From Kutzneria viridogrisea (lineage in GTDB: Bacteria > Actinomycetota > Actinomycetes > Mycobacteriales > Pseudonocardiaceae), in assembly GCA_014138725.1 (NCBI GenBank), contig JACJID010000009.1, positions 372,001 to 436,000 on the forward strand: a stretch of 64,000 bases of DNA, written 5' to 3'. The notes under the pieces were generated by a model. That model saw only the letters and a list, made by a program, of their open reading frames with translations, made no database searches and was not told the origin of the DNA. Each line of letters starts with the position of its first letter. Position 1 is the stretch's first letter. Positions 1 to 64,000 of the stretch are shown one piece after another. A program made the position numbers and the translations under genes.

Positions 1-2
1 TG

Positions 3-506
3 GCGGCAGGGGTGATCACCGTGTTCGCGGGCCAGGCGGTGACGCGTGTCAGCGGATCAGCACAGCCGGCGCACATCTCGTCGGCGGCCGGGCACCCCGA
101 CCGACCGTGTCCGGTGGACGGCACCTACCAGGACAAGGACCCGAGTGGCATGAAGCCCGCGGCGATCACCGCATGGCTGGATGTGACGCGGATCGCGGCA
201 GGCGAGGGAGTGACGCTCTGCCTGCACGACGGCAAGCGCGACGCAGAGCAGCAGCGCGCGGAGTTCGAGGACTACGTGCGGAAGTATGGCGCCGAGGTAG
301 CCGCCACCTACGTGCTACCCCCGGAACGCTCCATGCACGTGCAGGGCACAGCCGCGGACGTGCAGCCCAGGGCGTCAGCGCAGTGGCTGGAGCAGAGCAG
401 GGGCAAGTACGGCTGGTGCCGCCGGTACGACAACGAGTTCTGGCACTTCGAGTACGACCCGTCCTACGCGACCGGCGGCTGCCCAGCCCGACAGCCGCAC
501 GCCTGA
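3..506 (+). CDS. M15-family D-alanyl-D-alanine carboxypeptidase-like protein (5' partial)
   Basis: The protein belongs to the VanY/M15B zinc peptidase group, which trims D-Ala from peptidoglycan stem peptides outside the membrane. Counting from a GTG at 12, the zinc ligands are His109 and Asp116 in SMHVQGTAADV and His145 in EFWHFEY, a motif that also carries the family's catalytic Glu. The frame stays open to the left edge, and the first visible residues are hydrophobic and small (AAGVITVFAGQA). That looks like the end of a signal peptide or membrane anchor whose start lies outside the window, so the GTG at 12 is probably not the true start. The stop abuts the stop of the convergent VOC gene. 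The family is clear; the substrate is inferred. Confidence 0.8.
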   Translation, partial: AAGVITVFAGQAVTRVSGSAQPAHISSAAGHPDRPCPVDGTYQDKDPSGMKPAAITAWLDVTRIAAGEGVTLCLHDGKRDAEQQRAEFEDYVRKYGAEVAATYVLPPERSMHVQGTAADVQPRASAQWLEQSRGKYGWCRRYDNEFWHFEYDPSYATGGCPARQPHA

Positions 507-866
507 TCAGCAGGCGCAGAGGCAGAACGTGTGACCTTCGGGGTCGGCGTAGACGCGGAAGGTCCGCTGGGTGTCGAGCAGCCGGGCGCCGAGTCCGAGC
601 ACCCGCTCCTGCTCGGCGTCGAGGTCGTCCACACCCAGGTCGAGGTGCAGCATCTGCGGCCGGTCCTGCGCGGGCCAGGTGGTCGGCTTGAAGTCGGCGG
701 CGTACTGGAAGGCCAGGTTCACGCCGCCGTCCGGGTTGACCAGCACCGCCCGCTCGTCGACGTCCTCGTCCTCGCGCAGCTTCCAGCCGGTCACCTCGGC
801 GTAGAAGCCGGCGAGCGACCTCGGCCGCAGGCTGTCCAGCACGATCGTCCGCACCGAGACGGTCAT
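507..866 (-). CDS. VOC (glyoxalase/bleomycin-resistance fold) protein
   Basis: A 119-residue single-domain member of the vicinal oxygen chelate superfamily. It has the usual paired beta-alpha-beta-beta-beta modules: the N-terminal VRTIVLDSLRPRSLAGFYAEV begins the first, and LHLDLGVDDLDAEQERVLGLG begins the second. It ends in YADPEGHTFCLC, the typical PxGhxF tail. ATG at 866 is preferred over an adjacent GTG at 869 because GGAGG lies about 6 nt upstream. It is transcribed divergently from the CGNR regulator, across about 87 nt that must hold both promoters. The substrate cannot be read from the sequence; relatives act on small electrophiles or bind antibiotics. Confidence 0.8.
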   Translation of the reverse strand: MTVSVRTIVLDSLRPRSLAGFYAEVTGWKLREDEDVDERAVLVNPDGGVNLAFQYAADFKPTTWPAQDRPQMLHLDLGVDDLDAEQERVLGLGARLLDTQRTFRVYADPEGHTFCLCAC

Positions 867-941
867 CACACACCTCCACAGATCGAAACCAGTGAAACGA
901 CTTTGCCGGTTACGGCACGAGACGGCAACCGGTTTGGCGCC

Positions 942-953
942 TAAAGTGGTGTG
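942..953 (+). promoter_or_regulatory. -10 element of a probable leaderless promoter
   Basis: TAAAGT at 942-947 fits the actinobacterial -10 pattern TANNNT and ends 6 nt before a GTG at 954. That spacing would put the transcription start on the start codon. No Shine-Dalgarno sequence precedes 954. Confidence 0.45.
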
Positions 954-1499
954 GTGACTGGTCTGGCCGCCGGCGCTCGCGCCGTGCAGGAATCCGGCTG
1001 GGACGCCGAACGGGACGTGGAGTTGCTACTTGCCTTCCTGAACACCGTGAGCGTCGAAGAAGCCTCCGATGTGCTCGATGACGAGCGCTCCTGGCTGAGA
1101 TGGGTGACCGAGCGCGGTCTCGGCGCCCCGGGGCTTCCGGACCGGGTGAAGACCGTCCGCGACGCCTTGCGCTGCGTGGTGCTGGCGCACCACAACGAGC
1201 AGGGCACGAGCCCCGCGCCCCCGGTGGACGGGGCCGGCGGCACCATCCGGATCGAGCTCAGCGGCGGCGTTCCCGTGCTGACCGCCAGCGACGCGCTGGG
1301 CGCCGTGCTGGCCGCTGCCGCCCGCCTGGCAGTGATGGGCTACTGGGACCGGATCAAGATCTGTCCCGCCGACGACTGCGGCTGGGCCTTCTGCGACCGC
1401 TCCCGCAACCGCTCGCGGACCTGGTGCTCGATGCGGGTCTGCGGCAACCGCGAGAAGGCCCGCAACTGGCGGGAACGCGCCCGCGGCGCCGCCTCCTGA
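954..1499 (+). CDS. CGNR zinc-finger protein (ABATE domain), probable transcriptional regulator
   Basis: A 181-residue protein with an N-terminal ABATE-type region (residues about 10-120, containing LLLAFLNTVSVEE) and a C-terminal CGNR zinc finger. The finger cysteines lie in ICPADDCGWAFCD and WCSMRVCGNREKAR. These proteins are presumed DNA-binding regulators common in actinobacteria; targets here are unknown. The start is set at the second of two adjacent GTG codons (951, 954) because a TAAAGT box ends 6 nt before 954, suggesting leaderless translation. It is divergent from the VOC gene, which it might regulate; that link is inference. Confidence 0.8.
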   Translation: MTGLAAGARAVQESGWDAERDVELLLAFLNTVSVEEASDVLDDERSWLRWVTERGLGAPGLPDRVKTVRDALRCVVLAHHNEQGTSPAPPVDGAGGTIRIELSGGVPVLTASDALGAVLAAAARLAVMGYWDRIKICPADDCGWAFCDRSRNRSRTWCSMRVCGNREKARNWRERARGAAS

Positions 1500-1610
1500 C
1501 GCTCGCGATCGCCCGCCTACCTGGTGACAATCCCCCGCCACTCCCAGGGGGGCGACCCCGACACCAGTCTACCGCCCCACCCCGACAGTCGATCTTCGCC
1601 AAGATCCACA

Positions 1611-1637
1611 TGTGGACAACTCGCCGCCTGTGCACAA
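1611..1637. promoter_or_regulatory. Two DnaA-box-like 9-mers
   Basis: TGTGGACAA (1611-1619) and TGTGCACAA (1629-1637) are reverse complements of TTGTCCACA and TTGTGCACA, which match the DnaA box TTGTNCACA. They share orientation and lie 9 bp apart in the short noncoding gap before the DUF445 stop codon. Two boxes without an AT-rich unwinding element do not make an origin; a DnaA-titration role or chance is possible. Confidence 0.3.
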
Positions 1638-1639
1638 CC

Positions 1640-2899
1640 TCAGAAGAACAGCTGTGACAAGGCGTAGATCACCAGCCCGGCGAGCGCGCCGACCACGGTG
1701 CCGTTGATCCGGATGAACTGCAGGTCCCTGCCGACCTGCAACTCGATCTTGCGCGCGGTCTCCTCGGCGTCCCAGCGCTCGATCGTGTCCGTGATCAGCG
1801 TGGTGATCTCGCCCCGGTAGTTGCCGACCACGTACGCGGCAGCCCCCTCCAGCCAGCCGTCGACCTTCTCGCGCATCGTGTCGTCCTCGACCAACCGGCC
1901 GCCGACCGAGACCAGCCCCTCCAGCACGCGCTTGCGCAGCTCGCTGGACGGGTCCTCGGCGGCGTCGAGCAGCATGCGCTTGGCCGTGGCCCACGCGGAG
2001 CCGATCAGGTTCTGCACCTCGGGGTGCGCGAGCACCTGGCGCTTGACCTGCTCGGCACGTTCCATGGTGGCCGGGTCGTGCTGCATGTCATCGGCGAACT
2101 CGGCCAGGAACCGGTCGACGGCCAGCCGCATCGGGTGGTTGACGTCGGTCTTCACCGCCCAGGCGAAGCCGAGCACCTCGTTGTAGACCTTGTCGGCGAG
2201 CAGGCTGTCGACGAACCGCGGCGACCAGGACGGCGCGCGCTCGGACACCACCCGCTGCACCGTTTCGTGGTTGTCGCGCACCCACTCGTACGCCCGGTCA
2301 CACACCAGGTCGACCAGCTTGTGGTGCGCCCCGTCCTCCAGCACCTGCCCCAGCAGCTTGCCCAGCGGCGGCCCCCAGGGGAACGCCACCAGCCTACGCA
2401 CCACGGCCTGCTCCAGCACCGCCTGCACGTCCTCGTCGCGCAGCACGGCGATGACGCCCTTGGCGACGTTGGCCAGCTCCGAGGTGACCCGCTCGGCGTT
2501 GTCGCGCTGGGCGAGCCAGCCGCCAACCCGTCGGGCGATCTGCGCCCGGCGCAGCTTCTCCCGCACGACCACCTCGGACAGGAAGTTCGTGCCGACGAAC
2601 TCGCCGAGGCTGGCGCCCAGCACGTCCTTGCGGGTCGGGATGATCGCGGTGTGCGGGATCGGCAGGCCCAGCGGCCGCCGGAACAACGCGGTCACCGCGA
2701 ACCAGTCGGCCAGCGCACCGACCATGCCCGCCTCTGCCGCTGCGCGGACGTAGCCCAGCCAGGCCGGACCGCCCAGCCAGCTGGTCACCGCGTAGATGAC
2801 CGTCGCGACGGCCAGCAGGCCACCCGCGACCAGCTTCATCCGCCGCAGAGCCCTGCGCTTCACCTGGTCGGCCGCCGTGAGTTGCTCCACTCCCGCCAT
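1640..2899 (-). CDS. DUF445-family membrane protein
   Basis: 419 residues with the DUF445 arrangement. Near the N-terminus are one or two hydrophobic segments (VAGGLLAVATVIYAVTSWL and the family-typical AGMVGALADWFAVTALFRRP). A long charged, mostly helical soluble region follows (about 70-390), and a C-terminal membrane segment (VVGALAGLVIYALSQLFF) ends the chain. The signature IPHTAIIPTRKD with LGEFVGTNFL follows the first membrane region. ATG at 2899 has a GGGGGA sequence about 5 nt upstream. The function of this family is not established. It is transcribed alone, divergent from dapC. Confidence 0.8.
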   Translation of the reverse strand: MAGVEQLTAADQVKRRALRRMKLVAGGLLAVATVIYAVTSWLGGPAWLGYVRAAAEAGMVGALADWFAVTALFRRPLGLPIPHTAIIPTRKDVLGASLGEFVGTNFLSEVVVREKLRRAQIARRVGGWLAQRDNAERVTSELANVAKGVIAVLRDEDVQAVLEQAVVRRLVAFPWGPPLGKLLGQVLEDGAHHKLVDLVCDRAYEWVRDNHETVQRVVSERAPSWSPRFVDSLLADKVYNEVLGFAWAVKTDVNHPMRLAVDRFLAEFADDMQHDPATMERAEQVKRQVLAHPEVQNLIGSAWATAKRMLLDAAEDPSSELRKRVLEGLVSVGGRLVEDDTMREKVDGWLEGAAAYVVGNYRGEITTLITDTIERWDAEETARKIELQVGRDLQFIRINGTVVGALAGLVIYALSQLFF

Positions 2900-2994
2900 T
2901 GTTCCCCCACAACAGTCCGAGCGGCCCGCCGAGCGGCAACTTCCCGGGCGTACCCGGATGACAGCTCAGGGACGGATCAGCGAGGATCCCGGAT

Positions 2995-4158
2995 GTGCGA
3001 ACACCAGCGCTCGTGTCAAGGCTGCGCCCCTTCACCTCGACGATCTTCGCGGAGATGACCGCGTTGGCCACCCGGACCGGGGCGGTCAACCTGGGCCAGG
3101 GCTTCCCGGACACCGACGGACCCGCGTCCATGCTCGCCGCCGCCCAGCGGGCGATCGCCGAGGGCGTGAACCAGTACCCGCCGGGCCCGGGACGGCCGGA
3201 ACTGCGCCAGGCCATCGCCGAGCACCGCACCAGGTACGGCACCGAGTACGACCCCGACAGCCAGGTGCTGGTGACCGTCGGCGCCACCGAGGCGATCGCG
3301 GCGGCCCTGCTCGCGCTGGTCGAACCGGGCGACGAGGTGCTGCTGGTCGAGCCGTACTACGACTCCTACGCGGCCTCCGTCGCGATGGCCGGAGCGACCA
3401 GGAGGGTCGTGTCGCTCGTGGAGGACGGCGACCGGCTGGCGCTGGACGTCGAGGCGCTGCGCGCGGCCGTCACCCCGCGCACGAAGGCCCTGCTGCTCAA
3501 CTCCCCGCACAACCCGACCGGCACCGTGTTCAACCGCCAGGAGATGGAAGCGGTCGCCAGGCTGTGCCAGGAGCACGACCTGATCGCGATCACCGACGAG
3601 GTCTACGAGCACTTGGTCTTCGACGGCAAGGAACACATCTCGCTGGCCTCGCTGCCGGGCATGGCCGAGCGGACGCTGGCGATCTCCAGCTCCGGCAAGA
3701 CCTTCAACGCCACGGGCTGGAAGGTCGGCTGGGTGTGCGGCCCCGCGGAGCTGGTCGCGGCGGTGCGCGCGGCCAAGCAGTTCCTGACCTTCGTCGGCAG
3801 CGCCCCGTTCCAGCCCGCCGTGGCGCACGCCCTGCGCACCGAGCTGGCCTGGGTCGACCAGTTGCGTGACGACCTGCAACGCAAGCGGGACCGGCTCGCT
3901 GAGGGGCTGTCCGACGCGGGCTTCGGCGTGCGCGCCACCGAGGGCACCTACTTCGTGTGCGCGGACGTGCGGCCGCTGGGCTTCACCGACGGGGCCGAGC
4001 TGTGCCGCCAGCTGCCCGAGCGCATCGGCGTGGCGGGTGTGCCGGTGCAGGTGTTCACCGACTCCCCGCAGGAGTGGAGCCATCTCGTCCGGTTTGCGTT
4101 CTGCAAGCGCGACGAGGTAATCGACGAGGCGATCGCCCGGCTGCGCAAGCTCGGCTGA
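2995..4158 (+). CDS. dapC: N-succinyldiaminopimelate aminotransferase-like PLP enzyme
   Basis: A fold-type I, class I/II aminotransferase of 387 residues. It closely resembles what I recall of mycobacterial DapC: NLGQGFPD near the N-terminus, INQYPPGPG-like VNQYPPGPGRPELRQAI, the PLP-binding ITDEVYEHLVF, and SSSGKTFNATGWKVGW carrying the Schiff-base lysine. DapC converts N-succinyl-2-amino-6-oxopimelate to N-succinyl-LL-DAP in lysine/peptidoglycan precursor synthesis. A GTG at 3013, giving VSRLRPFTSTIFAEM, matches the usual family N-terminus even better than the GTG at 2995, so the first six residues are uncertain. A strong hairpin follows the gene. A general kynurenine/methionine-type aminotransferase is the alternative. 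Confidence 0.8.
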   Translation: MRTPALVSRLRPFTSTIFAEMTALATRTGAVNLGQGFPDTDGPASMLAAAQRAIAEGVNQYPPGPGRPELRQAIAEHRTRYGTEYDPDSQVLVTVGATEAIAAALLALVEPGDEVLLVEPYYDSYAASVAMAGATRRVVSLVEDGDRLALDVEALRAAVTPRTKALLLNSPHNPTGTVFNRQEMEAVARLCQEHDLIAITDEVYEHLVFDGKEHISLASLPGMAERTLAISSSGKTFNATGWKVGWVCGPAELVAAVRAAKQFLTFVGSAPFQPAVAHALRTELAWVDQLRDDLQRKRDRLAEGLSDAGFGVRATEGTYFVCADVRPLGFTDGAELCRQLPERIGVAGVPVQVFTDSPQEWSHLVRFAFCKRDEVIDEAIARLRKLG

Positions 4159-4167
4159 ACGCAGGCG

Positions 4168-4207
4168 TGACAAAGGGGTCTCAGGCGCAATCGAGACCCC
4201 TTTGTCA
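4168..4207. terminator. Perfect 15-bp stem hairpin, probable bidirectional terminator
   Basis: Arms 4168-4182 (TGACAAAGGGGTCTC) and 4193-4207 are perfectly complementary around a 10-nt loop. It lies between the dapC stop and the convergent small gene. The stem itself carries an A-rich/T-rich base, so it could work in both directions. Confidence 0.75.
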
Positions 4208-4217
4208 CCTAATTACG

Positions 4218-4391
4218 TCAACTCACCAGACGCATTGCGGCCCACGGATCGGCAATACGCTGACCGAGTGATGTGGCCGCGCGGAGCACCTCGACCGGTA
4301 CCGGATCGATTCGGTCCAGCATCGACCTGAGCAGTCGCAGCAGTTGCCGTTCCTCCTCGCCGAGCAGTTCCCACAGCGGCGTCCCAGTCAT
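4218..4391 (-). CDS. Small acidic protein coupled to an ECF sigma factor
   Basis: A 57-residue reading frame beginning MTGTPLWELLGEEERQLL whose ATG overlaps the sigma-factor stop codon (ATGA, 4388-4391). It is predicted helical, has no membrane segment and no zinc-binding HxxxCxxC of classical anti-sigma factors. The coupling suggests a helper or regulator of the sigma factor, but I do not recognise a family. A longer in-frame upstream extension is only the shadow of the sigma gene. Confidence 0.5.
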   Translation of the reverse strand: MTGTPLWELLGEEERQLLRLLRSMLDRIDPVPVEVLRAATSLGQRIADPWAAMRLVS

Positions 4392-4969
4392 GACGCGCAC
4401 TCCTCGAACAAACCAGCGAGTGCCGCCTTGCGCCGCAGCACCCGGAGGCAGCGGAGCCGGGTCTTGGCGATGCTGCCCGGCGCCAGCCCGACCGCGGTGC
4501 CGACCTGTTCGGCGGTCAGCTCCGGGCTGTGCGCGAGCAGTCGCAGCACCTGCTGGCAGCGCTCGGGCAGCTGCCCGAAGGCGTGCCACAGCGTGCGGTC
4601 GCGGTCAGCCAGCACCGCACGCGGCTCGGGGCCGTCCCAGTTCGGTTCGGGCTCTCTCAGCTCCTCAACTGGGATTTCCCGGCGGCGACCGGCCAGCAGC
4701 CGCAGCGACTCGCGCCGGGCAGTGGTGGCCAGCCACCCCGCTACCGCCTCCCGGTCGCGGATCGTGTGCGCCTTCTCGTGGAAGGCGAGCCAGGTGTTCT
4801 GCACGACGTCAGCGGCGTCGGCGGGGCTGAGCCGGTGCGCCCTGGCCACGGCCCACAGCGTGGGCGAGTAGCGGGCCACCAGCAGCCCTGCCGCGCCCCG
4901 ATCCCCCTCGATCGCCGCCAGCACGAGCGAGCCGACGCGCCCGCCCTCGGACGGTGAGTTCTCGTACAT
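4388..4969 (-). CDS. ECF-type RNA polymerase sigma factor
   Basis: 193 residues. Region 2 spans about 25-90, with LSPADAADVVQNTWLAF (the sigma2 DxxQ-type core-binding helix) and AGWLATTARRESLRLLAGRR. Region 4 spans about 130-185, with FGQLPERCQQVLRLL and the helix-turn-helix LTAEQVGTAVGLAPGSIAKT. This is the sigma-70 family group IV architecture. ATG at 4969 has GGAGG about 4 nt upstream and gives the family length. No anti-sigma factor with a membrane anchor is next to it; only the coupled 57-residue protein follows. Its regulon is unknown. Confidence 0.85.
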   Translation of the reverse strand: MYENSPSEGGRVGSLVLAAIEGDRGAAGLLVARYSPTLWAVARAHRLSPADAADVVQNTWLAFHEKAHTIRDREAVAGWLATTARRESLRLLAGRRREIPVEELREPEPNWDGPEPRAVLADRDRTLWHAFGQLPERCQQVLRLLAHSPELTAEQVGTAVGLAPGSIAKTRLRCLRVLRRKAALAGLFEECAS

Positions 4970-5243
4970 CCGATCCTCCCGGTCGGTGTGTTCGACACGG
5001 GTTAGAAGTGGGGCGCCACCGTTCCGATCCGCCAAGTGGCCGAAAACCCTCAAACGAGTGGCCCAGCGAACAAGGCAACACACCGTGGCCGAGTTGTGCA
5101 AGACTGATGTCAGACAGTGACGGACTTGGCGCCTATCCGGGTGGTTCCCGGCTAGTACGTGTGCAAATCGACACGCCAGTGCTAAACATGACGCATCGCC
5201 GAGTCCGACAACGTCACTTGTTTTTCGGCCGGTAAGGCGGACG

Positions 5244-6113
5244 GTGGTGGTGGGAGTGGCCAGCACGGGGACGACGCAGCGCGTCGGCGCTGTGTTGTGT
5301 GCTGCCGCCCGCCGGGCCGTGATCACCGGCGGACTGGTTCTGTTCGCCTGGTTGCTGGGCAGTGCCGTGGCCAACGCGGCGACCGCACCCGACTCCACCG
5401 CGAGCGCGCCGACGGCGGCCAGCGAGCCGACGACCAGTGAGACCGTCCAGCGCGACCCCGGCCTGCTCTCCAGGCTGATCACCACCTTGCTCGGCCCGCA
5501 GCGCCAGGACACCGGCGGCGGCTCCACCTCGACCAGCAAGGACCCCGTCATCCCGCCCATCGACGTCACCGGCTCGGGTGGCGGCACCTCCGGCGGCGGG
5601 GGCACGGTCATCCTGCCCGCCCCGGTCGAGGGCGGCAGTGGCTCCGGGTCCTCCGGCAGCGGCTCCTCGGGCGGCGGCGTGTGGACCGGGTCCACCTCGG
5701 TCAGCGTGCCCGTCGTCAAGCCCGCACCCGAGGAAGCACCGCCGGTCACCCATCAGGCGCCGCCCCCGGCACGCACGAGCCAGCCCGCCCCGGACTGGCA
5801 CGCCGTCACCGAGCAGGTCGCGGCGACCCCGATGACGGTGGTCGCATCCATGAGCGCGCCGGTGACCACCCCCGAGCCCGCGCAACGCCCCAGCGACGTC
5901 CCGTTGCAGCCGCAGCCGGCCTCGCAACCGATCTCCAGCCCGTCCACGGGTACCGGCCTGTCCGGTCACGACCTGGGCGGCAACAGCGGCCTGACCGGTG
6001 TGGTCCCGCCGCAGACCGGCTTCCAGCCGACCCCGGGGTCCTCCACCGACGAACTGCACGCCAAGCGCGTCAGCGACGGTGTCCCCGGACTCCCCAGCAC
6101 CTCGCCGGACTGA
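5244..6113 (+). CDS. Secreted low-complexity Ser/Gly/Pro/Thr-rich protein
   Basis: 289 residues starting at the first of several GTG codons. A signal peptide is clear: twin Arg region ARRAVITGG, a hydrophobic core LVLFAWLLGSAVA, and a probable cleavage at ANA-AT. The rest is low complexity: Gly/Ser runs (GGSGSGSSGSGSSGGG), then Pro/Thr/Gln-rich sequence, ending GVPGLPSTSPD. There are no recognisable catalytic motifs and no sorting signal. Such proteins are usually exported cell-wall or surface proteins. Its start codon is uncertain within the GTG run (5244, 5247, 5250). Confidence 0.65.
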   Translation: MVVGVASTGTTQRVGAVLCAAARRAVITGGLVLFAWLLGSAVANAATAPDSTASAPTAASEPTTSETVQRDPGLLSRLITTLLGPQRQDTGGGSTSTSKDPVIPPIDVTGSGGGTSGGGGTVILPAPVEGGSGSGSSGSGSSGGGVWTGSTSVSVPVVKPAPEEAPPVTHQAPPPARTSQPAPDWHAVTEQVAATPMTVVASMSAPVTTPEPAQRPSDVPLQPQPASQPISSPSTGTGLSGHDLGGNSGLTGVVPPQTGFQPTPGSSTDELHAKRVSDGVPGLPSTSPD

Positions 6114-6140
6114 CCGCGCCCACGGCCGTCGGGCACACGT

Positions 6141-6177
6141 GTGCCCGGACATGGCCGTACCGAGCCGATCCGGGCAC
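6141..6177 (+). terminator. Hairpin downstream of the secreted protein gene
   Basis: Arms GTGCCCGGA (6141-6149) and TCCGGGCAC (6169-6177) pair perfectly 28 nt after the stop codon. There is no U-tract, so termination efficiency is doubtful. The 6114-6514 stretch otherwise holds only this and the hairpin at 6446. Confidence 0.35.
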
Positions 6178-6445
6178 GGGGATGCCCCCATGTGGATCCG
6201 CGTCAGGCGCACAACGATCGTGTCGAGCACGTCCTCCCGGTCCAGTCGTGCCGCATGACGTGGGTCCTCCCCCGAAGTCCCGGATCGTCCCGACCTGCCG
6301 ACCGCGCCCGGTCAGGTCGGGGGCTGGCCCCGGCGTCGCGTTGCCCCCGTGACGCCGGGGCTCCACCAACTTGGTCACTCACGACACCCGTCCGGCACTA
6401 CGAGGGGCAGAGCCGGGTTGGGTGTCGCGAGTGGCCAACCGAGAT

Positions 6446-6500
6446 GCGCTGAGCGGGAACCAGGGTCCACGTGAACCGGTTCCGCTCAGCGCTCTCTTTT
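6446..6500 (+). terminator. Rho-independent terminator, plus strand
   Basis: GCGCTGAGCGGGAACC (6446-6461) pairs with GGTTCCGCTCAGCGC (6478-6492) with one bulged G, followed by TCTCTTTT. The T-run is on the plus strand, so it stops transcripts coming from the left and shields the convergent MocR gene. Confidence 0.65.
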
Positions 6501-6514
6501 GTTTCCAGCCACTT

Positions 6515-7972
6515 CTAGGCAACCGGCAGTTCATCGTCCACTGTGGACAAGCTGCCCCCGCCGCCCACCGAGGCGGCCAGCCGCCCCAGGTCGCGGGCGG
6601 CCCCGGCGAGTACCTCGGCGGGCAGCGCGTAGGGCAGGCGGAGCCGGCGCTCCATGCCACCGTGCACCGCGAAGCCGGACGAGAGCGCCAGCCGCAGCCC
6701 GAATCCCCGCGCCGCGACCGCGAGCCGACTGCTGATCGGCGCGTCGAGGCGGCACCACAGGCTGAGCCCACCATCCGGCACTCGGAAACTCCACTGAGGA
6801 CAGTGCTGGCGCAGCGCCGAGACGAGCGCGTCCCGCAGCACGGCGATTTCCCCGCGTCGCCTGCGCAGCACCGGTTCGGGATCGCTCAGCAGCTCGGCGA
6901 GGATCAGCTGGTCGAACACCGGTGAGCCCAGGTCCACCGCGGAGCGCGCGGCGACCAGCCGGTGCACCAGCTCGACCGGAGCCCGCACCCAGCCCAGCCG
7001 CAGCCCACCCCAGTAGGTCTTGCTCGCCGATCCGATCGTGATCACGTGGTCCTCGCCGAAGCAGGCCACCGGCGGCCGTGGGCTCGGGCCGTCGGCACCG
7101 AGGTCCAGTTCCACCATCGTCTCGTCGATCACCGCGAAGGTGCGAGTGCGGCGCAGCAGCGCGACCAGCCGCCCGCGGTCCTCTTCGGACATGCGCAGCC
7201 CGGTCGGGTTGTGGAAGTCGGTCTGCAGGTAGGCCAGTCGAGGTGCCGACTGGCGGATCGCCGCCTCGATGCCGTCGAGATCCCACCCGTCCTCGGTCAG
7301 CGCCACCGGCACCGGCAGTCCGCTCGCCGACCTGATCGCGTGCAGCGCGTTGGGGTACGTCGGCTGCTCCACCAGAACCCGGTCGCCGGGGCCGACGAGC
7401 AGGCGCAGGACGAGCACGAACGCGTGGTGTGCGCCGTTGGTGACGACGACCTGGTCGGCGGTGGTCGGCAGACCGCGCTCGGTGTACCGGTCGGCGATGC
7501 GTCGGCGCAGCAGGTCCAGCCCGCACTGGTGGTAGCCGGGATCCGACATGTACTCGGGCAGCCGGAGCCGGGCCGCGTCCACCGCGGCCACGAGTTCGTG
7601 CGGGGCGGGCAGGGCGGCGTGCGCGAGGTTGAGCAGCCGGGGCTCGACGGGCGGTTCGGCGGCCGGGCTCGCGGCGGTCGCGGGCAGCGTGATCCAGGAG
7701 CCCGAACCCTGCCGACTGGCCACGAACCCCTCGGTGCGGAGGTGGTCGAGGGCTGCGGTGATCATGGTCCGGCTGGCGCCGAGCGCCTGGGCCAGCTCTC
7801 GCTCGGCGGGCAGCCTGGTCCCCGCGGGCAGCCTGCCGTCGAGCACCAGCAGGCGCAGCGCGGCGGACAGGTCGGCCGAGGCGCTGCGTGCACCGCGGAT
7901 CCGCCACTCACCCAGCTGGCCGGCCAGCCGGGCACCGCCTATCCGCGCTCCCAGGGGTATCGCCGCATCCAT
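6515..7972 (-). CDS. MocR-type transcriptional regulator (GntR wHTH fused to aminotransferase-like domain)
   Basis: 485 residues. The N-terminal winged helix (about 25-95) contains LPAGTRLPAERELAQALG and TMITAALDHLRTEGFVASRQGSGSWI, the GntR signature. The rest is a fold-type I PLP domain with TNGAHHAFVLVLRLL, QTDFHNPTGLRM and TIGSASKTYWGGLRLGW, which contains the PLP lysine. MocR regulators sense PLP/amino compounds. ATG at 7972 (MDAAIPLGARIGG) is chosen because the 21 upstream codons run through the operator region. It is divergent from a YczE-type membrane protein, the same pairing as yczR-yczE of Bacillus subtilis. Confidence 0.88.
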   Translation of the reverse strand: MDAAIPLGARIGGARLAGQLGEWRIRGARSASADLSAALRLLVLDGRLPAGTRLPAERELAQALGASRTMITAALDHLRTEGFVASRQGSGSWITLPATAASPAAEPPVEPRLLNLAHAALPAPHELVAAVDAARLRLPEYMSDPGYHQCGLDLLRRRIADRYTERGLPTTADQVVVTNGAHHAFVLVLRLLVGPGDRVLVEQPTYPNALHAIRSASGLPVPVALTEDGWDLDGIEAAIRQSAPRLAYLQTDFHNPTGLRMSEEDRGRLVALLRRTRTFAVIDETMVELDLGADGPSPRPPVACFGEDHVITIGSASKTYWGGLRLGWVRAPVELVHRLVAARSAVDLGSPVFDQLILAELLSDPEPVLRRRRGEIAVLRDALVSALRQHCPQWSFRVPDGGLSLWCRLDAPISSRLAVAARGFGLRLALSSGFAVHGGMERRLRLPYALPAEVLAGAARDLGRLAASVGGGGSLSTVDDELPVA

Positions 7973-7974
7973 GC

Positions 7975-8014
7975 GGCCAATTATTGAAGATTGGCCATTG
8001 AAGTAAAGGCCAAT
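7975..8014. promoter_or_regulatory. Operator repeats between the MocR regulator and yczE-like genes
   Basis: GGCCAAT occurs at 7975-7981 and 8008-8014, its reverse complement ATTGGCC at 7990-7996, and ATTGAAG as a direct repeat at 7983-7989 and 7997-8003. This AT-rich island lies between the divergent start codons. MocR proteins typically bind direct repeats of this kind, so it is the likely autoregulatory and target site. Confidence 0.6.
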
Positions 8015-8033
8015 CCCCCCGGAGGGTGGGCAC

Positions 8034-8651
8034 ATGGCGTTACGTCTGGACTCAGTGCCACTCCGGGTGAGACCCGTGCGGCGGCTACCCCAACTGTTCG
8101 GTGGGCTCGCGCTCTACGGAGCGAGCATGGGCCTGCTGGTGAGGGCGAACCTCGGCCTGGACCCGTGGGACGTGCTGCACCAGGGCCTGACCGACCGGAT
8201 CGGCGTGCTCAGCTTCGGCGCGGTGACCCAGCTCGTCGGCCTGGCGGTGCTGCTGTGCTGGATCCCACTGCGGCAGCGCCCCGGTTTCGGCACGGTGTCC
8301 AACATCGTGCTGATCGGCTTCGCGGTGGACGCGACCCTGGCGCTGCTGCCCACGCCGGACTCACTGGTGCTGCGTGCGGCCTACCTCGTCGCGGGCATCG
8401 TGCTGAACGCGGTCGCCGCCGCGACCTACGTCGGCGCACGGCTAGGGCCGGGTTCCCGCGACGGCCTGATGACCGGTCTGCACATGCGCACCGGCTGGTC
8501 GCTGCGGCTGATCCGCACAGCGATAGAGCTCACGGTCCTGGCGGTCGGTTGGCTGCTCGGCGGCACGGTTGGTGTCGGCACGGTGCTCTACGCGGTGACG
8601 ATCGGCCCGTTGACCCAACTGTTCCTGCGCTGGCTCATCTGGTCCGACTAG
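8034..8651 (+). CDS. YczE/YyaS/YitT-family integral membrane protein
   Basis: 205 residues, nearly all hydrophobic, with about five or six membrane segments. It includes the family-typical start QLFGGLALYGASMGLLVRAN followed by LGLDPWDVLHQGL, and AARLGPGSRDGLM-like GARLGPGSRDGLMTGLH in the middle. ATG at 8034 has GGAGGG 8 nt upstream. The transported substrate of this family is not known to me. The adjacent divergent MocR regulator and shared operator suggest regulation by it. Confidence 0.82.
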   Translation: MALRLDSVPLRVRPVRRLPQLFGGLALYGASMGLLVRANLGLDPWDVLHQGLTDRIGVLSFGAVTQLVGLAVLLCWIPLRQRPGFGTVSNIVLIGFAVDATLALLPTPDSLVLRAAYLVAGIVLNAVAAATYVGARLGPGSRDGLMTGLHMRTGWSLRLIRTAIELTVLAVGWLLGGTVGVGTVLYAVTIGPLTQLFLRWLIWSD

Positions 8652-8662
8652 GCTCGGCGGGC

Positions 8663-9406
8663 GTGCCGGAGATCGAGGTTGCCGAGCGCCCCGGCGTCGG
8701 CCCAGCAGGAGTGCCGCGGCCGAGCGAGGACCGCGTTGTCGTGCTCTCGAACGCCGTGGTCGTGCTCGACGGCGTCACCTCCCGACGTCCGCCGGACCGC
8801 GACGGCGGTTGGTACGCCACGCTGTTGGCCGCCGAGCTGGCGCGACAACTGAGTGAACGACCGTGCGAACAGTTGCGAGCACTGCTCGCGGACAGCATCG
8901 GGGCGGTGGCCGCGGCGCACGACCTCGTTCCACACGACTCGCCGTCGAGCACGGTGGCCATGGTGCGCTGGTCGGAGTCCACCGTGGACGCACTGGTGCT
9001 GGCTGACAGCCCGGTCGTCGTGTTCGACCCGCACCCGCACGTGTTCGTCGACGAGCAGTTGGCGACACTGCGGGCCTCCGGCCGTGACCTGTCCCAGCTG
9101 CGCAACCGCGAGGGCGGCTTCTGGGTCGCGGAGGCGGATCCCTCGGCCGCCGACCACGCGGCAACCGCGAGCTGGCCGACCAGTTCGGTGGACACGGTGC
9201 TGGTGATGACCGACGGCGTGTCGTGCGGGGTCGAGGAGTACGGCCTGTTCAGCTGGGAGCAGGCGCTGCGCCTCGCCGACGAGCATGGCGCCGACGCGGT
9301 GCTCGACCGGATCCAGGCCGCGGAGCGCGGCGACCCGCAACGGCAGCGCTGGCCGCGGTACAAGGTGCACGACGACCAGGCGCTCGCCGTGATCCGGTTC
9401 CGATGA
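8663..9406 (+). CDS. PP2C-like protein (Ser/Thr phosphatase fold)
   Basis: 247 residues with the outline of a PPM/PP2C fold: VLSNAVVVLDGVTSR near the start (equivalent to the metal-binding DGxGG strand), SSTVAMVRWSESTVDALVLADSP in the middle, and VLVMTDGVSCGVEEYGLF followed by KVHDDQALAVIRF (the late DD motif). The first motif lacks the canonical DGhGGH form, so catalysis is uncertain. GTG at 8663 is 12 nt after the yczE-like stop. The next gene, a WYL regulator, overlaps it by 4 nt, suggesting joint function. Confidence 0.65.
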   Translation: MPEIEVAERPGVGPAGVPRPSEDRVVVLSNAVVVLDGVTSRRPPDRDGGWYATLLAAELARQLSERPCEQLRALLADSIGAVAAAHDLVPHDSPSSTVAMVRWSESTVDALVLADSPVVVFDPHPHVFVDEQLATLRASGRDLSQLRNREGGFWVAEADPSAADHAATASWPTSSVDTVLVMTDGVSCGVEEYGLFSWEQALRLADEHGADAVLDRIQAAERGDPQRQRWPRYKVHDDQALAVIRFR

Positions 9407-10374
9407 AGGCCGAGCGACTGGTGGCGCTGCTGTTCACCATCCAGCGGCGGCGGCGCTCGACGGCCGCGGAGTTGGCGGCCGAGCTGGAGGTGTCGGAACG
9501 GACCATCTACCGGGACATCGCCGCGTTGCAGGCCGCTGGCGTACCGCTGTGGTCGGAGCCGGGCCGCCACGGCGGGGTCCAGCTCGTCGAGGGCTGGCGC
9601 ACCCAGTTGGACGGTCTCACCGCCCGCGAGGCCGGGGCGATGTTCGCGGCCGAGGTGCCGCAAGCGCTTGCGGAGCTGGGCCTGGGCACCGCCATGTCGG
9701 CGGCCCGCGCGAAGGTCCTGTCGACCATGCCCGCCGAACTGCGCGAGCACGCCCGCCAGATCGCGGAGCGGTTCCACCTCGACGCACCGGGCTGGTTCCA
9801 CCGCGCCGAGGACGCGACGCACCTGATCGGCGTCGCCCAGGCGGTGTGGGAGCAACGTCGTCTGCGCATGCACTACAGCAAGGACGACGCACTGCTCGAA
9901 CGCGTCGTCGATCCGCTCGGGCTGGTGATGAAGGCGGCGGTCTGGTACCTCGTCGCCCGCGTGGGGGACGACATCCGCACCTACCGGGTGAGCCGCATCG
10001 CCGCGATCCAGGACGACGCGGCCCGCTTCGACCGCCCGGCGGACTTCGACCTGCCGACCTGGTGGGCGAAGTCCTCGGCGCGGTTCGAACGCTCACTCAG
10101 CCGGGTCCGGGTTCGGCTGAGGCTGGGCCCGTCCGGGATCAGGCGCCTGCGGTACGTGACCGACGCGCAGGCGGCGGCCGAGGCGGTCCGCAACGCCTCC
10201 GAGCCGGACTCCGAGGGGTGGCGCGAGGTCGAATTGGAGGTGGAGAGCGAGCAGGTGGCCGTCAGCGAGTTGGCCGGGCTCGGGCCGGCGGTGGAGGTGC
10301 TCGAACCGAGGTCGTTGCGGGCGGCGCTCGCGCAGCACGGCAGGGCGATCGCCGCCCGCAACGCCGTCGACTAG
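9403..10374 (+). CDS. HTH-WYL transcriptional regulator (DeoR-like wHTH)
   Basis: 323 residues. The N-terminal helix-turn-helix (about 1-55) has KAERLVALLFTIQRRRRSTA and ELEVSERTIYRDIAALQAAGV, a typical DeoR-like domain. A WYL domain follows (about 140-220) with LERVVDPLGLVMKAAVWYLVA and RTYRVSRI, then a WCX-like C-terminus. WYL domains sense nucleotide or other ligands in many bacterial regulators. ATG at 9403 overlaps the PP2C-like stop (ATGA). The last four bases overlap the convergent SDR stop through CTAG. Confidence 0.85.
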   Translation: MKAERLVALLFTIQRRRRSTAAELAAELEVSERTIYRDIAALQAAGVPLWSEPGRHGGVQLVEGWRTQLDGLTAREAGAMFAAEVPQALAELGLGTAMSAARAKVLSTMPAELREHARQIAERFHLDAPGWFHRAEDATHLIGVAQAVWEQRRLRMHYSKDDALLERVVDPLGLVMKAAVWYLVARVGDDIRTYRVSRIAAIQDDAARFDRPADFDLPTWWAKSSARFERSLSRVRVRLRLGPSGIRRLRYVTDAQAAAEAVRNASEPDSEGWREVELEVESEQVAVSELAGLGPAVEVLEPRSLRAALAQHGRAIAARNAVD

Positions 10375-11282
10375 CGGTAGCCCGTGTCACCGGCAGGACG
10401 ACCGGCGTGTTCGACCTCCGGCAGGTATCGCCACGCGTCGGGCTGGGTGCCGTCGGCGTCGGTGAACCCGTACACCTGGGCGAGCTGGCCACTGGACAGG
10501 GTCTGCCCGGACCAGCGGGCGACCCTCGGGTCCTGCGCGAGCGCAGCAGCAGCGCGGCCGACGTAGAGCGGGGACTCGGAGATGCAGAAGTGCGGCTGCC
10601 GCTCTGTCGCGTCACGCCAGTTCTGCTCGGTGACGCCGTAGATCTCGAGCATCGCCTCGGAGCGCAGCCAGCCCGGGGTCAGCGCCACCGCGGCTCCGCC
10701 GAGTGGGCGCAGCTCCTCCGCCAACGCCATCGCCATGCGCTGCGCGGCGACTTTCACCAAGTCGTAGAAGAAGCCCTCGCGGCTGCGGTACCTGGAATTG
10801 TACTCGGTGGTGCCGTCGGTCATCTCGATCACCAGCCCGCCCGGCCGCCTGCTCAGCAGCGGCAGCGCGCTGTGGCTGGTGATGGCATGGCTGTCGATGC
10901 CCAGGCGCAGCATGCGCAGCCCGTTGTCCAGCGACAGCTCCCACAGGGGTGTCCCCCACTTGAGGTACATGTCACCGCCCCAGATGTCGTTGACCAGGAC
11001 GTCCAGCCGCCCCTGCTCGGCGTCGACCCGGGCGACGAGCGAGCGCACCTGGTCCGGTTCGAGGTGGTCGACCTGTACCGGGATGCCGGTCCCGCCGGCG
11101 GCGGTCACCAGCTCGGCGGTCTCCTCGATGGTCTCGGGCCGGTTCATCTCCGACCGCATCGCTCGTGTGCTGCGGCCGGTGACGTACACCGTCGCACCGG
11201 CGCGGCCCAGCTCCACCGCGATCGCCCGACCTGCTGCGCGCGTGCCGCCCGCGACCAGCGCGACCTTGCTCTTCAGCTGCAT
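10371..11282 (-). CDS. Short-chain dehydrogenase/reductase
   Basis: About 303 residues in the classical SDR fold: the nucleotide motif VAGGTRAAGRAIAVEL near the start with TGRST after the second strand, VNDIWGG in place of the usual NNAG, and the catalytic Tyr/Lys in FFYDLVKVAAQRMA. NADP preference is plausible from the basic residue after beta-2. The substrate is unknown. Three in-frame ATGs lie at 11294, 11285 and 11282. I prefer 11282 because AGGA then sits 4-5 nt upstream. TGACA/TGTCA palindromes overlap the start region and suggest repressor control. Confidence 0.82.
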   Translation of the reverse strand: MQLKSKVALVAGGTRAAGRAIAVELGRAGATVYVTGRSTRAMRSEMNRPETIEETAELVTAAGGTGIPVQVDHLEPDQVRSLVARVDAEQGRLDVLVNDIWGGDMYLKWGTPLWELSLDNGLRMLRLGIDSHAITSHSALPLLSRRPGGLVIEMTDGTTEYNSRYRSREGFFYDLVKVAAQRMAMALAEELRPLGGAAVALTPGWLRSEAMLEIYGVTEQNWRDATERQPHFCISESPLYVGRAAAALAQDPRVARWSGQTLSSGQLAQVYGFTDADGTQPDAWRYLPEVEHAGRPAGDTGYR

Positions 11283-11288
11283 CATTCC

Positions 11289-11324
11289 TGACATCGTGGT
11301 GTCAAACCCTGACACCAACTGTCA
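11289..11324. promoter_or_regulatory. Two TGACA/TGTCA palindromes at the SDR promoter
   Basis: TGACA-N6-TGTCA at 11289-11304 and TGACA-N5-TGTCA at 11310-11324 lie directly upstream of the SDR start, about one helical turn apart. This is the form of a dimeric repressor operator (TetR- or MarR-like). No matching repressor gene is adjacent. Confidence 0.5.
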
Positions 11325-11329
11325 AGGTT

Positions 11330-13333
11330 TTAGAGCCGACGTGGCGCGGCGAACGGCCGCAGCGCAGGAGCTACGGGGCGGCCGACGAGGAACTGTCCGA
11401 CACCGCCCTCGTGCAGCGCGTCGCGGTACACCGCCAGCGCCTCACGCACCGCGCTGACCGTGTGCTCGACGTCGGCAGCGGTGTGCGCCGCCGAGATGAC
11501 GAACGACTGACCGAGCACGCCTCGGCGCAGCAACTCCTGTAGGAACAGCGTGCGGTACGCCTGCGAGGGCTCACCGTCGCCGTCACGGGTCGTGAAGATC
11601 AGACACGACGGCCGGCCGACGGCGGCCACCTGATCGGCCACGCCGAGTTCGGCGGCAGCGGCGTTCACGCCCTCCGCGAGCACCGCACCACGGCGCTCCA
11701 TGATCCCGATCGGATCGCCCTCGGTGTAGGCCCGCACCACGGCGCGGAAGGCCGCCAGCGACACGGTCTCCGGCCCGTGGGTCGTCGACATCAGGAAGAC
11801 CCGCCGCGAGTCGGTGCGCAGCCCGCCCAGTTCCATCAGCTCGCGACGGCCCGCCAGCGCGGAGATCGGGAACCCGTTGCCCATGGCCTTGCCCCAGCAG
11901 GACAGGTCGGGGCGAACCCCGTACACGGACTGGGCCCCACCGGCGGACCAGCGGAACCCGGTGATCATCTCGTCGAAGACCAGCACGGTGCCGTGCTGGT
12001 CGCACAGCGCACGCACGCCCTCGAGGAAGCCCTGCTCCGGCTCGGCGAGCGCGGTGGCGGCCTCCATGACCACGCAGGCGATCCGCCCCTCGTGCTCCTC
12101 GAACAGCGCACGCAGCGAGTCCAGGTCGTTGAAGCGGAACCGCACGGTCTGTCGAGCGGTCACCTCGGGGATGCCCGCGTCCATACCCGTGGCCCCGATG
12201 AACCAGTCGTCCACCGAGAAGAAGGGCTGGTCGCAGATGGCGACCAGGTCGCGCCCGGTGGCGGCCCGCGCCAGGCGCACCGCTGCGGTGGTCGCGTCCG
12301 AGCCGTTCTTGGCGAACTTGACCATGTCGGCACCGGGCACCAGGCCGAGGAAGTCCTCCGCGGCAGCCAGTTCCAGCTCGCTGGGCCTGGTGAAGCTGAG
12401 GCCGTCGGCGAGCACGCCGCGGACCGCGTCAAGCACCGGCCGGTAGGCGTGGCCCAGGGTGACCGAGCGCAGTCCCATGCCGTACTCGACAAAGCAGTTG
12501 CCGTCGGCGTCCCACACCCGGCTGCCGCTGCCGCGGACGAGCACCGGGGCCATGCCCTCGGGGTACTGGTCGGAGCCGCGCGCATAGGTGTGCGCTCCGC
12601 CCGGGATCAGCTCGTGCAGCCGCTGCTGCAGGCGATCCGACCGAGCGAATCCCTTGCCACCACCAGGAACGTCCACTGTGGACACTATAGGGAGGTCGGA
12701 GATGGACTCCTCGGGGCGGTCGGTGTCGAGCAGGGACCACAGCTCGTAGTCCACCGGACCTGTCTTGTTGACGCGGAACGCGCGTAACGAGCCCTCGTGC
12801 CGGAACCCGCACCGGGCGAACAGCGCGGCTGCGGTGTGGTCACCGGCAGGGACAGGCGCGGTCAACCGGCGCAGACCCACCTGTGCGAACGCGTGCCGGA
12901 CGAGAACCCGCAGCGCCGTGGCCGTGACGGCGGTGCCCTCGAACGGGCTGCCGATCCACACGTCGACCTCGGCACTGCCGCGGGCGCGGTCGACACGGTC
13001 CAGCACCAGTTCCCCGGCGATCACGTCGTCGACAGTGATCACGAACGGCAGCGCGCCGCCCTCGCGAGCCCGTTGACGCAGTCCACCGCACCTGTCGCGC
13101 CAAGCGCGCTCGCTCGTCCGCGCGTCCCAGGAGCGCTCGCTGACCGTCCACTTGGGTTCGAGACGTTGCTGGTCGGCGCGCACCAACTCCGACCACTGCC
13201 TGCCGTCGGCGGCGACCGGAGGCCGCAGCTCAACCATCCGCCCCCTGGTCAGCACCGGTCCGAGCACCACCGGCCAACCGAGTTCCTCCGGTGTTGCCCT
13301 GGTACGCAGCGACTGACGGATCAGGCCCGGCAC
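11330..13333 (-). CDS. GNAT acetyltransferase fused to a class-III (glutamate-1-semialdehyde-type) aminotransferase
   Basis: 667 residues with two domains. Residues about 25-205 are a GNAT N-acyltransferase (MVELRPPVAADGRQW, VDVWIGSPFEGTAVTATAL, AALFARCGFRHEGSLR). Residues about 230-650 are a fold-type I aminotransferase of the glutamate-1-semialdehyde 2,1-aminomutase group: FVEYGMGLRSVTLGHAY, FAKNGSDATTAAVRLAR, VFDEMITGFRW, and Lys482 in CWGKAMGNGFPISAL as PLP lysine. The order suggests transamination of a keto group then N-acylation of the new amine, as in acylamino sugars. That is inference. GTG at 13333 has AGGAGG 5 nt upstream. It lies at the downstream end of the polysaccharide locus, separated by 138 nt, so co-function is likely but unproved. 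Confidence 0.85.
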   Translation of the reverse strand: MPGLIRQSLRTRATPEELGWPVVLGPVLTRGRMVELRPPVAADGRQWSELVRADQQRLEPKWTVSERSWDARTSERAWRDRCGGLRQRAREGGALPFVITVDDVIAGELVLDRVDRARGSAEVDVWIGSPFEGTAVTATALRVLVRHAFAQVGLRRLTAPVPAGDHTAAALFARCGFRHEGSLRAFRVNKTGPVDYELWSLLDTDRPEESISDLPIVSTVDVPGGGKGFARSDRLQQRLHELIPGGAHTYARGSDQYPEGMAPVLVRGSGSRVWDADGNCFVEYGMGLRSVTLGHAYRPVLDAVRGVLADGLSFTRPSELELAAAEDFLGLVPGADMVKFAKNGSDATTAAVRLARAATGRDLVAICDQPFFSVDDWFIGATGMDAGIPEVTARQTVRFRFNDLDSLRALFEEHEGRIACVVMEAATALAEPEQGFLEGVRALCDQHGTVLVFDEMITGFRWSAGGAQSVYGVRPDLSCWGKAMGNGFPISALAGRRELMELGGLRTDSRRVFLMSTTHGPETVSLAAFRAVVRAYTEGDPIGIMERRGAVLAEGVNAAAAELGVADQVAAVGRPSCLIFTTRDGDGEPSQAYRTLFLQELLRRGVLGQSFVISAAHTAADVEHTVSAVREALAVYRDALHEGGVGQFLVGRPVAPALRPFAAPRRL

Positions 13334-13471
13334 CGCACCTCCTCGCGCCCCGAACGGCTCACACAGCAGCGCATCCTCTCACTGCGCGTGTCGTCCGACC
13401 AGCCCTCGGTATTACAACAATCGGGCTAGATCCCCCTACTGGGCGGTACTTGAGGCACGGAGGGTAGAGCG

Positions 13472-14614
13472 TCACTGCGCCGAAGCGGGGAAGGCCAGTG
13501 CCCGGTTGAGCGTGTCTCCGGAAACTGCCAGGTCCTGCGCCCCCACCCATGCACGCACGTCGGCGCAGTCACGGACCTGGGACCACTTCGCGATGGCCTC
13601 GGCGATGCCCAGCGGGTCGTCGGCAGTGATCCACGGGCCCTCTGGGTCCACGGCCTCGGCAAGGGCACGCGACACCACAGCGGGCACACCGTGCTCGGCG
13701 GCCTCGATCATCTTGACGCTGATCCCCGTGCTGGCGCCGAACCGCGGCACGACGACCAAGCCCACCCGGGTGTAGAACTCCGCCTCGTCCTGTACCCAGC
13801 CGCTGGACACCACGCGCTGGTGGCCGGTGAACTCCTCGGTGCCGCGACCGGCCAGCACGTAGCCGACCGGAACCTCGCGTGCCGACAGCGCCTCGTGGAC
13901 CGGTCCGAGCAGTGCTTGCAGGGCGCTGGCGTTCGGCGGCCAGGATGCCTTGCCGATGAAGCCCACGGTGTTGGGGCGTTCGGTCGCGTCGACCTGCTTG
14001 GGCAGCAGGGGCAACGGCAGCGCCTGCGCGGGAAGGCCCCAGGTTCGCAGTTCGGCGGCGTCCGTCCGGGACAGGGCGAACACGGCACGTGGCACGCCGA
14101 GCAGCCGCCGCTCCGCACGCCGGAGCCGGACCCGCTCACCGAGCAGCCGCAGCGGTCCCGGCGAGTGCTCCTCGGCGATCACCGACTCCACGTTGTGCGC
14201 GATGTGCGCGGCCACCGGCACGCCCGCCGCGTCGGCGAGCAGCAGCGCGGGCCAGCCGCTGGTCAGCACCGGCTTGCCCACCGCACGGGCTCGCAACAGT
14301 TCGACAGCCTGCCGCCAGCCGCCGAACACCGTGAACTTCCTTGCCAGGTAAGGCTCCGCGCTGTACAGCATGCCCGCGGCGACTCGCGCCAGCCCGAGCT
14401 TGTCGGCGCGCATCTCCAGCGGTACGGAGCCCGCCGACGAACCCGAGTACCCGTTCTCGGTCCAGCGCCCCTCGGGGCCGGTGACCGTCACCAGGTCCAC
14501 CGAGGTGCCGCTGGCCTCCAGTGCGGCCAGCAGGCGCCGGTCCACCCAGCCGCCACCGCCCAACTCCTTGCGGCCAGGCGGGTATGCCGTGACGACGCAG
14601 ACCTCGGCGCTCAC
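13472..14614 (-). CDS. Glycosyltransferase (GT4-like, GT-B fold)
   Basis: 380 residues. The C-terminal half has the GT-B donor-site outline: NTVGFIGKASWPPN, YVLAGRGTEEF, FYTRVGLVVVPRFGASTGISVKMIEA, and GVPAVVSRALAEAVD. The N-terminal half has VVTAYPPGRKELGGGGWVDRR, the glycine-rich acceptor-domain loop. It resembles cytoplasmic retaining transferases that use nucleotide sugars. Sugar specificity is unknown. GTG at 14614 overlaps the upstream wecG-like stop by 4 nt (GTGA). It is the last gene of the tightly overlapped series. Confidence 0.8.
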   Translation of the reverse strand: MSAEVCVVTAYPPGRKELGGGGWVDRRLLAALEASGTSVDLVTVTGPEGRWTENGYSGSSAGSVPLEMRADKLGLARVAAGMLYSAEPYLARKFTVFGGWRQAVELLRARAVGKPVLTSGWPALLLADAAGVPVAAHIAHNVESVIAEEHSPGPLRLLGERVRLRRAERRLLGVPRAVFALSRTDAAELRTWGLPAQALPLPLLPKQVDATERPNTVGFIGKASWPPNASALQALLGPVHEALSAREVPVGYVLAGRGTEEFTGHQRVVSSGWVQDEAEFYTRVGLVVVPRFGASTGISVKMIEAAEHGVPAVVSRALAEAVDPEGPWITADDPLGIAEAIAKWSQVRDCADVRAWVGAQDLAVSGDTLNRALAFPASAQ

Positions 14615-15390
14615 CGGGTCCTCCTCAGCACGCGGTCGGCGCCGGCCTCGCCAAGTACCCGGAGGATCACCGGCATCGTCCTGGCGTACCGGCCGACGAG
14701 CCGTCGGGGGTCGCCGAGCATGCGGTACGCCCACTCCATGCCGAGGTCCTGCCAGATCTTCGGGGCACGAACCTGTTCGCCCACAACGAAGTCGATGGCG
14801 GCACCGACACAGACAGACACGCCGGGGCCGCTGGCGCGCAGCCAGCGGTGCGCCAGGTCCTCCTGCTTGGGCGCGCCCAGGCCGAGGAACAGCAGCCGTG
14901 CGCCCGAATCCGCGACGACCTCGGCCAGCCTGCGGCACTCCCGCTCGTCGCGCTCGAAGCCGACCGGGGGCGAGTGCACCAACTCGACCTTGAGCCCGGG
15001 GTGTTGCTGGGCGAGCCGTTCGGCCGCACGGGCAGCGACACCGGGCATACCGCCGAGGAAGCCGACCGGAACACCACGTTCAGCCGCCTTGGCACACAGC
15101 GCGGGAAGCAGATCAGCACCGGTGACGCGGACGCCCGCGGTGGCGCCACGCCACTTCATGGCCAGCACGACCGGCCAACCGTCGGGCAGCACCAGCTCGG
15201 CGCTCTCGTACGCCTTGCGCAGGTTCGCACTGGTGCGCAACAGATCGAGGTGTTGGCCGTTGGGGGTCACGACCACTGAGCGCTCGCCCGCCTCGGCCTC
15301 GGCCAGCCGCAGGACCTCCTCGGCGGCCGCCCTGAAATCGAGGTCGTGCACCCGGACCGGGCCGACCCGCAGTGCCGGAATCGTCGTCAT
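14611..15390 (-). CDS. WecG/TagA/CpsF-family glycosyltransferase
   Basis: 259 residues, the usual length for the GT26 family, which transfers ManNAc(A) or related sugars to polyprenyl-linked acceptors at the membrane. The family signatures are VTPNGQHLDLLR near residue 45, LPDGWPVVLAMKWRG, GVPVGFLGGMPGVA, LLFLGLGAPKQEDLAHRW and CVGAAIDFVVGEQVRAPKIW. ATG at 15390 is 8 nt after the flippase stop. The adjacent flippase and glycosyltransferases place it in repeat-unit assembly. Confidence 0.88.
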   Translation of the reverse strand: MTTIPALRVGPVRVHDLDFRAAAEEVLRLAEAEAGERSVVVTPNGQHLDLLRTSANLRKAYESAELVLPDGWPVVLAMKWRGATAGVRVTGADLLPALCAKAAERGVPVGFLGGMPGVAARAAERLAQQHPGLKVELVHSPPVGFERDERECRRLAEVVADSGARLLFLGLGAPKQEDLAHRWLRASGPGVSVCVGAAIDFVVGEQVRAPKIWQDLGMEWAYRMLGDPRRLVGRYARTMPVILRVLGEAGADRVLRRTR

Positions 15391-15398
15391 GCCTTCCC

Positions 15399-16865
15399 TC
15401 ACCCAACCTGCGCCGGAGCGTCCAGCGCGGTGTTCAACCTGTCCCGTCCGGCGAACCAGCCCGCGACGATCACCACTGCGGTGACCACACCGCTCGCGAG
15501 CAGGTACAGCAGGGAGTCGTGCACCACGAGCCTGATCGCCAGCAACGCGGCGACGGTGACCAGCGTTGCCGCGGCGGGAACGGCGAGCCCGCGCAGCAGT
15601 GCGGGCACGTGCACTCCCGCCCTGCGCAAACCCCAGGCGTGCACCGGCAACGCCACCACGCAGGCGACCGCGGCCACGGCCCAGCCCATGCCGACCAGGC
15701 CCCAGTGCGCCGTGGCGAAGATCGCCGCGGGGACCAGTGCCACCAACCAGATCACCTGGACCAGCACCGAGGACAGCGCCGAGCCAGCCGTGATCATCAG
15801 GTTGAAGACCAGATCCGCCAACACCCGCGCGACAGTCGCCACCGCGAGTCCGGCGAGCACCGGTGCGGCGGGCGCCCACTTCTCCCCGTAGACCAGTTCG
15901 ACGACCTGCGGCGCCAGCAGGGCCAGCATGGCGCCGCCGGGCAGTACCGCCACGGCGACCATGCCGATCACCGCGGACGCGGCCCGGTCCAGGTCCACGC
16001 CCTCGTCCCGTGCGCGGGAGAACGTGGCCAGCCCAACGCGCTCGATGGTGGTGGTCACCACGGACGCCGGCCAACTGGACACGTTGGAGGCCAAGTAGAA
16101 GAAGCCGAGCGAGGTGGCGCCGAGCATCCGCCCGGTGATCGTCTGCGGCGCGTACTGGAGCAGCACCATCAGGATCGAGGCGACCACCACGGCACCGCCG
16201 TACTTGGCCACCTCGTGGATGTGCTGCCTGCTCAGCCCGAAGACCGGGCGCTGCCTGGTGACGATCAGCAGCACGAGTGTGACCACACCGGTCCCGGCCA
16301 CGTGGCCGATCACCAGCGCCCACGCGCCGAGCCCGGCGACCGCCAGCGTCGCGGTCAGCACGAGGTTGACGACCAGGCCGAGGATGTCGGCGACCAGCCG
16401 CCGCGCCTGCCGGAGGTCACGGGTGAGCAGCGCGCCCGGTACGGCGGCGAACCCGTCGAACAGAACGTTCAACGACAGCAACCTGATCAGGTCCGCGGCG
16501 GACGGTGATCCGAGCCCGGTGGCCAGCACCGGGGCGGAGAGCACGCAGGCGAGGTACACCACGCAGGCGCCACCGACGGAGATCGTCCACACGGTCGGCA
16601 GCATCGGCCGCACATCACCCTTGTGCCGGACCAGGGCGGAGGCGGTGCCGAAGTCGTTGAACGCCAACAACAGGGTCTGCACGACCAGCGCGGTCGTGTA
16701 GAGACCGAACTCCTCCGGCACGAGCAGCCGGGCGAGCAGCACACCGACTGCGAACGTGGCCAGCCTGGAGAACACTGTGTTGATCAAGCTGAAGCGCAGG
16801 CCCACCTTGAATCGTCCGGACAGTGCCGTGTCCGCGTCCGGCGCGTCGGTGAGCAGCTCGCTCAT
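15399..16865 (-). CDS. Wzx-like polysaccharide flippase (MATE/MOP superfamily)
   Basis: 488 residues with about 12-14 hydrophobic segments and the MOP exporter start GLRFSLINTVFSRLATFAVGVLLARLL followed by PEEFGLYTTALVVQT. It probably flips undecaprenyl-linked repeat units across the membrane. Other typical elements are LGFFYLASNVSSWPASVV and the C-terminal pair of membrane helices. ATG at 16865 overlaps the preceding glycosyltransferase stop (ATGA). A Wzy and a Wzz homologue lie three and four genes upstream. Confidence 0.88.
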   Translation of the reverse strand: MSELLTDAPDADTALSGRFKVGLRFSLINTVFSRLATFAVGVLLARLLVPEEFGLYTTALVVQTLLLAFNDFGTASALVRHKGDVRPMLPTVWTISVGGACVVYLACVLSAPVLATGLGSPSAADLIRLLSLNVLFDGFAAVPGALLTRDLRQARRLVADILGLVVNLVLTATLAVAGLGAWALVIGHVAGTGVVTLVLLIVTRQRPVFGLSRQHIHEVAKYGGAVVVASILMVLLQYAPQTITGRMLGATSLGFFYLASNVSSWPASVVTTTIERVGLATFSRARDEGVDLDRAASAVIGMVAVAVLPGGAMLALLAPQVVELVYGEKWAPAAPVLAGLAVATVARVLADLVFNLMITAGSALSSVLVQVIWLVALVPAAIFATAHWGLVGMGWAVAAVACVVALPVHAWGLRRAGVHVPALLRGLAVPAAATLVTVAALLAIRLVVHDSLLYLLASGVVTAVVIVAGWFAGRDRLNTALDAPAQVG

Positions 16866-17680
16866 GTGGCAACCCCGATTGCGTTGCCGTCCCAGTCGGT
16901 GAAGTAGCTCCCGCTGTGCACGGAATAGTCCACAGTGGGCACTGGCAGGTGCTCCACCCGCAGCTTGGCGGAGATCCGGTGCACGAACTCCCAGTCCTCG
17001 CGCGGGTGCACCGAGCGCGGCCGGGCCCACGGGTCGAACCGCAGCCCGGCGAACCGCCGGACCACCACGGCGTTGATGTCCACCCAGGACTCATCGCGGT
17101 GCGCGGCGCGGTTGAACGGCCTGCTGAGCACGTCGAGCTCGGTGCCGTCCTCACGGATGCGGCGCAGCGCGGTGTAGACCAGCCCCGCACCGGAGCGCAG
17201 TGCGGTCAACGAGCGCTCGAGGTGGTCCGGGCGCCATGTGTTGTCGTCGTCCAGGAAGGCGACGAACGGCGACCTGCTCAGCCGCAGCGCGACGTTGCGC
17301 GCGAGGCCGGGGCTGCCGTGGTTGCGGGAGAGCTGGAGCAGCACCACCCTGGGGTCCTCCGGCAGGCCCGCCACCTGGCCGCCGCCATCGTCCACCACGA
17401 GCACGACCAGGTCCCGTTCGGTCTGGTCGAGCGCGCTGTGCACAGCCGCGGCCAACCGCTCCGGACGCCGGAAGGTGGGCATCACGACGCAGACCTGGGC
17501 CGAGGGCAGCGGTGTGAGGGTGCGGGCGAGCCGGGACACCTCGGCGTGCTCGTCGCGCTCGGCGGCGAACCGCTCGGCCGCGAACCGCAGGTGCCACCAG
17601 TTCTCGCCGACCACGTACCGCCCGACCGACTGCCGCAGCAGGTTCTTCACCGGCCTGGGCAGCAGAGCGTACTCCTTCAC
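16862..17680 (-). CDS. Family 2 glycosyltransferase (GT-A fold)
   Basis: 272 residues. After about 65 residues of N-terminal extension comes the GT2 domain: VCVVMPTFRRPERLAAAVHSA, VVLVVDDGGG, NHGSPGLARNVALRLSRSPFVAFLDDDNTW, where DDD is the metal-binding DXD element. HPREDWEFVHRISA near residue 235 fits the acceptor/base region (ED motif). GTG at 17680 overlaps the upstream stop (GTGA). It is cytoplasmic or membrane-associated and adds one sugar of the repeat unit; the sugar cannot be assigned. Confidence 0.85.
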   Translation of the reverse strand: MKEYALLPRPVKNLLRQSVGRYVVGENWWHLRFAAERFAAERDEHAEVSRLARTLTPLPSAQVCVVMPTFRRPERLAAAVHSALDQTERDLVVLVVDDGGGQVAGLPEDPRVVLLQLSRNHGSPGLARNVALRLSRSPFVAFLDDDNTWRPDHLERSLTALRSGAGLVYTALRRIREDGTELDVLSRPFNRAAHRDESWVDINAVVVRRFAGLRFDPWARPRSVHPREDWEFVHRISAKLRVEHLPVPTVDYSVHSGSYFTDWDGNAIGVAT

Positions 17681-18639
17681 ACGCGGCCTCCAATCGCACC
17701 GGACACCCGGACTCGGGCGCGGAAGTCCTGTGGTGCCGCCGGATTGGTGGGCACCCCCTTGACCAGTGCGGCGCGCCCGCGCCACAGCTCGGTCAGCGCG
17801 CGCTGGTGCGTGCCACGCCCCAGCGGCAGCCGGATCAGCTGTGCCAGCAGCAGGACCGCCCACACGAGCACCGCGTCCCGGCTGCTCTCCCAGCGGGCGA
17901 TGTGCACGACCTTGTTCGTGGTGACCTGCGCCCACAGTGCGGGCGAGGTCGCCGCCTCCCCGCCTCGGTGCGTCGCCTTCGCGGCGGGGAACTGCCGCAC
18001 CTTCCAGCCCGCGTCGATGACGCGGCGGCAGTAGTCGACCTCTTCCGAGTACAGGAAGAGATCCGCCTGCCACGGACCGATGAGCCGGCGCACCCGCGCG
18101 GGCACGAGCAGCACCGCGCCGTTGGCCCAGTCAGCGTCCACGATCCGGTTGCGCTGCTGCGGGGTCAGGTCCAACCGCTCGCCGAACTGCCCGGCACGGG
18201 CCCCGAGCAGCGCCTCGGCGATCGCCCGCGAGGCGGTGGGGCGGCGGCGCAGCGTGGGCTCCGCACTGCCGTCCGGACGGCACACCACGGGCACGGCAAC
18301 CCCGGTCGTGCCGTCCGCGCAACCGTCGAGCAGCGCACGGGCACAACCTCGGTGCAGCCGCACATCGGCGTTGAGCACGAACAGCGCCTCATCCGGCTCG
18401 GCGAGCTCGGCGCAGGCGTTGATGGCCGCCGCGTAGCCGAGGTTGGCACCGGTCTCGATCACGGTCGCCGTGGGCGCGAGCTCGCGCACCAGGTCGGCAC
18501 TGCCGTCGCTGGAGGCGTTGTCGGCGACGACGAGCCGCCATTGGTCCACATCGGACATTCCGTCCGGCAGGCTGTCGATCAACCGGGGCAGCTCGGCCGC
18601 GGAGTTGTACGTGACGACGGCGACGAGGACTTTGCTCAC
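17677..18639 (-). CDS. Family 2 glycosyltransferase (rhamnosyltransferase-like)
   Basis: 320 residues. Its GT2 core is VLVAVVTYNSAAELPRLIDSL, LVVADNASSDGSADLVREL, NLGYAAAINAC, LFVLNADVRLHRG (DXD-like NADV) and FLYSEEVDYCRRV (the ED base region). This pattern is common in actinobacterial rhamnosyl- and galactofuranosyl-transferase relatives. A C-terminal membrane-associated segment lies in LVWAVLLLAQLIRLPLG. GTG at 18639 overlaps the upstream Wzy stop by 4 nt. Confidence 0.85.
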   Translation of the reverse strand: MSKVLVAVVTYNSAAELPRLIDSLPDGMSDVDQWRLVVADNASSDGSADLVRELAPTATVIETGANLGYAAAINACAELAEPDEALFVLNADVRLHRGCARALLDGCADGTTGVAVPVVCRPDGSAEPTLRRRPTASRAIAEALLGARAGQFGERLDLTPQQRNRIVDADWANGAVLLVPARVRRLIGPWQADLFLYSEEVDYCRRVIDAGWKVRQFPAAKATHRGGEAATSPALWAQVTTNKVVHIARWESSRDAVLVWAVLLLAQLIRLPLGRGTHQRALTELWRGRAALVKGVPTNPAAPQDFRARVRVSGAIGGRV

Positions 18640-19961
18640 GGGGTCACTTCCTGCTGGCGGACCATGGCGTACACGGCACCAGCCATGGCGGTCAACACCA
18701 CGGACATGCCCGCGAACTGCGGGAAGGCGAGCCCGTCGTAGGTGCCGAAACTGATGGCGCTGACCAGCAGCGCGACAACCAGCGCCCACGCGGCGTCGCG
18801 CAGCGGCTCCGGGGTCGTGGACTTCTTGCCCAGCCACACCTTGAACATCCACCGCAGCGGCACGAACAGCAGCCCGAGCAGGGCGATGACCCCGAACGCT
18901 CCGGACTCGACGGTGGTGAGCAGGTACTGGTTGTCCAGGAAGGGCTGGACCGGCGTGATGTAGGTGCCGAAGCCCTGCCCGCCCAGTGGTTTGTCCAGGA
19001 AGTGCGTCCAGACGTAGTCGTACTTGGTCAGCCGCGACCAGATGCTGCTGTCCTTGCTGGAACCGGCGACCGTGCTGACCAGGACGTCGATCAGCTTCGG
19101 CTCGATGGCGCCTGCCAGCAGCACCACCGAGCCGAGCAGGCCGACCGAGAGCAGCCAGCGCACCAAGCCGAAGCGCGGCAACAGGAACAGCGCGACCACG
19201 ACCAAGCCGAGCAGTCCGGTTCGGGAGATCGACACCAGCGGTCCGCCGACCAGCACGGCGGCGCAGGCCCACCAGAACACCGTGTACTTGGTGTGCCGCG
19301 CCAGGTAGATGGCAAGCGGCAGCGCGACCACGGAGGTGGCGGCCAGTTCGATCGGGTGGTTGGCGAAGCCGGAAGCGCGTGCGAGCCCGCCGCGCAACAG
19401 GTCCTGGATGTTCACCGTCTGAGCGGTGAGCCCGGGAAAGACCGTGAGGGGCCGCAGGTTCAGGCCGACCACGAACTGCAGCACGGCGGCCAGCGCGGAG
19501 GCGGAGAAGCCGATGACCGCGGCACCGAACAGGATGCGCAGTGCACGGGGGTCGCGGATCGTGTCGCAGATGAGCAGCGCGGCGCCGAGGGAGAGCACGA
19601 GCAGCATGGCGGCGCGGTCAGCGGCAGCGATGCGGAAGTCGTCGACCCCGCCGAGGAAGGCGAGCGTGTCCGCGGCGGCGAACAGCACGAGCGCGAGCAG
19701 CAGCACGCGCCGCATCGGGTTCGGGCTGGTGTCCATGCCCGACCGGCAGAAGAACCTGGCCGCCAGCCACCACACGAGGCAGCCACCGGCGACCAGCCTG
19801 GCCGGGGTGATCGCGCCACCACCGCCGGCCAGCACGTTGTTCTGCGGCAGGGCGAGCGCGAGCAGGTAGACCGCGAGCACGGCCTGCGGCGAGAGCCGGA
19901 GGACCGAAGCGACCCCGGGCGTCCCGGCAGCGGACCGGTTCGGGGTCGCTGCCGCGGTCAT
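18636..19961 (-). CDS. Wzy-like O-antigen polymerase/ligase family membrane protein
   Basis: 441 residues with about 10-12 hydrophobic segments. A large exported loop near residues 285-345 (SSIWSRLTKYDYVWTHF, LGGQGFGTYITPVQPF, DNQYLLTTVESGAFG) has the arrangement of the Wzy_C/O-antigen ligase domain. VSISRTGLLGLVVVALFLLP precedes it. It should polymerise or ligate undecaprenyl-linked repeats outside the membrane. ATG at 19961 overlaps the Wzz-like stop (ATGA). Confidence 0.85.
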   Translation of the reverse strand: MTAAATPNRSAAGTPGVASVLRLSPQAVLAVYLLALALPQNNVLAGGGGAITPARLVAGGCLVWWLAARFFCRSGMDTSPNPMRRVLLLALVLFAAADTLAFLGGVDDFRIAAADRAAMLLVLSLGAALLICDTIRDPRALRILFGAAVIGFSASALAAVLQFVVGLNLRPLTVFPGLTAQTVNIQDLLRGGLARASGFANHPIELAATSVVALPLAIYLARHTKYTVFWWACAAVLVGGPLVSISRTGLLGLVVVALFLLPRFGLVRWLLSVGLLGSVVLLAGAIEPKLIDVLVSTVAGSSKDSSIWSRLTKYDYVWTHFLDKPLGGQGFGTYITPVQPFLDNQYLLTTVESGAFGVIALLGLLFVPLRWMFKVWLGKKSTTPEPLRDAAWALVVALLVSAISFGTYDGLAFPQFAGMSVVLTAMAGAVYAMVRQQEVTP

Positions 19962-20782
19962 CGGTCTTGTCCTCCGTTGGGCCCGTTGTCCGCCCGGACC
20001 GGGGAGAACTTGACCGTCGGCGACTCGTCCCTGATCACCGGCACGTCCACCGGCTTGTCCGGCAGCGGGGGCAGCACGCCCTGCCGGTGCTCCGGCTCGG
20101 TCTCGGCCCTGGCCCCGGTGTTGCCGAACAGGCTGGTGGCCTTCTCCGCCACGGCCTTGGCCGCGGCAGCCTTGCGGCGGGCCAGGACGCGGTCGGCCAC
20201 CACGATGCCCAGCACGCCGAGCACCAGCCCGAGCGCCGCGACCAGGCCGACGGCCCGGTACTGCGAGGCGCGTGTGGTGGTCGCGTCGGCCGCGGGCAGC
20301 ACCTCGGTCAGCGTCAGCCGCTGGGTCGGGTCCACCTTGGCGGCGTCCTGCCGGTTCTTCAGCTCGGTGACCGCGCGCTGGTGCACGACCTGCGCCGACT
20401 TCACCGCGCCGCCCGCGGACCGGTCGGTCACCGTGATCGTGATGAACGGGCTGTCGGTCTGCGAGGTGTCGGTGGCCCCGTTGCCGTTGGTGACCTGGAT
20501 GGACCCGGTCGCGCCCGCTGCGGTGTACTCGTCAGCGGTCTGCGGGGCGGTCAGCACCGTCACCAGCAGTGCGGCCATCTGCGACTGCGACTTGTCCGCC
20601 GAGGTGTACGGGTTCTGCACGTTGGTGTTGCTGGTCGGCGTGACGAGGCTGATCGCGGTGACCTTGAACTGCTGGGGCACCAGGAAGACCACGGCGCCGA
20701 CGAGCACCACGAGCACTGCCGCCACCGCGGCGGTCAGCTCCCACCGCCGTCGCAGCACTCGCACGATGTCCAAGGCGTCCAC
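19958..20782 (-). CDS. Wzz/YveK-type polysaccharide chain-length regulator
   Basis: 274 residues with two membrane helices flanking an extracytoplasmic domain: near residues 15-35 (LTAAVAAVLVVLVGAVVFLV) and near 175-195 (GLVAALGLVLGVLGIVVADRV). DALDIVRVLRRRWEL at the start is the Wzz signature. The C-terminal tail is charged and Pro-rich with no Walker motif, and no BY-kinase gene lies in the window. GTG at 20782 opens the gene after a 53-nt gap, the largest within this run of genes. Confidence 0.82.
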   Translation of the reverse strand: MDALDIVRVLRRRWELTAAVAAVLVVLVGAVVFLVPQQFKVTAISLVTPTSNTNVQNPYTSADKSQSQMAALLVTVLTAPQTADEYTAAGATGSIQVTNGNGATDTSQTDSPFITITVTDRSAGGAVKSAQVVHQRAVTELKNRQDAAKVDPTQRLTLTEVLPAADATTTRASQYRAVGLVAALGLVLGVLGIVVADRVLARRKAAAAKAVAEKATSLFGNTGARAETEPEHRQGVLPPLPDKPVDVPVIRDESPTVKFSPVRADNGPNGGQDR

Positions 20783-20835
20783 GTCCGTCGTCCCTTTCGT
20801 TCACCACGTCGCCGTGGCGACCTGTTGTCTGGAGT

Positions 20836-21792
20836 TCACTTGTGCCCGGCTCGGCCTCGGCCGGCCGCGGCGATCCTCGCACCGTCGATCACGGCGCGGG
20901 CCACGTTGCGCGCCATCGGTGCCGCGTTCTCGCGCAGCCACGGGCGCAGTGCCAACAGTGCCAGTACCTGCTCCTGTCTTCGCAGGGGAGCCCCGGTAAC
21001 GGCGCGCAGGTACCAGCCCGCCTCCTCCACGTTGGGCATGACGATGCTCTTGCGGTCGGTGCGCTGGGTCCGGTACCAGTCGCGGGAGGACACCGACTGG
21101 GTCAGCCGCCGGTCGTGCAGCCGGTGCAGCAGCAGTTCCTCACGAACCTCGGTGAAACGCCCGTACAGGGCCAATTCGGCGATGAGGATCCGGTCGTTGT
21201 TCTTCACCGGCGGCAACAGGTGGGTGCGCAGCAGCACGTCCCGGTGGTACAGGCCGTAGCAGTGGTAGTTCTCGTGCCGCATGCCGATCAGGTCGCGCAG
21301 CCGGACCAGCGGGTCCGGGTGGTCGGTGCGGCACGGGTTGTGCCAGCGGCCGATGGTCTGCCCCTCGGCGTTGATCTGCCTGGCCGAGGTGAACGACAGC
21401 ACCGCGTCCGGGTTGCCCACCAGCGCCTCGTACATCTTGCGCAGCCGGTCCGGCTCGTAGGCGTCGTCGGAGGCGGCCCAGGTGAAGTACCGCCCGCCCG
21501 CCTCGCGCACCAGCAGGTTGTGGTTGCCGGTCGAGCCGAGGTTGCGCTCGCGCCTGCGGTAGTGCACCCGCTTGTCCTTGCGGGCCAGTTCGCGGCAGAT
21601 CTCCTCGGTGCCGTCGGTCGAGCAGTTGTCCCCGATCCACAGCTCGAAGTCCACGTCGCGCTGCGCCAGCAACGCCTCCAGCGCGGTGCCGAGGTACGGC
21701 TCTCCGTTGTAGACGGGCAGGCCGACCGAGACCGGCGCCGGGGTGACCCGGACAAGCGGTGGCGCCTGCTTCGGCGCTGCTTCCCTGTTCAC
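20836..21792 (-). CDS. Family 2 glycosyltransferase
   Basis: 318 residues with a GT2 domain: VSVGLPVYNGEPYLGTALEAL, FELWIGDNCSTDGTEEICREL, NLGSTGNHNLLVREA and YFTWAASDDAYEPDRL, whose SDD/DD is the metal site. The middle RHENYHCYGLYHRDVLLRT region resembles many capsule glucosyl/rhamnosyl-transferases. GTG at 21792 overlaps the methyltransferase stop (GTGA). Sugar specificity is unknown. Confidence 0.85.
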   Translation of the reverse strand: MNREAAPKQAPPLVRVTPAPVSVGLPVYNGEPYLGTALEALLAQRDVDFELWIGDNCSTDGTEEICRELARKDKRVHYRRRERNLGSTGNHNLLVREAGGRYFTWAASDDAYEPDRLRKMYEALVGNPDAVLSFTSARQINAEGQTIGRWHNPCRTDHPDPLVRLRDLIGMRHENYHCYGLYHRDVLLRTHLLPPVKNNDRILIAELALYGRFTEVREELLLHRLHDRRLTQSVSSRDWYRTQRTDRKSIVMPNVEEAGWYLRAVTGAPLRRQEQVLALLALRPWLRENAAPMARNVARAVIDGARIAAAGRGRAGHK

Positions 21793-22913
21793 CGGGCCTC
21801 CTCGGGTACCGATCGCGGCGGGTACGGGATGGTGGGTACAGGTTCGGCCACCACCCAGCGATCGGCAAGGGTCGGGAACGAGTCCCTGACCTCGTCGATC
21901 AGGTCGGGCAGGAAGAGCAGCACGGCGGCCGGGTCGGCCTCGACCAGTTCCGCCGGGCTGATCACCGGGATGGCGGTGCCCGGCATCCGGCGGCCCCACT
22001 TGCCCGGTGCGGCATCGGCCACCGCGGGCAGCAGGTCCGCGTCCACACCGGCGCGGCAGAGCAGGGCCACGGCCCGGGACGCCGCCCCATAGCCGACAAC
22101 CGGCCTGCGATCTGTCGTCTCCAGCCAGCGCCGCAACTCCCCGGCGCTGCGGTGGGCAGTGCGCTGCAACCCGGCCACGACCTCGGCGTCGAGCACTCCC
22201 ACCTCGATCTCCTCCGCCATCAAGTCGGTGACCGACGTGTCTGGGGTCCCGCCCACACCGGCCGCGAGCAACACCGTGCCGCCGTACAGGTCGAACCGCC
22301 ACGCCGACCGCGCGACCAGTCCAGCGGAGGTCAGCATCGAGATCAGCGCCGGCGTCGAGTAGTAGGCGAAATGCCCGTGTCGCAGAGCGTTCCACTGTCC
22401 ACTTCGGATGATCGTAGCGAGTGAGTGGTACTGCACGAGCAGCACTCCACCCGAGGTGAGGCGGGCGGCCCGCTCCGCGATCGCCGCCGCCTGGTCCGCG
22501 TGGTGCATCAGGCCGAAGCAGTCCAGCACCACGTCCGCGGGCTCACCGTCCGCGACCTCCACGAGTCCGTGCCCGGTCAGCATCGGCAACCACGTCCCGC
22601 CGTGCGGGCTGCCGTACTCCGCGACCGTCCTGCCCGCGCCGAGCAGACCCGCCGCAGCCACCCGGCGCACCGCGTCCTCCGCCTGCGCCACCAACGCCGC
22701 TGGCTCGACGCCGCGCGGCTCGTCGGGCGTGGTCGGGTCCTCGACCAGTTGCGCCAGCCCGCAGTCCGCGCAGAGCCACATCCTCAGCGGGTGGACCGGA
22801 TCCGGGCCCTGGTCGACCGCCAACGGGAACGCGTCGCAGGCCGGCTGCCGCCCCAGGTCGAGCACCAGCTCACCGCGTGTGCCGTGACAGGCCCGGCAGC
22901 CGTGGCTCAGCAC
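21789..22913 (-). CDS. C-methyltransferase-like protein (zinc-binding N-terminus, SAM domain)
   Basis: 374 residues in the architecture of nucleotide-sugar C-methyltransferases. The N-terminal zinc module has CRACHG near residue 6 and LCADCGLAQLV near 48. The central methyltransferase-like domain has VAEYGSPHGGTWLPML and VVLDCFGLMHHADQAAAIAER. The C-terminal domain has VVGYGAASRAVALLCRAG and ISPAELVEADPAAVL. The SAM-binding motif departs from the common EIGSNDG, so activity needs proof. GTG at 22913 lies only 20 bp from the divergent epimerase start. It is the smaller of two such proteins in the locus. Confidence 0.75.
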   Translation of the reverse strand: MLSHGCRACHGTRGELVLDLGRQPACDAFPLAVDQGPDPVHPLRMWLCADCGLAQLVEDPTTPDEPRGVEPAALVAQAEDAVRRVAAAGLLGAGRTVAEYGSPHGGTWLPMLTGHGLVEVADGEPADVVLDCFGLMHHADQAAAIAERAARLTSGGVLLVQYHSLATIIRSGQWNALRHGHFAYYSTPALISMLTSAGLVARSAWRFDLYGGTVLLAAGVGGTPDTSVTDLMAEEIEVGVLDAEVVAGLQRTAHRSAGELRRWLETTDRRPVVGYGAASRAVALLCRAGVDADLLPAVADAAPGKWGRRMPGTAIPVISPAELVEADPAAVLLFLPDLIDEVRDSFPTLADRWVVAEPVPTIPYPPRSVPEEAR

Positions 22914-22933
22914 GGTTCGTCCATGATGGACAC

Positions 22934-23470
22934 GTGCAGGTAGAAACCACGTCGCTGGCAGGCGTTCTGCTGTTCGTGCCCACCCCGCACCGCGATGACC
23001 GCGGGCTGTTCACCCGCACGTTCGACGCCGAGGTCGCCGCGGAGCACGGCATCGAGGCGAGGGGCTTCCTGCAGGACTCGCAGTCCCGCTCGCGCCTTGG
23101 CGTGGTTCGCGGGCTGCACGGCCGCTCCGGGCGTGGTGAGGCCAAGCTCGTGCGCTGTGCCCACGGCGCGGTGTGGGACGTGCTGGTCGATGCCCGCGCC
23201 GATTCGCCGACCTTCGGCCGACACGAGGCGTTCCGGCTGGACGACAACGACTTCCACCAGCTCTACGTGCCGCCGGGCATGCTGCACGGCTTTCAGGCGC
23301 TGACCGACTTCGCCGACGTGTGCTACCGCATCGATCGGCCGCACGACCCCAGCGAGGACGTCGCCGTCCGGTTCGACGACCCTGAGCTGGGCATCCACTG
23401 GCCGCTGCCGGTGTCGGTGATCAGCCACCGCGACTCCGGCGCCGGGGCGTGGGCGGACCTGGTGGGCTGA
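22934..23470 (+). CDS. dTDP-4-dehydrorhamnose 3,5-epimerase-like (RmlC family) protein
   Basis: 178 residues with a cupin core: LFVPTPHRDDRGLFTRTF, LGVVRGLHGRSGRGEAKLVRC (catalytic His region), VWDVLVDARADSPTFGRHEAF, LYVPPGMLHGFQALTD and YRIDRPHDPSED. These match RmlC, which epimerises C3 and C5 of 4-keto sugars. The start is GTG at 22934, which leaves only 20 bp to the divergent methyltransferase start, so at least one mRNA is probably leaderless. It is the only plus-strand gene in the polysaccharide locus. RmlA and RmlB genes are not present here. Confidence 0.85.
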   Translation: MQVETTSLAGVLLFVPTPHRDDRGLFTRTFDAEVAAEHGIEARGFLQDSQSRSRLGVVRGLHGRSGRGEAKLVRCAHGAVWDVLVDARADSPTFGRHEAFRLDDNDFHQLYVPPGMLHGFQALTDFADVCYRIDRPHDPSEDVAVRFDDPELGIHWPLPVSVISHRDSGAGAWADLVG

Positions 23471-23472
23471 GG

Positions 23473-24498
23473 TCACTGGCGCACCGGCCTCAGGTCCGCG
23501 GCGATCTGCCCCGCCGCACGGCGGTCGGAGAGCCTGGCCAGCCTGGTGAACCGACGGTCGAAGTCCTCGCGGGTGAGGCCGTGCCTCCTGTAGTGCTCGG
23601 AGAGCTCCACCGCACCCGCCTTGACCGTCCAGCGGGTGCGGTGCTCCGGCAGTGCTGACCGGATCCGGGAGAAGTCGACCCGGTAGGACCTCGGGTCGGC
23701 GCCCGCCTCGCCGGTGATCACCAGTCGCGAGCCGGGGACCGCCTCGACCACCTCCGCGGCGATCTGCGCCACCGTGAGGTTGTTGTCCTCCGTGCCGACG
23801 TTGAAGGCCCGGCAGTGCACTGCCTCGCGTGGTGCCACCAGCGCGGCGGCGAAGGCGTCGGCGATGTCCGCGGCGTGCACCAGGGGACGCCAGGGCGTGC
23901 CGTCGGAGAGCACGCGCACCTCGCCGGTGAGCACGGCGTGGCCGACCAGGTTGTTCAGCACGATGTCGGCGCGCAGCCTCGGCGAGAACCCGAATGCCGT
24001 CGCGTTGCGCAGGAAGACCGGAGTGAAGTCCTCATCCGCCAGGTCGAGCAGGTCGTCTTCGACCCGGACCTTGCTCTCGGCGTACGGCGTGACTGGGTGC
24101 AGCGGGGCGTCCTCGTTGACCAGATCCTCACCTGCCGCGCCGTACACCGAGCAGGTCGAGGCGTACAGGAAGCGCCTGACCCCGCTGTCCTTGGCGAGCC
24201 GGGCAAGGCGGACCGAAGCGTGGTGGTTGATGTCGTAGGTCAGCTCCGGCGCCAACGAGCCCAGCGGGTCGTTCGACAGAGCCGCGAGGTGGATCACCGC
24301 GTCAACGCCAGCCAGCTGAGCTGCGGTGACGTCACGCAGGTCGACCAGGGGTCCAGCGGGGTCCGCCGGTGCTGGACCCAGCACGCAGTCGGCGAACAGC
24401 GCAGAGTCCAGGCCGAGCACCTCGTGGCCAGCGGCGGCCAGCACGGGGGCCATCACGCTCCCGAGGTAGCCCTGGTGACCGGTCAGCAGAACCCGCAT
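23473..24498 (-). CDS. NAD-dependent nucleotide-sugar epimerase/dehydratase
   Basis: 341 residues, extended SDR. The Rossmann motif is LLTGHQGYLGSVMAPVL at the N-terminus. It also has VIHLAALSNDPLG, the catalytic FLYASTCSVYGAAGE, YAESKVRVE (YxxxK) and LRNATAFGFSPRLRADIVLNNL, which fits substrate positioning. ATG at 24498 is 1 nt from the PIG-L stop. Possible roles are 4-reduction, epimerisation or dehydration of a CDP- or dTDP-sugar. Which one cannot be decided from motifs. Confidence 0.85.
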   Translation of the reverse strand: MRVLLTGHQGYLGSVMAPVLAAAGHEVLGLDSALFADCVLGPAPADPAGPLVDLRDVTAAQLAGVDAVIHLAALSNDPLGSLAPELTYDINHHASVRLARLAKDSGVRRFLYASTCSVYGAAGEDLVNEDAPLHPVTPYAESKVRVEDDLLDLADEDFTPVFLRNATAFGFSPRLRADIVLNNLVGHAVLTGEVRVLSDGTPWRPLVHAADIADAFAAALVAPREAVHCRAFNVGTEDNNLTVAQIAAEVVEAVPGSRLVITGEAGADPRSYRVDFSRIRSALPEHRTRWTVKAGAVELSEHYRRHGLTREDFDRRFTRLARLSDRRAAGQIAADLRPVRQ

Positions 24499-24499
24499 C

Positions 24500-25150
24500 T
24501 CACTCCCCACCGAGATCCAGTACGAACTTGTCCCCGAAGAACGCTTCGGCATACCTGCTGCGGCATTGCACTCCTCGTAGGCGTGCGAGCCCGAGGAACG
24601 ACTCGTCGTCGAACCAGTCGCGAGCCGCCTGAGACGGGTAGTGCTCGTGTAGCAAGGCGACCTTGCGGCGCGCGAGCTCCTCGGTCAGCGGCAAGTAACA
24701 GGTGGGCTGCCCCAGGTCGCCGTCCCACTTGAGGATCTCGTAGCCCAGGACCAGGTGGTCGCGGAACGCGGTCGGAACCAGCTCCGCGAGGACGCGGTGG
24801 TCCTGATGTGCGTCGCCAGCGCTCGGCGCGAACACCACATCTGGATCGATTCTGGTGCGTAAATCCTCAACAGCTTGCTTCGCCGCCGCCCAGTTCGCCG
24901 GGATCCTGCCATCGGGCAGGTCGAGCACGGTCAGCTCCACCTTCGCCTCCGGGCAGAAGGCCGTCAGAGCGGCCCACTCCTCGGTCGCACGAGCCGTGCC
25001 GCCCCCGGTCAGCACCAGTGCGTGCACGGTCAGGCCCGGGTTGGCGGTGGAGATGCGCAGCAGCGTTCCTCCAGCACCGATGGCTATGTCGTCGCAGTGT
25101 GCGCCGAGCACAGCCACTGATCGGACCGGACCGGGTCGCAGGTGCTTCAT
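24500..25150 (-). CDS. PIG-L (LmbE-like) family deacetylase
   Basis: 216 residues with the zinc-site motif VLGAHCDDIAIGAGGTLLR (HxDD) near residue 18 and DAHQDHRVLAELV with the second His near residue 113. The family removes N-acetyl groups from GlcNAc-type substrates such as GlcNAc-PI, GlcNAc-inositol and sugar lipids. Here it sits between a cytidylyltransferase-like and an epimerase gene with 1-4 nt spacing, so it likely acts on a nucleotide-sugar or lipid-linked sugar of this pathway. That target is inference. Confidence 0.85.
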   Translation of the reverse strand: MKHLRPGPVRSVAVLGAHCDDIAIGAGGTLLRISTANPGLTVHALVLTGGGTARATEEWAALTAFCPEAKVELTVLDLPDGRIPANWAAAKQAVEDLRTRIDPDVVFAPSAGDAHQDHRVLAELVPTAFRDHLVLGYEILKWDGDLGQPTCYLPLTEELARRKVALLHEHYPSQAARDWFDDESFLGLARLRGVQCRSRYAEAFFGDKFVLDLGGE

Positions 25151-25923
25151 CGCTGCTCCCAGAGCATCCAGGGACGGTCACCCGAACTGTATGCGGCGTC
25201 CAGCGCCGCGCGTTCCTTGACCGTGTCGGCGGGCTGCCAGAAGCCGCGGTACGGGTAGGCCATCAGCCGCCCGTCCTTCGCCAACGCCCCGCAGGCGTCC
25301 TCCACCAGGTCGCCGTTCTCAGGCAGGTGCTCGAACACGTCCTGTCTGAGCACGAAGTAGCCGCCGTTCTCCCACAGCGGCAGATTGCTCACAGGCGTGA
25401 TGCCCGTCACTCCGTCGTTGCCGTCGAGCTCCACGCAGTGGAAGGAGGACTGGGGCGGCACCACCATCATCGACGCGCCCGCGTTCGAGGCCTCGAACCT
25501 GTCGACCATCTTGTCAAGCGGCGCGTCGGTCAGTACGTCGGCGTAGTTGGCGAGAAAGACCTGCTCGTCCTGAACGAGGTGGCGCACCTTGCGCAACCGC
25601 TCTCCGATGGGCGAGTTGATCCCCGTGTGCACGAAGGTGATCGACCAGTCGCTGATGTCCGTGGAGAGCAGCTGCACCTGGCCGTCACGCAGCACGAAGT
25701 CGTTGGAGGCGGTCTCCCGGTAGTCCAGGAAGAAGTTCTTGATGTGGTGCCCGCCGTAGCCGAGGCAGAGCACGAAGTCGGTGTGCCCGAAGTGAGCGTA
25801 GTAGCGCATGACGTGCCACAGCAGGGGGCGCGGACCGACCAACTGCATCGGCTTGGGGATGTCGTCCGCCGTGCCGTTGCGCATACGCATCCCGTATCCG
25901 CCGCAGAACAGCACGACCTTCAC
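25147..25923 (-). CDS. Nucleotidyltransferase, glucose-1-phosphate cytidylyltransferase-like
   Basis: 258 residues with the sugar-nucleotidyltransferase start VVLFCGGYGMRMRNGT, then IPKPMQLVGPRPLLWHVMRYY, FVLCLGYGGHHIKNFF, which is characteristic of RfbF/CDP-glucose synthases, and FLANYADVLTDAPLD. It ends FWQPADTVKERAALD. GTG at 25923 overlaps the methyltransferase stop. If the assignment holds, it makes a CDP-hexose for the downstream enzymes. No CDP-glucose 4,6-dehydratase is evident in the window. Confidence 0.82.
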   Translation of the reverse strand: MKVVLFCGGYGMRMRNGTADDIPKPMQLVGPRPLLWHVMRYYAHFGHTDFVLCLGYGGHHIKNFFLDYRETASNDFVLRDGQVQLLSTDISDWSITFVHTGINSPIGERLRKVRHLVQDEQVFLANYADVLTDAPLDKMVDRFEASNAGASMMVVPPQSSFHCVELDGNDGVTGITPVSNLPLWENGGYFVLRQDVFEHLPENGDLVEDACGALAKDGRLMAYPYRGFWQPADTVKERAALDAAYSSGDRPWMLWEQR

Positions 25924-27152
25924 GGGGTCACCTCGACGATCTCCAGTTCGGGGATGGGAAAGACCAGCCGCCCACCCCACTGGCCCACGTACTTCAACTG
26001 GTCGACCAACTCGTCCCTCAAGTTCCAGGGCAGTACGAGCACGTAGTCCGGCCTGTCCTGCGCAATGCGTTCCGGTGCGTGGATCGGGATCCTGGTGCCC
26101 GGCGTGAAGCGACCGTGCTTGTACGGATTCCGGTCAACCGTGTACCTGACCAGGTCCGATCGGATCCCGCAGTGGTTGAGCAAGGTGTTGCCCTTGCCTG
26201 GAGCACCGTACCCAATGACCGTTTTGCCCTGATCCGCAGCGGCGATGAGGAACCTCAGCAGGTCGCGTCGCACCCCTGCGACCCGCTCACCAAAACCCTG
26301 GTGACCCGACAGGTCGTGCAGCCCGGCGGCCCGCTCGTCGGCGAGCACCTCGCGCAACCGCTTGGTCGGCTGTCCAGCCGCAGCGTCGGGCCTGGCCCAG
26401 ATCCTGATCGAGCCGCCGTGTGTGGGCAGGACTTCGACATCGACGACAGCCAGGCCACCGGTCGACAGCGCACGCTGAGCAGATGCGACGGTGTAGTACT
26501 GGAAGTGCTCGTGATAGATCGTGTCGTACTGGTTGTCTCGAACCAGGCTCAGCAGGTGCTGCACCTCGATCGACACCCACCCGTCGTCAGCGACCAGTTC
26601 CCGCAGCCCCTGCGTGAAACCGATGACGTCCGGGATATGCGCGTACACGTTGTTGGCCACGACGAGGTCCGCAGGACCGTGGTCGGCCCGCACCTTCGCG
26701 CCGGCCTCAGCGTCCAGGAATGCCGTCAACGTGGGCACACCCCGATCGCGGGCGACGGCGCCAACATTGGCCGCAGGCTCGATGCCCAGGCACCTGATCC
26801 CACGAGCAACGACGTGCTGCAGCAGGTAGCCGTCATTGCTCGCGACCTCGGCGACGAATGAATCCGCTCCGAGCCCGAGCCGCCGCACGGACTCGTCGAC
26901 GAACCGTTCGGCGTGATCCACCCAGCTTGACGAGTACGAGGAGAAGTAGGCGTACTCCGTGAACGTGTCCTCTGGCGTGATCAGCGGCGGCAACTGGGCG
27001 AGCATGCACTCACCACAGACGCGCAGGTGGAGTGGATAGTTCGGTTCAACCTCGTCAAGCTGCCCAGCGGTCAGGAACCGCTCGCAGGGCGGCGTCGCCC
27101 CGAGATCGACAACACTGTGCAGGTCGGCTGCACCACACAGACGGCACTTCAC
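25920..27152 (-). CDS. Nucleotide-sugar C-methyltransferase-like SAM-dependent enzyme
   Basis: 410 residues with three regions. The N-terminal zinc-binding module has CRLCGAADLHSVVDLG and RVCGECMLAQLPPL. The methyltransferase domain has FVAEVASNDGYLLQHVVARG (SAM loop), LGIEPAANVG and VVANNVYAHIPDV. The C-terminal putative binding domain has TVIGYGAPGKGNTLLNHCG and IPIHAPERIAQDRPDYVLVL. TylC3/NovU-type enzymes share this plan and C-methylate a keto nucleotide sugar at C3, giving a branched sugar. GTG at 27152 is 2 nt after the preceding stop. Confidence 0.85.
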   Translation of the reverse strand: MKCRLCGAADLHSVVDLGATPPCERFLTAGQLDEVEPNYPLHLRVCGECMLAQLPPLITPEDTFTEYAYFSSYSSSWVDHAERFVDESVRRLGLGADSFVAEVASNDGYLLQHVVARGIRCLGIEPAANVGAVARDRGVPTLTAFLDAEAGAKVRADHGPADLVVANNVYAHIPDVIGFTQGLRELVADDGWVSIEVQHLLSLVRDNQYDTIYHEHFQYYTVASAQRALSTGGLAVVDVEVLPTHGGSIRIWARPDAAAGQPTKRLREVLADERAAGLHDLSGHQGFGERVAGVRRDLLRFLIAAADQGKTVIGYGAPGKGNTLLNHCGIRSDLVRYTVDRNPYKHGRFTPGTRIPIHAPERIAQDRPDYVLVLPWNLRDELVDQLKYVGQWGGRLVFPIPELEIVEVTP

Positions 27153-27154
27153 GC

Positions 27155-28681
27155 TCAGTACGCTCCCTGGCCGCGGGCGACTGCCCGAACTGTCTTCCAC
27201 ATGATCAACGCGTCCAGAGCGAGTGACCAGTCCTCCACGTAGCGCAGGTCGAGCCTGACGGCTTCCTCCCACGGCAGGTCACTGCGGCCACTGACCTGCC
27301 ACAGTCCGGTCAAACCCGGCTTGACCAGGAGCCTGCGGCGCACGTCGGGACCGTACTTCTCGACTTCCTCCGGTAGCGGCGGACGAGGCCCGACCAGCGA
27401 CATCTTCCCGGCCAGCACGTTGATCAGCTGGGGTAGCTCGTCGATGGAGAACCTGCGCAACACTGCCCCCACCGAGGTCACCCTGGGATCGCGTCGCAGC
27501 TTGAACAGCGGACCGGCCGCCTCGTTGTCCGCGACCAAGTCCGATCGCCGCCGATCCGCGTCGACCACCATGGTCCTGAACTTGAGGATCGTGAACGGCT
27601 TGCCGTCCTTGCCGATCCGGCGCTGCCGATAGAAGGCAGGGCCCCGGTCGCTGACCCACACCGCGAGGGTGACCCCCAGCAGGACCGGGGACAGCAGCGT
27701 GAGCAGCGCTATCGCACCGATCCTGTCAACGATCTCCTTGACCACTCGACGCGCCCCGGTGAAGGTGGGCGCCGTGACGCGCAACAGCGGCAGTCCGAGC
27801 ACGCCGGTCACGTGAACGCGGGGTCCGGCGACCTCCATGAGCACCGGTGCGACGACCATCTCCGTGGACGTCCCTTCGAGTTGCCACGCCAGCCGCTGGA
27901 GCCTGCGTGGCGTCCAGTACGGGTCCGGTGTCACGGCGACAACCCGATAGCCGCCGCGCCGAACGTGGTCTGCCAACTCGTCGAGCCGGCCGACCACGGG
28001 AACACCCGCAATCTCGCCCCTGCCGAGTTGATCAGTCCTGCCACCCACGCAGACGGCCTCGACCCGCCACCCGTTGTGCGGCTCGCGACGAGTACGAGCG
28101 ATCAGGTCCGAGACCGTGTCCGCGCTGCCGGCGACCATCACCGGAAGCAGGCAACGTCCCACTCGGCGGCGACGGTGGAGCAACTGTCGAAGTACGTACC
28201 GCTGCGGGAAGAGCACCAACGCGATGACCGGCACGACGACGAAGACCCAGGCGCGAGAGCCAGGGATGTCAGCACCAAGGCAACCCATCGCCAGCACGAC
28301 GGCGGCTGCGCCCAGTGCACGGCCGAGGCGACGGAACTCCTCAGCGCCCTGGCCGAGCACGACCGGACTCCAGGCGCGGCACGCGATCAGGGAGCCGACG
28401 ACGGAGCCCATCGTCGCGAGAGCGAAGAGGACCGGCGGGTAGCCGTCCTTCCCAGCGGGGTGCCGCACTGTGTAGCCGACCGACAGCACGATCAACAGGG
28501 ACGAGAGAAGGTCGCCGACGAGGACTGCGGCCCGGTACTTCGTCTCCCACCCAGCGATCGGGGACTTGGTCGGCTGAGGTCCAGTGGCGTGCACAGACGG
28601 ACGAGTCGGGCCTGCGGGCCGGGGAATCGACACCGATCCCGCGAGTACGCCTCGCCGAAGCTGCCTCACCCGATCCCGCAT
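27155..28681 (-). CDS. Polyprenyl-phosphate sugar-1-phosphate transferase (WcaJ/WbaP-like)
   Basis: 508 residues. The N-terminal half has about four or five membrane segments and a Rossmann-like CoA-binding-type domain (PVMVAGSADTVSDLIARTR). The C-terminal catalytic domain has VVKEIVDRIGAIALLTLLSP, FYRQRRIGKDGKPFTILKFR, LRRFSIDELPQLINVLAGKM, SLVGPRPPLPEEVEKY and PGLTGLWQVSGRS. It starts repeat-unit synthesis by transferring hexose-1-phosphate to undecaprenyl phosphate. It is the first gene of the minus-strand run, with about 180 nt of predicted leader upstream. Confidence 0.9.
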   Translation of the reverse strand: MRDRVRQLRRGVLAGSVSIPRPAGPTRPSVHATGPQPTKSPIAGWETKYRAAVLVGDLLSSLLIVLSVGYTVRHPAGKDGYPPVLFALATMGSVVGSLIACRAWSPVVLGQGAEEFRRLGRALGAAAVVLAMGCLGADIPGSRAWVFVVVPVIALVLFPQRYVLRQLLHRRRRVGRCLLPVMVAGSADTVSDLIARTRREPHNGWRVEAVCVGGRTDQLGRGEIAGVPVVGRLDELADHVRRGGYRVVAVTPDPYWTPRRLQRLAWQLEGTSTEMVVAPVLMEVAGPRVHVTGVLGLPLLRVTAPTFTGARRVVKEIVDRIGAIALLTLLSPVLLGVTLAVWVSDRGPAFYRQRRIGKDGKPFTILKFRTMVVDADRRRSDLVADNEAAGPLFKLRRDPRVTSVGAVLRRFSIDELPQLINVLAGKMSLVGPRPPLPEEVEKYGPDVRRRLLVKPGLTGLWQVSGRSDLPWEEAVRLDLRYVEDWSLALDALIMWKTVRAVARGQGAY

Positions 28682-28740
28682 GCATGTCTCCCAAGATCAG
28701 CTGACTCGGCCACAATGAGAACAGAGCCCAACGGGCCGCC

Positions 28741-28860
28741 TCAGCGGGGGGAGTCGAACCGATGACGTCGGCGCTCTAGCCATGAACCCGGTTGATTCAA
28801 CAGCAAAGGGTATTGCGCACACCAGGGGCTGTTCTACCAACCCAAGGTGTCCCGCCCCAC
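28741..28860 (-). pseudogene. tRNA-like remnants (one resembling a tRNA-Thr without its anticodon arm)
   Basis: Read on the minus strand, 28741-28780 contains GGCTAGAGCGCCGAC joined directly to GTCATCGGTTCGACTCC. Those look like the D-arm/5' anticodon stem and the variable/T-arm of a tRNA-Thr(UGU)-type gene, with the anticodon loop and 3' stem absent. Further upstream are GGTTGGTAGAACAG (D-arm-like) and CCGGGTTCATGGC. The T-stem cannot pair properly, so no functional tRNA is made. The debris lies between the functional tRNA operon and the polysaccharide operon. The resemblance to tRNA-Thr is from memory. Confidence 0.45.
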
Positions 28861-28870
28861 ACGGGTGATC

Positions 28871-28899
28871 ATTACACCTTTCGTGCGAATGATACGCAA
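28871..28899 (-). promoter_or_regulatory. Candidate promoter of the polysaccharide operon
   Basis: On the minus strand, TTGCGT (28894-28899) and TGTAAT (28871-28876) are separated by 17 nt within the only AT-rich stretch of the region. The start would fall near 28863, giving a leader of about 180 nt to the sugar-transferase gene that includes the tRNA-like debris. Confidence 0.4.
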
Positions 28900-29017
28900 A
28901 AGTTACCGGAATTTTTGAACCCTACGTAACAATCCAGCGTAAGGAGTCACCCATAGCGGTGACCTGACGATGATCAAGATCGAGTTGAAATACTCACCGG
29001 CATCACAATGCCATACC

Positions 29018-29057
29018 TCAGAAAAGCAGTGAGGGCCACCAGTAGGTGGCCCTCACT
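29018..29057 (-). terminator. Terminator of the tRNA operon
   Basis: A perfect 13-bp stem (29028-29040 with 29045-29057) and 4-nt loop. On the minus strand it is followed by GCTTTTC. It lies about 65 nt beyond the 3' end of tRNA-Phe. Confidence 0.75.
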
Positions 29058-29120
29058 ACCTGATTCTACAAAACTTTGAATCCCCAAGGATTCTTGCCAC
29101 TACGCTCAAGCGTAGCCTTG

Positions 29121-29194
29121 TGGCCAGGGGCGGGGTCGAACCGCCGACCTACCGCTTTTCAGGCGGTCGCTCGTACCAACTGAGCTACCTGGCC
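29121..29194 (-). tRNA. tRNA-Phe(GAA)
   Basis: The acceptor stem GGCCAGG pairs with CCTGGCC, discriminator A at 29121. The D-arm is GCTC/GAGC, the anticodon stem ACCGC/GCGGT encloses CTGAAAA (anticodon GAA), and the T-arm is GGCGG-TTCGACC-CCGCC. All stems pair. No CCA is encoded. It is the last of three tandem tRNA genes. Confidence 0.95.
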
Positions 29195-29227
29195 AGGAAA
29201 CCCTGGTGATACCTGGGAATTTCCTTG

Positions 29228-29301
29228 CGACCCAGACGGGACTCGAACCCGCGACCTTCGCCGTGACAGGGCGACGCGCTAACCGACTGCGCCACTGGGC
29301 C
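29228..29301 (-). tRNA. tRNA-Asp(GTC)
   Basis: GGCCCAG pairs with CTGGGTC (one G-U pair). The anticodon loop is CTGTCAC (anticodon GTC), and the T-arm is CGCGGG-TTCGAGT-CCCGT with normal loop sequence. It is the middle gene of the Glu-Asp-Phe series, 33 nt from tRNA-Phe and 13 nt from tRNA-Glu. Confidence 0.95.
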
Positions 29302-29314
29302 TTGCTGTTTTTCG

Positions 29315-29387
29315 TGCCCCCAACGGGATTCGAACCCGCGCTACCGCCTTGAAAGGGCGGGGTCCTAGGCCGCTAGACGATGGGGAC
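29315..29387 (-). tRNA. tRNA-Glu(TTC)
   Basis: GTCCCCA pairs with TGGGGGC. The anticodon stem CCGCC/GGCGG encloses CTTTCAA (anticodon TTC). The T-arm has GCGGG-TTCGAAT-CCCGT. It is the first gene of the operon; the Glu-Asp-Phe order is common in actinobacteria. Confidence 0.95.
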
Positions 29388-29462
29388 TCGGTTTCCTCCG
29401 AACCTCCGAAGAGGGACCTTGGCTACCGGGCCCTCCAACGGCTGTCCGTTGGAAGCGAGACA

Positions 29463-29492
29463 AGCATATGACACGACACCCACATCTTCCAA
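29463..29492 (-). promoter_or_regulatory. Candidate promoter of the tRNA operon
   Basis: On the minus strand, TTGGAA (29487-29492), an 18-nt spacer, and TATGCT (29463-29468), about 75 nt upstream of tRNA-Glu. Confidence 0.5.
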
Positions 29493-29950
29493 AACGGGGG
29501 TCCACCAAGCCCCTCACCAGCAGTTTTGCCGCCAGCCACTCCAGAGGGCGACGCCGACGGGCCTGGTCGAGCCACCTCTGGGGCCGCCACAAGCACCTCA
29601 CTCGAGCGAGTGGCGTAGGACACACCTTGTCCCGAGGGTGACCGCTGCCCGCTCTGGTTCACAAGCCCCGTTGCACCAGGAGCGGCGAACAAAAGTCGCC
29701 ACTACAAATCACCCACGAGGGGGACTGATAGGCCAAATATGGGACAGCGGGGCAAACATCAATCACACACAGTGCTGACCGGCTCCACGCAAGGAGCGGT
29801 CCACGCACACAATTTCAGGCATCCGGGCGCTCAAACACGCAGGCGCGGAACATGCTCAAGATCAGCTCGACGGGTACCGGGACGTCCACTCACCCATTCG
29901 GTGACGGGCGGCCCCACGCAGGCGCAGAACCAGTGTGAAAGCGAGGACAA
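29493..29950. other. Noncoding stretch between the tRNA operon and the DUF222 gene
   Basis: I see no convincing gene here. The open frames on both strands lack ribosome binding sites and family features. A ribosome binding site for the next gene (GAGGACAA) closes it. No integrase, repeat or attachment core copying a tRNA 3' end was found. Confidence 0.4.
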
Positions 29951-30925
29951 GTGAAACCCCTTGATCAATTGACACAGGCCATGGACGCCGTACTCAACCT
30001 CAACCCCGAGTCGCTGCCGGACGAGGCCATCGCAAGCACCCTGCAGAGCCTGGTCGCACATGCGAATCGAGCACAGGCGGCGATCGTGATCTTTGCCGCG
30101 GCGATGACCGAGCGGAGGGCCCACGAGATCGCGGGACACAGCACCACCGCCGAGTTCCTCACACAGCGTTGCCACTACGCAGGACGCGAGGCAGTAAAGC
30201 TAGCCAACTACGCCCAACGACTCGAACACGCCTTGCCGCACACAGCGAGGGCGCTCCGCACAGGGCAGATCAACTGGCATCACGCAGCGACAGTGGTCCG
30301 CGCAGAAGAGGACCTCGGCGCGCACCGGGTACGGCGACACGAGCAGGCTTGGATCGCCAACGTGGCGGTCCACAGCGGCCCGGAGCGTTTGCAACGGGTC
30401 GTTCGAGCGCACGTTGAGGAGAACGGCTTGACCACCAAGCCGCCAACCACCTCAGAGGTGCAGGACGAGCCGCACGCCGCTCCCCCGCGGCCGACGCCTG
30501 ACTCGTTCCAACAACTCGGGGTTGACCCCAGTGCCGCAGCAATTGCTCCAGCCCAAGTGCCAACAGCACGGACGGCTCTGTGGAGCGACTCGCCCCCCGA
30601 GCAGTGCGGCGAGTTGGAACTGACGACCTCCAGGCGCAGCACAGATCAAGCAACCCTGCCGCGACTCGTCATTGGGCTCGGTCTCACACAGGTGTACTCC
30701 CCACAGCCTGGTCAGCCGACTCGACGCTGTGTGCACGACCTCTGCGCGTTGGACGCAGACTGGCGCGAGGTGCACTTCACGTTGCGGTGGCAGGACGATT
30801 CCGAGACGGCTTTCGCCTCAGTCCTCCCTCTGTGCGACCACCACTTCGCCGAGCTGCGCGCTCGCCGGCACGTCGCACCCGCAGCAGCGGCCAGTCGTGG
30901 CGCACGCGCCAAGCACGCAGCATGA
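29951..30925 (+). CDS. DUF222-domain protein without a canonical HNH module
   Basis: 324 residues. The N-terminal DUF222-like region (about 1-150) has DEAIASTLQSLVAHANRAQA, HEIAGHSTTAEFLTQRCHY and ALPHTARALRTGQINWHHA. DUF222 proteins in actinobacteria usually end in an HNH nuclease. Here the C-terminus has instead TRRCVHDLCALDADW and SVLPLCDHHFAELRARRH, a Cys/His set (CxxxxC, CxHH) that could bind zinc but lacks HNH spacing. GTG at 29951 has GAGGA 5 nt upstream. It might be a decayed or repurposed 13E12-type element protein. Function unknown. Confidence 0.65.
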   Translation: MKPLDQLTQAMDAVLNLNPESLPDEAIASTLQSLVAHANRAQAAIVIFAAAMTERRAHEIAGHSTTAEFLTQRCHYAGREAVKLANYAQRLEHALPHTARALRTGQINWHHAATVVRAEEDLGAHRVRRHEQAWIANVAVHSGPERLQRVVRAHVEENGLTTKPPTTSEVQDEPHAAPPRPTPDSFQQLGVDPSAAAIAPAQVPTARTALWSDSPPEQCGELELTTSRRSTDQATLPRLVIGLGLTQVYSPQPGQPTRRCVHDLCALDADWREVHFTLRWQDDSETAFASVLPLCDHHFAELRARRHVAPAAAASRGARAKHAA

Positions 30926-31001
30926 GACGCATACGCGGTGAGCGAGGAAGCCTTCAGGCTCATCAAGCCCAAAGGCCACCCGCCCCAGCCAACGCCTGCT
31001 T

Positions 31002-31241
31002 TCAGCGACGTACCGGCGGAACTCCGTCCTCACCAGGTACCAAGCCGAGCATCTCGAGAAGCTGACGGCAGTCCTCGACGTCGAGCGCACCACGAGCAAC
31101 GGCCAGCCGCGCCTGGTGGACCTGCTCCGACGAGATCCTGGACGGTTCGTCGTTCCGCTGTGCCGGCACGCCCGTGGAACCACGTGGCATGGCGTCGTCG
31201 TGTTGCCAGAGGAACTTCCTGACCTCTAAAGATCCGCTCAT
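31002..31241 (-). CDS. Small conserved-looking hypothetical protein
   Basis: 79 residues. The C-terminal half, ARLAVARGALDVEDCRQLLEMLGLVP, resembles a short actinobacterial family I recall from hypothetical proteins (DxxDCRxLLxMLGL). The N-terminal VRKFLWQHDDAMPRGSTG is basic. ATG at 31241 has GGAGG about 4 nt upstream, which singles this frame out from an overlapping plus-strand frame. Function unknown. It is divergent from the csoR operon. Confidence 0.55.
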   Translation of the reverse strand: MSGSLEVRKFLWQHDDAMPRGSTGVPAQRNDEPSRISSEQVHQARLAVARGALDVEDCRQLLEMLGLVPGEDGVPPVRR

Positions 31242-31433
31242 GGTGCCTCCCCGACTCGGCTCTCGGCGGCGAGGCTAAGCGAGGCACCCAGCCAGCCGCA
31301 GCCCCCCGGAGAGTGATTCCCCTCCGACGGAGAGTGACCGTGAGTTATGCGCAGGCACCCTGGACCACCGCGAGCTCACGACCTGAATCGATGCACTAGA
31401 AGTGAGGCGCCCACCACGACTGCCACATACCAC

Positions 31434-31452
31434 TACCCCGTAGGGGTATATT
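31434..31452 (+). promoter_or_regulatory. CsoR operator overlapping the -10 box of csoR
   Basis: TACCCC-GTA-GGGGTA (31434-31448) is a GC-rich palindrome of the CsoR operator type. Its right end runs into TATATT (31447-31452), a -10 box ending 7 nt before the csoR ATG at 31460. The mRNA should therefore start on or beside the ATG, and bound CsoR would block polymerase until Cu(I) releases it. Confidence 0.75.
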
Positions 31453-31459
31453 CGACACC

Positions 31460-31765
31460 ATGCCGGACGAGCAGACGAGCCATGAGTGGCCCTACGCCCA
31501 CCGCAAGGACGCCCACTTGCGGCGTCTGCGGCGTGTCGAGGGGCAGGTTCGAGGACTGCAGCGGATGGTCAACGACGACGTCTACTGCATCGACGTGCTC
31601 ACCCAGGTCTCAGCGGCCACGAAGGCACTACAGGCCTTCGCCCTGGAACTGCTTGAGGAGCACCTCGCTGGGTGCGTCGTCGATGCGGCTCGCAACAGCG
31701 ACGAGGCAGCGCAGGCGAAGGTACGCGAAGCGGCCGACGCGATCGCCCGGCTCGTCAAGTCCTGA
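31460..31765 (+). CDS. csoR: Copper-sensing repressor CsoR
   Basis: 101 residues, all helical, of the CsoR/RcnR family. The Cu(I) ligands Cys43 (VYCIDVL), His68 and Cys72 (EEHLAGC) are all present, the C-H-C set that separates copper sensors from other members. [16 protein letters not shown] is the DNA/tetramer helix. A palindromic operator overlaps its own -10 box, and copZ and copA follow. Together these show an autoregulated copper operon. No ribosome binding site is visible, in keeping with a leaderless mRNA. Confidence 0.92.
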
Positions 31766-31821
31766 CCTCGCCACCGGCAGTCACACATACCTGGCCGTGC
31801 GCCATTCAGAAGGGAACCGCG

Positions 31822-32031
31822 ATGAGCGTGACCGCGACCTACACCGTCACCGGCATGACCTGCCAGCACTGCGTGAGCTCAGTGACCGAGGAGCTGTCGG
31901 CGGTTCCAGGCGTGCAGGGCGTGTCTGTGAGCCTCGACACGGGCGCGGTGACCGTCACCAGCGAACGAGAGCTGACGACCGACGAGGTGTCCGCAGCAGT
32001 CGATGAGGCTGGCTACCAGCTCGCTGGCTGA
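31822..32031 (+). CDS. copZ: CopZ-like copper chaperone (HMA domain)
   Basis: 69 residues forming one heavy-metal-associated domain. GMTCQHC carries the Cu(I) ligands Cys14 and Cys17, followed by [14 protein letters not shown] and a closing [11 protein letters not shown]. It should hand Cu(I) to the P-type ATPase encoded 38 nt downstream. ATG at 31822 has AGAAGGGA upstream. Confidence 0.9.
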
Positions 32032-32069
32032 GCACCGACCGCCACAGCGCAGCACAGGAGGAGCGAATC

Positions 32070-34328
32070 GTGACGACCACGGAGTCACCGGCCGGGCACG
32101 GACGAGTTGAACTGGCTATCGGTGGCATGACTTGTGCCTCCTGCGCTGCGCGCATCGAGCGCAAGCTCAACAAGCGGGATGGCGTGTCGGCGACGGTGAA
32201 CTTCGCGACTGAGCGAGCGACCGTCACACACCGCTCAGACGTCACCGTGGACGAGTTGGTCTCCATCGTCGAGGCCGCAGGGTATGAGGCGACACCGCCA
32301 CGGTCACACGACGAGCCCGAAGACCAGCCAGAGTCCGCCGAGGACGAGCACACCACTGATCTTCGACTGCGCTTTGTCATCGCAGCATTCCTGGGAGCGC
32401 CGGTGCTGGCGATCTCGATGGTGCCGGTCCTGCAGTTCCCAGTGTGGCAGTGGGTCGTCCTCGCGCTGTCGACCACGGTGGTCTGGGTCTGCGGTTGGCC
32501 GTTTCACCGAGCTGCAGCCGTGAACCTCCGCCACGGCGCAACCACCATGGACACCCTGGTGTCGATGGGTGTGACGGTCGCATACCTGTGGTCCGTCTAC
32601 GCGCTCGTCTTCGGCGGCGCTGGTGTGGTCGGCATGCGCCACGAGTTCAGCATCGCGCCGTCCGCGCGAGCCGGAGCTGACGTCTATCTCGAAGTAGCCG
32701 TCGGCGTGACCATCTTCCTGTTGCTCGGTCGATGGCTGGAGGCACGTTCCAAGCGGAAGGCTGGCGCGGCCCTGCGGGCACTGCTCGCACTCGGCGCGAA
32801 GGACGTCGTGGTCCTGCGCGGAGACAGGGAACTGCGCATCCCGGTGGCTGAATTGGTGGTCGGCGATCTCTTCGTAGTGCGCCCCGGCGAGAAGATCGCC
32901 ACTGACGGTGCTGTCGAGATCGGCAGCTCAGCAATCGACCGTTCCATGGTCACCGGCGAGTCAGTTCCGGAGGAGGTCGGCGTCGGCGACGGGGTGGTCG
33001 GCGGCACCGTCAATGTCGGTGGGCGGCTCGTCGTTCGCGCAACCAGGGTTGGTACCGACACACAGCTCGCGCAGATGGCCAAGCTGGTCGAGCAGGCACA
33101 AACCGGCAAGGCCGAGGTCCAGCGCCTGGCAGACCGCATCTCGGCGGTGTTCGTCCCGATCGTCCTGGCGCTCGCATTGATCACCCTGGCCGGCTGGCTG
33201 GTCGCGGGCAAGCCAGTGGCGTTCGCTGTCACGACAGCGGTCGCCGTACTGGTGATCGCCTGCCCCTGCGCGCTCGGGCTCGCGACACCGACAGCCCTGC
33301 TGGTGGGTACCGGCCGTGGTGCACAGCTGGGCATTCTCGTGAAGGGCCCCGAGGTGCTGGAGTCCACTCGCAAGATCGACACCGTGGTGCTCGACAAAAC
33401 CGGCACCGTGACGACAGGTCAGATGGCCCTGGTCGAGGTCCGACCGGTTGCGGGTGTGGACCGACAGGACCTGCTGAGCTTCGCCGGCGCGGTCGAGCAG
33501 GCATCGGAGCACCCCATCGCGCGAGCCATCACCACAGGTGCGCAGTCCGAGCTTGGGTCCCTGCCTGCTGTGGAGGACTTCCGCAACACCGAGGGACTCG
33601 GCGTCGTGGGTGTGGTGGGCAGCACCGCGGTGCTGGTTGGTCGCCCACGGCTGCTCGCGGACTGGTCGATCGAGATCCCGGCCGAGTTGGCGGCGGTCCA
33701 ACGAGAGGCAGAGGCGAGCGGACGCACAGTGGTGGCGGTTGCCTGGGACGGCGCGGCCAAGGGCCTGATTGCCGTCTCGGACACCGTGAAGCAGGGCAGC
33801 GGCGAGGCGATCCGACTGCTGCGCGGGCTTGGTCTGCGCCCCGTGCTGCTCACCGGCGACAACTCCACGGTGGCCAACGCGGTCGCCGCCGAGGTGGGCA
33901 TCAGCCCAGCAGATGTGATTGCCGAGGTGCTGCCAGCCGACAAGGTCGCAGCGGTACGCAAGTTGCAGTCCGAGGGCCACACGGTGGCGATGGTCGGCGA
34001 TGGGGTCAACGACGCGCCCGCGCTGGCCGCCGCTGACCTCGGGCTGGCGATGGGGACCGGCACTGACGTCGCGATCGAGGCTGGCGATCTCACGCTGGTC
34101 CGCGGTGACCTGCGAGCTACCGCGGACGCGATCAGGCTGTCGCGCAGGACGCTGGCGACGATCAAGGGAAACCTGTTCTGGGCGTTCGCCTACAACGTCG
34201 CGGGGCTGCCGCTGGCTGCGCTCGGCCTGTTGAATCCGATGCTCGCCGGCGCGGCGATGGCGTTCTCCAGTGTGTTCGTCGTGACGAACAGCCTTCGGTT
34301 GCGCGGGTTCCAATCAAGCACTCGGTGA
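32070..34328 (+). CDS. copA: Copper-exporting P1B-type ATPase CopA
   Basis: 752 residues. One N-terminal HMA domain carries Cys22 and Cys25 in [13 protein letters not shown]. About eight membrane helices follow, with the CPC metal site at Cys398-Cys400 ([13 protein letters not shown]). The phosphorylation site is Asp442 in [10 protein letters not shown], with EHPIARA (nucleotide domain) and [18 protein letters not shown] (hinge). The SxxP-like [10 protein letters not shown] lies in the actuator domain. This is the Cu(I) subgroup, which exports copper from the cytoplasm. GTG at 32070 has AGGAGG 6-8 nt upstream. Confidence 0.93.
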
Positions 34329-34821
34329 GGCCGAAAACAGGACCAGCATTCGCGAAACCGTGAGCGTTTGCCCACTTCTGGCAGTTGTTGGCAACAAGCT
34401 CGCGACTATCAGACTTGGGCGGTGGTCGCTGCCGAACACGGAGTGTGCGCAGGTGACGGTCACGCTCGGTGCAGACGAACCTGGCAGACCAAAAGGGCAG
34501 CACTAGCCACAGAGTCCACTCCGACACAACCCCTGTCCGGAGCATCCGCACTCAGCCAGGCTCCGCAACGATCTTGATTCCAGGGACCGGCTACCTGGTT
34601 TTCAAGCGGTGAATCCTGCGAGGTTTTTCCGCCCAAAACCCTCCCGCGCAGGTGCGGCCCATGTCACAATTGGCTGGCTGACACACCCCCGGTCAGCGCC
34701 TGTGGAGATCCCCTCCGGCCCCCGCGTTCCTCCCCCTGGCGCGGGGGCCTCTCCACGACTGGGGCATGTGTCGCCGGACACACCCGACACCTCGTCGCAA
34801 CCGAACCGTTATCGTATCCGG
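34329..34821. other. Noncoding stretch after copA with a large hairpin
   Basis: No supported gene; open frames here have no start signals. It holds a two-part hairpin at 34702-34756: outer GTGGAGA/TCTCCAC (34702-34708, 34750-34756) and inner GGCCCCCGCG/CGCGGGGGCC (34717-34726, 34740-34749). At the right end TATCGT (34810-34815) ends 6 nt before the GTG at 34822, a likely -10 box for a leaderless mRNA. Confidence 0.45.
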
Positions 34822-35142
34822 GTGCCTCTTCCCTCCCTTGGACGTGCCAAGAACGGCAAACACCGCGAACCTGCGCGCGAGCAGCAGGTCGAGGCGGCCC
34901 CGGACCACGACCTGGAGAACTACCTGGCCGCGCTGGCGCCGGAAGGCGACGTCGAGACCACGGGCTCGGGCCGACGATTCGGCAACGCGCAGGTCTACCA
35001 GCTGCGGCTCTCGTTGGTCGCGAACGAGCAGCTGCGCGAGTTGGCAGCCCGGCACCAGACCTCCCCACTGGCGTTGGCGCAGGAGTGGATCACCCAGCGG
35101 CTGGCTTGGGAGACCCAGGGCCAGCAGTCCTCCCAGTACTGA
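34822..35142 (+). CDS. Small protein with a ribbon-helix-helix-like C-terminus
   Basis: 106 residues. The first 55 are basic then acidic and look disordered (AKNGKHREPAREQQ, DHDLENYLAALAPEGD). The C-terminus, VYQLRLSLVANEQLRELAARHQTSPLALAQEWI in outline, has the beta-strand/two-helix spacing of CopG/Arc-type DNA-binding domains. That suggests a DNA-binding dimer. GTG at 34822 is chosen because a TATCGT -10 box ends 6 nt earlier and the upstream in-frame codons cross the hairpin region. No toxin partner is adjacent. Confidence 0.6.
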   Translation: MPLPSLGRAKNGKHREPAREQQVEAAPDHDLENYLAALAPEGDVETTGSGRRFGNAQVYQLRLSLVANEQLRELAARHQTSPLALAQEWITQRLAWETQGQQSSQY

Positions 35143-35252
35143 TCTGCTTGCCTTTACGGGCAGGCCGCTGCCATAGCGGCGCTCCGAGGGCAGACGCGAG
35201 AAGTTCGTCCTGATATCGAGTTCAACCGGACTCGGCGAGCGAGACGGTCACT

Positions 35253-35264
35253 TACGATCAACTC
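35253..35264 (+). promoter_or_regulatory. -10 element of a probable leaderless promoter
   Basis: TACGAT at 35253-35258 ends 6 nt before the GTG at 35265, and no Shine-Dalgarno sequence intervenes. Confidence 0.45.
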
Positions 35265-36947
35265 GTGCCAACGCTTCAACTGCGCAGGGGCGAACGGCGT
35301 CGGCATCTCGTGGTGTGCGGCGACAGTCCGTTGGCCTACCGGCTGATCGACGAACTGGTCACGCGCTACGACGAGGACGTCACGGTCATCCTCCGGTCCA
35401 AGCAGCGCAACCACGGACCGCGCATAGCTCAACTGGGCAAAGTAAAGATCATCGAAGCACCGGAACTCGATGCCGGGGCCTTCACGCAAGCCAAGCTGAT
35501 CAATGCCCGCGCGATCGCCCTGCTCGACTCGGATGACGTCAGCAACATCCACGCCGCACTGCGGGCCCAGGACATGAATCCGGATCTGCGCCTGGTGCTG
35601 CGCGTGTTCAACATGAGCCTGGGCCACCGGATCCGCACGCTGTTCACCGATTGCGCCGTGCTCTCCGACGCCGCGATGGCCGCGCCGTCTTTCGTCGCCG
35701 CAGTGCTCGGACGAGAGGGCCCCACGCACATCAGGGTCCCCGGCAGGACTCTCTACGTCGTGCGCCGAGAGGACGTACCTGCCGACCGAGTGGTCTGCAC
35801 CCTCGCGGACACCACCGATCCGGTCGGCCCGAAGTTGCTGCCACACGAGCGGCACTCCGATGACCTGGTGCTCGCCTTCGCGAGCGGGGCCAATCGGATC
35901 GAGCGGGAACCCAGGCGGCGGTCGTGGGGCGCCTCAGTTCGCCGCAACCTCAGCACAGTGTTCAACCGCAAGGTCGGCATCGCGGCGCTGGCGCTGTTCT
36001 CGCTGCTCACGCTCGGCACGATCGCCTTCGCGACGCTCGGCGGCTACTCCTGGTGGGACGCGATCTACGAGACCGCTCTCGACGCGGCGGGCGCAGCCCA
36101 GCCCCAGCCGGATATGCCCGCCATCAACAAGATCACCCAGGTCATGGTGACCATAGTCGGGATCTCCATCATCCCGATCATCACCGCGGTCGCGGTGGAC
36201 GCCGTGGTGAGCGCACGGTTGGCGGCGGCGGGAGACCCGACAGGCCCGTTCCACGACCACGTGGTGGTGGTCGGCCTTGGCCAGGTGGGCACCAGGGTGG
36301 TCGCACAGCTGCACGACCTCGGGGTCCCTCTTGTGTGCGTTGACAAGGACGAGAATGCACGTGGCGTGCCGTTGGCCCGCAGGCTCGGCTTGCCGGTGGT
36401 GTTCGGAGACGCCAGCCGCGAGGACACGCTGCGGTCCGCTTACATCGGTACCTGCCGGGCGCTGGTCACTCTGAGCTCGCACGACATCGTGAACCTGGAA
36501 GCAGCTCTGACGGCACGAGCGATCCGCGAGGAGTTGCTCGTGGTGCTGCGCCTGTTCGACAACGACTTCGCCAAGCTCGTGGAACGGCGCTTCGACATCG
36601 ACGTCTCGCGCAGCGTGTCCTTCCTCGCCGCCCCTGCCTTCGCGGCCGCCATGGTGGAGCACCAGGTGATCGGCACGATCCCGGTGGGACGCCGCGTGCT
36701 GCTGATCGCGGAGGTTCCGATCAAGGCAGGCACCGTGCTGCACAGCAGCACCGTCCGCGCGGCGGAGGAGCAGGGCGAGGTGCGGGTCATCGGGCTGCTA
36801 CGACGCAACACCGACACGGTCGACTGGCAGCCGCCGCCCTCGCACGTGTTGGAGCCCAAGGACCGGCTGATGGTGGTCGCGACCAGGACAGGGCTGAGCC
36901 ACGTGCTGTTCAAGAGCACCAACGCGGGCCAGGAGTCCGGCTCCTGA
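35265..36947 (+). CDS. RCK-pore-RCK channel-like NAD-binding protein
   Basis: 560 residues. An N-terminal TrkA-N/RCK-like domain (about 12-195) has HLVVCGDSPLAYRLIDEL. Two membrane helices follow at about 228-250 (VGIAALALFSLLTLGTIAFA) and 283-308 (VMVTIVGISIIPIITAVAVD), then a second RCK domain (about 322-555) with HVVVVGLGQVGTRVVAQLHD. The loop between the helices, YSWWDAIYETALDAAGAAQ, sits where a pore helix would be but has no TVGYG filter. Ion selectivity, if it is a channel, is unclear. The order resembles actinobacterial relatives of CASTOR/POLLUX-type proteins. Confidence 0.75.
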   Translation: MPTLQLRRGERRRHLVVCGDSPLAYRLIDELVTRYDEDVTVILRSKQRNHGPRIAQLGKVKIIEAPELDAGAFTQAKLINARAIALLDSDDVSNIHAALRAQDMNPDLRLVLRVFNMSLGHRIRTLFTDCAVLSDAAMAAPSFVAAVLGREGPTHIRVPGRTLYVVRREDVPADRVVCTLADTTDPVGPKLLPHERHSDDLVLAFASGANRIEREPRRRSWGASVRRNLSTVFNRKVGIAALALFSLLTLGTIAFATLGGYSWWDAIYETALDAAGAAQPQPDMPAINKITQVMVTIVGISIIPIITAVAVDAVVSARLAAAGDPTGPFHDHVVVVGLGQVGTRVVAQLHDLGVPLVCVDKDENARGVPLARRLGLPVVFGDASREDTLRSAYIGTCRALVTLSSHDIVNLEAALTARAIREELLVVLRLFDNDFAKLVERRFDIDVSRSVSFLAAPAFAAAMVEHQVIGTIPVGRRVLLIAEVPIKAGTVLHSSTVRAAEEQGEVRVIGLLRRNTDTVDWQPPPSHVLEPKDRLMVVATRTGLSHVLFKSTNAGQESGS

Positions 36948-37021
36948 TCTTGATCTAATCGAGAGCACCGGTGTCGGACGATGGAGGTACGGTGCTGCGC
37001 AGAGGGACCACTCGCCGGTAC

Positions 37022-37037
37022 TGTGACGCAAGTCACG
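37022..37037. promoter_or_regulatory. CRP/GlxR-like palindrome upstream of an L,D-transpeptidase gene
   Basis: TGTGACGCAAGTCACG fits TGTGA-N6-TCAC(A/G), the CRP-family consensus, about 78 nt before the gene start. Confidence 0.45.
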
Positions 37038-37114
37038 TTTGAGGTAGTCAACGTGGCAGTTGCCCGCCGCGTCGATTGAGTGGAGAAGCACCAGGTCGGG
37101 GGGAAGGGGTGACC

Positions 37115-38311
37115 GTGAGGCGGACCGGGAGAGTCCAGCGCTGGCTGGTGGTGTTGGGGGCACTGGTCACAACGGTCGGGCTGGCCTCGTGCAGTTCGAG
37201 CACCTCGCCGAGCACCACGCCGCCCAAGTCGACCGAGCAGAAGGTGTCACCCGCCGCGGTGTCCCAGCCCGCGAAGGTGACCCAGGTCCCCGGCGACGGG
37301 GCGCAGAACGTCTCGCCCGCCGACGCCGTGCAGGTGACGGTCAAGGACGGGGCGATCTCCGAGGTCCACCTCACCAACCAGCAGGGCAAGGACGTCGCCG
37401 GCACGCTCGCGGCCGACAAGCACACCTGGACCGCGTCCGAGCCGCTCGGCTACGGCAGGAGCTACACCTGGGCGGGTAGTGCTGTCGGCTCGGACGGCAA
37501 GCAGGTCTCGCTGGGGGGCACGTTCAGCACGGTGCAACCCGCATACCAGATCAGCGGCCAGCTCAACATCGCCGACGGGGACACCGTGGGCGTGGCTATG
37601 CCCATCGTGCTCACCTTCAGCTCACCGGTGCGGGACAAGGCCGCGGTCGAGAAGGCACTCGTCGTGAAGACCTCGGTCCCGACCAGTGGGTCCTGGGCTT
37701 GGATGGACGACAAGACCGTTCACTACCGGCCGACGAACTACTGGGTCCCCGGTACGAAGGTGACCGTGACCGCCAAGCTGCACGGCACGCCGTTCGGCAG
37801 CGGCGCCTACGGCATGGACGATGTCAGCACCTCGTTCACCATCGGCCGCATGCTCATCCTGCGTGGGAACACGCAGACGCACCGGCTCCAGGTGATCACC
37901 AACAACCAGGTGACGGCGGACTACCCGGCCAGTTTCGGGCTCGACAGCGACCCGGGTCGCGTCACGAACAGCGGCATCCATGTCGTGATGTCCAAGAGCA
38001 CCACGTTCTCGATGACCAACCCCAAGTACCACTACCAGGACGTGGTCGTGCCCTGGGCTGTGCGCATCTCGAACAACGGTGAATTCGTGCACGGTTACGC
38101 ACCGAGCATCTGGGCGCAGGGCAACACCAACGTCTCGCACGGTTGTGTGAACCTGGCGCCCGACAACGCCAAGACGGTGTTCGACGAGGTCATCCCGGGC
38201 GACCCGGTGGAGATCAGCGGTTCCACGGAGCAGTTGGGTCCTGAGGACGGCGACTTCTACGACTGGGCAGTGCCGTGGGACCAGTGGCAGGCCAAGTCGG
38301 CGCTGCACTGA
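37115..38311 (+). CDS. L,D-transpeptidase lipoprotein
   Basis: About 398 residues. The lipoprotein signal has VQRWLVVLGALVTTVGL and lipobox ASC followed by a Ser/Thr-rich spacer. Two Ig-like domains (about 55-250) lead to a C-terminal YkuD domain with the catalytic motif NVSHGCVNLAP (Cys344, counted from GTG 37115) and an earlier conserved His in EFVHGYAPSIW. The enzyme makes 3-3 cross-links in peptidoglycan or attaches proteins. Starts at TTG 37076 and GTG 37109 are also open; 37115 has GGAAG 8 nt upstream. A paralogue lies at 44101. Confidence 0.88.
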   Translation: MRRTGRVQRWLVVLGALVTTVGLASCSSSTSPSTTPPKSTEQKVSPAAVSQPAKVTQVPGDGAQNVSPADAVQVTVKDGAISEVHLTNQQGKDVAGTLAADKHTWTASEPLGYGRSYTWAGSAVGSDGKQVSLGGTFSTVQPAYQISGQLNIADGDTVGVAMPIVLTFSSPVRDKAAVEKALVVKTSVPTSGSWAWMDDKTVHYRPTNYWVPGTKVTVTAKLHGTPFGSGAYGMDDVSTSFTIGRMLILRGNTQTHRLQVITNNQVTADYPASFGLDSDPGRVTNSGIHVVMSKSTTFSMTNPKYHYQDVVVPWAVRISNNGEFVHGYAPSIWAQGNTNVSHGCVNLAPDNAKTVFDEVIPGDPVEISGSTEQLGPEDGDFYDWAVPWDQWQAKSALH

Positions 38312-38329
38312 ACCAAGACCCGTTTTCCC

Positions 38330-38364
38330 CTCGTGGGGTGGTCGCGATGCGACCACCCCACGAG
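38330..38364. terminator. Perfect 16-bp hairpin after the L,D-transpeptidase gene
   Basis: Arms 38330-38345 (CTCGTGGGGTGGTCGC) and 38349-38364 enclose a 3-nt loop, 18 nt after the stop. No clear T-run follows, but the stem is strong. Confidence 0.65.
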
Positions 38365-38515
38365 TGCGTTCAAGCCAGAGATCCACCAGGTGTCAGACGT
38401 CACGTCCCCGTGTTCGGGCAGCTCGACAGCCGCGCCGCGGGGAACTTGGGACAAGATTCCCACGATGGTGGATTTGGCTGGGTAGCGTCACCCTGCCGGA
38501 TGAGAAAGGCAGAGG

Positions 38516-39475
38516 ATGACCGACCCCGAACAGGTGGCCGCGCTCTTGGCCGCCAACGCGGCGACGCTGGAGTCGATGCGAGTGCTGCTGGCCAACTCGC
38601 AGCAGCAGTTGGCCGAGGTCACGCGTCTGACGCAGGAGCTGGGCGAGCGCACCGCTCATGCGCAGTCGCCGGACCGGATGGTCACGGTGACCGTCGACGG
38701 GACCGGGGCGTTGAGGCAGGTCTCCTTCGACCGGGACACCTTCGAACACCACACGCCGATGAGCTTGGCCAGCGCGGTCACCAAGGCTGCGCGTGACGCA
38801 GTGCGTCAGCTCACCAGCAATGACGACGCGGAGCTCGAACGCGTGAGCGTTGCAGCAACGCACGAGCCGTCGTCGACGGCGACCGCGCAGCAGATCGTCG
38901 CGCCCGCACCACAACCGCCGACGCCGACCTCGTCGACCGCGGTCGATCTCGACCAGCCCGTGGCGGTGTCGGCTCAAGCTGACGAGCAACGCACGGTCGT
39001 CACTGCTCCGCCACCCGCGCTGTCGGACGACCCCGTACCGGTGCCCGCCCCGGTGGCGATCCAGGACCCGCCGCCACGCCCGGTCGACGTAGTACCGGAC
39101 AGCGGCAACAGCCAGATCGACCACGTCGTGTCCGCACTGAGCCGCCTGCCCTCCTACACCGGCATCGTGACCAGGGTGCTCGGCGTCCGCGATCCGGAGC
39201 GCGCGGCGGCTATCGCCAGTCAGTACGTACCCGGGGAAACGATCATCGAGCGCACCTTCCTGAGCACCTCGGCCAACCCGGCCTACACCGGGGACGGCCT
39301 GGTCAGGTACACGATCGAGGCCAAGCACAACGGCAAGCTGATCGGTGGCATCTCGCAGGACGGCGAGGCCTTCGGCGAGGTCGTCTTCGGACCGGGGTGC
39401 CGGTTCCGGATCACCGGCAAGCGGTACTACCCGAGCATGCGCGGCTGGGACATCGCACTGGAGGAGCTGGGCTGA
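38516..39475 (+). CDS. YbaB/EbfC-like domain joined to an ADP-ribosyltransferase-like domain
   Basis: 319 residues in three parts. Residues 1-105 resemble YbaB/EbfC nucleoid proteins (helix LLANSQQQLAEVTRLTQEL, then VTVTVDGTGALRQVSFD). Residues 110-195 are a Pro/Ala/Val-rich linker. Residues 200-319 look like an R-S-E ADP-ribosyltransferase: Arg220 in YTGIVTRVLGV, Ser250-Thr-Ser252 in RTFLSTSANPAY, and Glu288 in GEAFGEVVFGPGCRFRI, which mimics the ExE turn and the PGxxF strand. The residue two before Glu288 is Phe, not Glu/Gln, so activity is uncertain. The next gene, an ADP-ribosylglycohydrolase, overlaps it by 1 nt. The ART call is my motif inference. Confidence 0.65.
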   Translation: MTDPEQVAALLAANAATLESMRVLLANSQQQLAEVTRLTQELGERTAHAQSPDRMVTVTVDGTGALRQVSFDRDTFEHHTPMSLASAVTKAARDAVRQLTSNDDAELERVSVAATHEPSSTATAQQIVAPAPQPPTPTSSTAVDLDQPVAVSAQADEQRTVVTAPPPALSDDPVPVPAPVAIQDPPPRPVDVVPDSGNSQIDHVVSALSRLPSYTGIVTRVLGVRDPERAAAIASQYVPGETIIERTFLSTSANPAYTGDGLVRYTIEAKHNGKLIGGISQDGEAFGEVVFGPGCRFRITGKRYYPSMRGWDIALEELG

Positions 39476-40740
39476 TGGCGGTCAGCGAGTGGGAGTGGGC
39501 GCCGGGCACCCCGGTGGACCACACGGTGAAGATCATCAAGTTCCACAGGGACAGCCTCGCCGTGCCCCAGGAGCAGCGCGTGCGACTGGCCGATCCGAGC
39601 CGTCACGACTTCCCGATCGGTCTGGACGAGTCCGATCGGAAGTTCCCGGTGCCAAGCCAGGCCCCGTCCTGGTCGGAGCGGGTGATGGGCAGCCTGCTGG
39701 CCGGTGCGGTGGGCGACGCGCTGGGAGCGCCGATCGAGTTCCTCTCGATCGAGTCGATCCGCGGGCAGCACGGCCCGGAGGGGGTCACCGGACCTGGCGC
39801 GAGCGGCCTGATCACCGACGACACGCAGATGACCTTGTTCACGCTGGAGGGACTGATCCGGGCACACGTGCGCGACCGCGTGTCCGGACCAGGAGATCCG
39901 CTGCCGATCGTGCAGCACGCCTACCAGCGCTGGCTGCACACGCAGGGCGTCGAGTGGCCGCAGGCGGGCGGGCCGTTCGCTGAGCGAGTGCCGCATCCGG
40001 ACGGCTGGCTGATCACCGAACGGGGCCTGTTCGAGGTCGCCGCGCCCGGCAATACCTGCCTGTCCGCGCTGCGCAAGTTCGCCGCGGGCAGTCCACCAGG
40101 CACGTTCACCAACCGGATCAACGACTCCAAGGGCTGCGGTGGCGTCATGCGGGCGGCACCCGCGGCGCTGTGGTCCGCCGACCCGGTCGAGGTGTTCTCG
40201 CTCGGTGCGGCGACAGCGGCGCTGACGCACAGCCACCCCACCGGCTATATCTCGGCGGGGGCGCTGGCCTTCCTGGTGCACGGTCTGCTCACCTCGTCCT
40301 CGCTGCCTGCGGCGATCGCGGCACTGACGAGGGTGTTGCAGCGCTGGGCAGGCCACGAGGAGCAGCTCGCAGCCCTGGAGCGGGCGGTTCGGCTGGCCGA
40401 CGAGGGAAGGGTCAGCCCCGAGCGCATCGCGGAGGAGCTGGGCGGCGGCTGGATCGGTGAGGAGGCGCTGGCGATCGCTGTCTACGCGATGCTGGTGACC
40501 GACACCCTGGCCGACGCACTGCTGGTGTCGGTGAACCACTCGGGGGACAGCGACTCGACGGGGGCGATCTGCGGCAACCTGGCGGGCGCGCTCTACGGGG
40601 TGCGATCGATCCCGGCCGACTGGCTCGACCGGCTCGAACTGCGGCAGGTAATCACCACTCTGGGGGAGGACGCACTGACGGAGTTCAGTGCCCACCCACC
40701 CACCGAGGACCGCTGGGTGCAGCGCTACCCGAGCTGGTGA
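39475..40740 (+). CDS. ADP-ribosylglycohydrolase (DraG/ARH family) with N-terminal extension
   Basis: 421 residues. After a 65-residue extension of unknown role comes the DraG-like fold, with its magnesium-site motifs: GSLLAGAVGDALGAPIEF, ITDDTQMTLFTLEGL (Asp115, Asp116), CGGVMRAAPAAL, and NHSGDSDSTGAICGNLAG (Asp358, Asp360). The family cuts ADP-ribose from modified proteins or nucleic acid. ATG at 39475 overlaps the upstream stop (TGATG), so translation is coupled to the ART-like protein. This strongly suggests that it reverses that protein's modification. Confidence 0.88.
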   Translation: MAVSEWEWAPGTPVDHTVKIIKFHRDSLAVPQEQRVRLADPSRHDFPIGLDESDRKFPVPSQAPSWSERVMGSLLAGAVGDALGAPIEFLSIESIRGQHGPEGVTGPGASGLITDDTQMTLFTLEGLIRAHVRDRVSGPGDPLPIVQHAYQRWLHTQGVEWPQAGGPFAERVPHPDGWLITERGLFEVAAPGNTCLSALRKFAAGSPPGTFTNRINDSKGCGGVMRAAPAALWSADPVEVFSLGAATAALTHSHPTGYISAGALAFLVHGLLTSSSLPAAIAALTRVLQRWAGHEEQLAALERAVRLADEGRVSPERIAEELGGGWIGEEALAIAVYAMLVTDTLADALLVSVNHSGDSDSTGAICGNLAGALYGVRSIPADWLDRLELRQVITTLGEDALTEFSAHPPTEDRWVQRYPSW

Positions 40741-40751
40741 GAACGGCAATT

Positions 40752-40789
40752 CTCCGGTCCGGTGACGTACTTGCGCCACCGGACCGGAG
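40752..40789. terminator. 13-bp hairpin between convergent genes
   Basis: CTCCGGTCCGGTG (40752-40764) pairs perfectly with 40777-40789 around a 12-nt loop, 12 nt after the glycohydrolase stop and facing the convergent mihF gene. Confidence 0.6.
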
Positions 40790-40843
40790 TGACTCGATAT
40801 CGGCCTACCGGACCTTTATCGGTCATCGAGCACATGACCGTGC

Positions 40844-41161
40844 TCAGCCGATCGCGTCGAGGAGGGCCTGGCGCTGACGGTCACCGAGCCCGGCGGCCCT
40901 GCGGTCCACGTCGATGCCGGTCTCCTCGAGGAGCTTGGCCACCTTCACGGCGCCCAGGCCGGGAACGGCCTTGAGCAGCTGGGCGACCTTGGTCTTTCCG
41001 ACGGTCTTGTCCTCCTTGGCGCGCTTGAGCACCTCGGCGAAGGTCGTCTCGCCGGACTTGATCGATGCGAGCAGGGCCGTGCGGGCCTTGCGGGCCTCAG
41101 CGGCCTTCGCCAGCGCTTCCGCGCGCTGCTCGGGGGTCAGTGTGGGCAGAGCCAACTTCAT
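40844..41161 (-). CDS. mihF: Integration host factor, actinobacterial type (mIHF)
   Basis: 105 residues. The N-terminal helix is LPTLTPEQRAEALAKAAEAR. The S13-like helix-two-turn-helix is KTKVAQLLKAVPGLGAVKVAKLLEE in outline, ending in LGDRQRQALLDAI. It matches the mycobacterial mIHF/streptomycete sIHF nucleoid proteins, which bind DNA without sequence specificity and affect topology. ATG at 41161 has AAAGGA upstream; an in-frame ATG at 41179 adds MSQERT. In most actinobacteria this gene lies by gmk, which is not the case here. Confidence 0.88.
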   Translation of the reverse strand: MKLALPTLTPEQRAEALAKAAEARKARTALLASIKSGETTFAEVLKRAKEDKTVGKTKVAQLLKAVPGLGAVKVAKLLEETGIDVDRRAAGLGDRQRQALLDAIG

Positions 41162-41448
41162 GGTCCTTTCTTGCGACAAGGAGCTGCTCGACGGCCATCA
41201 TGCACGCTGACCACGTCTTTCGTCAGCGTTCACGTCTCCTGGCGCGTCGGGGCAACCCCGTGGGTGACGCTACGCCAGCCGACGGGGTGACGTGGCGGGA
41301 CACTGGGAAGTTCATCCAGGTGAAGGGCTCTTTACGCCCAGCTCACAGCTGGTGGATCGGTGACGCCCCGCAGTCGACGGCGTCCAGCCCGTGGGAGCGA
41401 CCCCGACCGGGGTTGACGGTCCGCTCGGGGCGTCCGCACGATGGCCAC

Positions 41449-41532
41449 ATGCTGCCTGTGCTGCCGAAACTCGTTCGGCGGCTGCACGTGGACCTGTTCC
41501 GGGCGACCACCTGTGGCTGTCGTGGCCACTGA
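41449..41532 (+). CDS. Putative Cys-containing leader peptide upstream of the sulfur operon
   Basis: 27 residues: LVRRLHVDLFRATTCGC in the core, ending RGH. It matches the pattern of the short actinobacterial leader peptides that I know of ahead of sulfur-assimilation genes (RRxHVDLxR then Ser/Thr/Ala and late Cys codons). In mycobacteria such peptides stall ribosomes at Cys codons to couple cysteine supply to expression. It ends 46 nt before the OsmC-family start. The frame is distinct from the longer open frames around it. Confidence 0.65.
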   Translation: MLPVLPKLVRRLHVDLFRATTCGCRGH

Positions 41533-41578
41533 TCGCCCCGTCAGCACACCCGACCACAGCCCCGCACAGGAGAACAAA

Positions 41579-42079
41579 ATGTCACTGTCCGCAGTCATCG
41601 AGGGCACGCATCAGGCCGTGACCGCAGACCGGTCGAAGGCCTCCGTGTCGTTCACCACGGTCAACTCGCTCGTGCCAGGGAGCAGGACCGAAGTCGCGGT
41701 CACCGCCCGTGACCACAAGTTCACCGTGGACGAGCCGGCCGCTCTCGGCGGCGAGGACCTGGCGGCGAACCCGGTCGAGTACGCGCTCGCCGCGCTCGGC
41801 TCCTGCCAGGTGATCACCTACCAGTTCTGGGCCGCCAAGCTCGGCATCCGGCTCGACTCGGTGTCCGTGCGGGTGGACGGCGACCTCGACCTGCACGGCT
41901 TCTTCGGCTTCGACGAGCAGACCCGAGCCGGGTTCACCGAGGTCCGCGTGCACGTGGACCTCGGCGGCCCGGAGGAGCCCGCCCGCTACCAGGAGCTCAG
42001 GGAGGCCGTGGACCGGCACTGCCCGGTGCTCGACCTGTTCCGCAACCCGACTCCGTTGCAGACGACACTGTCCTCATGA
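41579..42079 (+). CDS. OsmC-family protein
   Basis: 166 residues with the OsmC fold and its two reactive cysteines, Cys76 (LAALGSCQVITYQ) and Cys148 (DRHCPVLDLF). The family reduces organic hydroperoxides or handles reactive sulfur species. DEPAALGGEDLAANPVEYAL is the typical pre-Cys segment. ATG at 41579 has AGGAGA 5 nt upstream. It overlaps metY by 4 nt, so a role in sulfur chemistry (persulfide or sulfide stress) is more likely than general peroxide defence here. Confidence 0.88.
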   Translation: MSLSAVIEGTHQAVTADRSKASVSFTTVNSLVPGSRTEVAVTARDHKFTVDEPAALGGEDLAANPVEYALAALGSCQVITYQFWAAKLGIRLDSVSVRVDGDLDLHGFFGFDEQTRAGFTEVRVHVDLGGPEEPARYQELREAVDRHCPVLDLFRNPTPLQTTLSS

Positions 42080-43368
42080 GTGATCGGAACTGGGGCTTCC
42101 GCACGCGGGCGCTGCACGCGGGCGGGAGCCCCGACCCCACCACGGGTGCCCGGGCCGTACCGATCTACCAGACGAGCAGCTTCGTGTTCGCCGACAGCGC
42201 CGACGCGGCCAACCTGTTCGCGCTGCAGAAGTACGGCAACGTCTACAGCCGGATCGGCAACCCGACCGTCGCGGCGTTCGAGGAGCGCATCGCCAGCCTC
42301 GAGGACGGCATCGGCGCGGTGGCCACGGCCAGCGGTCAGGCAGCCGAGTTCCTGACCTTCGCGGCGCTGACCGAGGCAGGCGACCACATCGTGTCCGCCG
42401 CGAACCTCTACGGCGGCACGATCACACAACTCGACGGCACGCTGCGGCGCTTCGGCGTTGACACGACCTTCGTGGCCGAAGACAGCATCGACGCCTACGC
42501 GGCAGCGCTCACACCCAACACCCGGCTCATCTACACAGAGGTGGTTGGCAACCCGTCCGGGGACATAGCCGATCTGGCCGCGCTGGCCGACCTCGCGCGT
42601 TCGGCCGACATCCCGCTCGTCGTGGACTCGACCATCGCGACGCCCTACCTGTGCCGTCCGCTGGAGCACGGGGCGGACATCGTGCTGCACTCGGCGACCA
42701 AGTTCCTCGGCGGGCACGGCACGACGCTGGGCGGCGTGGTGGTCGACTCGGGCCGCTTCGACTGGGGCAACGGCAAGTTCCCACGCATGACCGAGACCGT
42801 GCCGAGCTACGGCGGGCTCCGGTACTGGGAGAACTTCGGCGAGTACGCGTTCTGCACGAGGCTGCGCGCCGAGCAGTTGCGCGACATCGGAGCGGTGCTG
42901 TCGCCGCACTCGGCGTTCCTGCTGTTGCAGGGGGTCGAGACGCTGCCGCAGCGGATGGACGCGCACCTGCGCAACACCGTGGAGATCGCCCGGTGGTTGG
43001 CGGCGGACCCGCGCGTGTCCTGGGTGAACTACGCCGGTCTAGAGTCGCACCGCCACCACGACCGGGCTGCCCGGTACCTGCCCAACGGTCCTGGTGCGGT
43101 GTTCTCCTTCGGCGTGCGCGGTGGTCGTGCGGCGGGGCAGCGGTTCGTCGAGTCGGTGGAGCTGTGCAGTCACCTCGCGAACATCGGCGACGTGCGAACG
43201 CTGGTGATCCACCCGGCGTCGACCACGCACCAGCAGTTGTCCGACGAGCAACTCACAGCCGCTGGCGTCACCCCGGACCTGGTTCGGCTGTCGGTCGGGC
43301 TGGAGGACGTCGAGGACCTGATCTGGGACCTCGACCAGGCACTCGCCGAGGCGGTGAAGGCGGAATGA
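42076..43368 (+). CDS. metY: O-acetylhomoserine sulfhydrylase (MetY-like)
   Basis: 430 residues, Cys/Met-metabolism PLP family. Typical motifs are [19 protein letters not shown] at the start, [30 protein letters not shown], and Lys209 in [17 protein letters not shown] as PLP lysine. The C-terminus has [20 protein letters not shown] and [13 protein letters not shown]. Length (about 430 rather than 390) favours MetY over cystathionine gamma-synthase. It makes homocysteine from O-acetylhomoserine and sulfide. ATG at 42076 overlaps the OsmC stop (ATGA). Confidence 0.92.
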
Positions 43369-43844
43369 GCTGGATTGGCCCTTCGGCACGGGACCGGATG
43401 CGGATCCTGCGCGGCACGAAGTCGGTCGCGCTGATCGGTGCCTCCGACAACCCCGCGCGACCCAGCTACTTCGTGGCGACATACCTGTTGTCCTCCACGC
43501 GGTACCAGGTGCACTTCGTGAACCCGCGGCTCAAGCACCTGCTCGGTCAGCCGGTGCACCCTTCACTGGACGCCCTGCCGGACAAGCCCGACCTGATCTC
43601 GGTGTTCCGCAAGCACGATGACCTGCCCGCCGTGGCCGAGGAGGTCATCGCTGCTGGTGCGCGCACCCTGTGGCTCCAACTCGGCCTGTGGCACGAGCCC
43701 GTGGCGGCCGCCGCGGAGCAGGCGGGTTTGACCGTGGTGATGAACCGCTGCGTGAAGATCGAGCATGCACGGTTCGCGGGCGGGCTGCACCTGGCCGGGT
43801 TCAACACCGGTGTGATCACCTCGCGGCGCAACGGGAACCTCTGA
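43365..43844 (+). CDS. CoA-binding (YccU-like) protein
   Basis: 159 residues forming one Rossmann CoA-binding domain: SVALIGASDNPARPSYFVATYLL at the N-terminus in outline, VHFVNPRLKHLLGQPVHPSL, PDLISVFRKHDDLPAVAEEV, and LWLQLGLWHEPVAAAAEQAGL followed by VMNRCVKIEHARF. This matches the YccU group. Its biochemical role is not established. ATG at 43365 overlaps the metY stop, completing a three-gene overlapping operon. Confidence 0.85.
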   Translation: MSWIGPSARDRMRILRGTKSVALIGASDNPARPSYFVATYLLSSTRYQVHFVNPRLKHLLGQPVHPSLDALPDKPDLISVFRKHDDLPAVAEEVIAAGARTLWLQLGLWHEPVAAAAEQAGLTVVMNRCVKIEHARFAGGLHLAGFNTGVITSRRNGNL

Positions 43845-44100
43845 GCGAACTCCCAGCGATCACCCGATTGGCAGGCTCCTACCCGTTCGGTGCAGGAATG
43901 CGGCGCCGGAACGCCCGCTATGCGTGATACGGGCGGTTAGGAATTCCCCACATCGCATGTATCCGGCTCGGTAGAGCAACGCCAGAGGGCGCACCACGTC
44001 CTCTGAGCAGTGCGGCCGCCGCCTAGTGTGAACAGGGCGAGGTCGGCCACCAACGGGTCTGAGGCTGATCCGGGTCACGGCCGGGAACGAAGAGGATTTC

Positions 44101-45315
44101 ATGCAGTTCCGAGCAAGCGATCGGCGCCGTCGGCGCTGGAGGTCCGTCAGTGCCGCCGGGCTGGCCGTCGCCGCCCTTACCCTGAGCGCCTGCTCGTCCG
44201 GCGAGGGCGGCACCGCCTCCAACGGTGCGACCGCGCCGGCGCCCAGTGCGCCGGACGCCAAGGTGACCGTCACCCCGAACGAGTCCGGTGAGGTCAACCC
44301 GGCCACTCCGGTCGTCGTGAAGGTCGCGGGCGGGAAGCTGACCGGGGTCACGCTGACGAACACCGCCAAGGGCAACACGGTCAAGGGCGAGATCGCCGCC
44401 GACGGTCTGAGCTGGACCTCCACCGAGCCGCTCGGCTACGGCGCCGTCTACGACCTGGACGCGCAGGCGGTGAACCCGAGCGACAAACAGACCGAGCAGA
44501 AGGCCACCATCAAGACGGTGACGCCCGCCGCGCAGGCGTACCCGGCGATGATCCCCGCGCCGAACCCGAGCGCGACCTTCGGCGTCGGTCAGATCATCGG
44601 GGTGTCCTTCGACCAGCCGGTCGCCGACAAGGCCGCAGCGGAGAAGGCGCTCAAGGTCACCACGACCCCGCCGCAGCAGGGCAGCTGGTTCTGGATCGAC
44701 AAGCAGACCGCCCACTACCGCGCGCAGACCTACTGGAAGGCCGGCACCACGATCAAGCTGGACGCCAACCTGTACGGGGTGAACCTCGGCGGCGGGGTGT
44801 ACGGCAAGACCGACCGCTCGGCCACGTACAAGATCCACGACTCCTGGGTGGCCAAGGCGGACGGCAACTCCAAGCAGATGCAGATCCTGCACGACGGGGC
44901 CGTGGTGAACACGATGCCGATCAGCCTCGGCAAGGACAGCACCCCGACCCACGTCGGCCCGCACGTGATCTCCGACAAGGCGAAGGAGGTGCTGATGGAC
45001 TCCTGCACCTACGGCCTGTGCCCGCCCGCCGCCGGTGCCTACAAGGCCACCGAGTACTTCGCGGAGCGGATCTCCAACGACGGCGAGTTCGTGCACGAGA
45101 ACCCGGGCACCGTCGGCCAGCAGGGCAACTCGAACGTGTCGCACGGCTGCATCAACCTGAGCCCGGAGAACGCCGAGTGGTTCTTCAACAACTTCAACCT
45201 CGGTGACGTGGTCGAGGTGACCAACTCGGGCGGTCCCAAGCTGCCGATCTACGACACCTACGGCGACTGGGAACTGAGCTGGGCGGACTGGCAAGCAGGT
45301 AGTGCACTGCGTTGA
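44101..45315 (+). CDS. L,D-transpeptidase lipoprotein (second copy)
   Basis: 404 residues. A basic start (RASDRRRRRWRSV), a hydrophobic core and the lipobox LSAC predict a lipoprotein. Ig-like domains fill about 55-250. The YkuD domain has NVSHGCINLSPENAEW with catalytic Cys350 and a conserved His in EFVHENPGTVGQQ. It forms 3-3 peptidoglycan cross-links in the periplasm-like wall zone. ATG at 44101 has AGAGGA 5 nt upstream, and TAGTGT (44024-44029) is a possible -10. It resembles the gene at 37115 throughout, including the final WADWQAGSALR/WDQWQAKSALH. Confidence 0.9.
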   Translation: MQFRASDRRRRRWRSVSAAGLAVAALTLSACSSGEGGTASNGATAPAPSAPDAKVTVTPNESGEVNPATPVVVKVAGGKLTGVTLTNTAKGNTVKGEIAADGLSWTSTEPLGYGAVYDLDAQAVNPSDKQTEQKATIKTVTPAAQAYPAMIPAPNPSATFGVGQIIGVSFDQPVADKAAAEKALKVTTTPPQQGSWFWIDKQTAHYRAQTYWKAGTTIKLDANLYGVNLGGGVYGKTDRSATYKIHDSWVAKADGNSKQMQILHDGAVVNTMPISLGKDSTPTHVGPHVISDKAKEVLMDSCTYGLCPPAAGAYKATEYFAERISNDGEFVHENPGTVGQQGNSNVSHGCINLSPENAEWFFNNFNLGDVVEVTNSGGPKLPIYDTYGDWELSWADWQAGSALR

Positions 45316-46514
45316 CCGCTGACTCAGAGGCTCTGACCAGGCTGATCTGGACGGCGGTCGACAGGCAGTCCAGGGGCATAAAGCGAGCAGGGCCCGCAGC
45401 CGCCCGGGAGCTGGCCCAAGAACCGGAGCGCGCGGTCGACGTCGCGGTGGACCAAGCGTTGCACCGCTTCGTCGACCTGCTCTGGGACGGCGGCTGGCTG
45501 CCGTACGACCTGGTACGCGCGGTCGGGCGGGATGGCGATGAGTTCGCGAGCGCGCTGGTGGTCGACGCCATCGCCGCTGATGTGGCGCGCCATCCGACTG
45601 CGTCACTGCACGAACGTTGGCGTGAGCAGTTGAGCACTGTCGGGGCAGTGGTCTGGTGGCGCAGTGATGCTCCGCTGTTCGGTCAGTGGGCGGAACGCCA
45701 CATCCTGACCAGGGTCGAAGCGCTCACCACGGCAATTGGACTGCTGGCGGCCCTGATGCGCCTGCCTCGGCTGCCCCAGATCGTGCCGCCGCCCGGCACG
45801 GCGGCCCAGAAGGTCGATCACGCGCGTCCCGCCGTGGACCAGAAGGTGCTGGCCCGCGTGCGTGGCCTGCTCGCCAAGGCCGAGTCGACGCAGTTCCCCG
45901 ACGAGGCAGAGGCGCTGTCGGCCAAGGCCCAGGAACTGATGAACCGCTACGCCCTGGAACGGGCGATGCTCGACGCCACCGAGCACGTGCCGCAGACCGC
46001 AACGGCCAGTCGGCTCTGGCTCGACACTCCTTATATAGGGGCCAAGGCGAACCTGGTGTGCGTCGTGGCCGATGCCAACAGGTGCCGGGGCGTGATCTAC
46101 GAGAAGCTCGGGTTCGTGGCCCTGATCGGTGACGAGTTGGACCTGGAGATCACCGAACTGCTCGCGACCTCGCTGTTGCTGCAGGCCACCAGGGCGATGG
46201 TGCACGCCGGTAGCCGTGCGACGCGGGATGACGAGTCGCGCAGCCGTGCGTACCGGCAGGCGTTCCTGCTCTCCTACGCCAGTCGGATCGGTGAGCGGTT
46301 GAGCTCGGTCACGGCGGATCTCGTCGACGACAACCTGCTTCCTGTGCTCGCCGACCGCACCCAGGTCGTCGACCAGCTGTTCGACTCGATGTACCCGCAG
46401 GCGCGGCCCAAGTCGTTCACGGTGCGCAGCGCCGCCGGGTGGGGCGCGGGCCGGGCCGCCGCCGACCAGGCCGACCTCGGCGTAACACGACCACCGCTCG
46501 GCCGAAACTCCTAA
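45312..46514 (+). CDS. DUF2786-domain protein
   Basis: 400 residues. The DUF2786 segment near 175-215 is RVRGLLAKAESTQFPDEAE in outline, continuing ALSAKAQELMNRYAL. A longer conserved region follows (ADANRCRGVIYEKLGFVALIG, SRAYRQAFLLSYASRIGERL), seen in actinobacterial members. The N-terminal 170 residues are helical and unassigned. Function unknown. The start is a TTG at 45312 overlapping the transpeptidase stop (TTGA). Confidence 0.75.
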   Translation: MTADSEALTRLIWTAVDRQSRGIKRAGPAAARELAQEPERAVDVAVDQALHRFVDLLWDGGWLPYDLVRAVGRDGDEFASALVVDAIAADVARHPTASLHERWREQLSTVGAVVWWRSDAPLFGQWAERHILTRVEALTTAIGLLAALMRLPRLPQIVPPPGTAAQKVDHARPAVDQKVLARVRGLLAKAESTQFPDEAEALSAKAQELMNRYALERAMLDATEHVPQTATASRLWLDTPYIGAKANLVCVVADANRCRGVIYEKLGFVALIGDELDLEITELLATSLLLQATRAMVHAGSRATRDDESRSRAYRQAFLLSYASRIGERLSSVTADLVDDNLLPVLADRTQVVDQLFDSMYPQARPKSFTVRSAAGWGAGRAAADQADLGVTRPPLGRNS

Positions 46515-46517
46515 CTT

Positions 46518-46535
46518 CTGCCCGATTCCGGGCAG
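46518..46535 (+). terminator. Small hairpin after the DUF2786 gene
   Basis: CTGCCCG (46518-46524) and CGGGCAG (46529-46535) pair around ATTC just after the stop, followed by GATTGTTG. A weak intrinsic terminator at best. Confidence 0.35.
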
Positions 46536-46578
46536 GATTGTTGCGATCACATCACCGGGACGGGCAGGATCGCCCGTC

Positions 46579-46854
46579 GTGTCCAGCTCCAGCCCGCCCT
46601 ACGGGGACCTCGTCGCCCACCTGATGCGCACCACGGTGTTGGGGCCGGGTGAGGCGGCACGGGTCGTCGCCGAGGTGCTCGCGTACTTCCACGAGCCGGT
46701 CGAGGCGTACGTGCGACGCCGCCACGGCGAGCTCAAGTCGGCTGGGCTGACCAACGACCAGATCTTCGACCGCATCGCCGGCGAGCTGCCGCTGCGCCGG
46801 GTGGCCGCACCCGAGCTCTCGGTCCGGCAGCTGCGGCGCATCGTCTACGGGTGA
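46579..46854 (+). CDS. Small hypothetical protein upstream of glmS
   Basis: 91 residues, mostly helical: YGDLVAHLMRTTVLGPGEAAR, VAEVLAYFHEPVEAYVRRRH, LTNDQIFDRIAGELPLRRVA, SVRQLRRIVYG. No family recognised. GTG at 46579 follows a GGGCAGGA sequence. The gene ends 11 nt before glmS and is probably cotranscribed with it, which hints at a link to amino-sugar or cell-wall metabolism. Confidence 0.65.
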   Translation: MSSSSPPYGDLVAHLMRTTVLGPGEAARVVAEVLAYFHEPVEAYVRRRHGELKSAGLTNDQIFDRIAGELPLRRVAAPELSVRQLRRIVYG

Positions 46855-46865
46855 GAGGACCTGCC

Positions 46866-48683
46866 ATGTGTGGGATCGTCGGCTACATCGGCTCGCGGGA
46901 CTGCGTCCCGATCCTGATCGAGGGCCTGGCCAGGCTGGAGTACCGCGGCTACGACTCGGCGGGCATAGCCGTGATCGGACGCGGCAAGCTGCGCACCAGA
47001 AAGGTGAAGGGCCGGGTCAGCCAGCTGGGCAAAGACCTGCCCGCCCGCCTGACCGGCCCGATCGGCATCGGCCACACCCGGTGGGCGACCCACGGCGTGC
47101 CCAGTGAGGAGAACGCGCACCCGCACCTGGACAGCACCGGCCGGGTGGCCGTCGTGCACAACGGTGTCATCGAGAACGCCGAGGAACTGCGGGCCAAGCT
47201 GGTGGCCAACGGCGTGGAGTTCGTCTCCGAGACCGACACCGAGGTACTGGCCCACCTGATCGCCGCGGTGGACTGCGCCGACATCGAGGAGGCGGTGCGC
47301 CGAGTGCTGCCCGAGATCGTCGGGACCTACGGCATCGCCGTGGTCGACGCCCGCCAGCCGGACCGGATCATCGCGGCGCGCAACGGCAGCCCGGTGATCC
47401 TGGGCATCGGCGACAAGGAGCTCTACGTCGCCTCCGACGTGATGGCACTGGTGCGGCACACCTCGCAGGTCGTGCACCTGGAGGACGGCGAGGTCGCCGT
47501 GCTGACCGCCGACGGCTTCAGCACCGGGACGCTCGACTCGCGGGTGACCACCCGCCAGCCCACCACAGTGGACGTCGAGGACCCCGACTACCACGCCGAG
47601 GGCTACGGCCACTTCATGCGCAAGGAGATCCACGACCAGCCCGCCGCCGTGGAGCGGACGCTGCGCGGCAGGCTGGACGAGCGGTTCGGCACCGCGCACC
47701 TGGGCGGGCTCAACCTCACGCCGAGGGAGTCCCGCGAGTTCAAGCGGGTCAAGATCCTCGGCTGCGGGTCGGCGCACTACGCCGGGCAGATCGGCGCGCA
47801 GATGATCGAGGAGCTGGCACGGGTGCCCGCGGACTCGGAGCCGGCCTCGGAGTTCCGCTACCGCAACCCGCTGATCGACCCCGAGACCCTGTACGTGGCG
47901 GTCAGCCAGTCCGGCGAGACCTACGACACGCTGGCCACGGTCCAGGAGATCCAGCGCAAGGGCGGCCGGGTGCTCGGCGTGGTCAACGCGGTGGGCAGCT
48001 CCATCGCCCGCCAGTGCGACGGAGGAATCTACCTGCACGCAGGCCCCGAGATCTCCGTGACCTCGACAAAGGCCTTCACCGTCACCGCGGTCGACTTCGC
48101 GCTGCTCGCACTGCACCTGGCACGTGTGCGCGACCTGTCCCCCGCCGACGGCCAGCGCCTAGTGCGCGGACTGCTTGCGCTGCCCGAGCGGATCAGCGAC
48201 ATCCTCCAGCTCGAGGACCGCATCGCCGACCTGGCCAAGCACTACAGCAACTTCCAGAACGTGATGTTCATCGGGCGGGTCCGGGGCTGCCCGGTGGCCC
48301 GTGAGGGTGCGCTCAAGCTCAAGGAGGTCTCGTACCTGCACGCCGAGGCGTACCCCGCGTCCGAGCTCAAGCACGGTCCGCTGGCGCTGATCAGCCCCGA
48401 GACCCCGACCGTCGCGATCGTGCCGAACGACGAGTTGTTCGACAAGAATCTGACGACACTCGGTGAGATCAAGGCGCGGGGCGGCAAGGTGCTGGCGATC
48501 GCCCACCAGGAACTGCCCTCGCACCTGGTCGACGACACGATCATCGTGCCGCAGGGCGAGCCCGAGCTGGACCCGATCCTGCTCGGCATCCCGCTGCAGA
48601 TGCTCGCGTACCACACCGCGGTGTTGCTCGGACACGACGTCGACCACCCGCGCAACCTCGCCAAGAGCGTGACCGTGGAGTAG
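46866..48683 (+). CDS. glmS: Glutamine--fructose-6-phosphate aminotransferase (isomerizing)
   Basis: 605 residues, the normal length. The N-terminal glutaminase domain begins CGIVGYIGSRDCVPILIEGL after Met, with Cys1 as nucleophile, and has RLEYRGYDSAGIAVI and HTRWATHGVPSEENAHPH. The two SIS isomerase domains include CGSAHYAGQIGAQMIEEL, VSQSGETYDTLATVQEI and the C-terminal DVDHPRNLAKSVTVE. It converts fructose-6-phosphate and glutamine to glucosamine-6-phosphate for peptidoglycan and mycothiol. ATG at 46866 follows GAGAGGAC. Strong family match. Confidence 0.97.
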   Translation: MCGIVGYIGSRDCVPILIEGLARLEYRGYDSAGIAVIGRGKLRTRKVKGRVSQLGKDLPARLTGPIGIGHTRWATHGVPSEENAHPHLDSTGRVAVVHNGVIENAEELRAKLVANGVEFVSETDTEVLAHLIAAVDCADIEEAVRRVLPEIVGTYGIAVVDARQPDRIIAARNGSPVILGIGDKELYVASDVMALVRHTSQVVHLEDGEVAVLTADGFSTGTLDSRVTTRQPTTVDVEDPDYHAEGYGHFMRKEIHDQPAAVERTLRGRLDERFGTAHLGGLNLTPRESREFKRVKILGCGSAHYAGQIGAQMIEELARVPADSEPASEFRYRNPLIDPETLYVAVSQSGETYDTLATVQEIQRKGGRVLGVVNAVGSSIARQCDGGIYLHAGPEISVTSTKAFTVTAVDFALLALHLARVRDLSPADGQRLVRGLLALPERISDILQLEDRIADLAKHYSNFQNVMFIGRVRGCPVAREGALKLKEVSYLHAEAYPASELKHGPLALISPETPTVAIVPNDELFDKNLTTLGEIKARGGKVLAIAHQELPSHLVDDTIIVPQGEPELDPILLGIPLQMLAYHTAVLLGHDVDHPRNLAKSVTVE

Positions 48684-48711
48684 GTGCTGGTCAGCGGCGG
48701 TGGACTTGCGG

Positions 48712-48753
48712 CGGTCCACTCGTGCTCGGCTGCGGCTCAGCACGAGTGGACCG
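48712..48753. terminator. 15-bp hairpin after glmS
   Basis: CGGTCCACTCGTGCT (48712-48726) pairs with 48739-48753 across a 12-nt loop, 28 nt after the glmS stop. No T-run. It directly precedes the tandem-repeat block. Confidence 0.55.
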
Positions 48754-48774
48754 CCCGCTGAGGTAGGCGTGCGC

Positions 48775-49078
48775 GGACGAGATACGCCGCAGCGCTGCTC
48801 GAACGGTGCGGCGTTGCTCGAGTGACGATGCGCACCTCAAGCGCTGCGGCATTGCTCCACCGCCGCGGCAGAGCTCGAACGCGGCAGCACTGCTCCACCG
48901 CTGCCGCGCACCTCGACCGCCACAGCATCGCTCCACCGCTGATGCACAGCTCGAACGCCGCGGCGCATGTCGAACGCCGCAGCGCATCTCCAGCGCGACG
49001 GCGTATCTCCACCGCTGACGCACTGCACCGATGACGAGGCGCAACTCCAGTGCCGCAGCGGACGACTCTGGCGCTGGC
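48775..49078. repeat. Degenerate 19-bp tandem repeat, about 16 units
   Basis: From 48775 the sequence can be cut into consecutive 19-nt units with no length change. Examples are ATTGCTCCACCGCCGCGGC (48851), ACTGCTCCACCGCTGCCGC (48889), ATCGCTCCACCGCTGATGC (48927) and ACAGCTCGAACGCCGCGGC (48946). The working consensus is about GCWGCTCSACCGCCGCGGC. The last units (49022 on) are more diverged. Because 19 is not a multiple of 3, every frame shifts from unit to unit, which argues against coding use. There are no spacers, so it is not CRISPR. Units are too diverged to be a young microsatellite. Confidence 0.8.
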
Positions 49079-49125
49079 CGAAGGCGTGGGCCGCAGCGAA
49101 GAGACGGGCGTCTAGCGTGCGAGGC

Positions 49126-49479
49126 ATGAACGAGTTCGAGGACTTGGCGGCTCGGTTGCGGGCATTCGCGGCCGCCCGCGACTGGGAGCAGTTCCACACG
49201 CCGAAGAACCTGGCCATGGCGCTGGCGGGCGAGGCGGGGGAACTGGTCGCGGAGTTGCAGTGGCTCACCGAGGAGCAGATCCGCGAGCAGGTCGGCGGCG
49301 GCGAGTTGCGGCAGCGGGTCAGCGACGAGGTAGCCGACGTGCTGCTCTACCTGGTGCGTTTCGCCGACGTGTGCGGGATAGATCCCCTGCGGGCGGCCCT
49401 GGACAAGATCGACCGCAACGAGGAGCGCTACCCGGCGGCGCTGGCCAAGGGCAGCGCCACCAAGTACGACCAGCTCTGA
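49126..49479 (+). CDS. MazG-like nucleotide pyrophosphohydrolase (dCTPase/RS21-C6 type)
   Basis: 117 residues, all helical. The metal-binding motif is MALAGEAGELVAELQWL (ExxE) with the second pair in VSDEVADVLLYLVRFADVC (ExxD). WEQFHTPKNLAM is the substrate-side motif shared with dCTP pyrophosphatase 1-type enzymes. It probably hydrolyses non-canonical or excess (d)NTPs to monophosphates. ATG at 49126 lies 7 nt after TAGCGT (49113-49118), a likely -10 box, suggesting a leaderless mRNA. It lies alone between the repeat block and the megasynthase cluster. Confidence 0.88.
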   Translation: MNEFEDLAARLRAFAAARDWEQFHTPKNLAMALAGEAGELVAELQWLTEEQIREQVGGGELRQRVSDEVADVLLYLVRFADVCGIDPLRAALDKIDRNEERYPAALAKGSATKYDQL

Positions 49480-49531
49480 CCTCGGTGGATGCCGATTCAC
49501 GCGCCGGACACAGTTCCGTAACGCCGGTAAC

Positions 49532-49547
49532 GTGAAAAGCGCTTCAC
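49532..49547. promoter_or_regulatory. Palindrome GTGAA-N6-TTCAC upstream of the megasynthase operon
   Basis: GTGAAAAGCGCTTCAC resembles LacI/GntR-type operators. It lies about 100 nt upstream of the 11-bp repeat array. No cognate regulator is adjacent. Confidence 0.3.
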
Positions 49548-49647
49548 ACCGATGATGTCAACGCAGCCATGCACAACGGCACTCGATCAGGTGAACAGTT
49601 GGGCTGCGGGTGGGCCGATGACACGGATCGGGTGCCCTGCCCGACCC

Positions 49648-49687
49648 TTGAGCGGGACTGAACCCCGACTCAAGCGGCCCTGAACTC
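49648..49687 (+). promoter_or_regulatory. 11-bp-phased heptamer array, candidate SARP binding site
   Basis: Heptamers TTGAGCG (49648), TGAACCC (49659), TCAAGCG (49670) and TGAACTC (49681) start exactly 11 bp apart. The first and third are close to the TCRAGCG-type core bound by SARP activators, which use direct repeats at 11-bp or 22-bp spacing. It lies 126 nt upstream of the first megasynthase start, and an AfsR/SARP-like gene closes the cluster. Binding is inferred. Confidence 0.6.
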
Positions 49688-49812
49688 GCCTTTTCGTCAA
49701 TTGATGAATTCAAGGCGATCCCTCTAGCCTTCCCGGTCGGATTCACCCATTCGGGTGTGGCTACACCGCCGTACGCACCCTCAGGTCTCGTATCCCCCGA
49801 GCGGAGGCTTAG

Positions 49813-52800
49813 ATGGCTGCGCACACGGCCGAGCACGCGTTTGTCCAGAAGTTGGTGCTCGGCGTCAGCCCGTTCGACCTGCCCGACCCGCGACTGGTGT
49901 CCGCGGTCTGCCACGCCGGCGCGCTCGGCGTGCTGGACCTGGGCATCGGCGACCGCCGCAGCCGCGAGGCACTGGAGCTGCTCCAGAGCTGGGTCGGCGA
50001 GTTCGGCGTGCGCGTCACCGCTGGCTGCGCGCTGGCGCCACAGGACCTGCCCCGCGAGTCGGTCAGCACGGTCCTGCTCGGTCACGGTGCTCCCTGGTCG
50101 GTAGCCGACCTGGTTGAGCACCACCGAGTGCTGGTCGAGGTGACCTCGAAGGCCGAAGCACTGAAGGCCGCGGCCGACGGGGCGCACGGCCTGGTGGCTC
50201 GTGGCAGCGAGGCGGGCGGTCACGTCGGCGAACTCAGCTCCTTCGTGCTGTTGCAGCAGCTGGTGGACGCGGTCGACCTGCCCATCTGGGTGTGCGGCGG
50301 GATCGGCGTGCGCACGGCGGCGGCCGCGGTGGCCGGTGGCGCCACCGGTGTGGTGCTCGACACACAGCTCGCGCTGCTGCCGGAGTCCGACCTGGACGAG
50401 GAGATCGCCAGCGCGATCCGGCCGATGGACGGCTCGGAGACGACGGTGGTCGACGGCCGCCGCGTGTTGACGCGCCGCGGTGCGGAGCAGACCCGGATCC
50501 CGGTCGGGCAGGACGGCTTCCTCGCGGCCCGCTTCGCCGAGCGCTACGGGAGCGTGGACCGCGCGGTGCGCGCCATCAAGGACGGCGTCGTCACTGCTCT
50601 TGTGGGTCAGCCGAGCGCGCCCGCACTGGTGGCGCAGGGCCCGATGACCAGGGTCAGTGACCAGGCCGCGTTCGCCGCCTCGGTGGCGGAGCACGGCGGG
50701 CTGCCGTTCATCGCGCTCGCCCTGGCGACCAAGGACCAGACCCGGCGCATGTTGGAGGAGACTCGCACGGCGCTGGGCGACCGCCCGTGGGGCGCGGGCA
50801 TCCTGGGCTTCGCGGCGGAGGACGTGCGCACCGCACAGCTCGAGGTCATCCACGAGCTGCGCCCCGACTACGTGATCATCGCGGGCGGTCGGCCGAGTCA
50901 GGCGCAGGCGCTGGAGCAGGTCGGCATCCGCACGTTCCTGCACGTGCCCTCCCCCGGTCTGCTCCGGCAGTTCCTGGAAGCGGGGGCAAGGCGGTTCATC
51001 TTCGAGGGCGCGGAGTGCGGCGGGCACGTCGGCCCGCGGGCGAGCTTCCCGCTCTGGGAGGCACAGCTCTCGGTGCTGCTCGACCACCTCGACGCGCACG
51101 GCCCCACCGACATGGAGGTGCTGTTCGCGGGTGGGGTGCACGACGAGCGCTCGGCGGCGATGGTCTCGGCGATGGCGACGCCACTGCACGAACGTTCGGT
51201 CACCGTCGGCGTGCTGATGGGCACGGCCTACCTGTTCACCGAGGAGGCGGTCCGGCACGGCGCGGTGCAGCCGACCTTCCAGCGCCAGGTGATCGCCGCC
51301 GAGCGGACCGCGCTGTTGGAGACGGCACCCGGCCACGCCACGAGGTGCGTGACCAGCCCGTTCTCGGACAGCTTCCTGAGCATCCGGGACGAGCTGCGCG
51401 CGCAGGGCCTGGCGGACCGCGAGATCTGGGAACGCCTGGAGCAGCTCAACGTCGGCCGGCTGCGCATCGCCAGCAAGGGCATCCAGCGCGAGGGCGCCGA
51501 ACTGCTCGCCGTGGACGAGGCCCGCCAGCTGGACGAGGGCATGTTCATGGCCGGTCAGGTGGCGGTGCTGCGCTCGGCGGTGACGACGGTCGCCGCGCTG
51601 CACGAGTCGGTGACCAGCGGTGCGGTCGAGTACCTGCACGAACGTTCGCACAGTTTGGGTCTGAGCGCCGCGGTCGAGCAGCCTCAGGTCGAACCGCTGG
51701 ACGTGGCGGTCATCGGTATGTCCTGCATGTTCCCGCAGGCCCCGGACCTGCCGAGCTTTTGGGCGAACGTGCTCGGTGGCGTGGACTCGGTGACCGAGGT
51801 GTCGCCGGAGCGCTGGGACCCCGAGGTCTACTACTCCCCGGAAGGCGGCACGGACCGCACGCCCTCCAAGTGGGGCGGCTTCCTGCCGGAGATCCCGTTC
51901 GACCCGCTGCGCTACGGCATCCCGCCCGCCTCGCTGGCGAGCATCGAACCGGTCCAGCTGCTCGCGCTGGAGGCGGCACAGCGCGCGCTGGTGCACGCCG
52001 GGTACGGTGCACGACCGTTCGATCGGTCGAAGACCAGCGTGGTGTTCGGCGCGGAGTCTGGCAGCGACCTGTCCAACGCCACCGTGCTGCGCACCGTGCT
52101 GCCCTCCTACCTCGGCACGATCCCGGCGGAGCTGGAGCAGCAGCTGCCGACGCTGACCGAGGACTCGTTCCCGGGCGTGCTGGCCAACGTCATCGCGGGC
52201 CGGGTCGCCAACCGGCTGGACCTGGGCGGCACCAACTACACGGTGGACGCGGCGTGCGCCTCCTCGCTGGCGGCGGTGGACGTGGCCTGCAAGGAACTGG
52301 TCGCGGGCACCAGCGACCTGGTGCTGTGCGGTGCGGCCGACCTGCACAACGGGGTCAACGACTACCTGATGTTCGCCTCGGTGGGCGCGCTGTCGGCCAC
52401 CGGCCGGTGCCGCACCTTCGACAGCTCCGCGGACGGCATCGCGCTCGGCGAGGGCGTGGCCTGCGTGGTGCTCAAGCGGCTGGCGGACGCCGAGCGCGAC
52501 GGGGACCAGGTCTACGCGGTGATCAAGGGCGTGGGCAGCGCGAGCGACGGCAAGTCGCTGGGGCTGACGGCGCCCAGGCCGGAGGGGCAGCGCAGCGCGC
52601 TGGAAAGGGCCTACCGCAACGCGGGCATCTCCCCGGCCAGCGTCGGACTGGTCGAGGCGCACGGCACGGGCACCGTGGTCGGCGACCGCACGGAGCTGGG
52701 CACGCTGAGCAAGGTCTTCCAGGAGCATGGCGCCACCCCGGGCAGCTGCGCGGTGGGCTCGGTGAAGTCCCAGATCGGGCACACCAAGTGCGCGGCGGGC

Positions 52801-55800
52801 CTGGCCGGGCTGATCAAGACTTCGCTGGCCCTGCACAACGGGGTGAAGCCGCCGACGCTGCACGTGTCGCAGCCGAACCCGGCCTGGAACGCCGAGGAGA
52901 GCCCGTTCGCGATCAACGCCGAGGCGCGGCCCTGGTCGGCACCCGCGTCCGAGCGGGTGGCCGGGGTCAGCGCCTTCGGCTTCGGCGGTACGAACTTCCA
53001 CGTGGTGCTTTCGGCGCACGACCGCTCTCCGGTTCCCCGGCACAGCGCGGACCAGTGGCCGGCCGAGCTGTTCATCTTCCGCGGGGCCGACCACCAGTCC
53101 GCGTGCCGGTCCATCGAGCAGCTGCTTGACCTGGTCGCCACCAACGAGTCGGCGGGCCGCCCGTGGCAGCTGAGGGACCTGGCGAAGACCACCTCGCGGC
53201 GCACTGAGCAGCGCGCTGACCCGGTGCGCATCGCGGTCGTGGCGGAGTCGATCGACGACCTGGTCGACCTGCTGCGCCGCGCGGTCGCCGGTGAGCACGA
53301 CCCGAAAGCGGGCCTGTTCACTCAGGCACCGGCCTCGGGCCAGGTGGCGTTCCTGTTCCCCGGCCAGGGCAGTCAGCGCACCGGCATGTTGGCCGAACTG
53401 TTCGTGGCCTTCCCGGAATTGCAGCACCTGTTGCAGCTGGGCGCCGAGTGGGCCGACCTGATCTACCCGCCCACCGCGTACGACCAGAAGACCCAACAGG
53501 ACAACGACTCCCAGCTACGCGACACGCGTGCGGCACAGCCCGCGCTGGGTGTCGCCGGGCTGGCGGTCAACCAGCTGCTGGGCAGGCTGGGCGTGCGACC
53601 GGACATGCTGGCGGGCCACAGCTACGGCGAGCTGGTCGCACTGAGCGCGGCGGGTTCGTTCGGGCCCGCGACCCTGCTGGAGCTGAGCAGGGCGCGCGCG
53701 GCGAGCATCCTCGGCGCGGCGGGTGAGGATCCCGGCGCGATGGCCGCGGTGTCGGCACAGGCAGCGGAGATCGCACCACTGCTGACCGGCAAGGTGGTGG
53801 TGGCCAACCACAACGCGCCGCAGCAGGCGGTGATCTCCGGGCCCACCGCCGAGGTGGAGCAGGCGATCGCGGCGCTGCGAGAGGCTGGCCACGGGGCGAA
53901 GCGCATTCCGGTGGCCTGCGCGTTCCACAGTGAGCTGGTGGCTGGGGCTGGCGAGGAGTTCGGCCGCTTCCTGTCCACTCAGGACGTCCGTGAGCCGGAG
54001 CTGCCGGTGTGGTCGAACCGGCTCGCCGGGCCCTACCCGGGCGACGTGCGGGGCGAGCTGGCCGCGCAGATCGGCGCACCGGTGCGCTTCGTCGAGCAGG
54101 TCGAGGCGATGTACGAGGCGGGCGCCCGGGTGTTCGTGGAGGTCGGCCCCGGCAGGGTGCTGACCAAGCTGGTCGGCGCGATCCTGGGCGACCGGCCGCA
54201 CTCGGTGGTCACCACCGACGGCGGGCTGCGCGGGCTGCTGGGCGCGGTCGCGCAGCTGGCGGTCTGCGAGGTGCCGCTGCGCACGGGCTGGCTGTTCCAC
54301 GGCCGCGACGCCAAGGACCTGAGCACCGCGAGCGCACCCAAGCGTGCGGGCTGGACGATCGACGGCCAGACGGTGCGCACTGTTGACGGGGGCTACCTGC
54401 CCGGCGGTCTCGCGCCGGCACGACGCGTGGAGTTGTTGCGCATGAGCACGAACCCGGCCGACGCGGGCATGTCCGGCCAGGACGCACTGATCAGCGAGTA
54501 CCTGCGCACCAGCCGCGAGATGATCGCAGCGCAGCGGGACGTGCTGCTCAGCTACTTCGGCGCGGCAGGCACCCCGGCGCCGGTCCGGGTGGTGCAGGCG
54601 ATGCAGGCGGCACAGCCCGCGCAGATCGCGGCCCCGGCCCCGCAACCCGTTGCGCCGCAGCCTGTTGCCCCGCAACCAGTGGCGGCGGCAGTCCCCACCG
54701 CGGACACGTTGACCACCGTGCTGGACGTGATCAGCAAGCAGACCGGCTACCCGGTCGACATGATCGACCCCACCCTCGACCTGGAAGCCGACCTCTCGAT
54801 CGACTCCATCAAGCGCACCGAAATCGCGGGCACACTGGTCAGCCAACTCGGCACCACCACCGACATCGAAGAACTCACCAAGGCCCGCACCGCACAGGCC
54901 CTGGCCGACCTCTTCGGCAGCACCGGAACGGCTACGCAAGCGGCACCGGCCGCAGCCCAGTCCACCGTGGACGTACTGTCCACAGTGGTCGGTGTGATCA
55001 GCAAGCAGACCGGCTACCCGGTCGACATGATCGACCCCACCCTCGACCTGGAAGCCGACCTCTCGATCGACTCCATCAAGCGCACCGAAATCGCGGGCAC
55101 ACTGGTCAGCCAACTCGGCACCACCACCGACATCGAGGAGCTGACCAAGGCGCGGACCGCGCAGGCGCTGGCCGACCTCTTCGGCACCGGCAGCGCGGCA
55201 ACGCCGGAGCAGCACACCCCGGTCGCCGTGCCCGCGGGGCGCCCGCCCAAGCGGTTCGAGATGCTCCGCACGAAGGTGGCCACCACCGAACTGGTCGACG
55301 CGAGCGCCCTCAAGGGGCAGTCGTTCGTGATCGTCGGCGGCGAAACGGAGTCCTACGGAACGGTTGCGGCGGCGCTGATCCAGCACGGGGCCACGGTCAC
55401 CGACTCCTCGGACATCGGGGTTACCGGGCTGATCTACCTGGACTCGCTGGCCGAGGGCGACGAGCCGGTGCTGCCCAACGCCTTCCCCGCGTTCAAGGCC
55501 ACGCTGGCGCACGGCCCGCGCTGGGTGATCGCCGCGTCGCCGATCGCGGAGCACGGCGGCGAGCGGGTGGTGGGGCTGCGCGGGTTCTTCCGCACCCTGT
55601 CCCGTGAGTACCCGGACACGACCGCCAAGCTGGTGGAGATCGAGCACGCGCACACGCCGGAGGCCGTGGCCGTCAGCGTGGTGGGCGAACTGCTCGCCGC
55701 GGACCGGCATCCGGTGGTTCAGCACGTGGGCGACACGCGGCACTCGATCGAGATGACGCCGACCGAGTTGGCGTTGGGCAGCACCGGCGCGGGCCCTGCG

Positions 55801-56682
55801 GGTGACGGTGCCGCCGAGGCGCAGGCCATCGGCCTGGACCGCGAGTCGGTGGTGCTACTGGTCGGCGGGGCGCGCGGCATCACCGCGCAGTTCGCGGCCA
55901 AGCTGGCGATGACCAGCGGCTGCCGGATCGAACTCGTTGGCAGGACGCCACTTCCGGCCGAGCCGGAGGACCCGGCCACGGCCTCGGCTCCGGACAAGGC
56001 CGCGCTGCGGGCGGCGCTGATCGGCCTGGGTCACCGTTCACCGGCCGAGGTGGAGCGCCTGGCCAACGGCATCCTGGCGGTGCGCGAGGTGCGGGCCACG
56101 ATCGAGGAGCTGCGCGCGCTGGGCGGCATGGTCGGCTACCACTCGGTGGACGTGCGCGACAGCGACGCGGTGCACCGGGTGGTCAAGGAGATCCACACCG
56201 ACCACGGCCGCATCGACGGTGTCGTCTACGCCGCAGGGGTGATCGAGGACAAGCTGGTCGCGGACAAGACCCCCGAGTCGTTCAGCCGGGTCTTCGACAC
56301 CAAGGTCAGCGGCGCGCTCGCGCTGCTGGCGGCGGTCGGCGAACTGCCGGTGGCGCCCAAGTTCGTGACGCTGTTCGGCAGCATCGCGGCGACCCTGGGC
56401 AACCGGGGACAGATCGACTACTCCGCGGCCAACGACGCGTTGCAGACGATCGGGGCCACGTGGTCGGCCCGCACCGGCAACCGCGCGCTGACCGTCCACT
56501 GGGGACCGTGGGCGCCCGCGGGGCGGCACGGTGGCATGGTGACTGTGGAGCTCCAGCAGGAGTACGCGCGCCGGGGGATCGAGCTGATCGACCCGGAGGA
56601 GGGCACGATGGCCCTGCTGCGGGAGCTGGCGTTCGGCGACCAGGACACCCACGCCGTGGTGTACACGGCCTCGGGTTGGTGA
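49813..56682 (+). CDS. PUFA/secondary-lipid-synthase-like type I PKS: NMO-NMO-KS-AT-ACP-ACP-KR
   Basis: 2289 residues. Residues 1-250 and 265-540 are two nitronate-monooxygenase/PfaD-like barrels with flavin-site motifs GSEAGGHVGELSSF and GAECGGHVGPRASF; PfaD barrels serve as enoyl reductases. KS (about 635-1075) keeps Cys815, His950 and His990. AT (about 1175-1480) has Ser1270 in AGHSYGELVAL. Two ACPs carry DSIK serines at 1665 and 1754. KR (about 2000-2289) has GGARGITAQFAAKLA and GQIDYSAANDALQ. ATG at 49813 has GGAGG 7 nt upstream. It is probably iterative, since only one extension unit is present. The closest known types are PfaA/PfaD of PUFA synthases and a cryptic streptomycete cluster annotated as EPA-synthase-like. 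Confidence 0.9.
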   Translation: MAAHTAEHAFVQKLVLGVSPFDLPDPRLVSAVCHAGALGVLDLGIGDRRSREALELLQSWVGEFGVRVTAGCALAPQDLPRESVSTVLLGHGAPWSVADLVEHHRVLVEVTSKAEALKAAADGAHGLVARGSEAGGHVGELSSFVLLQQLVDAVDLPIWVCGGIGVRTAAAAVAGGATGVVLDTQLALLPESDLDEEIASAIRPMDGSETTVVDGRRVLTRRGAEQTRIPVGQDGFLAARFAERYGSVDRAVRAIKDGVVTALVGQPSAPALVAQGPMTRVSDQAAFAASVAEHGGLPFIALALATKDQTRRMLEETRTALGDRPWGAGILGFAAEDVRTAQLEVIHELRPDYVIIAGGRPSQAQALEQVGIRTFLHVPSPGLLRQFLEAGARRFIFEGAECGGHVGPRASFPLWEAQLSVLLDHLDAHGPTDMEVLFAGGVHDERSAAMVSAMATPLHERSVTVGVLMGTAYLFTEEAVRHGAVQPTFQRQVIAAERTALLETAPGHATRCVTSPFSDSFLSIRDELRAQGLADREIWERLEQLNVGRLRIASKGIQREGAELLAVDEARQLDEGMFMAGQVAVLRSAVTTVAALHESVTSGAVEYLHERSHSLGLSAAVEQPQVEPLDVAVIGMSCMFPQAPDLPSFWANVLGGVDSVTEVSPERWDPEVYYSPEGGTDRTPSKWGGFLPEIPFDPLRYGIPPASLASIEPVQLLALEAAQRALVHAGYGARPFDRSKTSVVFGAESGSDLSNATVLRTVLPSYLGTIPAELEQQLPTLTEDSFPGVLANVIAGRVANRLDLGGTNYTVDAACASSLAAVDVACKELVAGTSDLVLCGAADLHNGVNDYLMFASVGALSATGRCRTFDSSADGIALGEGVACVVLKRLADAERDGDQVYAVIKGVGSASDGKSLGLTAPRPEGQRSALERAYRNAGISPASVGLVEAHGTGTVVGDRTELGTLSKVFQEHGATPGSCAVGSVKSQIGHTKCAAGLAGLIKTSLALHNGVKPPTLHVSQPNPAWNAEESPFAINAEARPWSAPASERVAGVSAFGFGGTNFHVVLSAHDRSPVPRHSADQWPAELFIFRGADHQSACRSIEQLLDLVATNESAGRPWQLRDLAKTTSRRTEQRADPVRIAVVAESIDDLVDLLRRAVAGEHDPKAGLFTQAPASGQVAFLFPGQGSQRTGMLAELFVAFPELQHLLQLGAEWADLIYPPTAYDQKTQQDNDSQLRDTRAAQPALGVAGLAVNQLLGRLGVRPDMLAGHSYGELVALSAAGSFGPATLLELSRARAASILGAAGEDPGAMAAVSAQAAEIAPLLTGKVVVANHNAPQQAVISGPTAEVEQAIAALREAGHGAKRIPVACAFHSELVAGAGEEFGRFLSTQDVREPELPVWSNRLAGPYPGDVRGELAAQIGAPVRFVEQVEAMYEAGARVFVEVGPGRVLTKLVGAILGDRPHSVVTTDGGLRGLLGAVAQLAVCEVPLRTGWLFHGRDAKDLSTASAPKRAGWTIDGQTVRTVDGGYLPGGLAPARRVELLRMSTNPADAGMSGQDALISEYLRTSREMIAAQRDVLLSYFGAAGTPAPVRVVQAMQAAQPAQIAAPAPQPVAPQPVAPQPVAAAVPTADTLTTVLDVISKQTGYPVDMIDPTLDLEADLSIDSIKRTEIAGTLVSQLGTTTDIEELTKARTAQALADLFGSTGTATQAAPAAAQSTVDVLSTVVGVISKQTGYPVDMIDPTLDLEADLSIDSIKRTEIAGTLVSQLGTTTDIEELTKARTAQALADLFGTGSAATPEQHTPVAVPAGRPPKRFEMLRTKVATTELVDASALKGQSFVIVGGETESYGTVAAALIQHGATVTDSSDIGVTGLIYLDSLAEGDEPVLPNAFPAFKATLAHGPRWVIAASPIAEHGGERVVGLRGFFRTLSREYPDTTAKLVEIEHAHTPEAVAVSVVGELLAADRHPVVQHVGDTRHSIEMTPTELALGSTGAGPAGDGAAEAQAIGLDRESVVLLVGGARGITAQFAAKLAMTSGCRIELVGRTPLPAEPEDPATASAPDKAALRAALIGLGHRSPAEVERLANGILAVREVRATIEELRALGGMVGYHSVDVRDSDAVHRVVKEIHTDHGRIDGVVYAAGVIEDKLVADKTPESFSRVFDTKVSGALALLAAVGELPVAPKFVTLFGSIAATLGNRGQIDYSAANDALQTIGATWSARTGNRALTVHWGPWAPAGRHGGMVTVELQQEYARRGIELIDPEEGTMALLRELAFGDQDTHAVVYTASGW
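54727..54869 (+). repeat. 143-bp exact repeat, copy 1 (first ACP domain)
   Basis: Identical base for base to 54994-55136, 267 bp downstream, inside the two ACP domains of the megasynthase. Outside it the ACP copies differ, mainly at synonymous sites. Confidence 0.9.
54994..55136 (+). repeat. 143-bp exact repeat, copy 2 (second ACP domain)
   Basis: Second copy of the repeat at 54727-54869. It spans the phosphopantetheine serine codon (55072). Confidence 0.9.
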
Positions 56683-56687
56683 GCCGC

Positions 56688-59600
56688 ATGGCCGACATCG
56701 CGATCGTCGGGATGTCGGTGCTGCTGCCGGGGGCGCCGGACCTCCAGTCGTACTGGCGCAACCTGGTCAACGGCACCGACTCGATCACCGAGGTGCCCGC
56801 GAACCGTTGGGACGCGGGCTACTTCGAGCAGGGCGGGGCCAACCGGGCGGACCGGGTGTACTGCCGTCGTGGCGGATTTGTCGACGAGCACGCCAGCGTG
56901 GACCCGGCGCGGTTCGGCATCATGCCCAACTCGGTCGCGGGCGCCGAGCCGGACCAGCTGATCGCCATGCGGGTGGCCGCGGCGGCCATCGCCGACGCGG
57001 GCGGTGACCGGCGGTTGCCCGCACGCGACCGGGTCGGCGTGATCCTGGGTCGCGGCGGCTATCTCACGCCCGGACTCGTCCGGCTGGACCAGCGGGTGCG
57101 GACCGCCGAGCAGTTGGTGCGCACGCTGGGCGAGCTGGTTCCCGGTCTGGGCAACGGGGAACTGGACCGCGTGCGGGCCGCGTTCACCGAACAGCTCGGG
57201 CCGGAGCAGCCGGAGTCGGCGATCGGGCTGGTGCCCAACCTGGCCGCCTCGCGGGTGGCCAACCGGCTCGACCTGCGGGGTCCGGCGTACACAGTGGACG
57301 CCGCGTGCGCGTCCTCGCTGATCGCCGTGGACCACGCCGTCAACGAGCTGGCCAGCGGGCGCTGCGACACCGTGCTGGCCGGTGGGGTGCACCACTGCCA
57401 CGACATCACGTTCTGGAGCGTCTTCTCCCAGTTGCGGGCGCTGTCGGCGAGCCAGCAGATCAAGCCGTTCCACCGCGAGGCGGACGGCATCCTGATCGGT
57501 GAGGGCACCGGCGTGGTCGTGCTCAAGCGGCTGGTCGACGCGGAGCGGGACGGCGACCGGGTGTACGCGGTGATCCGCGGTACCGGCGTGGCCAGCGACG
57601 GCCGCAGCGCCAGCCTGTTCAACCCGGACCCGGGCGGTCAGGTCACGGCGGTGCGCAAGGCCTGGCAGGCAGCCGGGCTGGACCCCGCGGCCGAGGACTC
57701 GATCGGCCTGCTGGAGGCACACGGCACCGCGACCCCGGCCGGGGACCAGGCGGAGCTGAGCACGCTCGCCGAGGTGTTCGGCAGCGCGGGCTCAGCGGTG
57801 ATCGGCTCGGTCAAGTCCATGATCGGCCACACCATGCCCGCCGCGGGCATCGCCAGCCTCGTCAAGGCCGCGCTGGCCGTGTACCACGGGGTTCTGCTGC
57901 CGACCCTGCACTGCGAGGACCCGCACCCGGGGCTCGCGGCCACCCGGTTCCGGCCGATCGACCAGGCGCGGCCCTGGTCGGAACCCGTCCGGCGAGCCGG
58001 GGTGAACGCCTTCGGCTTCGGCGGCATCAACGCCCACGTGGTGCTGGAGCAGGCCCCGTCGGCGAAACCCGCGCCGCGGTCGATCACCGTGCGGGAGCCC
58101 AGCCGCGTGCTGCGGTTCGCCGCGGACACGCGCGAGGACCTGGCCCGCCTGCTGCAAGCCGACGACGCCCAGTTGACCGCCGCGGCGCCGGTCAGCTCCG
58201 GTGGCAGGTGGCGACTGGGCATTGTGGACCCTTCGCCCAAACGCCTTGCCATCGCACGCAAAGCGGTTGATCGCGGCGTGGCGTGGCGGGGTCGCAGCAA
58301 CGTGTGGTTCAGCCCGGACCCGTTGCTGGCACGGGGTGAGCTGGCGTTCGTCTTCCCCGGGTTGGAAGCCGAGTTCGACCCGCGCGTCGAGGACGTGGCC
58401 GAGCACTTCGGCCTGCCGCGCCCGCAGGTCGACGGGGCCGATCTCGGACGGCACGGTACCGCCGTGCTCGGCGTCTCCCGGCTGCTGGACCGCGCGCTGC
58501 GGGAGATCGGCCTGGCACCGAGTTCCGTTGCCGGGCACAGCATCGGCGAGTGGTCCGCGATGATCGCGAGCCGGATGTTCACCGGTGCGGCCATCGACCA
58601 GGAGCTCACCGCGTTCGACCCGAGCGCGCTGGAGGTCCCCGGCGTGGAGTTCGCCACGCTGGGCTGCGGGGTGGAGCGGGTCCGGGAGGCGATCGCGGAC
58701 CGCCCGGAGTTGTTGCTGTCCCACGACAACTCGCCGAACCAGACGATCGTCTGCGGCCCGTCGGCAGCCGTTGCCGAGCTGGTCGCCGAGTTCCGCAAGC
58801 GCGCGGTGATGAGCCAGGTGCTGCCGTTCCGCTCCGGCTTCCACACGCCAATGCTCAAGCCGTACCTGAAGCCGTTCCTGGACCTGGCCGACCGCCTGAC
58901 CCCCGACGCGCCCGAGGTCGCGGTGTGGTCGGCGACCACGGTGTCCCCGTACCCCGCCGACGCGCAGGGGATCCGCGAACTGTACGTGCGCCACCTGCTG
59001 GAGCCGGTGCGGTTCCGCGAGGTGGTCGAGTCGATGCACGCCGCCGGCACCAGGGTGTTCGTGCAGGTCGGCCCGGGGCAGCTCGGTTCGCTGATCGACG
59101 ACACCCTGCGCGAGCGGGATCACCTGACCGTGGCGGCGAACTCGGTGCACCGCAGCGGGATCGACCAGCTCCGGCTGGTGGCCACCGCCCTGTGGGTGGA
59201 GGGCGCCACGCCCGCATTCGACCGACTGGAGGCCGCGCGGCACCCGGTCAAGCTGGACCTGGGCTCCCCGCTGGTGTCCGTCGGGACCCGGGTGCAGGTG
59301 CCCAGCGGCGGACCGTCCTCTTTGGAGCCACTGACCGCGGACTTCCCGATCGCCGCGGAGTTGGAGGCGTTGCTGCGCGAGACGGCGGCCTCCGCGGCAG
59401 CGGTGATCGGCACGCGGCACCAGGTCCCGGCGCTGCGCAGGCTGCGCAAGTCGGTGCACGTGTCCACCGCGACCATGCCCTACCTGCTGGACCACTGCTT
59501 CGTGCCGCAGCGTGAGGGCTGGCCGGACGAGGCGGACCGCCGCCCGATCGTGCCGGCCACCACGTTGATCCGGATGATGGTGGACGCCGCCGAGGAGGCG

Positions 59601-60764
59601 GCGCCGGGCCGCAGGGCGGTGCGGGTGCACGGGGTGCGGCTGCTGCGCTGGCTGACCGGGGCACCGGCCACGGAGGTCACGATCGAGGTGGTGCCGCAGG
59701 ACTCCGACCGGGTCCGGGTCACCGTCGGGGACCACTCCGAGGCAGTGGTGGAGCTGGCGCCCGGCTTCCACGCCCCGCCGCAGGCGCTGTGGGGCGCCGA
59801 CCCGGCCTCCGAGCGCGAGCCCGAGCTGACCGCCCGCGAGTTCTACGACCGGCGCATCATGTTCCACGGGCCGGGCTTCCAGGGCATCACCGAGCTGACC
59901 GCGGTCGGCGATCGGCACGTCCGGGGTGTGATCACCGCACCGGCCGCGCCCGGGGCCCTGCTGGACAACGTGGGCCAGCTGTTCGGCTACTGGATCTACG
60001 ACACGCAGACCGCCAAGCGGGTGGCCTTCCCGGTCCACATCGGACGGATCGACCTGTACGGGGACGAGCCCACCGCGGGCACGCCGGTGTACTGCGTGGT
60101 GCGCATCACCGAGGTCACCGACACGATCTTCGAGGCCCAGGCCCAGCTCTCGGTGGGCGGGACGGTGTGGGCGGAGATCACCGGCTGGCAGGACCGCAGG
60201 TTCGACAGCCACCCCGACACCGACCCGGCGTACCGGTTCCCGGAGCGCAACACGCTGGCCCGCAAGCAGCCCGGCGGCTGGTTCGCGGTGGCCGAGCGCT
60301 GGCCGGACCTGGCCTCGCGCGAGCTGTACCTGAGCAAGTACCTCAGCTCGGCGGAACGCGCGGTGTACGACGGGCTGCCGCCACGCAGCAGGCGGGAGTG
60401 GCTGCTCGGCCGCATCGCGGTCAAGGACGCCGTGCGCGATCTGTTGTGGGACAACGGTTCAGGACCTGTTTTCCCTGCCGAGATCATGGTGCGCGATGAT
60501 GGTGCGGGCAGGGTATGGGTCGTGGGCCACCACGGTTTCCAGCTTCCCGAGGTGTCGGTGTCACTGGCGCACCGCAACGAGCTCGGGGTGTCGATCGCGA
60601 GGCTGGCGGGCACGCCGGTGAGCATCGCGATCGAGGAGGTCGGCAGCGGGCCGGTGCACGGGCGGCAGGCCGTCATCAGCAACCCGGCGGACCTGCCCGC
60701 ACGGCAGTACGTCGTCGCCTGGACCGAGGGTCCGGCGACCAGTGATCAGGAGGAGAACGCATGA
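56688..60764 (+). CDS. PUFA/secondary-lipid-synthase-like type I PKS: KS-AT-DH with PPTase-like tail
   Basis: 1358 residues. KS (about 1-460) begins MADIAIVGMSVLLPGAPDL and keeps Cys207 (DAACASSLIAV), His345 and His381, so it is not a chain-length-factor type KS. AT-like domain (about 545-840) has Ser618 in AGHSIGEWSAM and FRSGFHTPML. DH hot-dog domains (about 915-1190) have MPYLLDHCFVP, IMFHGPGFQGI and LLDNVGQLFGYW. The C-terminus has RREWLLGRIAVKDAVRDLL, VSLAHRNELGVSIA and PVSIAIEEVG, then stops. This looks like a phosphopantetheinyl-transferase N-half with GIDIE degraded and the KEA half absent. GTG at 56679 (GTGA overlap) is an alternative start. It works with the preceding enzyme. Confidence 0.88.
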   Translation: MADIAIVGMSVLLPGAPDLQSYWRNLVNGTDSITEVPANRWDAGYFEQGGANRADRVYCRRGGFVDEHASVDPARFGIMPNSVAGAEPDQLIAMRVAAAAIADAGGDRRLPARDRVGVILGRGGYLTPGLVRLDQRVRTAEQLVRTLGELVPGLGNGELDRVRAAFTEQLGPEQPESAIGLVPNLAASRVANRLDLRGPAYTVDAACASSLIAVDHAVNELASGRCDTVLAGGVHHCHDITFWSVFSQLRALSASQQIKPFHREADGILIGEGTGVVVLKRLVDAERDGDRVYAVIRGTGVASDGRSASLFNPDPGGQVTAVRKAWQAAGLDPAAEDSIGLLEAHGTATPAGDQAELSTLAEVFGSAGSAVIGSVKSMIGHTMPAAGIASLVKAALAVYHGVLLPTLHCEDPHPGLAATRFRPIDQARPWSEPVRRAGVNAFGFGGINAHVVLEQAPSAKPAPRSITVREPSRVLRFAADTREDLARLLQADDAQLTAAAPVSSGGRWRLGIVDPSPKRLAIARKAVDRGVAWRGRSNVWFSPDPLLARGELAFVFPGLEAEFDPRVEDVAEHFGLPRPQVDGADLGRHGTAVLGVSRLLDRALREIGLAPSSVAGHSIGEWSAMIASRMFTGAAIDQELTAFDPSALEVPGVEFATLGCGVERVREAIADRPELLLSHDNSPNQTIVCGPSAAVAELVAEFRKRAVMSQVLPFRSGFHTPMLKPYLKPFLDLADRLTPDAPEVAVWSATTVSPYPADAQGIRELYVRHLLEPVRFREVVESMHAAGTRVFVQVGPGQLGSLIDDTLRERDHLTVAANSVHRSGIDQLRLVATALWVEGATPAFDRLEAARHPVKLDLGSPLVSVGTRVQVPSGGPSSLEPLTADFPIAAELEALLRETAASAAAVIGTRHQVPALRRLRKSVHVSTATMPYLLDHCFVPQREGWPDEADRRPIVPATTLIRMMVDAAEEAAPGRRAVRVHGVRLLRWLTGAPATEVTIEVVPQDSDRVRVTVGDHSEAVVELAPGFHAPPQALWGADPASEREPELTAREFYDRRIMFHGPGFQGITELTAVGDRHVRGVITAPAAPGALLDNVGQLFGYWIYDTQTAKRVAFPVHIGRIDLYGDEPTAGTPVYCVVRITEVTDTIFEAQAQLSVGGTVWAEITGWQDRRFDSHPDTDPAYRFPERNTLARKQPGGWFAVAERWPDLASRELYLSKYLSSAERAVYDGLPPRSRREWLLGRIAVKDAVRDLLWDNGSGPVFPAEIMVRDDGAGRVWVVGHHGFQLPEVSVSLAHRNELGVSIARLAGTPVSIAIEEVGSGPVHGRQAVISNPADLPARQYVVAWTEGPATSDQEENA

Positions 60765-61066
60765 CCACGACCGAGGCGTCCCAGGAAGTCGTGCTGCGCG
60801 AGATCAGCGACATGCTGCGCAAGGTGCTCGACGAGCAGGGCCTGGACGACACCGAGATCACCACGGAGACCTCCTTCCACGAGGACCTGGAGCTGGAGAG
60901 CATCGACCTGGTCGCGCTGACCGGGCTGATCGCCGAGCGCTGGGGCGAGAGCGTGAACCTCGCGGAGTTCATGGCCGAGAAGGAGATCGACGAGGTCATC
61001 GCGCTGAAGGTCGGCGACCTGGTCGACTACGTCGTGGGCTCGCTGCGGGCCAACGCGGGGAGCTGA
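60761..61066 (+). CDS. Free-standing acyl carrier protein
   Basis: 101 residues, acidic and helical, with the phosphopantetheine serine Ser47 in LELESIDLVALTGL. The preceding segment DDTEITTETSFHEDL is typical of ACPs. It differs from the integrated DSIK-type ACPs, so it may accept a starter, carry the finished chain or load the next enzyme. ATG at 60761 overlaps the PKS stop (ATGA). Confidence 0.9.
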   Translation: MTTTEASQEVVLREISDMLRKVLDEQGLDDTEITTETSFHEDLELESIDLVALTGLIAERWGESVNLAEFMAEKEIDEVIALKVGDLVDYVVGSLRANAGS

Positions 61067-61071
61067 GCCGA

Positions 61072-61941
61072 GTGGGCAAGATCGTCGCGAACGGCATCCG
61101 CACGCACTTCCAGCGGATGCCAGCGCGTTGCGCCGATGCGCGGTCAGCGCCGACCGTCGTGTTCATCCACGGACTGGGCACCGACAGCCTGGCCAGTTTC
61201 TACCTGACGCTGGCGGCCCCGGTCGCCGCGGCGGGTATCAACATGATCGCGTACGACCTGCGTGGCCACGGACGGACCGACCGGCCCGCCACCGGGTACC
61301 GGGTTGGCGACTTCGTCGACGATCTCGCCGCACTGCTGGACGAACTGGACGTCGAGGGGCCGGTCCACCTGGTGGGCAACAGCTTCGGCGGCACGGTGGC
61401 GTTCAGCTACGCGCTGGCCCACCCGCACCGGGTGGCCAGCATCATCTCGATCGAGGCCGAGCCCGCGACCGAGGGCTGGGGCTCGCGCATGTCGCAGCTG
61501 CTGCGCTACCTCGCACACGAGATGACCAAGGAGTCCACCTTCGCCGACATCGAGGCGAAGTCGGGGGCGCACCACGCGAAGCTGGCCCGCAACGCGGCGG
61601 ACAAGTTCCACACCACGTCCATTGTGGACGATCTGCCGACCGGTCCGCTGATGAGCGTGCCGGAGCTGATGTCCATCCGCTGCCCGGTCATGTCGGTGCT
61701 GGGCAGCGAGGGCCTGCAAGCCGGGGACCCGCACCTGCTCGGCTCGGTGCTGCACAACTGCCGCACGGTGATCATGCAGGGCCAGGACCACTCGGTGCTG
61801 GTCGACGCGCACCGCAGGGTTCGCGAGCTGCTGATCCCGTGGGTGCTCGGCATGCACTCGGAGATCCCCTGGCTCTACGAGGCGGCCGAGGCCGCGGCAC
61901 TGGGCACCGCACCGGCGGTACTGGCGGACAACGTGGCATGA
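61072..61941 (+). CDS. Alpha/beta-hydrolase, putative chain-release or editing esterase
   Basis: 289 residues, alpha/beta-hydrolase fold: VVFIHGLGTDSLASFYLTL (oxyanion region), MIAYDLRGHGRTDRPATGY, nucleophile motif LVGNSFGGTVAFSYAL, and a late His in GQDHSVLVDAHRRV. In this setting it could release or proofread the ACP-bound chain; that is inference. GTG at 61072 is 5 nt after the ACP stop. It overlaps the glycosyltransferase start by 4 nt. Confidence 0.85.
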   Translation: MGKIVANGIRTHFQRMPARCADARSAPTVVFIHGLGTDSLASFYLTLAAPVAAAGINMIAYDLRGHGRTDRPATGYRVGDFVDDLAALLDELDVEGPVHLVGNSFGGTVAFSYALAHPHRVASIISIEAEPATEGWGSRMSQLLRYLAHEMTKESTFADIEAKSGAHHAKLARNAADKFHTTSIVDDLPTGPLMSVPELMSIRCPVMSVLGSEGLQAGDPHLLGSVLHNCRTVIMQGQDHSVLVDAHRRVRELLIPWVLGMHSEIPWLYEAAEAAALGTAPAVLADNVA

Positions 61942-63125
61942 CGAGGTTCCTGTTCGTCGTCCCGCCACTGGTCGGGCACATCAACCCCCTGGTCGGGGTC
62001 GCCGCGCAGTTGCGCGACGAGGGCCACGAGGTGGCCTGGGTGGGCGCGACCGAGTCCGTCGCCGGGCTGCTCGGTGCGGACGCGCTGCTGTTGCCCCGCG
62101 CCGAACGGCTGCCTGAGGACATCGTCGTCCACAGGCCGCCGGAGCTGCGCGGGTTCGCCTCCCTGAAGTTCCTGTGGGAGGAGTTCATCGTCCCGCTGGC
62201 CGAGCACCTGGTGCCACTCGTGCACGCCGCCGTGCGGGAGTTCGCACCGCAGGTGCTGGTCGTCGACCAGCAGGCGATCGCGGGCGCCCTGGTCGCCGAA
62301 CGCCTCGGCCTGCCGTGGGTGACCTCGGCGACCACCTCGGCGGAACTGGTCTCCCCGCTGGCGGGCATGCCGAAGCTGGAGAGTTGGCTGGACGAGTTGC
62401 TGGGCGGGCTGCGTGCCCGGCACGGGGATCCGGCCGCCACCGGTGACCTGCGCTTCTCCCCGCACCTGCTGCTGGCGTTCACCACCGAGGCGCTGGTCGG
62501 CGAGATCGGTCGGCCCACCAGCTTCGTCGGCCCCTCGATCACCGCGCGGCCGGAGGGCACCGGGTTTCCCTGGGACAAGCTGGATCCGGCACGCAAGCTC
62601 GTGCTGGTCAGCCTCGGTACGGCCAATGTGGACGTTGGCGAGCGGTTCCTGTCCGCGGCGGTCGAGGCGCTGGCCGAACTGTCCGACCGGGTGCAGGGCG
62701 TGGTGGTCGATCCCGGCGGCACGGTCGCACCGGCCGGGGACGTGCTCGTGCTGCCCCGCGTGCCGCAACTGGCCCTGCTCGCGCACTGCTCGGCAGTGGT
62801 CAGCCACGGCGGGCACAACACGGTGTGCGAGACACTGACCAACGGGGTGCCGCTGGTGGTGGCGCCGATCCGCGACGACCAGCCGATCGTGGCCCAGCAG
62901 GTGGTGGACGCCGGTGCCGGGGTGCGGCTGCGCTTCGGGCGGACCACGGCGCAGCAGCTGCGTGCGGCGATCGAGTCCGTTGTGGATGATCCGGCCTACG
63001 CCGAGGGCGCGCGCCGGGTCCAGAGCTCGTTCGCCACGGCGGGCGGGGCTGGGGCGGCGGCCAGGTGCCTGGTCGACTTGGCCAACCGCTCGGCGGCGAC
63101 CCTGATCAACGGGTTGAACCGGTAG
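61938..63125 (+). CDS. GT1-family glycosyltransferase (UGT/MGT-like)
   Basis: 395 residues in the GT-B fold. The N-terminal acceptor domain starts FLFVVPPLVGHINPLVGVAAQL, with the catalytic His of GHINP. The C-terminal donor domain has LVLVSLGTANVDVGERF, LPRVPQLALLAHCSAVVSHG and the PSPG-like HGGHNTVCETLTNGVPLVV followed by APIRDDQPIVAQQVVDAG. Such enzymes glycosylate hydroxylated small molecules or lipids (macrolides, carotenoids, sterols). Here it predicts a glycosylated lipid product. No sugar-activation genes are next to it. Its last 130 bp overlap the convergent regulator gene. Confidence 0.9.
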   Translation: MTRFLFVVPPLVGHINPLVGVAAQLRDEGHEVAWVGATESVAGLLGADALLLPRAERLPEDIVVHRPPELRGFASLKFLWEEFIVPLAEHLVPLVHAAVREFAPQVLVVDQQAIAGALVAERLGLPWVTSATTSAELVSPLAGMPKLESWLDELLGGLRARHGDPAATGDLRFSPHLLLAFTTEALVGEIGRPTSFVGPSITARPEGTGFPWDKLDPARKLVLVSLGTANVDVGERFLSAAVEALAELSDRVQGVVVDPGGTVAPAGDVLVLPRVPQLALLAHCSAVVSHGGHNTVCETLTNGVPLVVAPIRDDQPIVAQQVVDAGAGVRLRFGRTTAQQLRAAIESVVDDPAYAEGARRVQSSFATAGGAGAAARCLVDLANRSAATLINGLNR

Positions 63126-64000
63126 TGGAAGCAGCCGGTGAAGGACTCCGGGGACACGGTGTCCACATCGGACAGCTGGAACTCCACGAGGGACTCCAGC
63201 ACCGCCTCGGCCATCCGGTGGTCGGCGCCGAGGATGCCCGCGGCGTCCCGCACGCTGACCGGTTCGCTGGCGGCCGGGGCCAGGGCGAGGAACGCCGCGC
63301 GGTGGGCGGGTGCCAGCGACCGGCAGGTCAGCTCGACACTGCCGAGCACGTCCACGTGCGCGTTGACCAGCTCGTCGAGCCAGTCCTCCTCGTAGCGCAG
63401 GCGGTCGACCAGCATGGACAGCGACCAGTGCGGGCGGATCGCCAGCCTGCTCGCGGCGGCGACCAAGGCCAGCGGCAGCGCGTCGAACAGCCGGATCAGC
63501 CGACGTGCCTGCGGCAGTTCGCGGCGCAGGCGGTGCCAGCCGATCACCGAGCCGAGCAGCTCGACGGCCTCCTCCTCGCTCAGCGGGGGCAGCTCCAGCG
63601 GCAGGCTGACACTGCGCAGCGGCAGTCGCGTGCGGGAGCCGATGATCGTGGCGCAGCCGCTGCCGCTGGGCATCAGCTGGGCCAGTTCGACCGCGCTGAC
63701 AGCGTTGTCCAGCACCACGAGCACGCGGCGCTGCGCGGTCCAGCTGCGGAACAGCTGGACCCGCTCCTCCACCGTGGCGGGCAGCGGGGCGGCCGGGCCG
63801 CGGATCGCCCGCAGGAACCCGGCCAGCGCCTCACCCGGTGTGGTCTCGGCGAGGTCGGCGTGGAACTGCCCGTGCGGGAAGCGGGCGCGCGCCACGTGTG
63901 CGGCGTGCGTGCAGAACGCGGACTTGCCCGAACCCGGCGGCCCGACCACGGTGATCACCGGCGGGGCCGTGCTCGCGGGGTGCTGGAGCAGGTGCTCGAC
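62996..64000 (-). CDS. AfsR/SARP-like NB-ARC ATPase regulator (5' partial)
   Basis: The visible 335 residues are the ATPase part of an AfsR-type regulator: Walker A VITVVGPPGSGKSAFCTHAA, Walker B-like RRVLVVLDNAVSAVELAQLM, IIGSRTRLPLRSVSLPLEL (sensor/RNBS region), and LIRLFDALPLALVAAASRL (GLPL-like). It continues past the right edge, where a SARP DNA-binding domain would be expected. The C-terminus is short: after FHYRFNPLIRVAAERLA it ends without TPR repeats. The stop lies inside the glycosyltransferase gene on the other strand (130-bp overlap). It probably activates the cluster through the 11-bp repeat array. Confidence 0.8.
   Translation of the reverse strand, partial: VEHLLQHPASTAPPVITVVGPPGSGKSAFCTHAAHVARARFPHGQFHADLAETTPGEALAGFLRAIRGPAAPLPATVEERVQLFRSWTAQRRVLVVLDNAVSAVELAQLMPSGSGCATIIGSRTRLPLRSVSLPLELPPLSEEEAVELLGSVIGWHRLRRELPQARRLIRLFDALPLALVAAASRLAIRPHWSLSMLVDRLRYEEDWLDELVNAHVDVLGSVELTCRSLAPAHRAAFLALAPAASEPVSVRDAAGILGADHRMAEAVLESLVEFQLSDVDTVSPESFTGCFHYRFNPLIRVAAERLAKSTRHLAAAPAPPAVANELWTRRAPSA

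What the first reader, a model, noticed from the sequence alone, without database searches (positions are those of the whole stretch)
38516..40740. Coupled ADP-ribosyltransferase-like / ADP-ribosylglycohydrolase pair with a YbaB-type front end
The upstream protein joins a YbaB/EbfC-like DNA-binding domain through a Pro-rich linker to a domain with the R (220), STS (250-252) and terminal E (288) of R-S-E ADP-ribosyltransferases. The next gene, sharing one base (TGATG), is a DraG-type ADP-ribosylglycohydrolase with intact metal motifs. Writer and eraser in one coupled unit resemble DraT-DraG or DarT-DarG logic. But YbaB fusion plus DraG-type eraser is a combination I do not know as described. 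It could reversibly modify a DNA-bound or nucleoid target, or be a toxin-immunity pair. Phe at the -2 position of the ExE turn leaves open a pseudo-enzyme that binds NAD or ADP-ribose.
Basis: partly seen in the sequence, partly recalled or inferred. Interest (0 to 1): 0.8.

Follow-up and report, generated by a model that had tools for sequence, protein, structure and literature searches.

The report
Recycled secreted-toxin cassette kept by Kutzneria
A soil actinobacterium and its sister species keep a two-gene unit that looks like a trimmed-down, domesticated version of a secreted ADP-ribosylating toxin and its antidote enzyme, joined to a helper domain that normally sits next to such toxins.

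Summary
P0001 (38516-39475) joins a YbaB domain through a Pro-rich linker to an R-S-E ADP-ribosyltransferase (ART) core; P0002 (39475-40740) is a DraG-type ADP-ribosylhydrolase (ARH). Fused gene plus ARH sit at one syntenic place in 7 of 7 Kutzneria genomes seen, under purifying selection. Relatives in the family point to the origin: the ART core is a tip or internal domain of long T7SS-type proteins, with a separate YbaB gene upstream in 35 of 62 matches and ARH downstream in 14 of 62 (5 of the 5 best-scoring). The fused YbaB resembles those operon YbaBs, not the RecR-linked nucleoid YbaB, so the DNA reading is not supported. The Kutzneria ART lacks the N-terminal helical lobe (helix motif in 50 of 62 relatives, 0 of 7 here) and has Phe before the catalytic Glu where relatives have Glu/Gln (7 of 7 against 48 of 53). 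Best reading: a collapsed, domesticated T7SS toxin-immunity cassette, probably cytosolic, whose ART is probably no longer a canonical arginine ART; inactive or retargeted is open. ART/ARH pairing is known; the YbaB fusion with a trimmed ART was not found in the papers searched.

The parts
38330..38364 (+). Strong hairpin between the upstream L,D-transpeptidase gene and the pair; terminator-like, suggests the pair is its own transcription unit
   Evidence: z-score -6.1, 0 of 200 shuffles as stable; best upstream hairpin in the six sister loci -25.0 to -41.1 kcal/mol; function inferred
38516..39475 (+). P0001, 319 aa: YbaB domain - Pro-rich linker - ART core
   Evidence: ORF and translation; orthologues in 7 of 7 genus genomes seen
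38594..38845 (+). YbaB domain (residues 27-110), T7SS-operon class
   Evidence: PF02575 E 1.3e-12; class by two profiles
38846..39106 (+). Pro-rich linker (residues 111-197), hypervariable; stands where relatives have the ART N-terminal helical lobe
   Evidence: residues 106-197: mean identity 0.35, dN/dS 0.75; helix motif absent 7 of 7
39107..39472 (+). ART core (residues 198-319)
   Evidence: PDB matches to ART chains; mean identity 0.87, dN/dS 0.20
39173..39175 (+). R220 of the R-S-E signature
   Evidence: R in 7 of 7; R in 54 of 62 relatives
39263..39271 (+). S250-T251-S252
   Evidence: STS in 7 of 7
39365..39379 (+). ARTT loop end E284-A-F286-G-E288; the catalytic-type Glu is E288
   Evidence: F at -2 in 7 of 7; Glu/Gln at -2 in 48 of 53 relatives that keep R and E
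39475..40740 (+). P0002, 421 aa: DraG/ARH-type ADP-ribosylhydrolase with an N-terminal extension of about 65 residues
   Evidence: PF03747 residues 72-381, E 4.4e-76; DraG alignment; ARH part dN/dS 0.22
40752..40789 (+). Strong hairpin after the ARH gene, before the convergent IHF-like gene
   Evidence: z-score -5.2, 0 of 200 shuffles as stable; hairpins of -32.7 to -37.2 kcal/mol in the other 6 of 6 loci

Best explanation
The pair is a collapsed and domesticated T7SS polymorphic-toxin cassette. In the relatives that match best, the order is YbaB gene (probable substrate chaperone), a long protein with an N-terminal WXG100-type export domain and an ART, then ARH gene(s). In the Kutzneria ancestor the export domain, the body and the front of the ART were lost: the chaperone-type YbaB was fused directly to the ART core, and the ARH was kept. 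The product has no export domain that Pfam recognises, and no T7SS gene was found among the nine neighbours tested, so it most likely stays in the cytosol. The YbaB part (a dimer in known members; recalled) would present two ART cores. Because the N-terminal helical lobe is gone and the specificity position of the ARTT loop is Phe, the core most likely no longer does canonical arginine ADP-ribosylation; it would serve as a binding module (for NAD, an ADP-ribosylated target, or the ARH), with the intact ARH as the active enzyme that strips ADP-ribose. Shown: homologies, fusion, pairing, shared gene order with relatives, lobe loss by sequence, loop change, purifying selection. Inferred: descent from such a cassette, no export, loss of canonical activity, binding role.
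For: Fused gene and ARH between the same neighbours (TrkA-type, L,D-transpeptidase, IHF-like) in 7 of 7 genus genomes seen. 62 ART matches outside Kutzneria (61 places in all 55 matching genomes, plus one): same-strand YbaB upstream within 9 kb in 35 of 62, always a separate gene (fused 0 of 62); ARH downstream in 14 of 62. The five best-scoring matches (G030, G259, G263, G378, G262) have ARH downstream in 5 of 5 and YbaB upstream in 4 of 5, the fifth lying at a contig end. All 5 C-terminal ART tips with YbaB upstream also have ARH downstream. Ten of these long proteins tested: T7SS-type N-terminal domain in 10 of 10 at E < 0.01, over Pfam's cut-off in 8. Around 20 further places with high-scoring ARHs, ART is found in 11 and YbaB in 13. 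YbaB class by profile. In the own genome 8 of 8 other YbaB loci without RecR have a WXG100- or EspC-type gene within two genes, 5 of 8 over the cut-off, one a TNT toxin. N-lobe motif and loop residue. dN/dS ART 0.20, ARH 0.22.
Against: YbaB linkage is mostly to proteins with an internal ART (30 of 37) and rare for C-terminal tips (5 of 25); ARH follows 7 of 25 tips and 7 of 37 internal ones. So the four-part layout is one of several; in 11 of 62 places less than 1 kb was fetched beyond the frame, and the counts come from related genomes, not independent events. R, STS, E and most conserved columns are kept, as expected of an enzyme; but 86 of 122 columns are invariant anyway, so this is weak either way. 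Two of the eight other own YbaBs (L004, L012) fit the RecR-linked profile better though they sit beside T7SS-type genes, so the profiles do not separate the classes perfectly. The N-lobe helix pattern was written after looking at the sequences. No structure model could be made. Non-export is argued from absence.
Confidence: 0.45

Rival explanations
1. Active cytosolic writer/eraser: the trimmed ART still transfers ADP-ribose, but to a residue other than arginine because of the E-x-F-x-E loop, and the ARH removes it. The pair would be a reversible regulatory switch or a toxin-antitoxin unit.
For: R220, STS, E284 and E288 invariant in 7 of 7; strong purifying selection on both proteins; ARH intact; coupled genes between two hairpins.
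Against: N-terminal helical lobe absent 7 of 7; the sixth ARTT residue, described as Glu/Gln in R-S-E ARTs (PMC7827354, passages), is Phe.
Confidence: 0.3
2. Minimal T7SS effector with its immunity protein: the YbaB domain acts in cis as the export chaperone and carries the ART out.
For: YbaB is of the T7SS-operon class; the genome has EccB, EccD and an FtsK-type ATPase gene near a YbaB paralogue.
Against: No WXG100, EspC or similar domain in P0001, whereas 10 of 10 long relatives tested have one; no T7SS gene among nine neighbours tested in the window; fixed synteny and slow evolution are unlike swapped toxin tips.
Confidence: 0.12
3. Nucleoid-associated reversible ADP-ribosylation, with YbaB as a DNA-binding targeting domain.
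For: PF02575 match; an IHF-like gene (S13-like H2TH domain) lies convergent next door.
Against: The fused YbaB fits the T7SS-operon profile better than the RecR-linked one in 7 of 7 and is under the TIGR00103 cut-off.
Confidence: 0.07

Closest known systems
Tox-ART-RSE with Imm-ADP-RGHD (polymorphic toxin systems, PMC3482391; passages seen)
   Same: R-S-E ART toxin domain beside an ADP-ribosyl glycohydrolase as enzymatic immunity protein; T7SS listed among trafficking modes
   Different: no trafficking domain, no long toxin body; YbaB fused directly; ART N-lobe missing and loop altered; fixed in one place across the genus genomes seen
Tre1-Tri1 of Serratia proteamaculans (T6SS; PMC7827354, passages seen)
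   Same: ART related in sequence to 6dre_B (E 7.5e-4) and ARH to 6dre_A (E 7.1e-19); that 6dre is Tre1/Tri1 is recalled
   Different: Tre1 modifies an arginine of FtsZ and is delivered by T6SS; here no delivery domain and Phe at the specificity position
EspL / EspH / EspD, YbaB-like ESX-1 proteins (PMC6107294, PMC6319747; passages seen)
   Same: YbaB-type domain tied to T7SS substrates, proposed chaperones
   Different: separate proteins; here the YbaB is fused to an enzyme-type domain and not near a T7SS
DraT-DraG and DarT-DarG (recalled; DarT seen only in listings)
   Same: writer and eraser encoded side by side
   Different: P0001 hits no DraT or DarT family in Pfam; the eraser is an ARH, not a macrodomain; P0002 is below the DraG equivalog cut-off

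Membership tests
R-S-E class ADP-ribosyltransferase | significant sequence relation to known R-S-E ARTs | tested here: met
   2gwm E 9.6e-7, VsdC 1.6e-6; profile 3e-6
R-S-E class ADP-ribosyltransferase | R, S-T-S and catalytic Glu | tested here: met
   R220, S250-T251-S252, E288 in 7 of 7
R-S-E class ADP-ribosyltransferase | ARTT loop with Glu/Gln two residues before the catalytic Glu (definition from PMC7827354) | tested here: not met
   Phe in 7 of 7
R-S-E class ADP-ribosyltransferase | N-terminal helical lobe; Pfam ART families PF03496, PF01129 | tested here: not met
   no Pfam ART hit in the window protein or L037 orthologue; helix motif absent 7 of 7
R-S-E class ADP-ribosyltransferase | NAD-dependent transfer | not testable with these tools
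   needs an assay
ADP-ribosylglycohydrolase (PF03747) | family profile and metal-binding motifs | tested here: met
   E 4.4e-76, 256.7 bits against 26.2; ITDDTQM and GDSDSTGA align with DraG; that these bind the metals is recalled
DraG or Tri1 equivalogs | NCBIfam equivalog cut-offs | tested here: not met
   TIGR02662 107.8 against 337.05; NF041672 78.2 against 490
YbaB/EbfC nucleoid-associated protein | PF02575 domain | tested here: met
   48.1 bits against 25.5
YbaB/EbfC nucleoid-associated protein | TIGR00103 equivalog cut-off and RecR linkage | tested here: not met
   32.5 bits against 49.45; RecR motif beside 21 of 21 top-scoring copies, none in window 33001-46000
T7SS polymorphic toxin-immunity system | immunity gene directly downstream | tested here: met
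   ARH in 7 of 7
T7SS polymorphic toxin-immunity system | WXG/LXG-type trafficking domain or adjacent T7SS genes | tested here: not met
   none in P0001 or in nine neighbouring proteins
DarTG | DarT domain plus macrodomain antitoxin | tested here: not met
   no such Pfam hit in either protein

The most novel reading that the evidence does not exclude
YbaB-family proteins are a widespread class of dedicated adaptors for T7SS polymorphic toxins in Pseudonocardiaceae (ART and TNT toxins included), and the Kutzneria gene is a natural fusion that exposes this pairing: its toxin part has been domesticated into a cytosolic reversible ADP-ribosylation (or ADP-ribose-reading) module whose E-x-F-x-E loop and missing N-lobe give a target chemistry unlike any described R-S-E ART.
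Probability: 0.22. Interest if true: 0.75.

Novelty: new variant of a known kind. Interest (0 to 1): 0.52.

Why it matters
It turns an apparently odd fusion into a readable series, from secreted toxin cassette to resident module. It points to YbaB genes as markers and probable chaperones of T7SS substrates outside mycobacteria, which can be tested directly in non-pathogenic actinomycetes. It also offers a natural ART variant, conserved across the genus genomes seen, for asking what the N-lobe and the ARTT specificity position do.

Tried and rejected
Rejected: chance similarity (and conservation in 7 of 7); decaying pseudogene (mean dN/dS 0.20 and 0.22); plasmid-borne origin (13 of 72,556 records match, all Salmonella spvB, none covering 80% of the query); nucleoid role. 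Wider spread: at class level 13 of 394 genomes match the ART core, the own genome included; in the 13 loci outside it, about 3 kb each, no YbaB or ARH was found by profile, but the flanks are short. YbaB near an ART by chance: with a median of 7 YbaB matches per genome in 13 family genomes I estimate well under 1%, against 35 of 62. Rows dropped: L093 (same place as L043) before the counts; seven divergent rows left out of the wide ART profile. Papers: none held all of YbaB + type VII secretion + actinobacteria, YbaB + WXG100 + toxin, Kutzneria + ADP-ribos, YbaB + fusion + ADP-ribosyl; preprints and most subscription papers are not held. Of the papers cited I saw passages only; the review PMC11217815 does not mention YbaB.

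Full report
What is there. The window lies in a 10.2 Mb genome. P0001 (38516-39475, 319 aa) has a YbaB domain (residues 27-110), a Pro-rich linker and an ART core (198-319) related to SpvB, VsdC, Tre1 and Vis chains (SpvB and Tre1 names partly recalled). P0002 (39475-40740, 421 aa) is an ADP-ribosylglycohydrolase. Strong hairpins stand before and after the pair (z -6.1 and -5.2), so it is probably its own transcription unit. Nine neighbouring proteins tested are ordinary: metal ATPase, TrkA-type, two L,D-transpeptidases, IHF-like, OsmC, a PLP enzyme, a DUF2786 protein and a GlmS-type protein.

Conservation. All 7 same-genus genomes that the searches showed carry the fused gene followed by the ARH, between the same TrkA-type, transpeptidase and IHF-like genes. 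Mean pairwise identity and dN/dS over 21 pairs are: ART core 0.87 and 0.20; ARH part 0.82 and 0.22; YbaB (1-105) 0.70 and 0.32; ARH N-extension 0.74 and 0.45; linker 0.35 and 0.75. The enzyme-type parts are under the strongest constraint and the linker under little. This is not what a rapidly exchanged toxin tip looks like.

Where it comes from. A profile of the seven ART cores finds 62 of 390 genomes of the family, 55 outside Kutzneria. I fetched surroundings for all 55 and read 62 distinct ART matches (61, one; one duplicate row dropped). They lie in open frames of 686 to 6600 residues. Of ten such proteins tested, ten have a T7SS-type N-terminal domain, eight over Pfam's cut-off. A separate YbaB gene lies upstream on the same strand within 9 kb in 35 of 62 and is fused in none; ARH lies downstream in 14 of 62 (usually about 5 kb of downstream sequence was fetched). 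The split matters: YbaB is upstream of 30 of 37 internal ARTs but of 5 of 25 C-terminal tips; ARH follows 7 of 37 and 7 of 25. All five tips with YbaB also have ARH, and the five matches that score best with the Kutzneria profile have ARH in 5 of 5 and YbaB in 4 of 5. In L044 the order is YbaB, a WXG100-like protein (below Pfam's cut-off), a protein whose tip passes PF03496's cut-off, and ARH. From the other side, around 20 further places taken from the top of the ARH list, ART (wide profile) is found in 11 and YbaB in 13. Several of these ARHs come in tandem arrays.

Which YbaB. Two profiles were built: one from 21 RecR-linked copies (RecR motif beside 21 of 21) and one from YbaBs of the ART-protein loci. 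All 7 fused YbaBs score higher with the second (41-50 bits against 12-27). Of the eight other own-genome YbaBs, six do so and two (L004, L012) do not. All eight of those loci lack the RecR motif and have a gene with a WXG100- or EspC-type match (E < 0.01) within two genes, 5 of 8 over Pfam's cut-off, one of them a WXG100_2-TNT toxin. Papers on mycobacteria propose that YbaB-like EspH and EspL are chaperones for ESX-1 substrates (PMC6107294 and PMC6319747, passages). So the YbaB half is best read as a T7SS-substrate chaperone type, not a nucleoid protein.

What has changed. First, the eight relatives tested carry further ART sequence, about 40 residues, upstream of the core: PF03496 is over its cut-off in 7 of 8, mostly starting there, and nothing ART-like is hit in the window protein or one orthologue. 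A helix of the form N-x(1,2)-[ASG]-L-[RW], usually after Y-T, is in 50 of 62 relatives and 0 of 7 Kutzneria proteins, where the hypervariable linker takes its place (the pattern was written after looking). Second, the residue two before the catalytic Glu, which matters for target chemistry in R-S-E ARTs (PMC7827354, passages), is Phe in 7 of 7, against Glu or Gln in 48 of 53 relatives that keep R and E. Beside close relatives it reads as a two-residue insertion, E-x-F-x-E. Otherwise the core keeps most of the family's conserved columns.

How it most likely works. Gene order, fusion and domain loss together indicate a toxin-immunity cassette that lost its delivery parts and was taken over by the cell. 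I think the ART core is more likely a binding module than a canonical arginine transferase, with P0002 the working enzyme, at about 0.45 for the whole reading; an active writer of altered specificity is the main rival at 0.3. Descent from a T7SS cassette is firmer (about 0.8) than any statement on present activity. No structure could be predicted.

Novelty. ART toxin plus ADP-ribosylhydrolase immunity is known (PMC3482391; Tre1-Tri1, PMC7827354), and so is the proposal that YbaB-like proteins serve T7SS substrates in mycobacteria. The YbaB fusion, the trimmed ART and its fixation in a genus were not found in the searches. I rate it a new variant of a known kind.

Noticed in passing
L207 4033-7053 (G000:C2, about 1940000-1943100): YbaB gene followed by a 734-aa protein with WXG100_2 and a C-terminal TNT domain: another YbaB-linked T7SS toxin type in the same genome.
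   Followed up: partly
L051, L052, L053, L054, L205, L206, L207, L208: All 8 other YbaB loci of the own genome without RecR have a WXG100- or EspC-type match within two genes; 5 of 8 over Pfam's cut-off.
   Followed up: yes
L041, L087, L108, L156, L161, L164, L165: Tandem arrays of ADP-ribosylhydrolases, some with two or more ARH matches in one open frame, downstream of T7SS-type ART proteins.
   Followed up: partly
L091, L092, L096, L116-L121: Very long proteins with an internal ART-like domain more than 1000 residues from the C-terminus, YbaB upstream, no ARH found in the little sequence fetched downstream.
   Followed up: no
L123, L126, L133, L135, L137-L139: A divergent group of ART-like tips whose R and STS columns read differently; possibly inactive, or misaligned.
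   Followed up: no
window 40847-41161, L203, L204: The IHF-like gene next to the pair has two more homologues in the genome at 48-50% identity.
   Followed up: no
window 37112-38311 and 44101-45315: Two L,D-transpeptidase paralogues with Big_10 and YkuD domains flank the locus.
   Followed up: no
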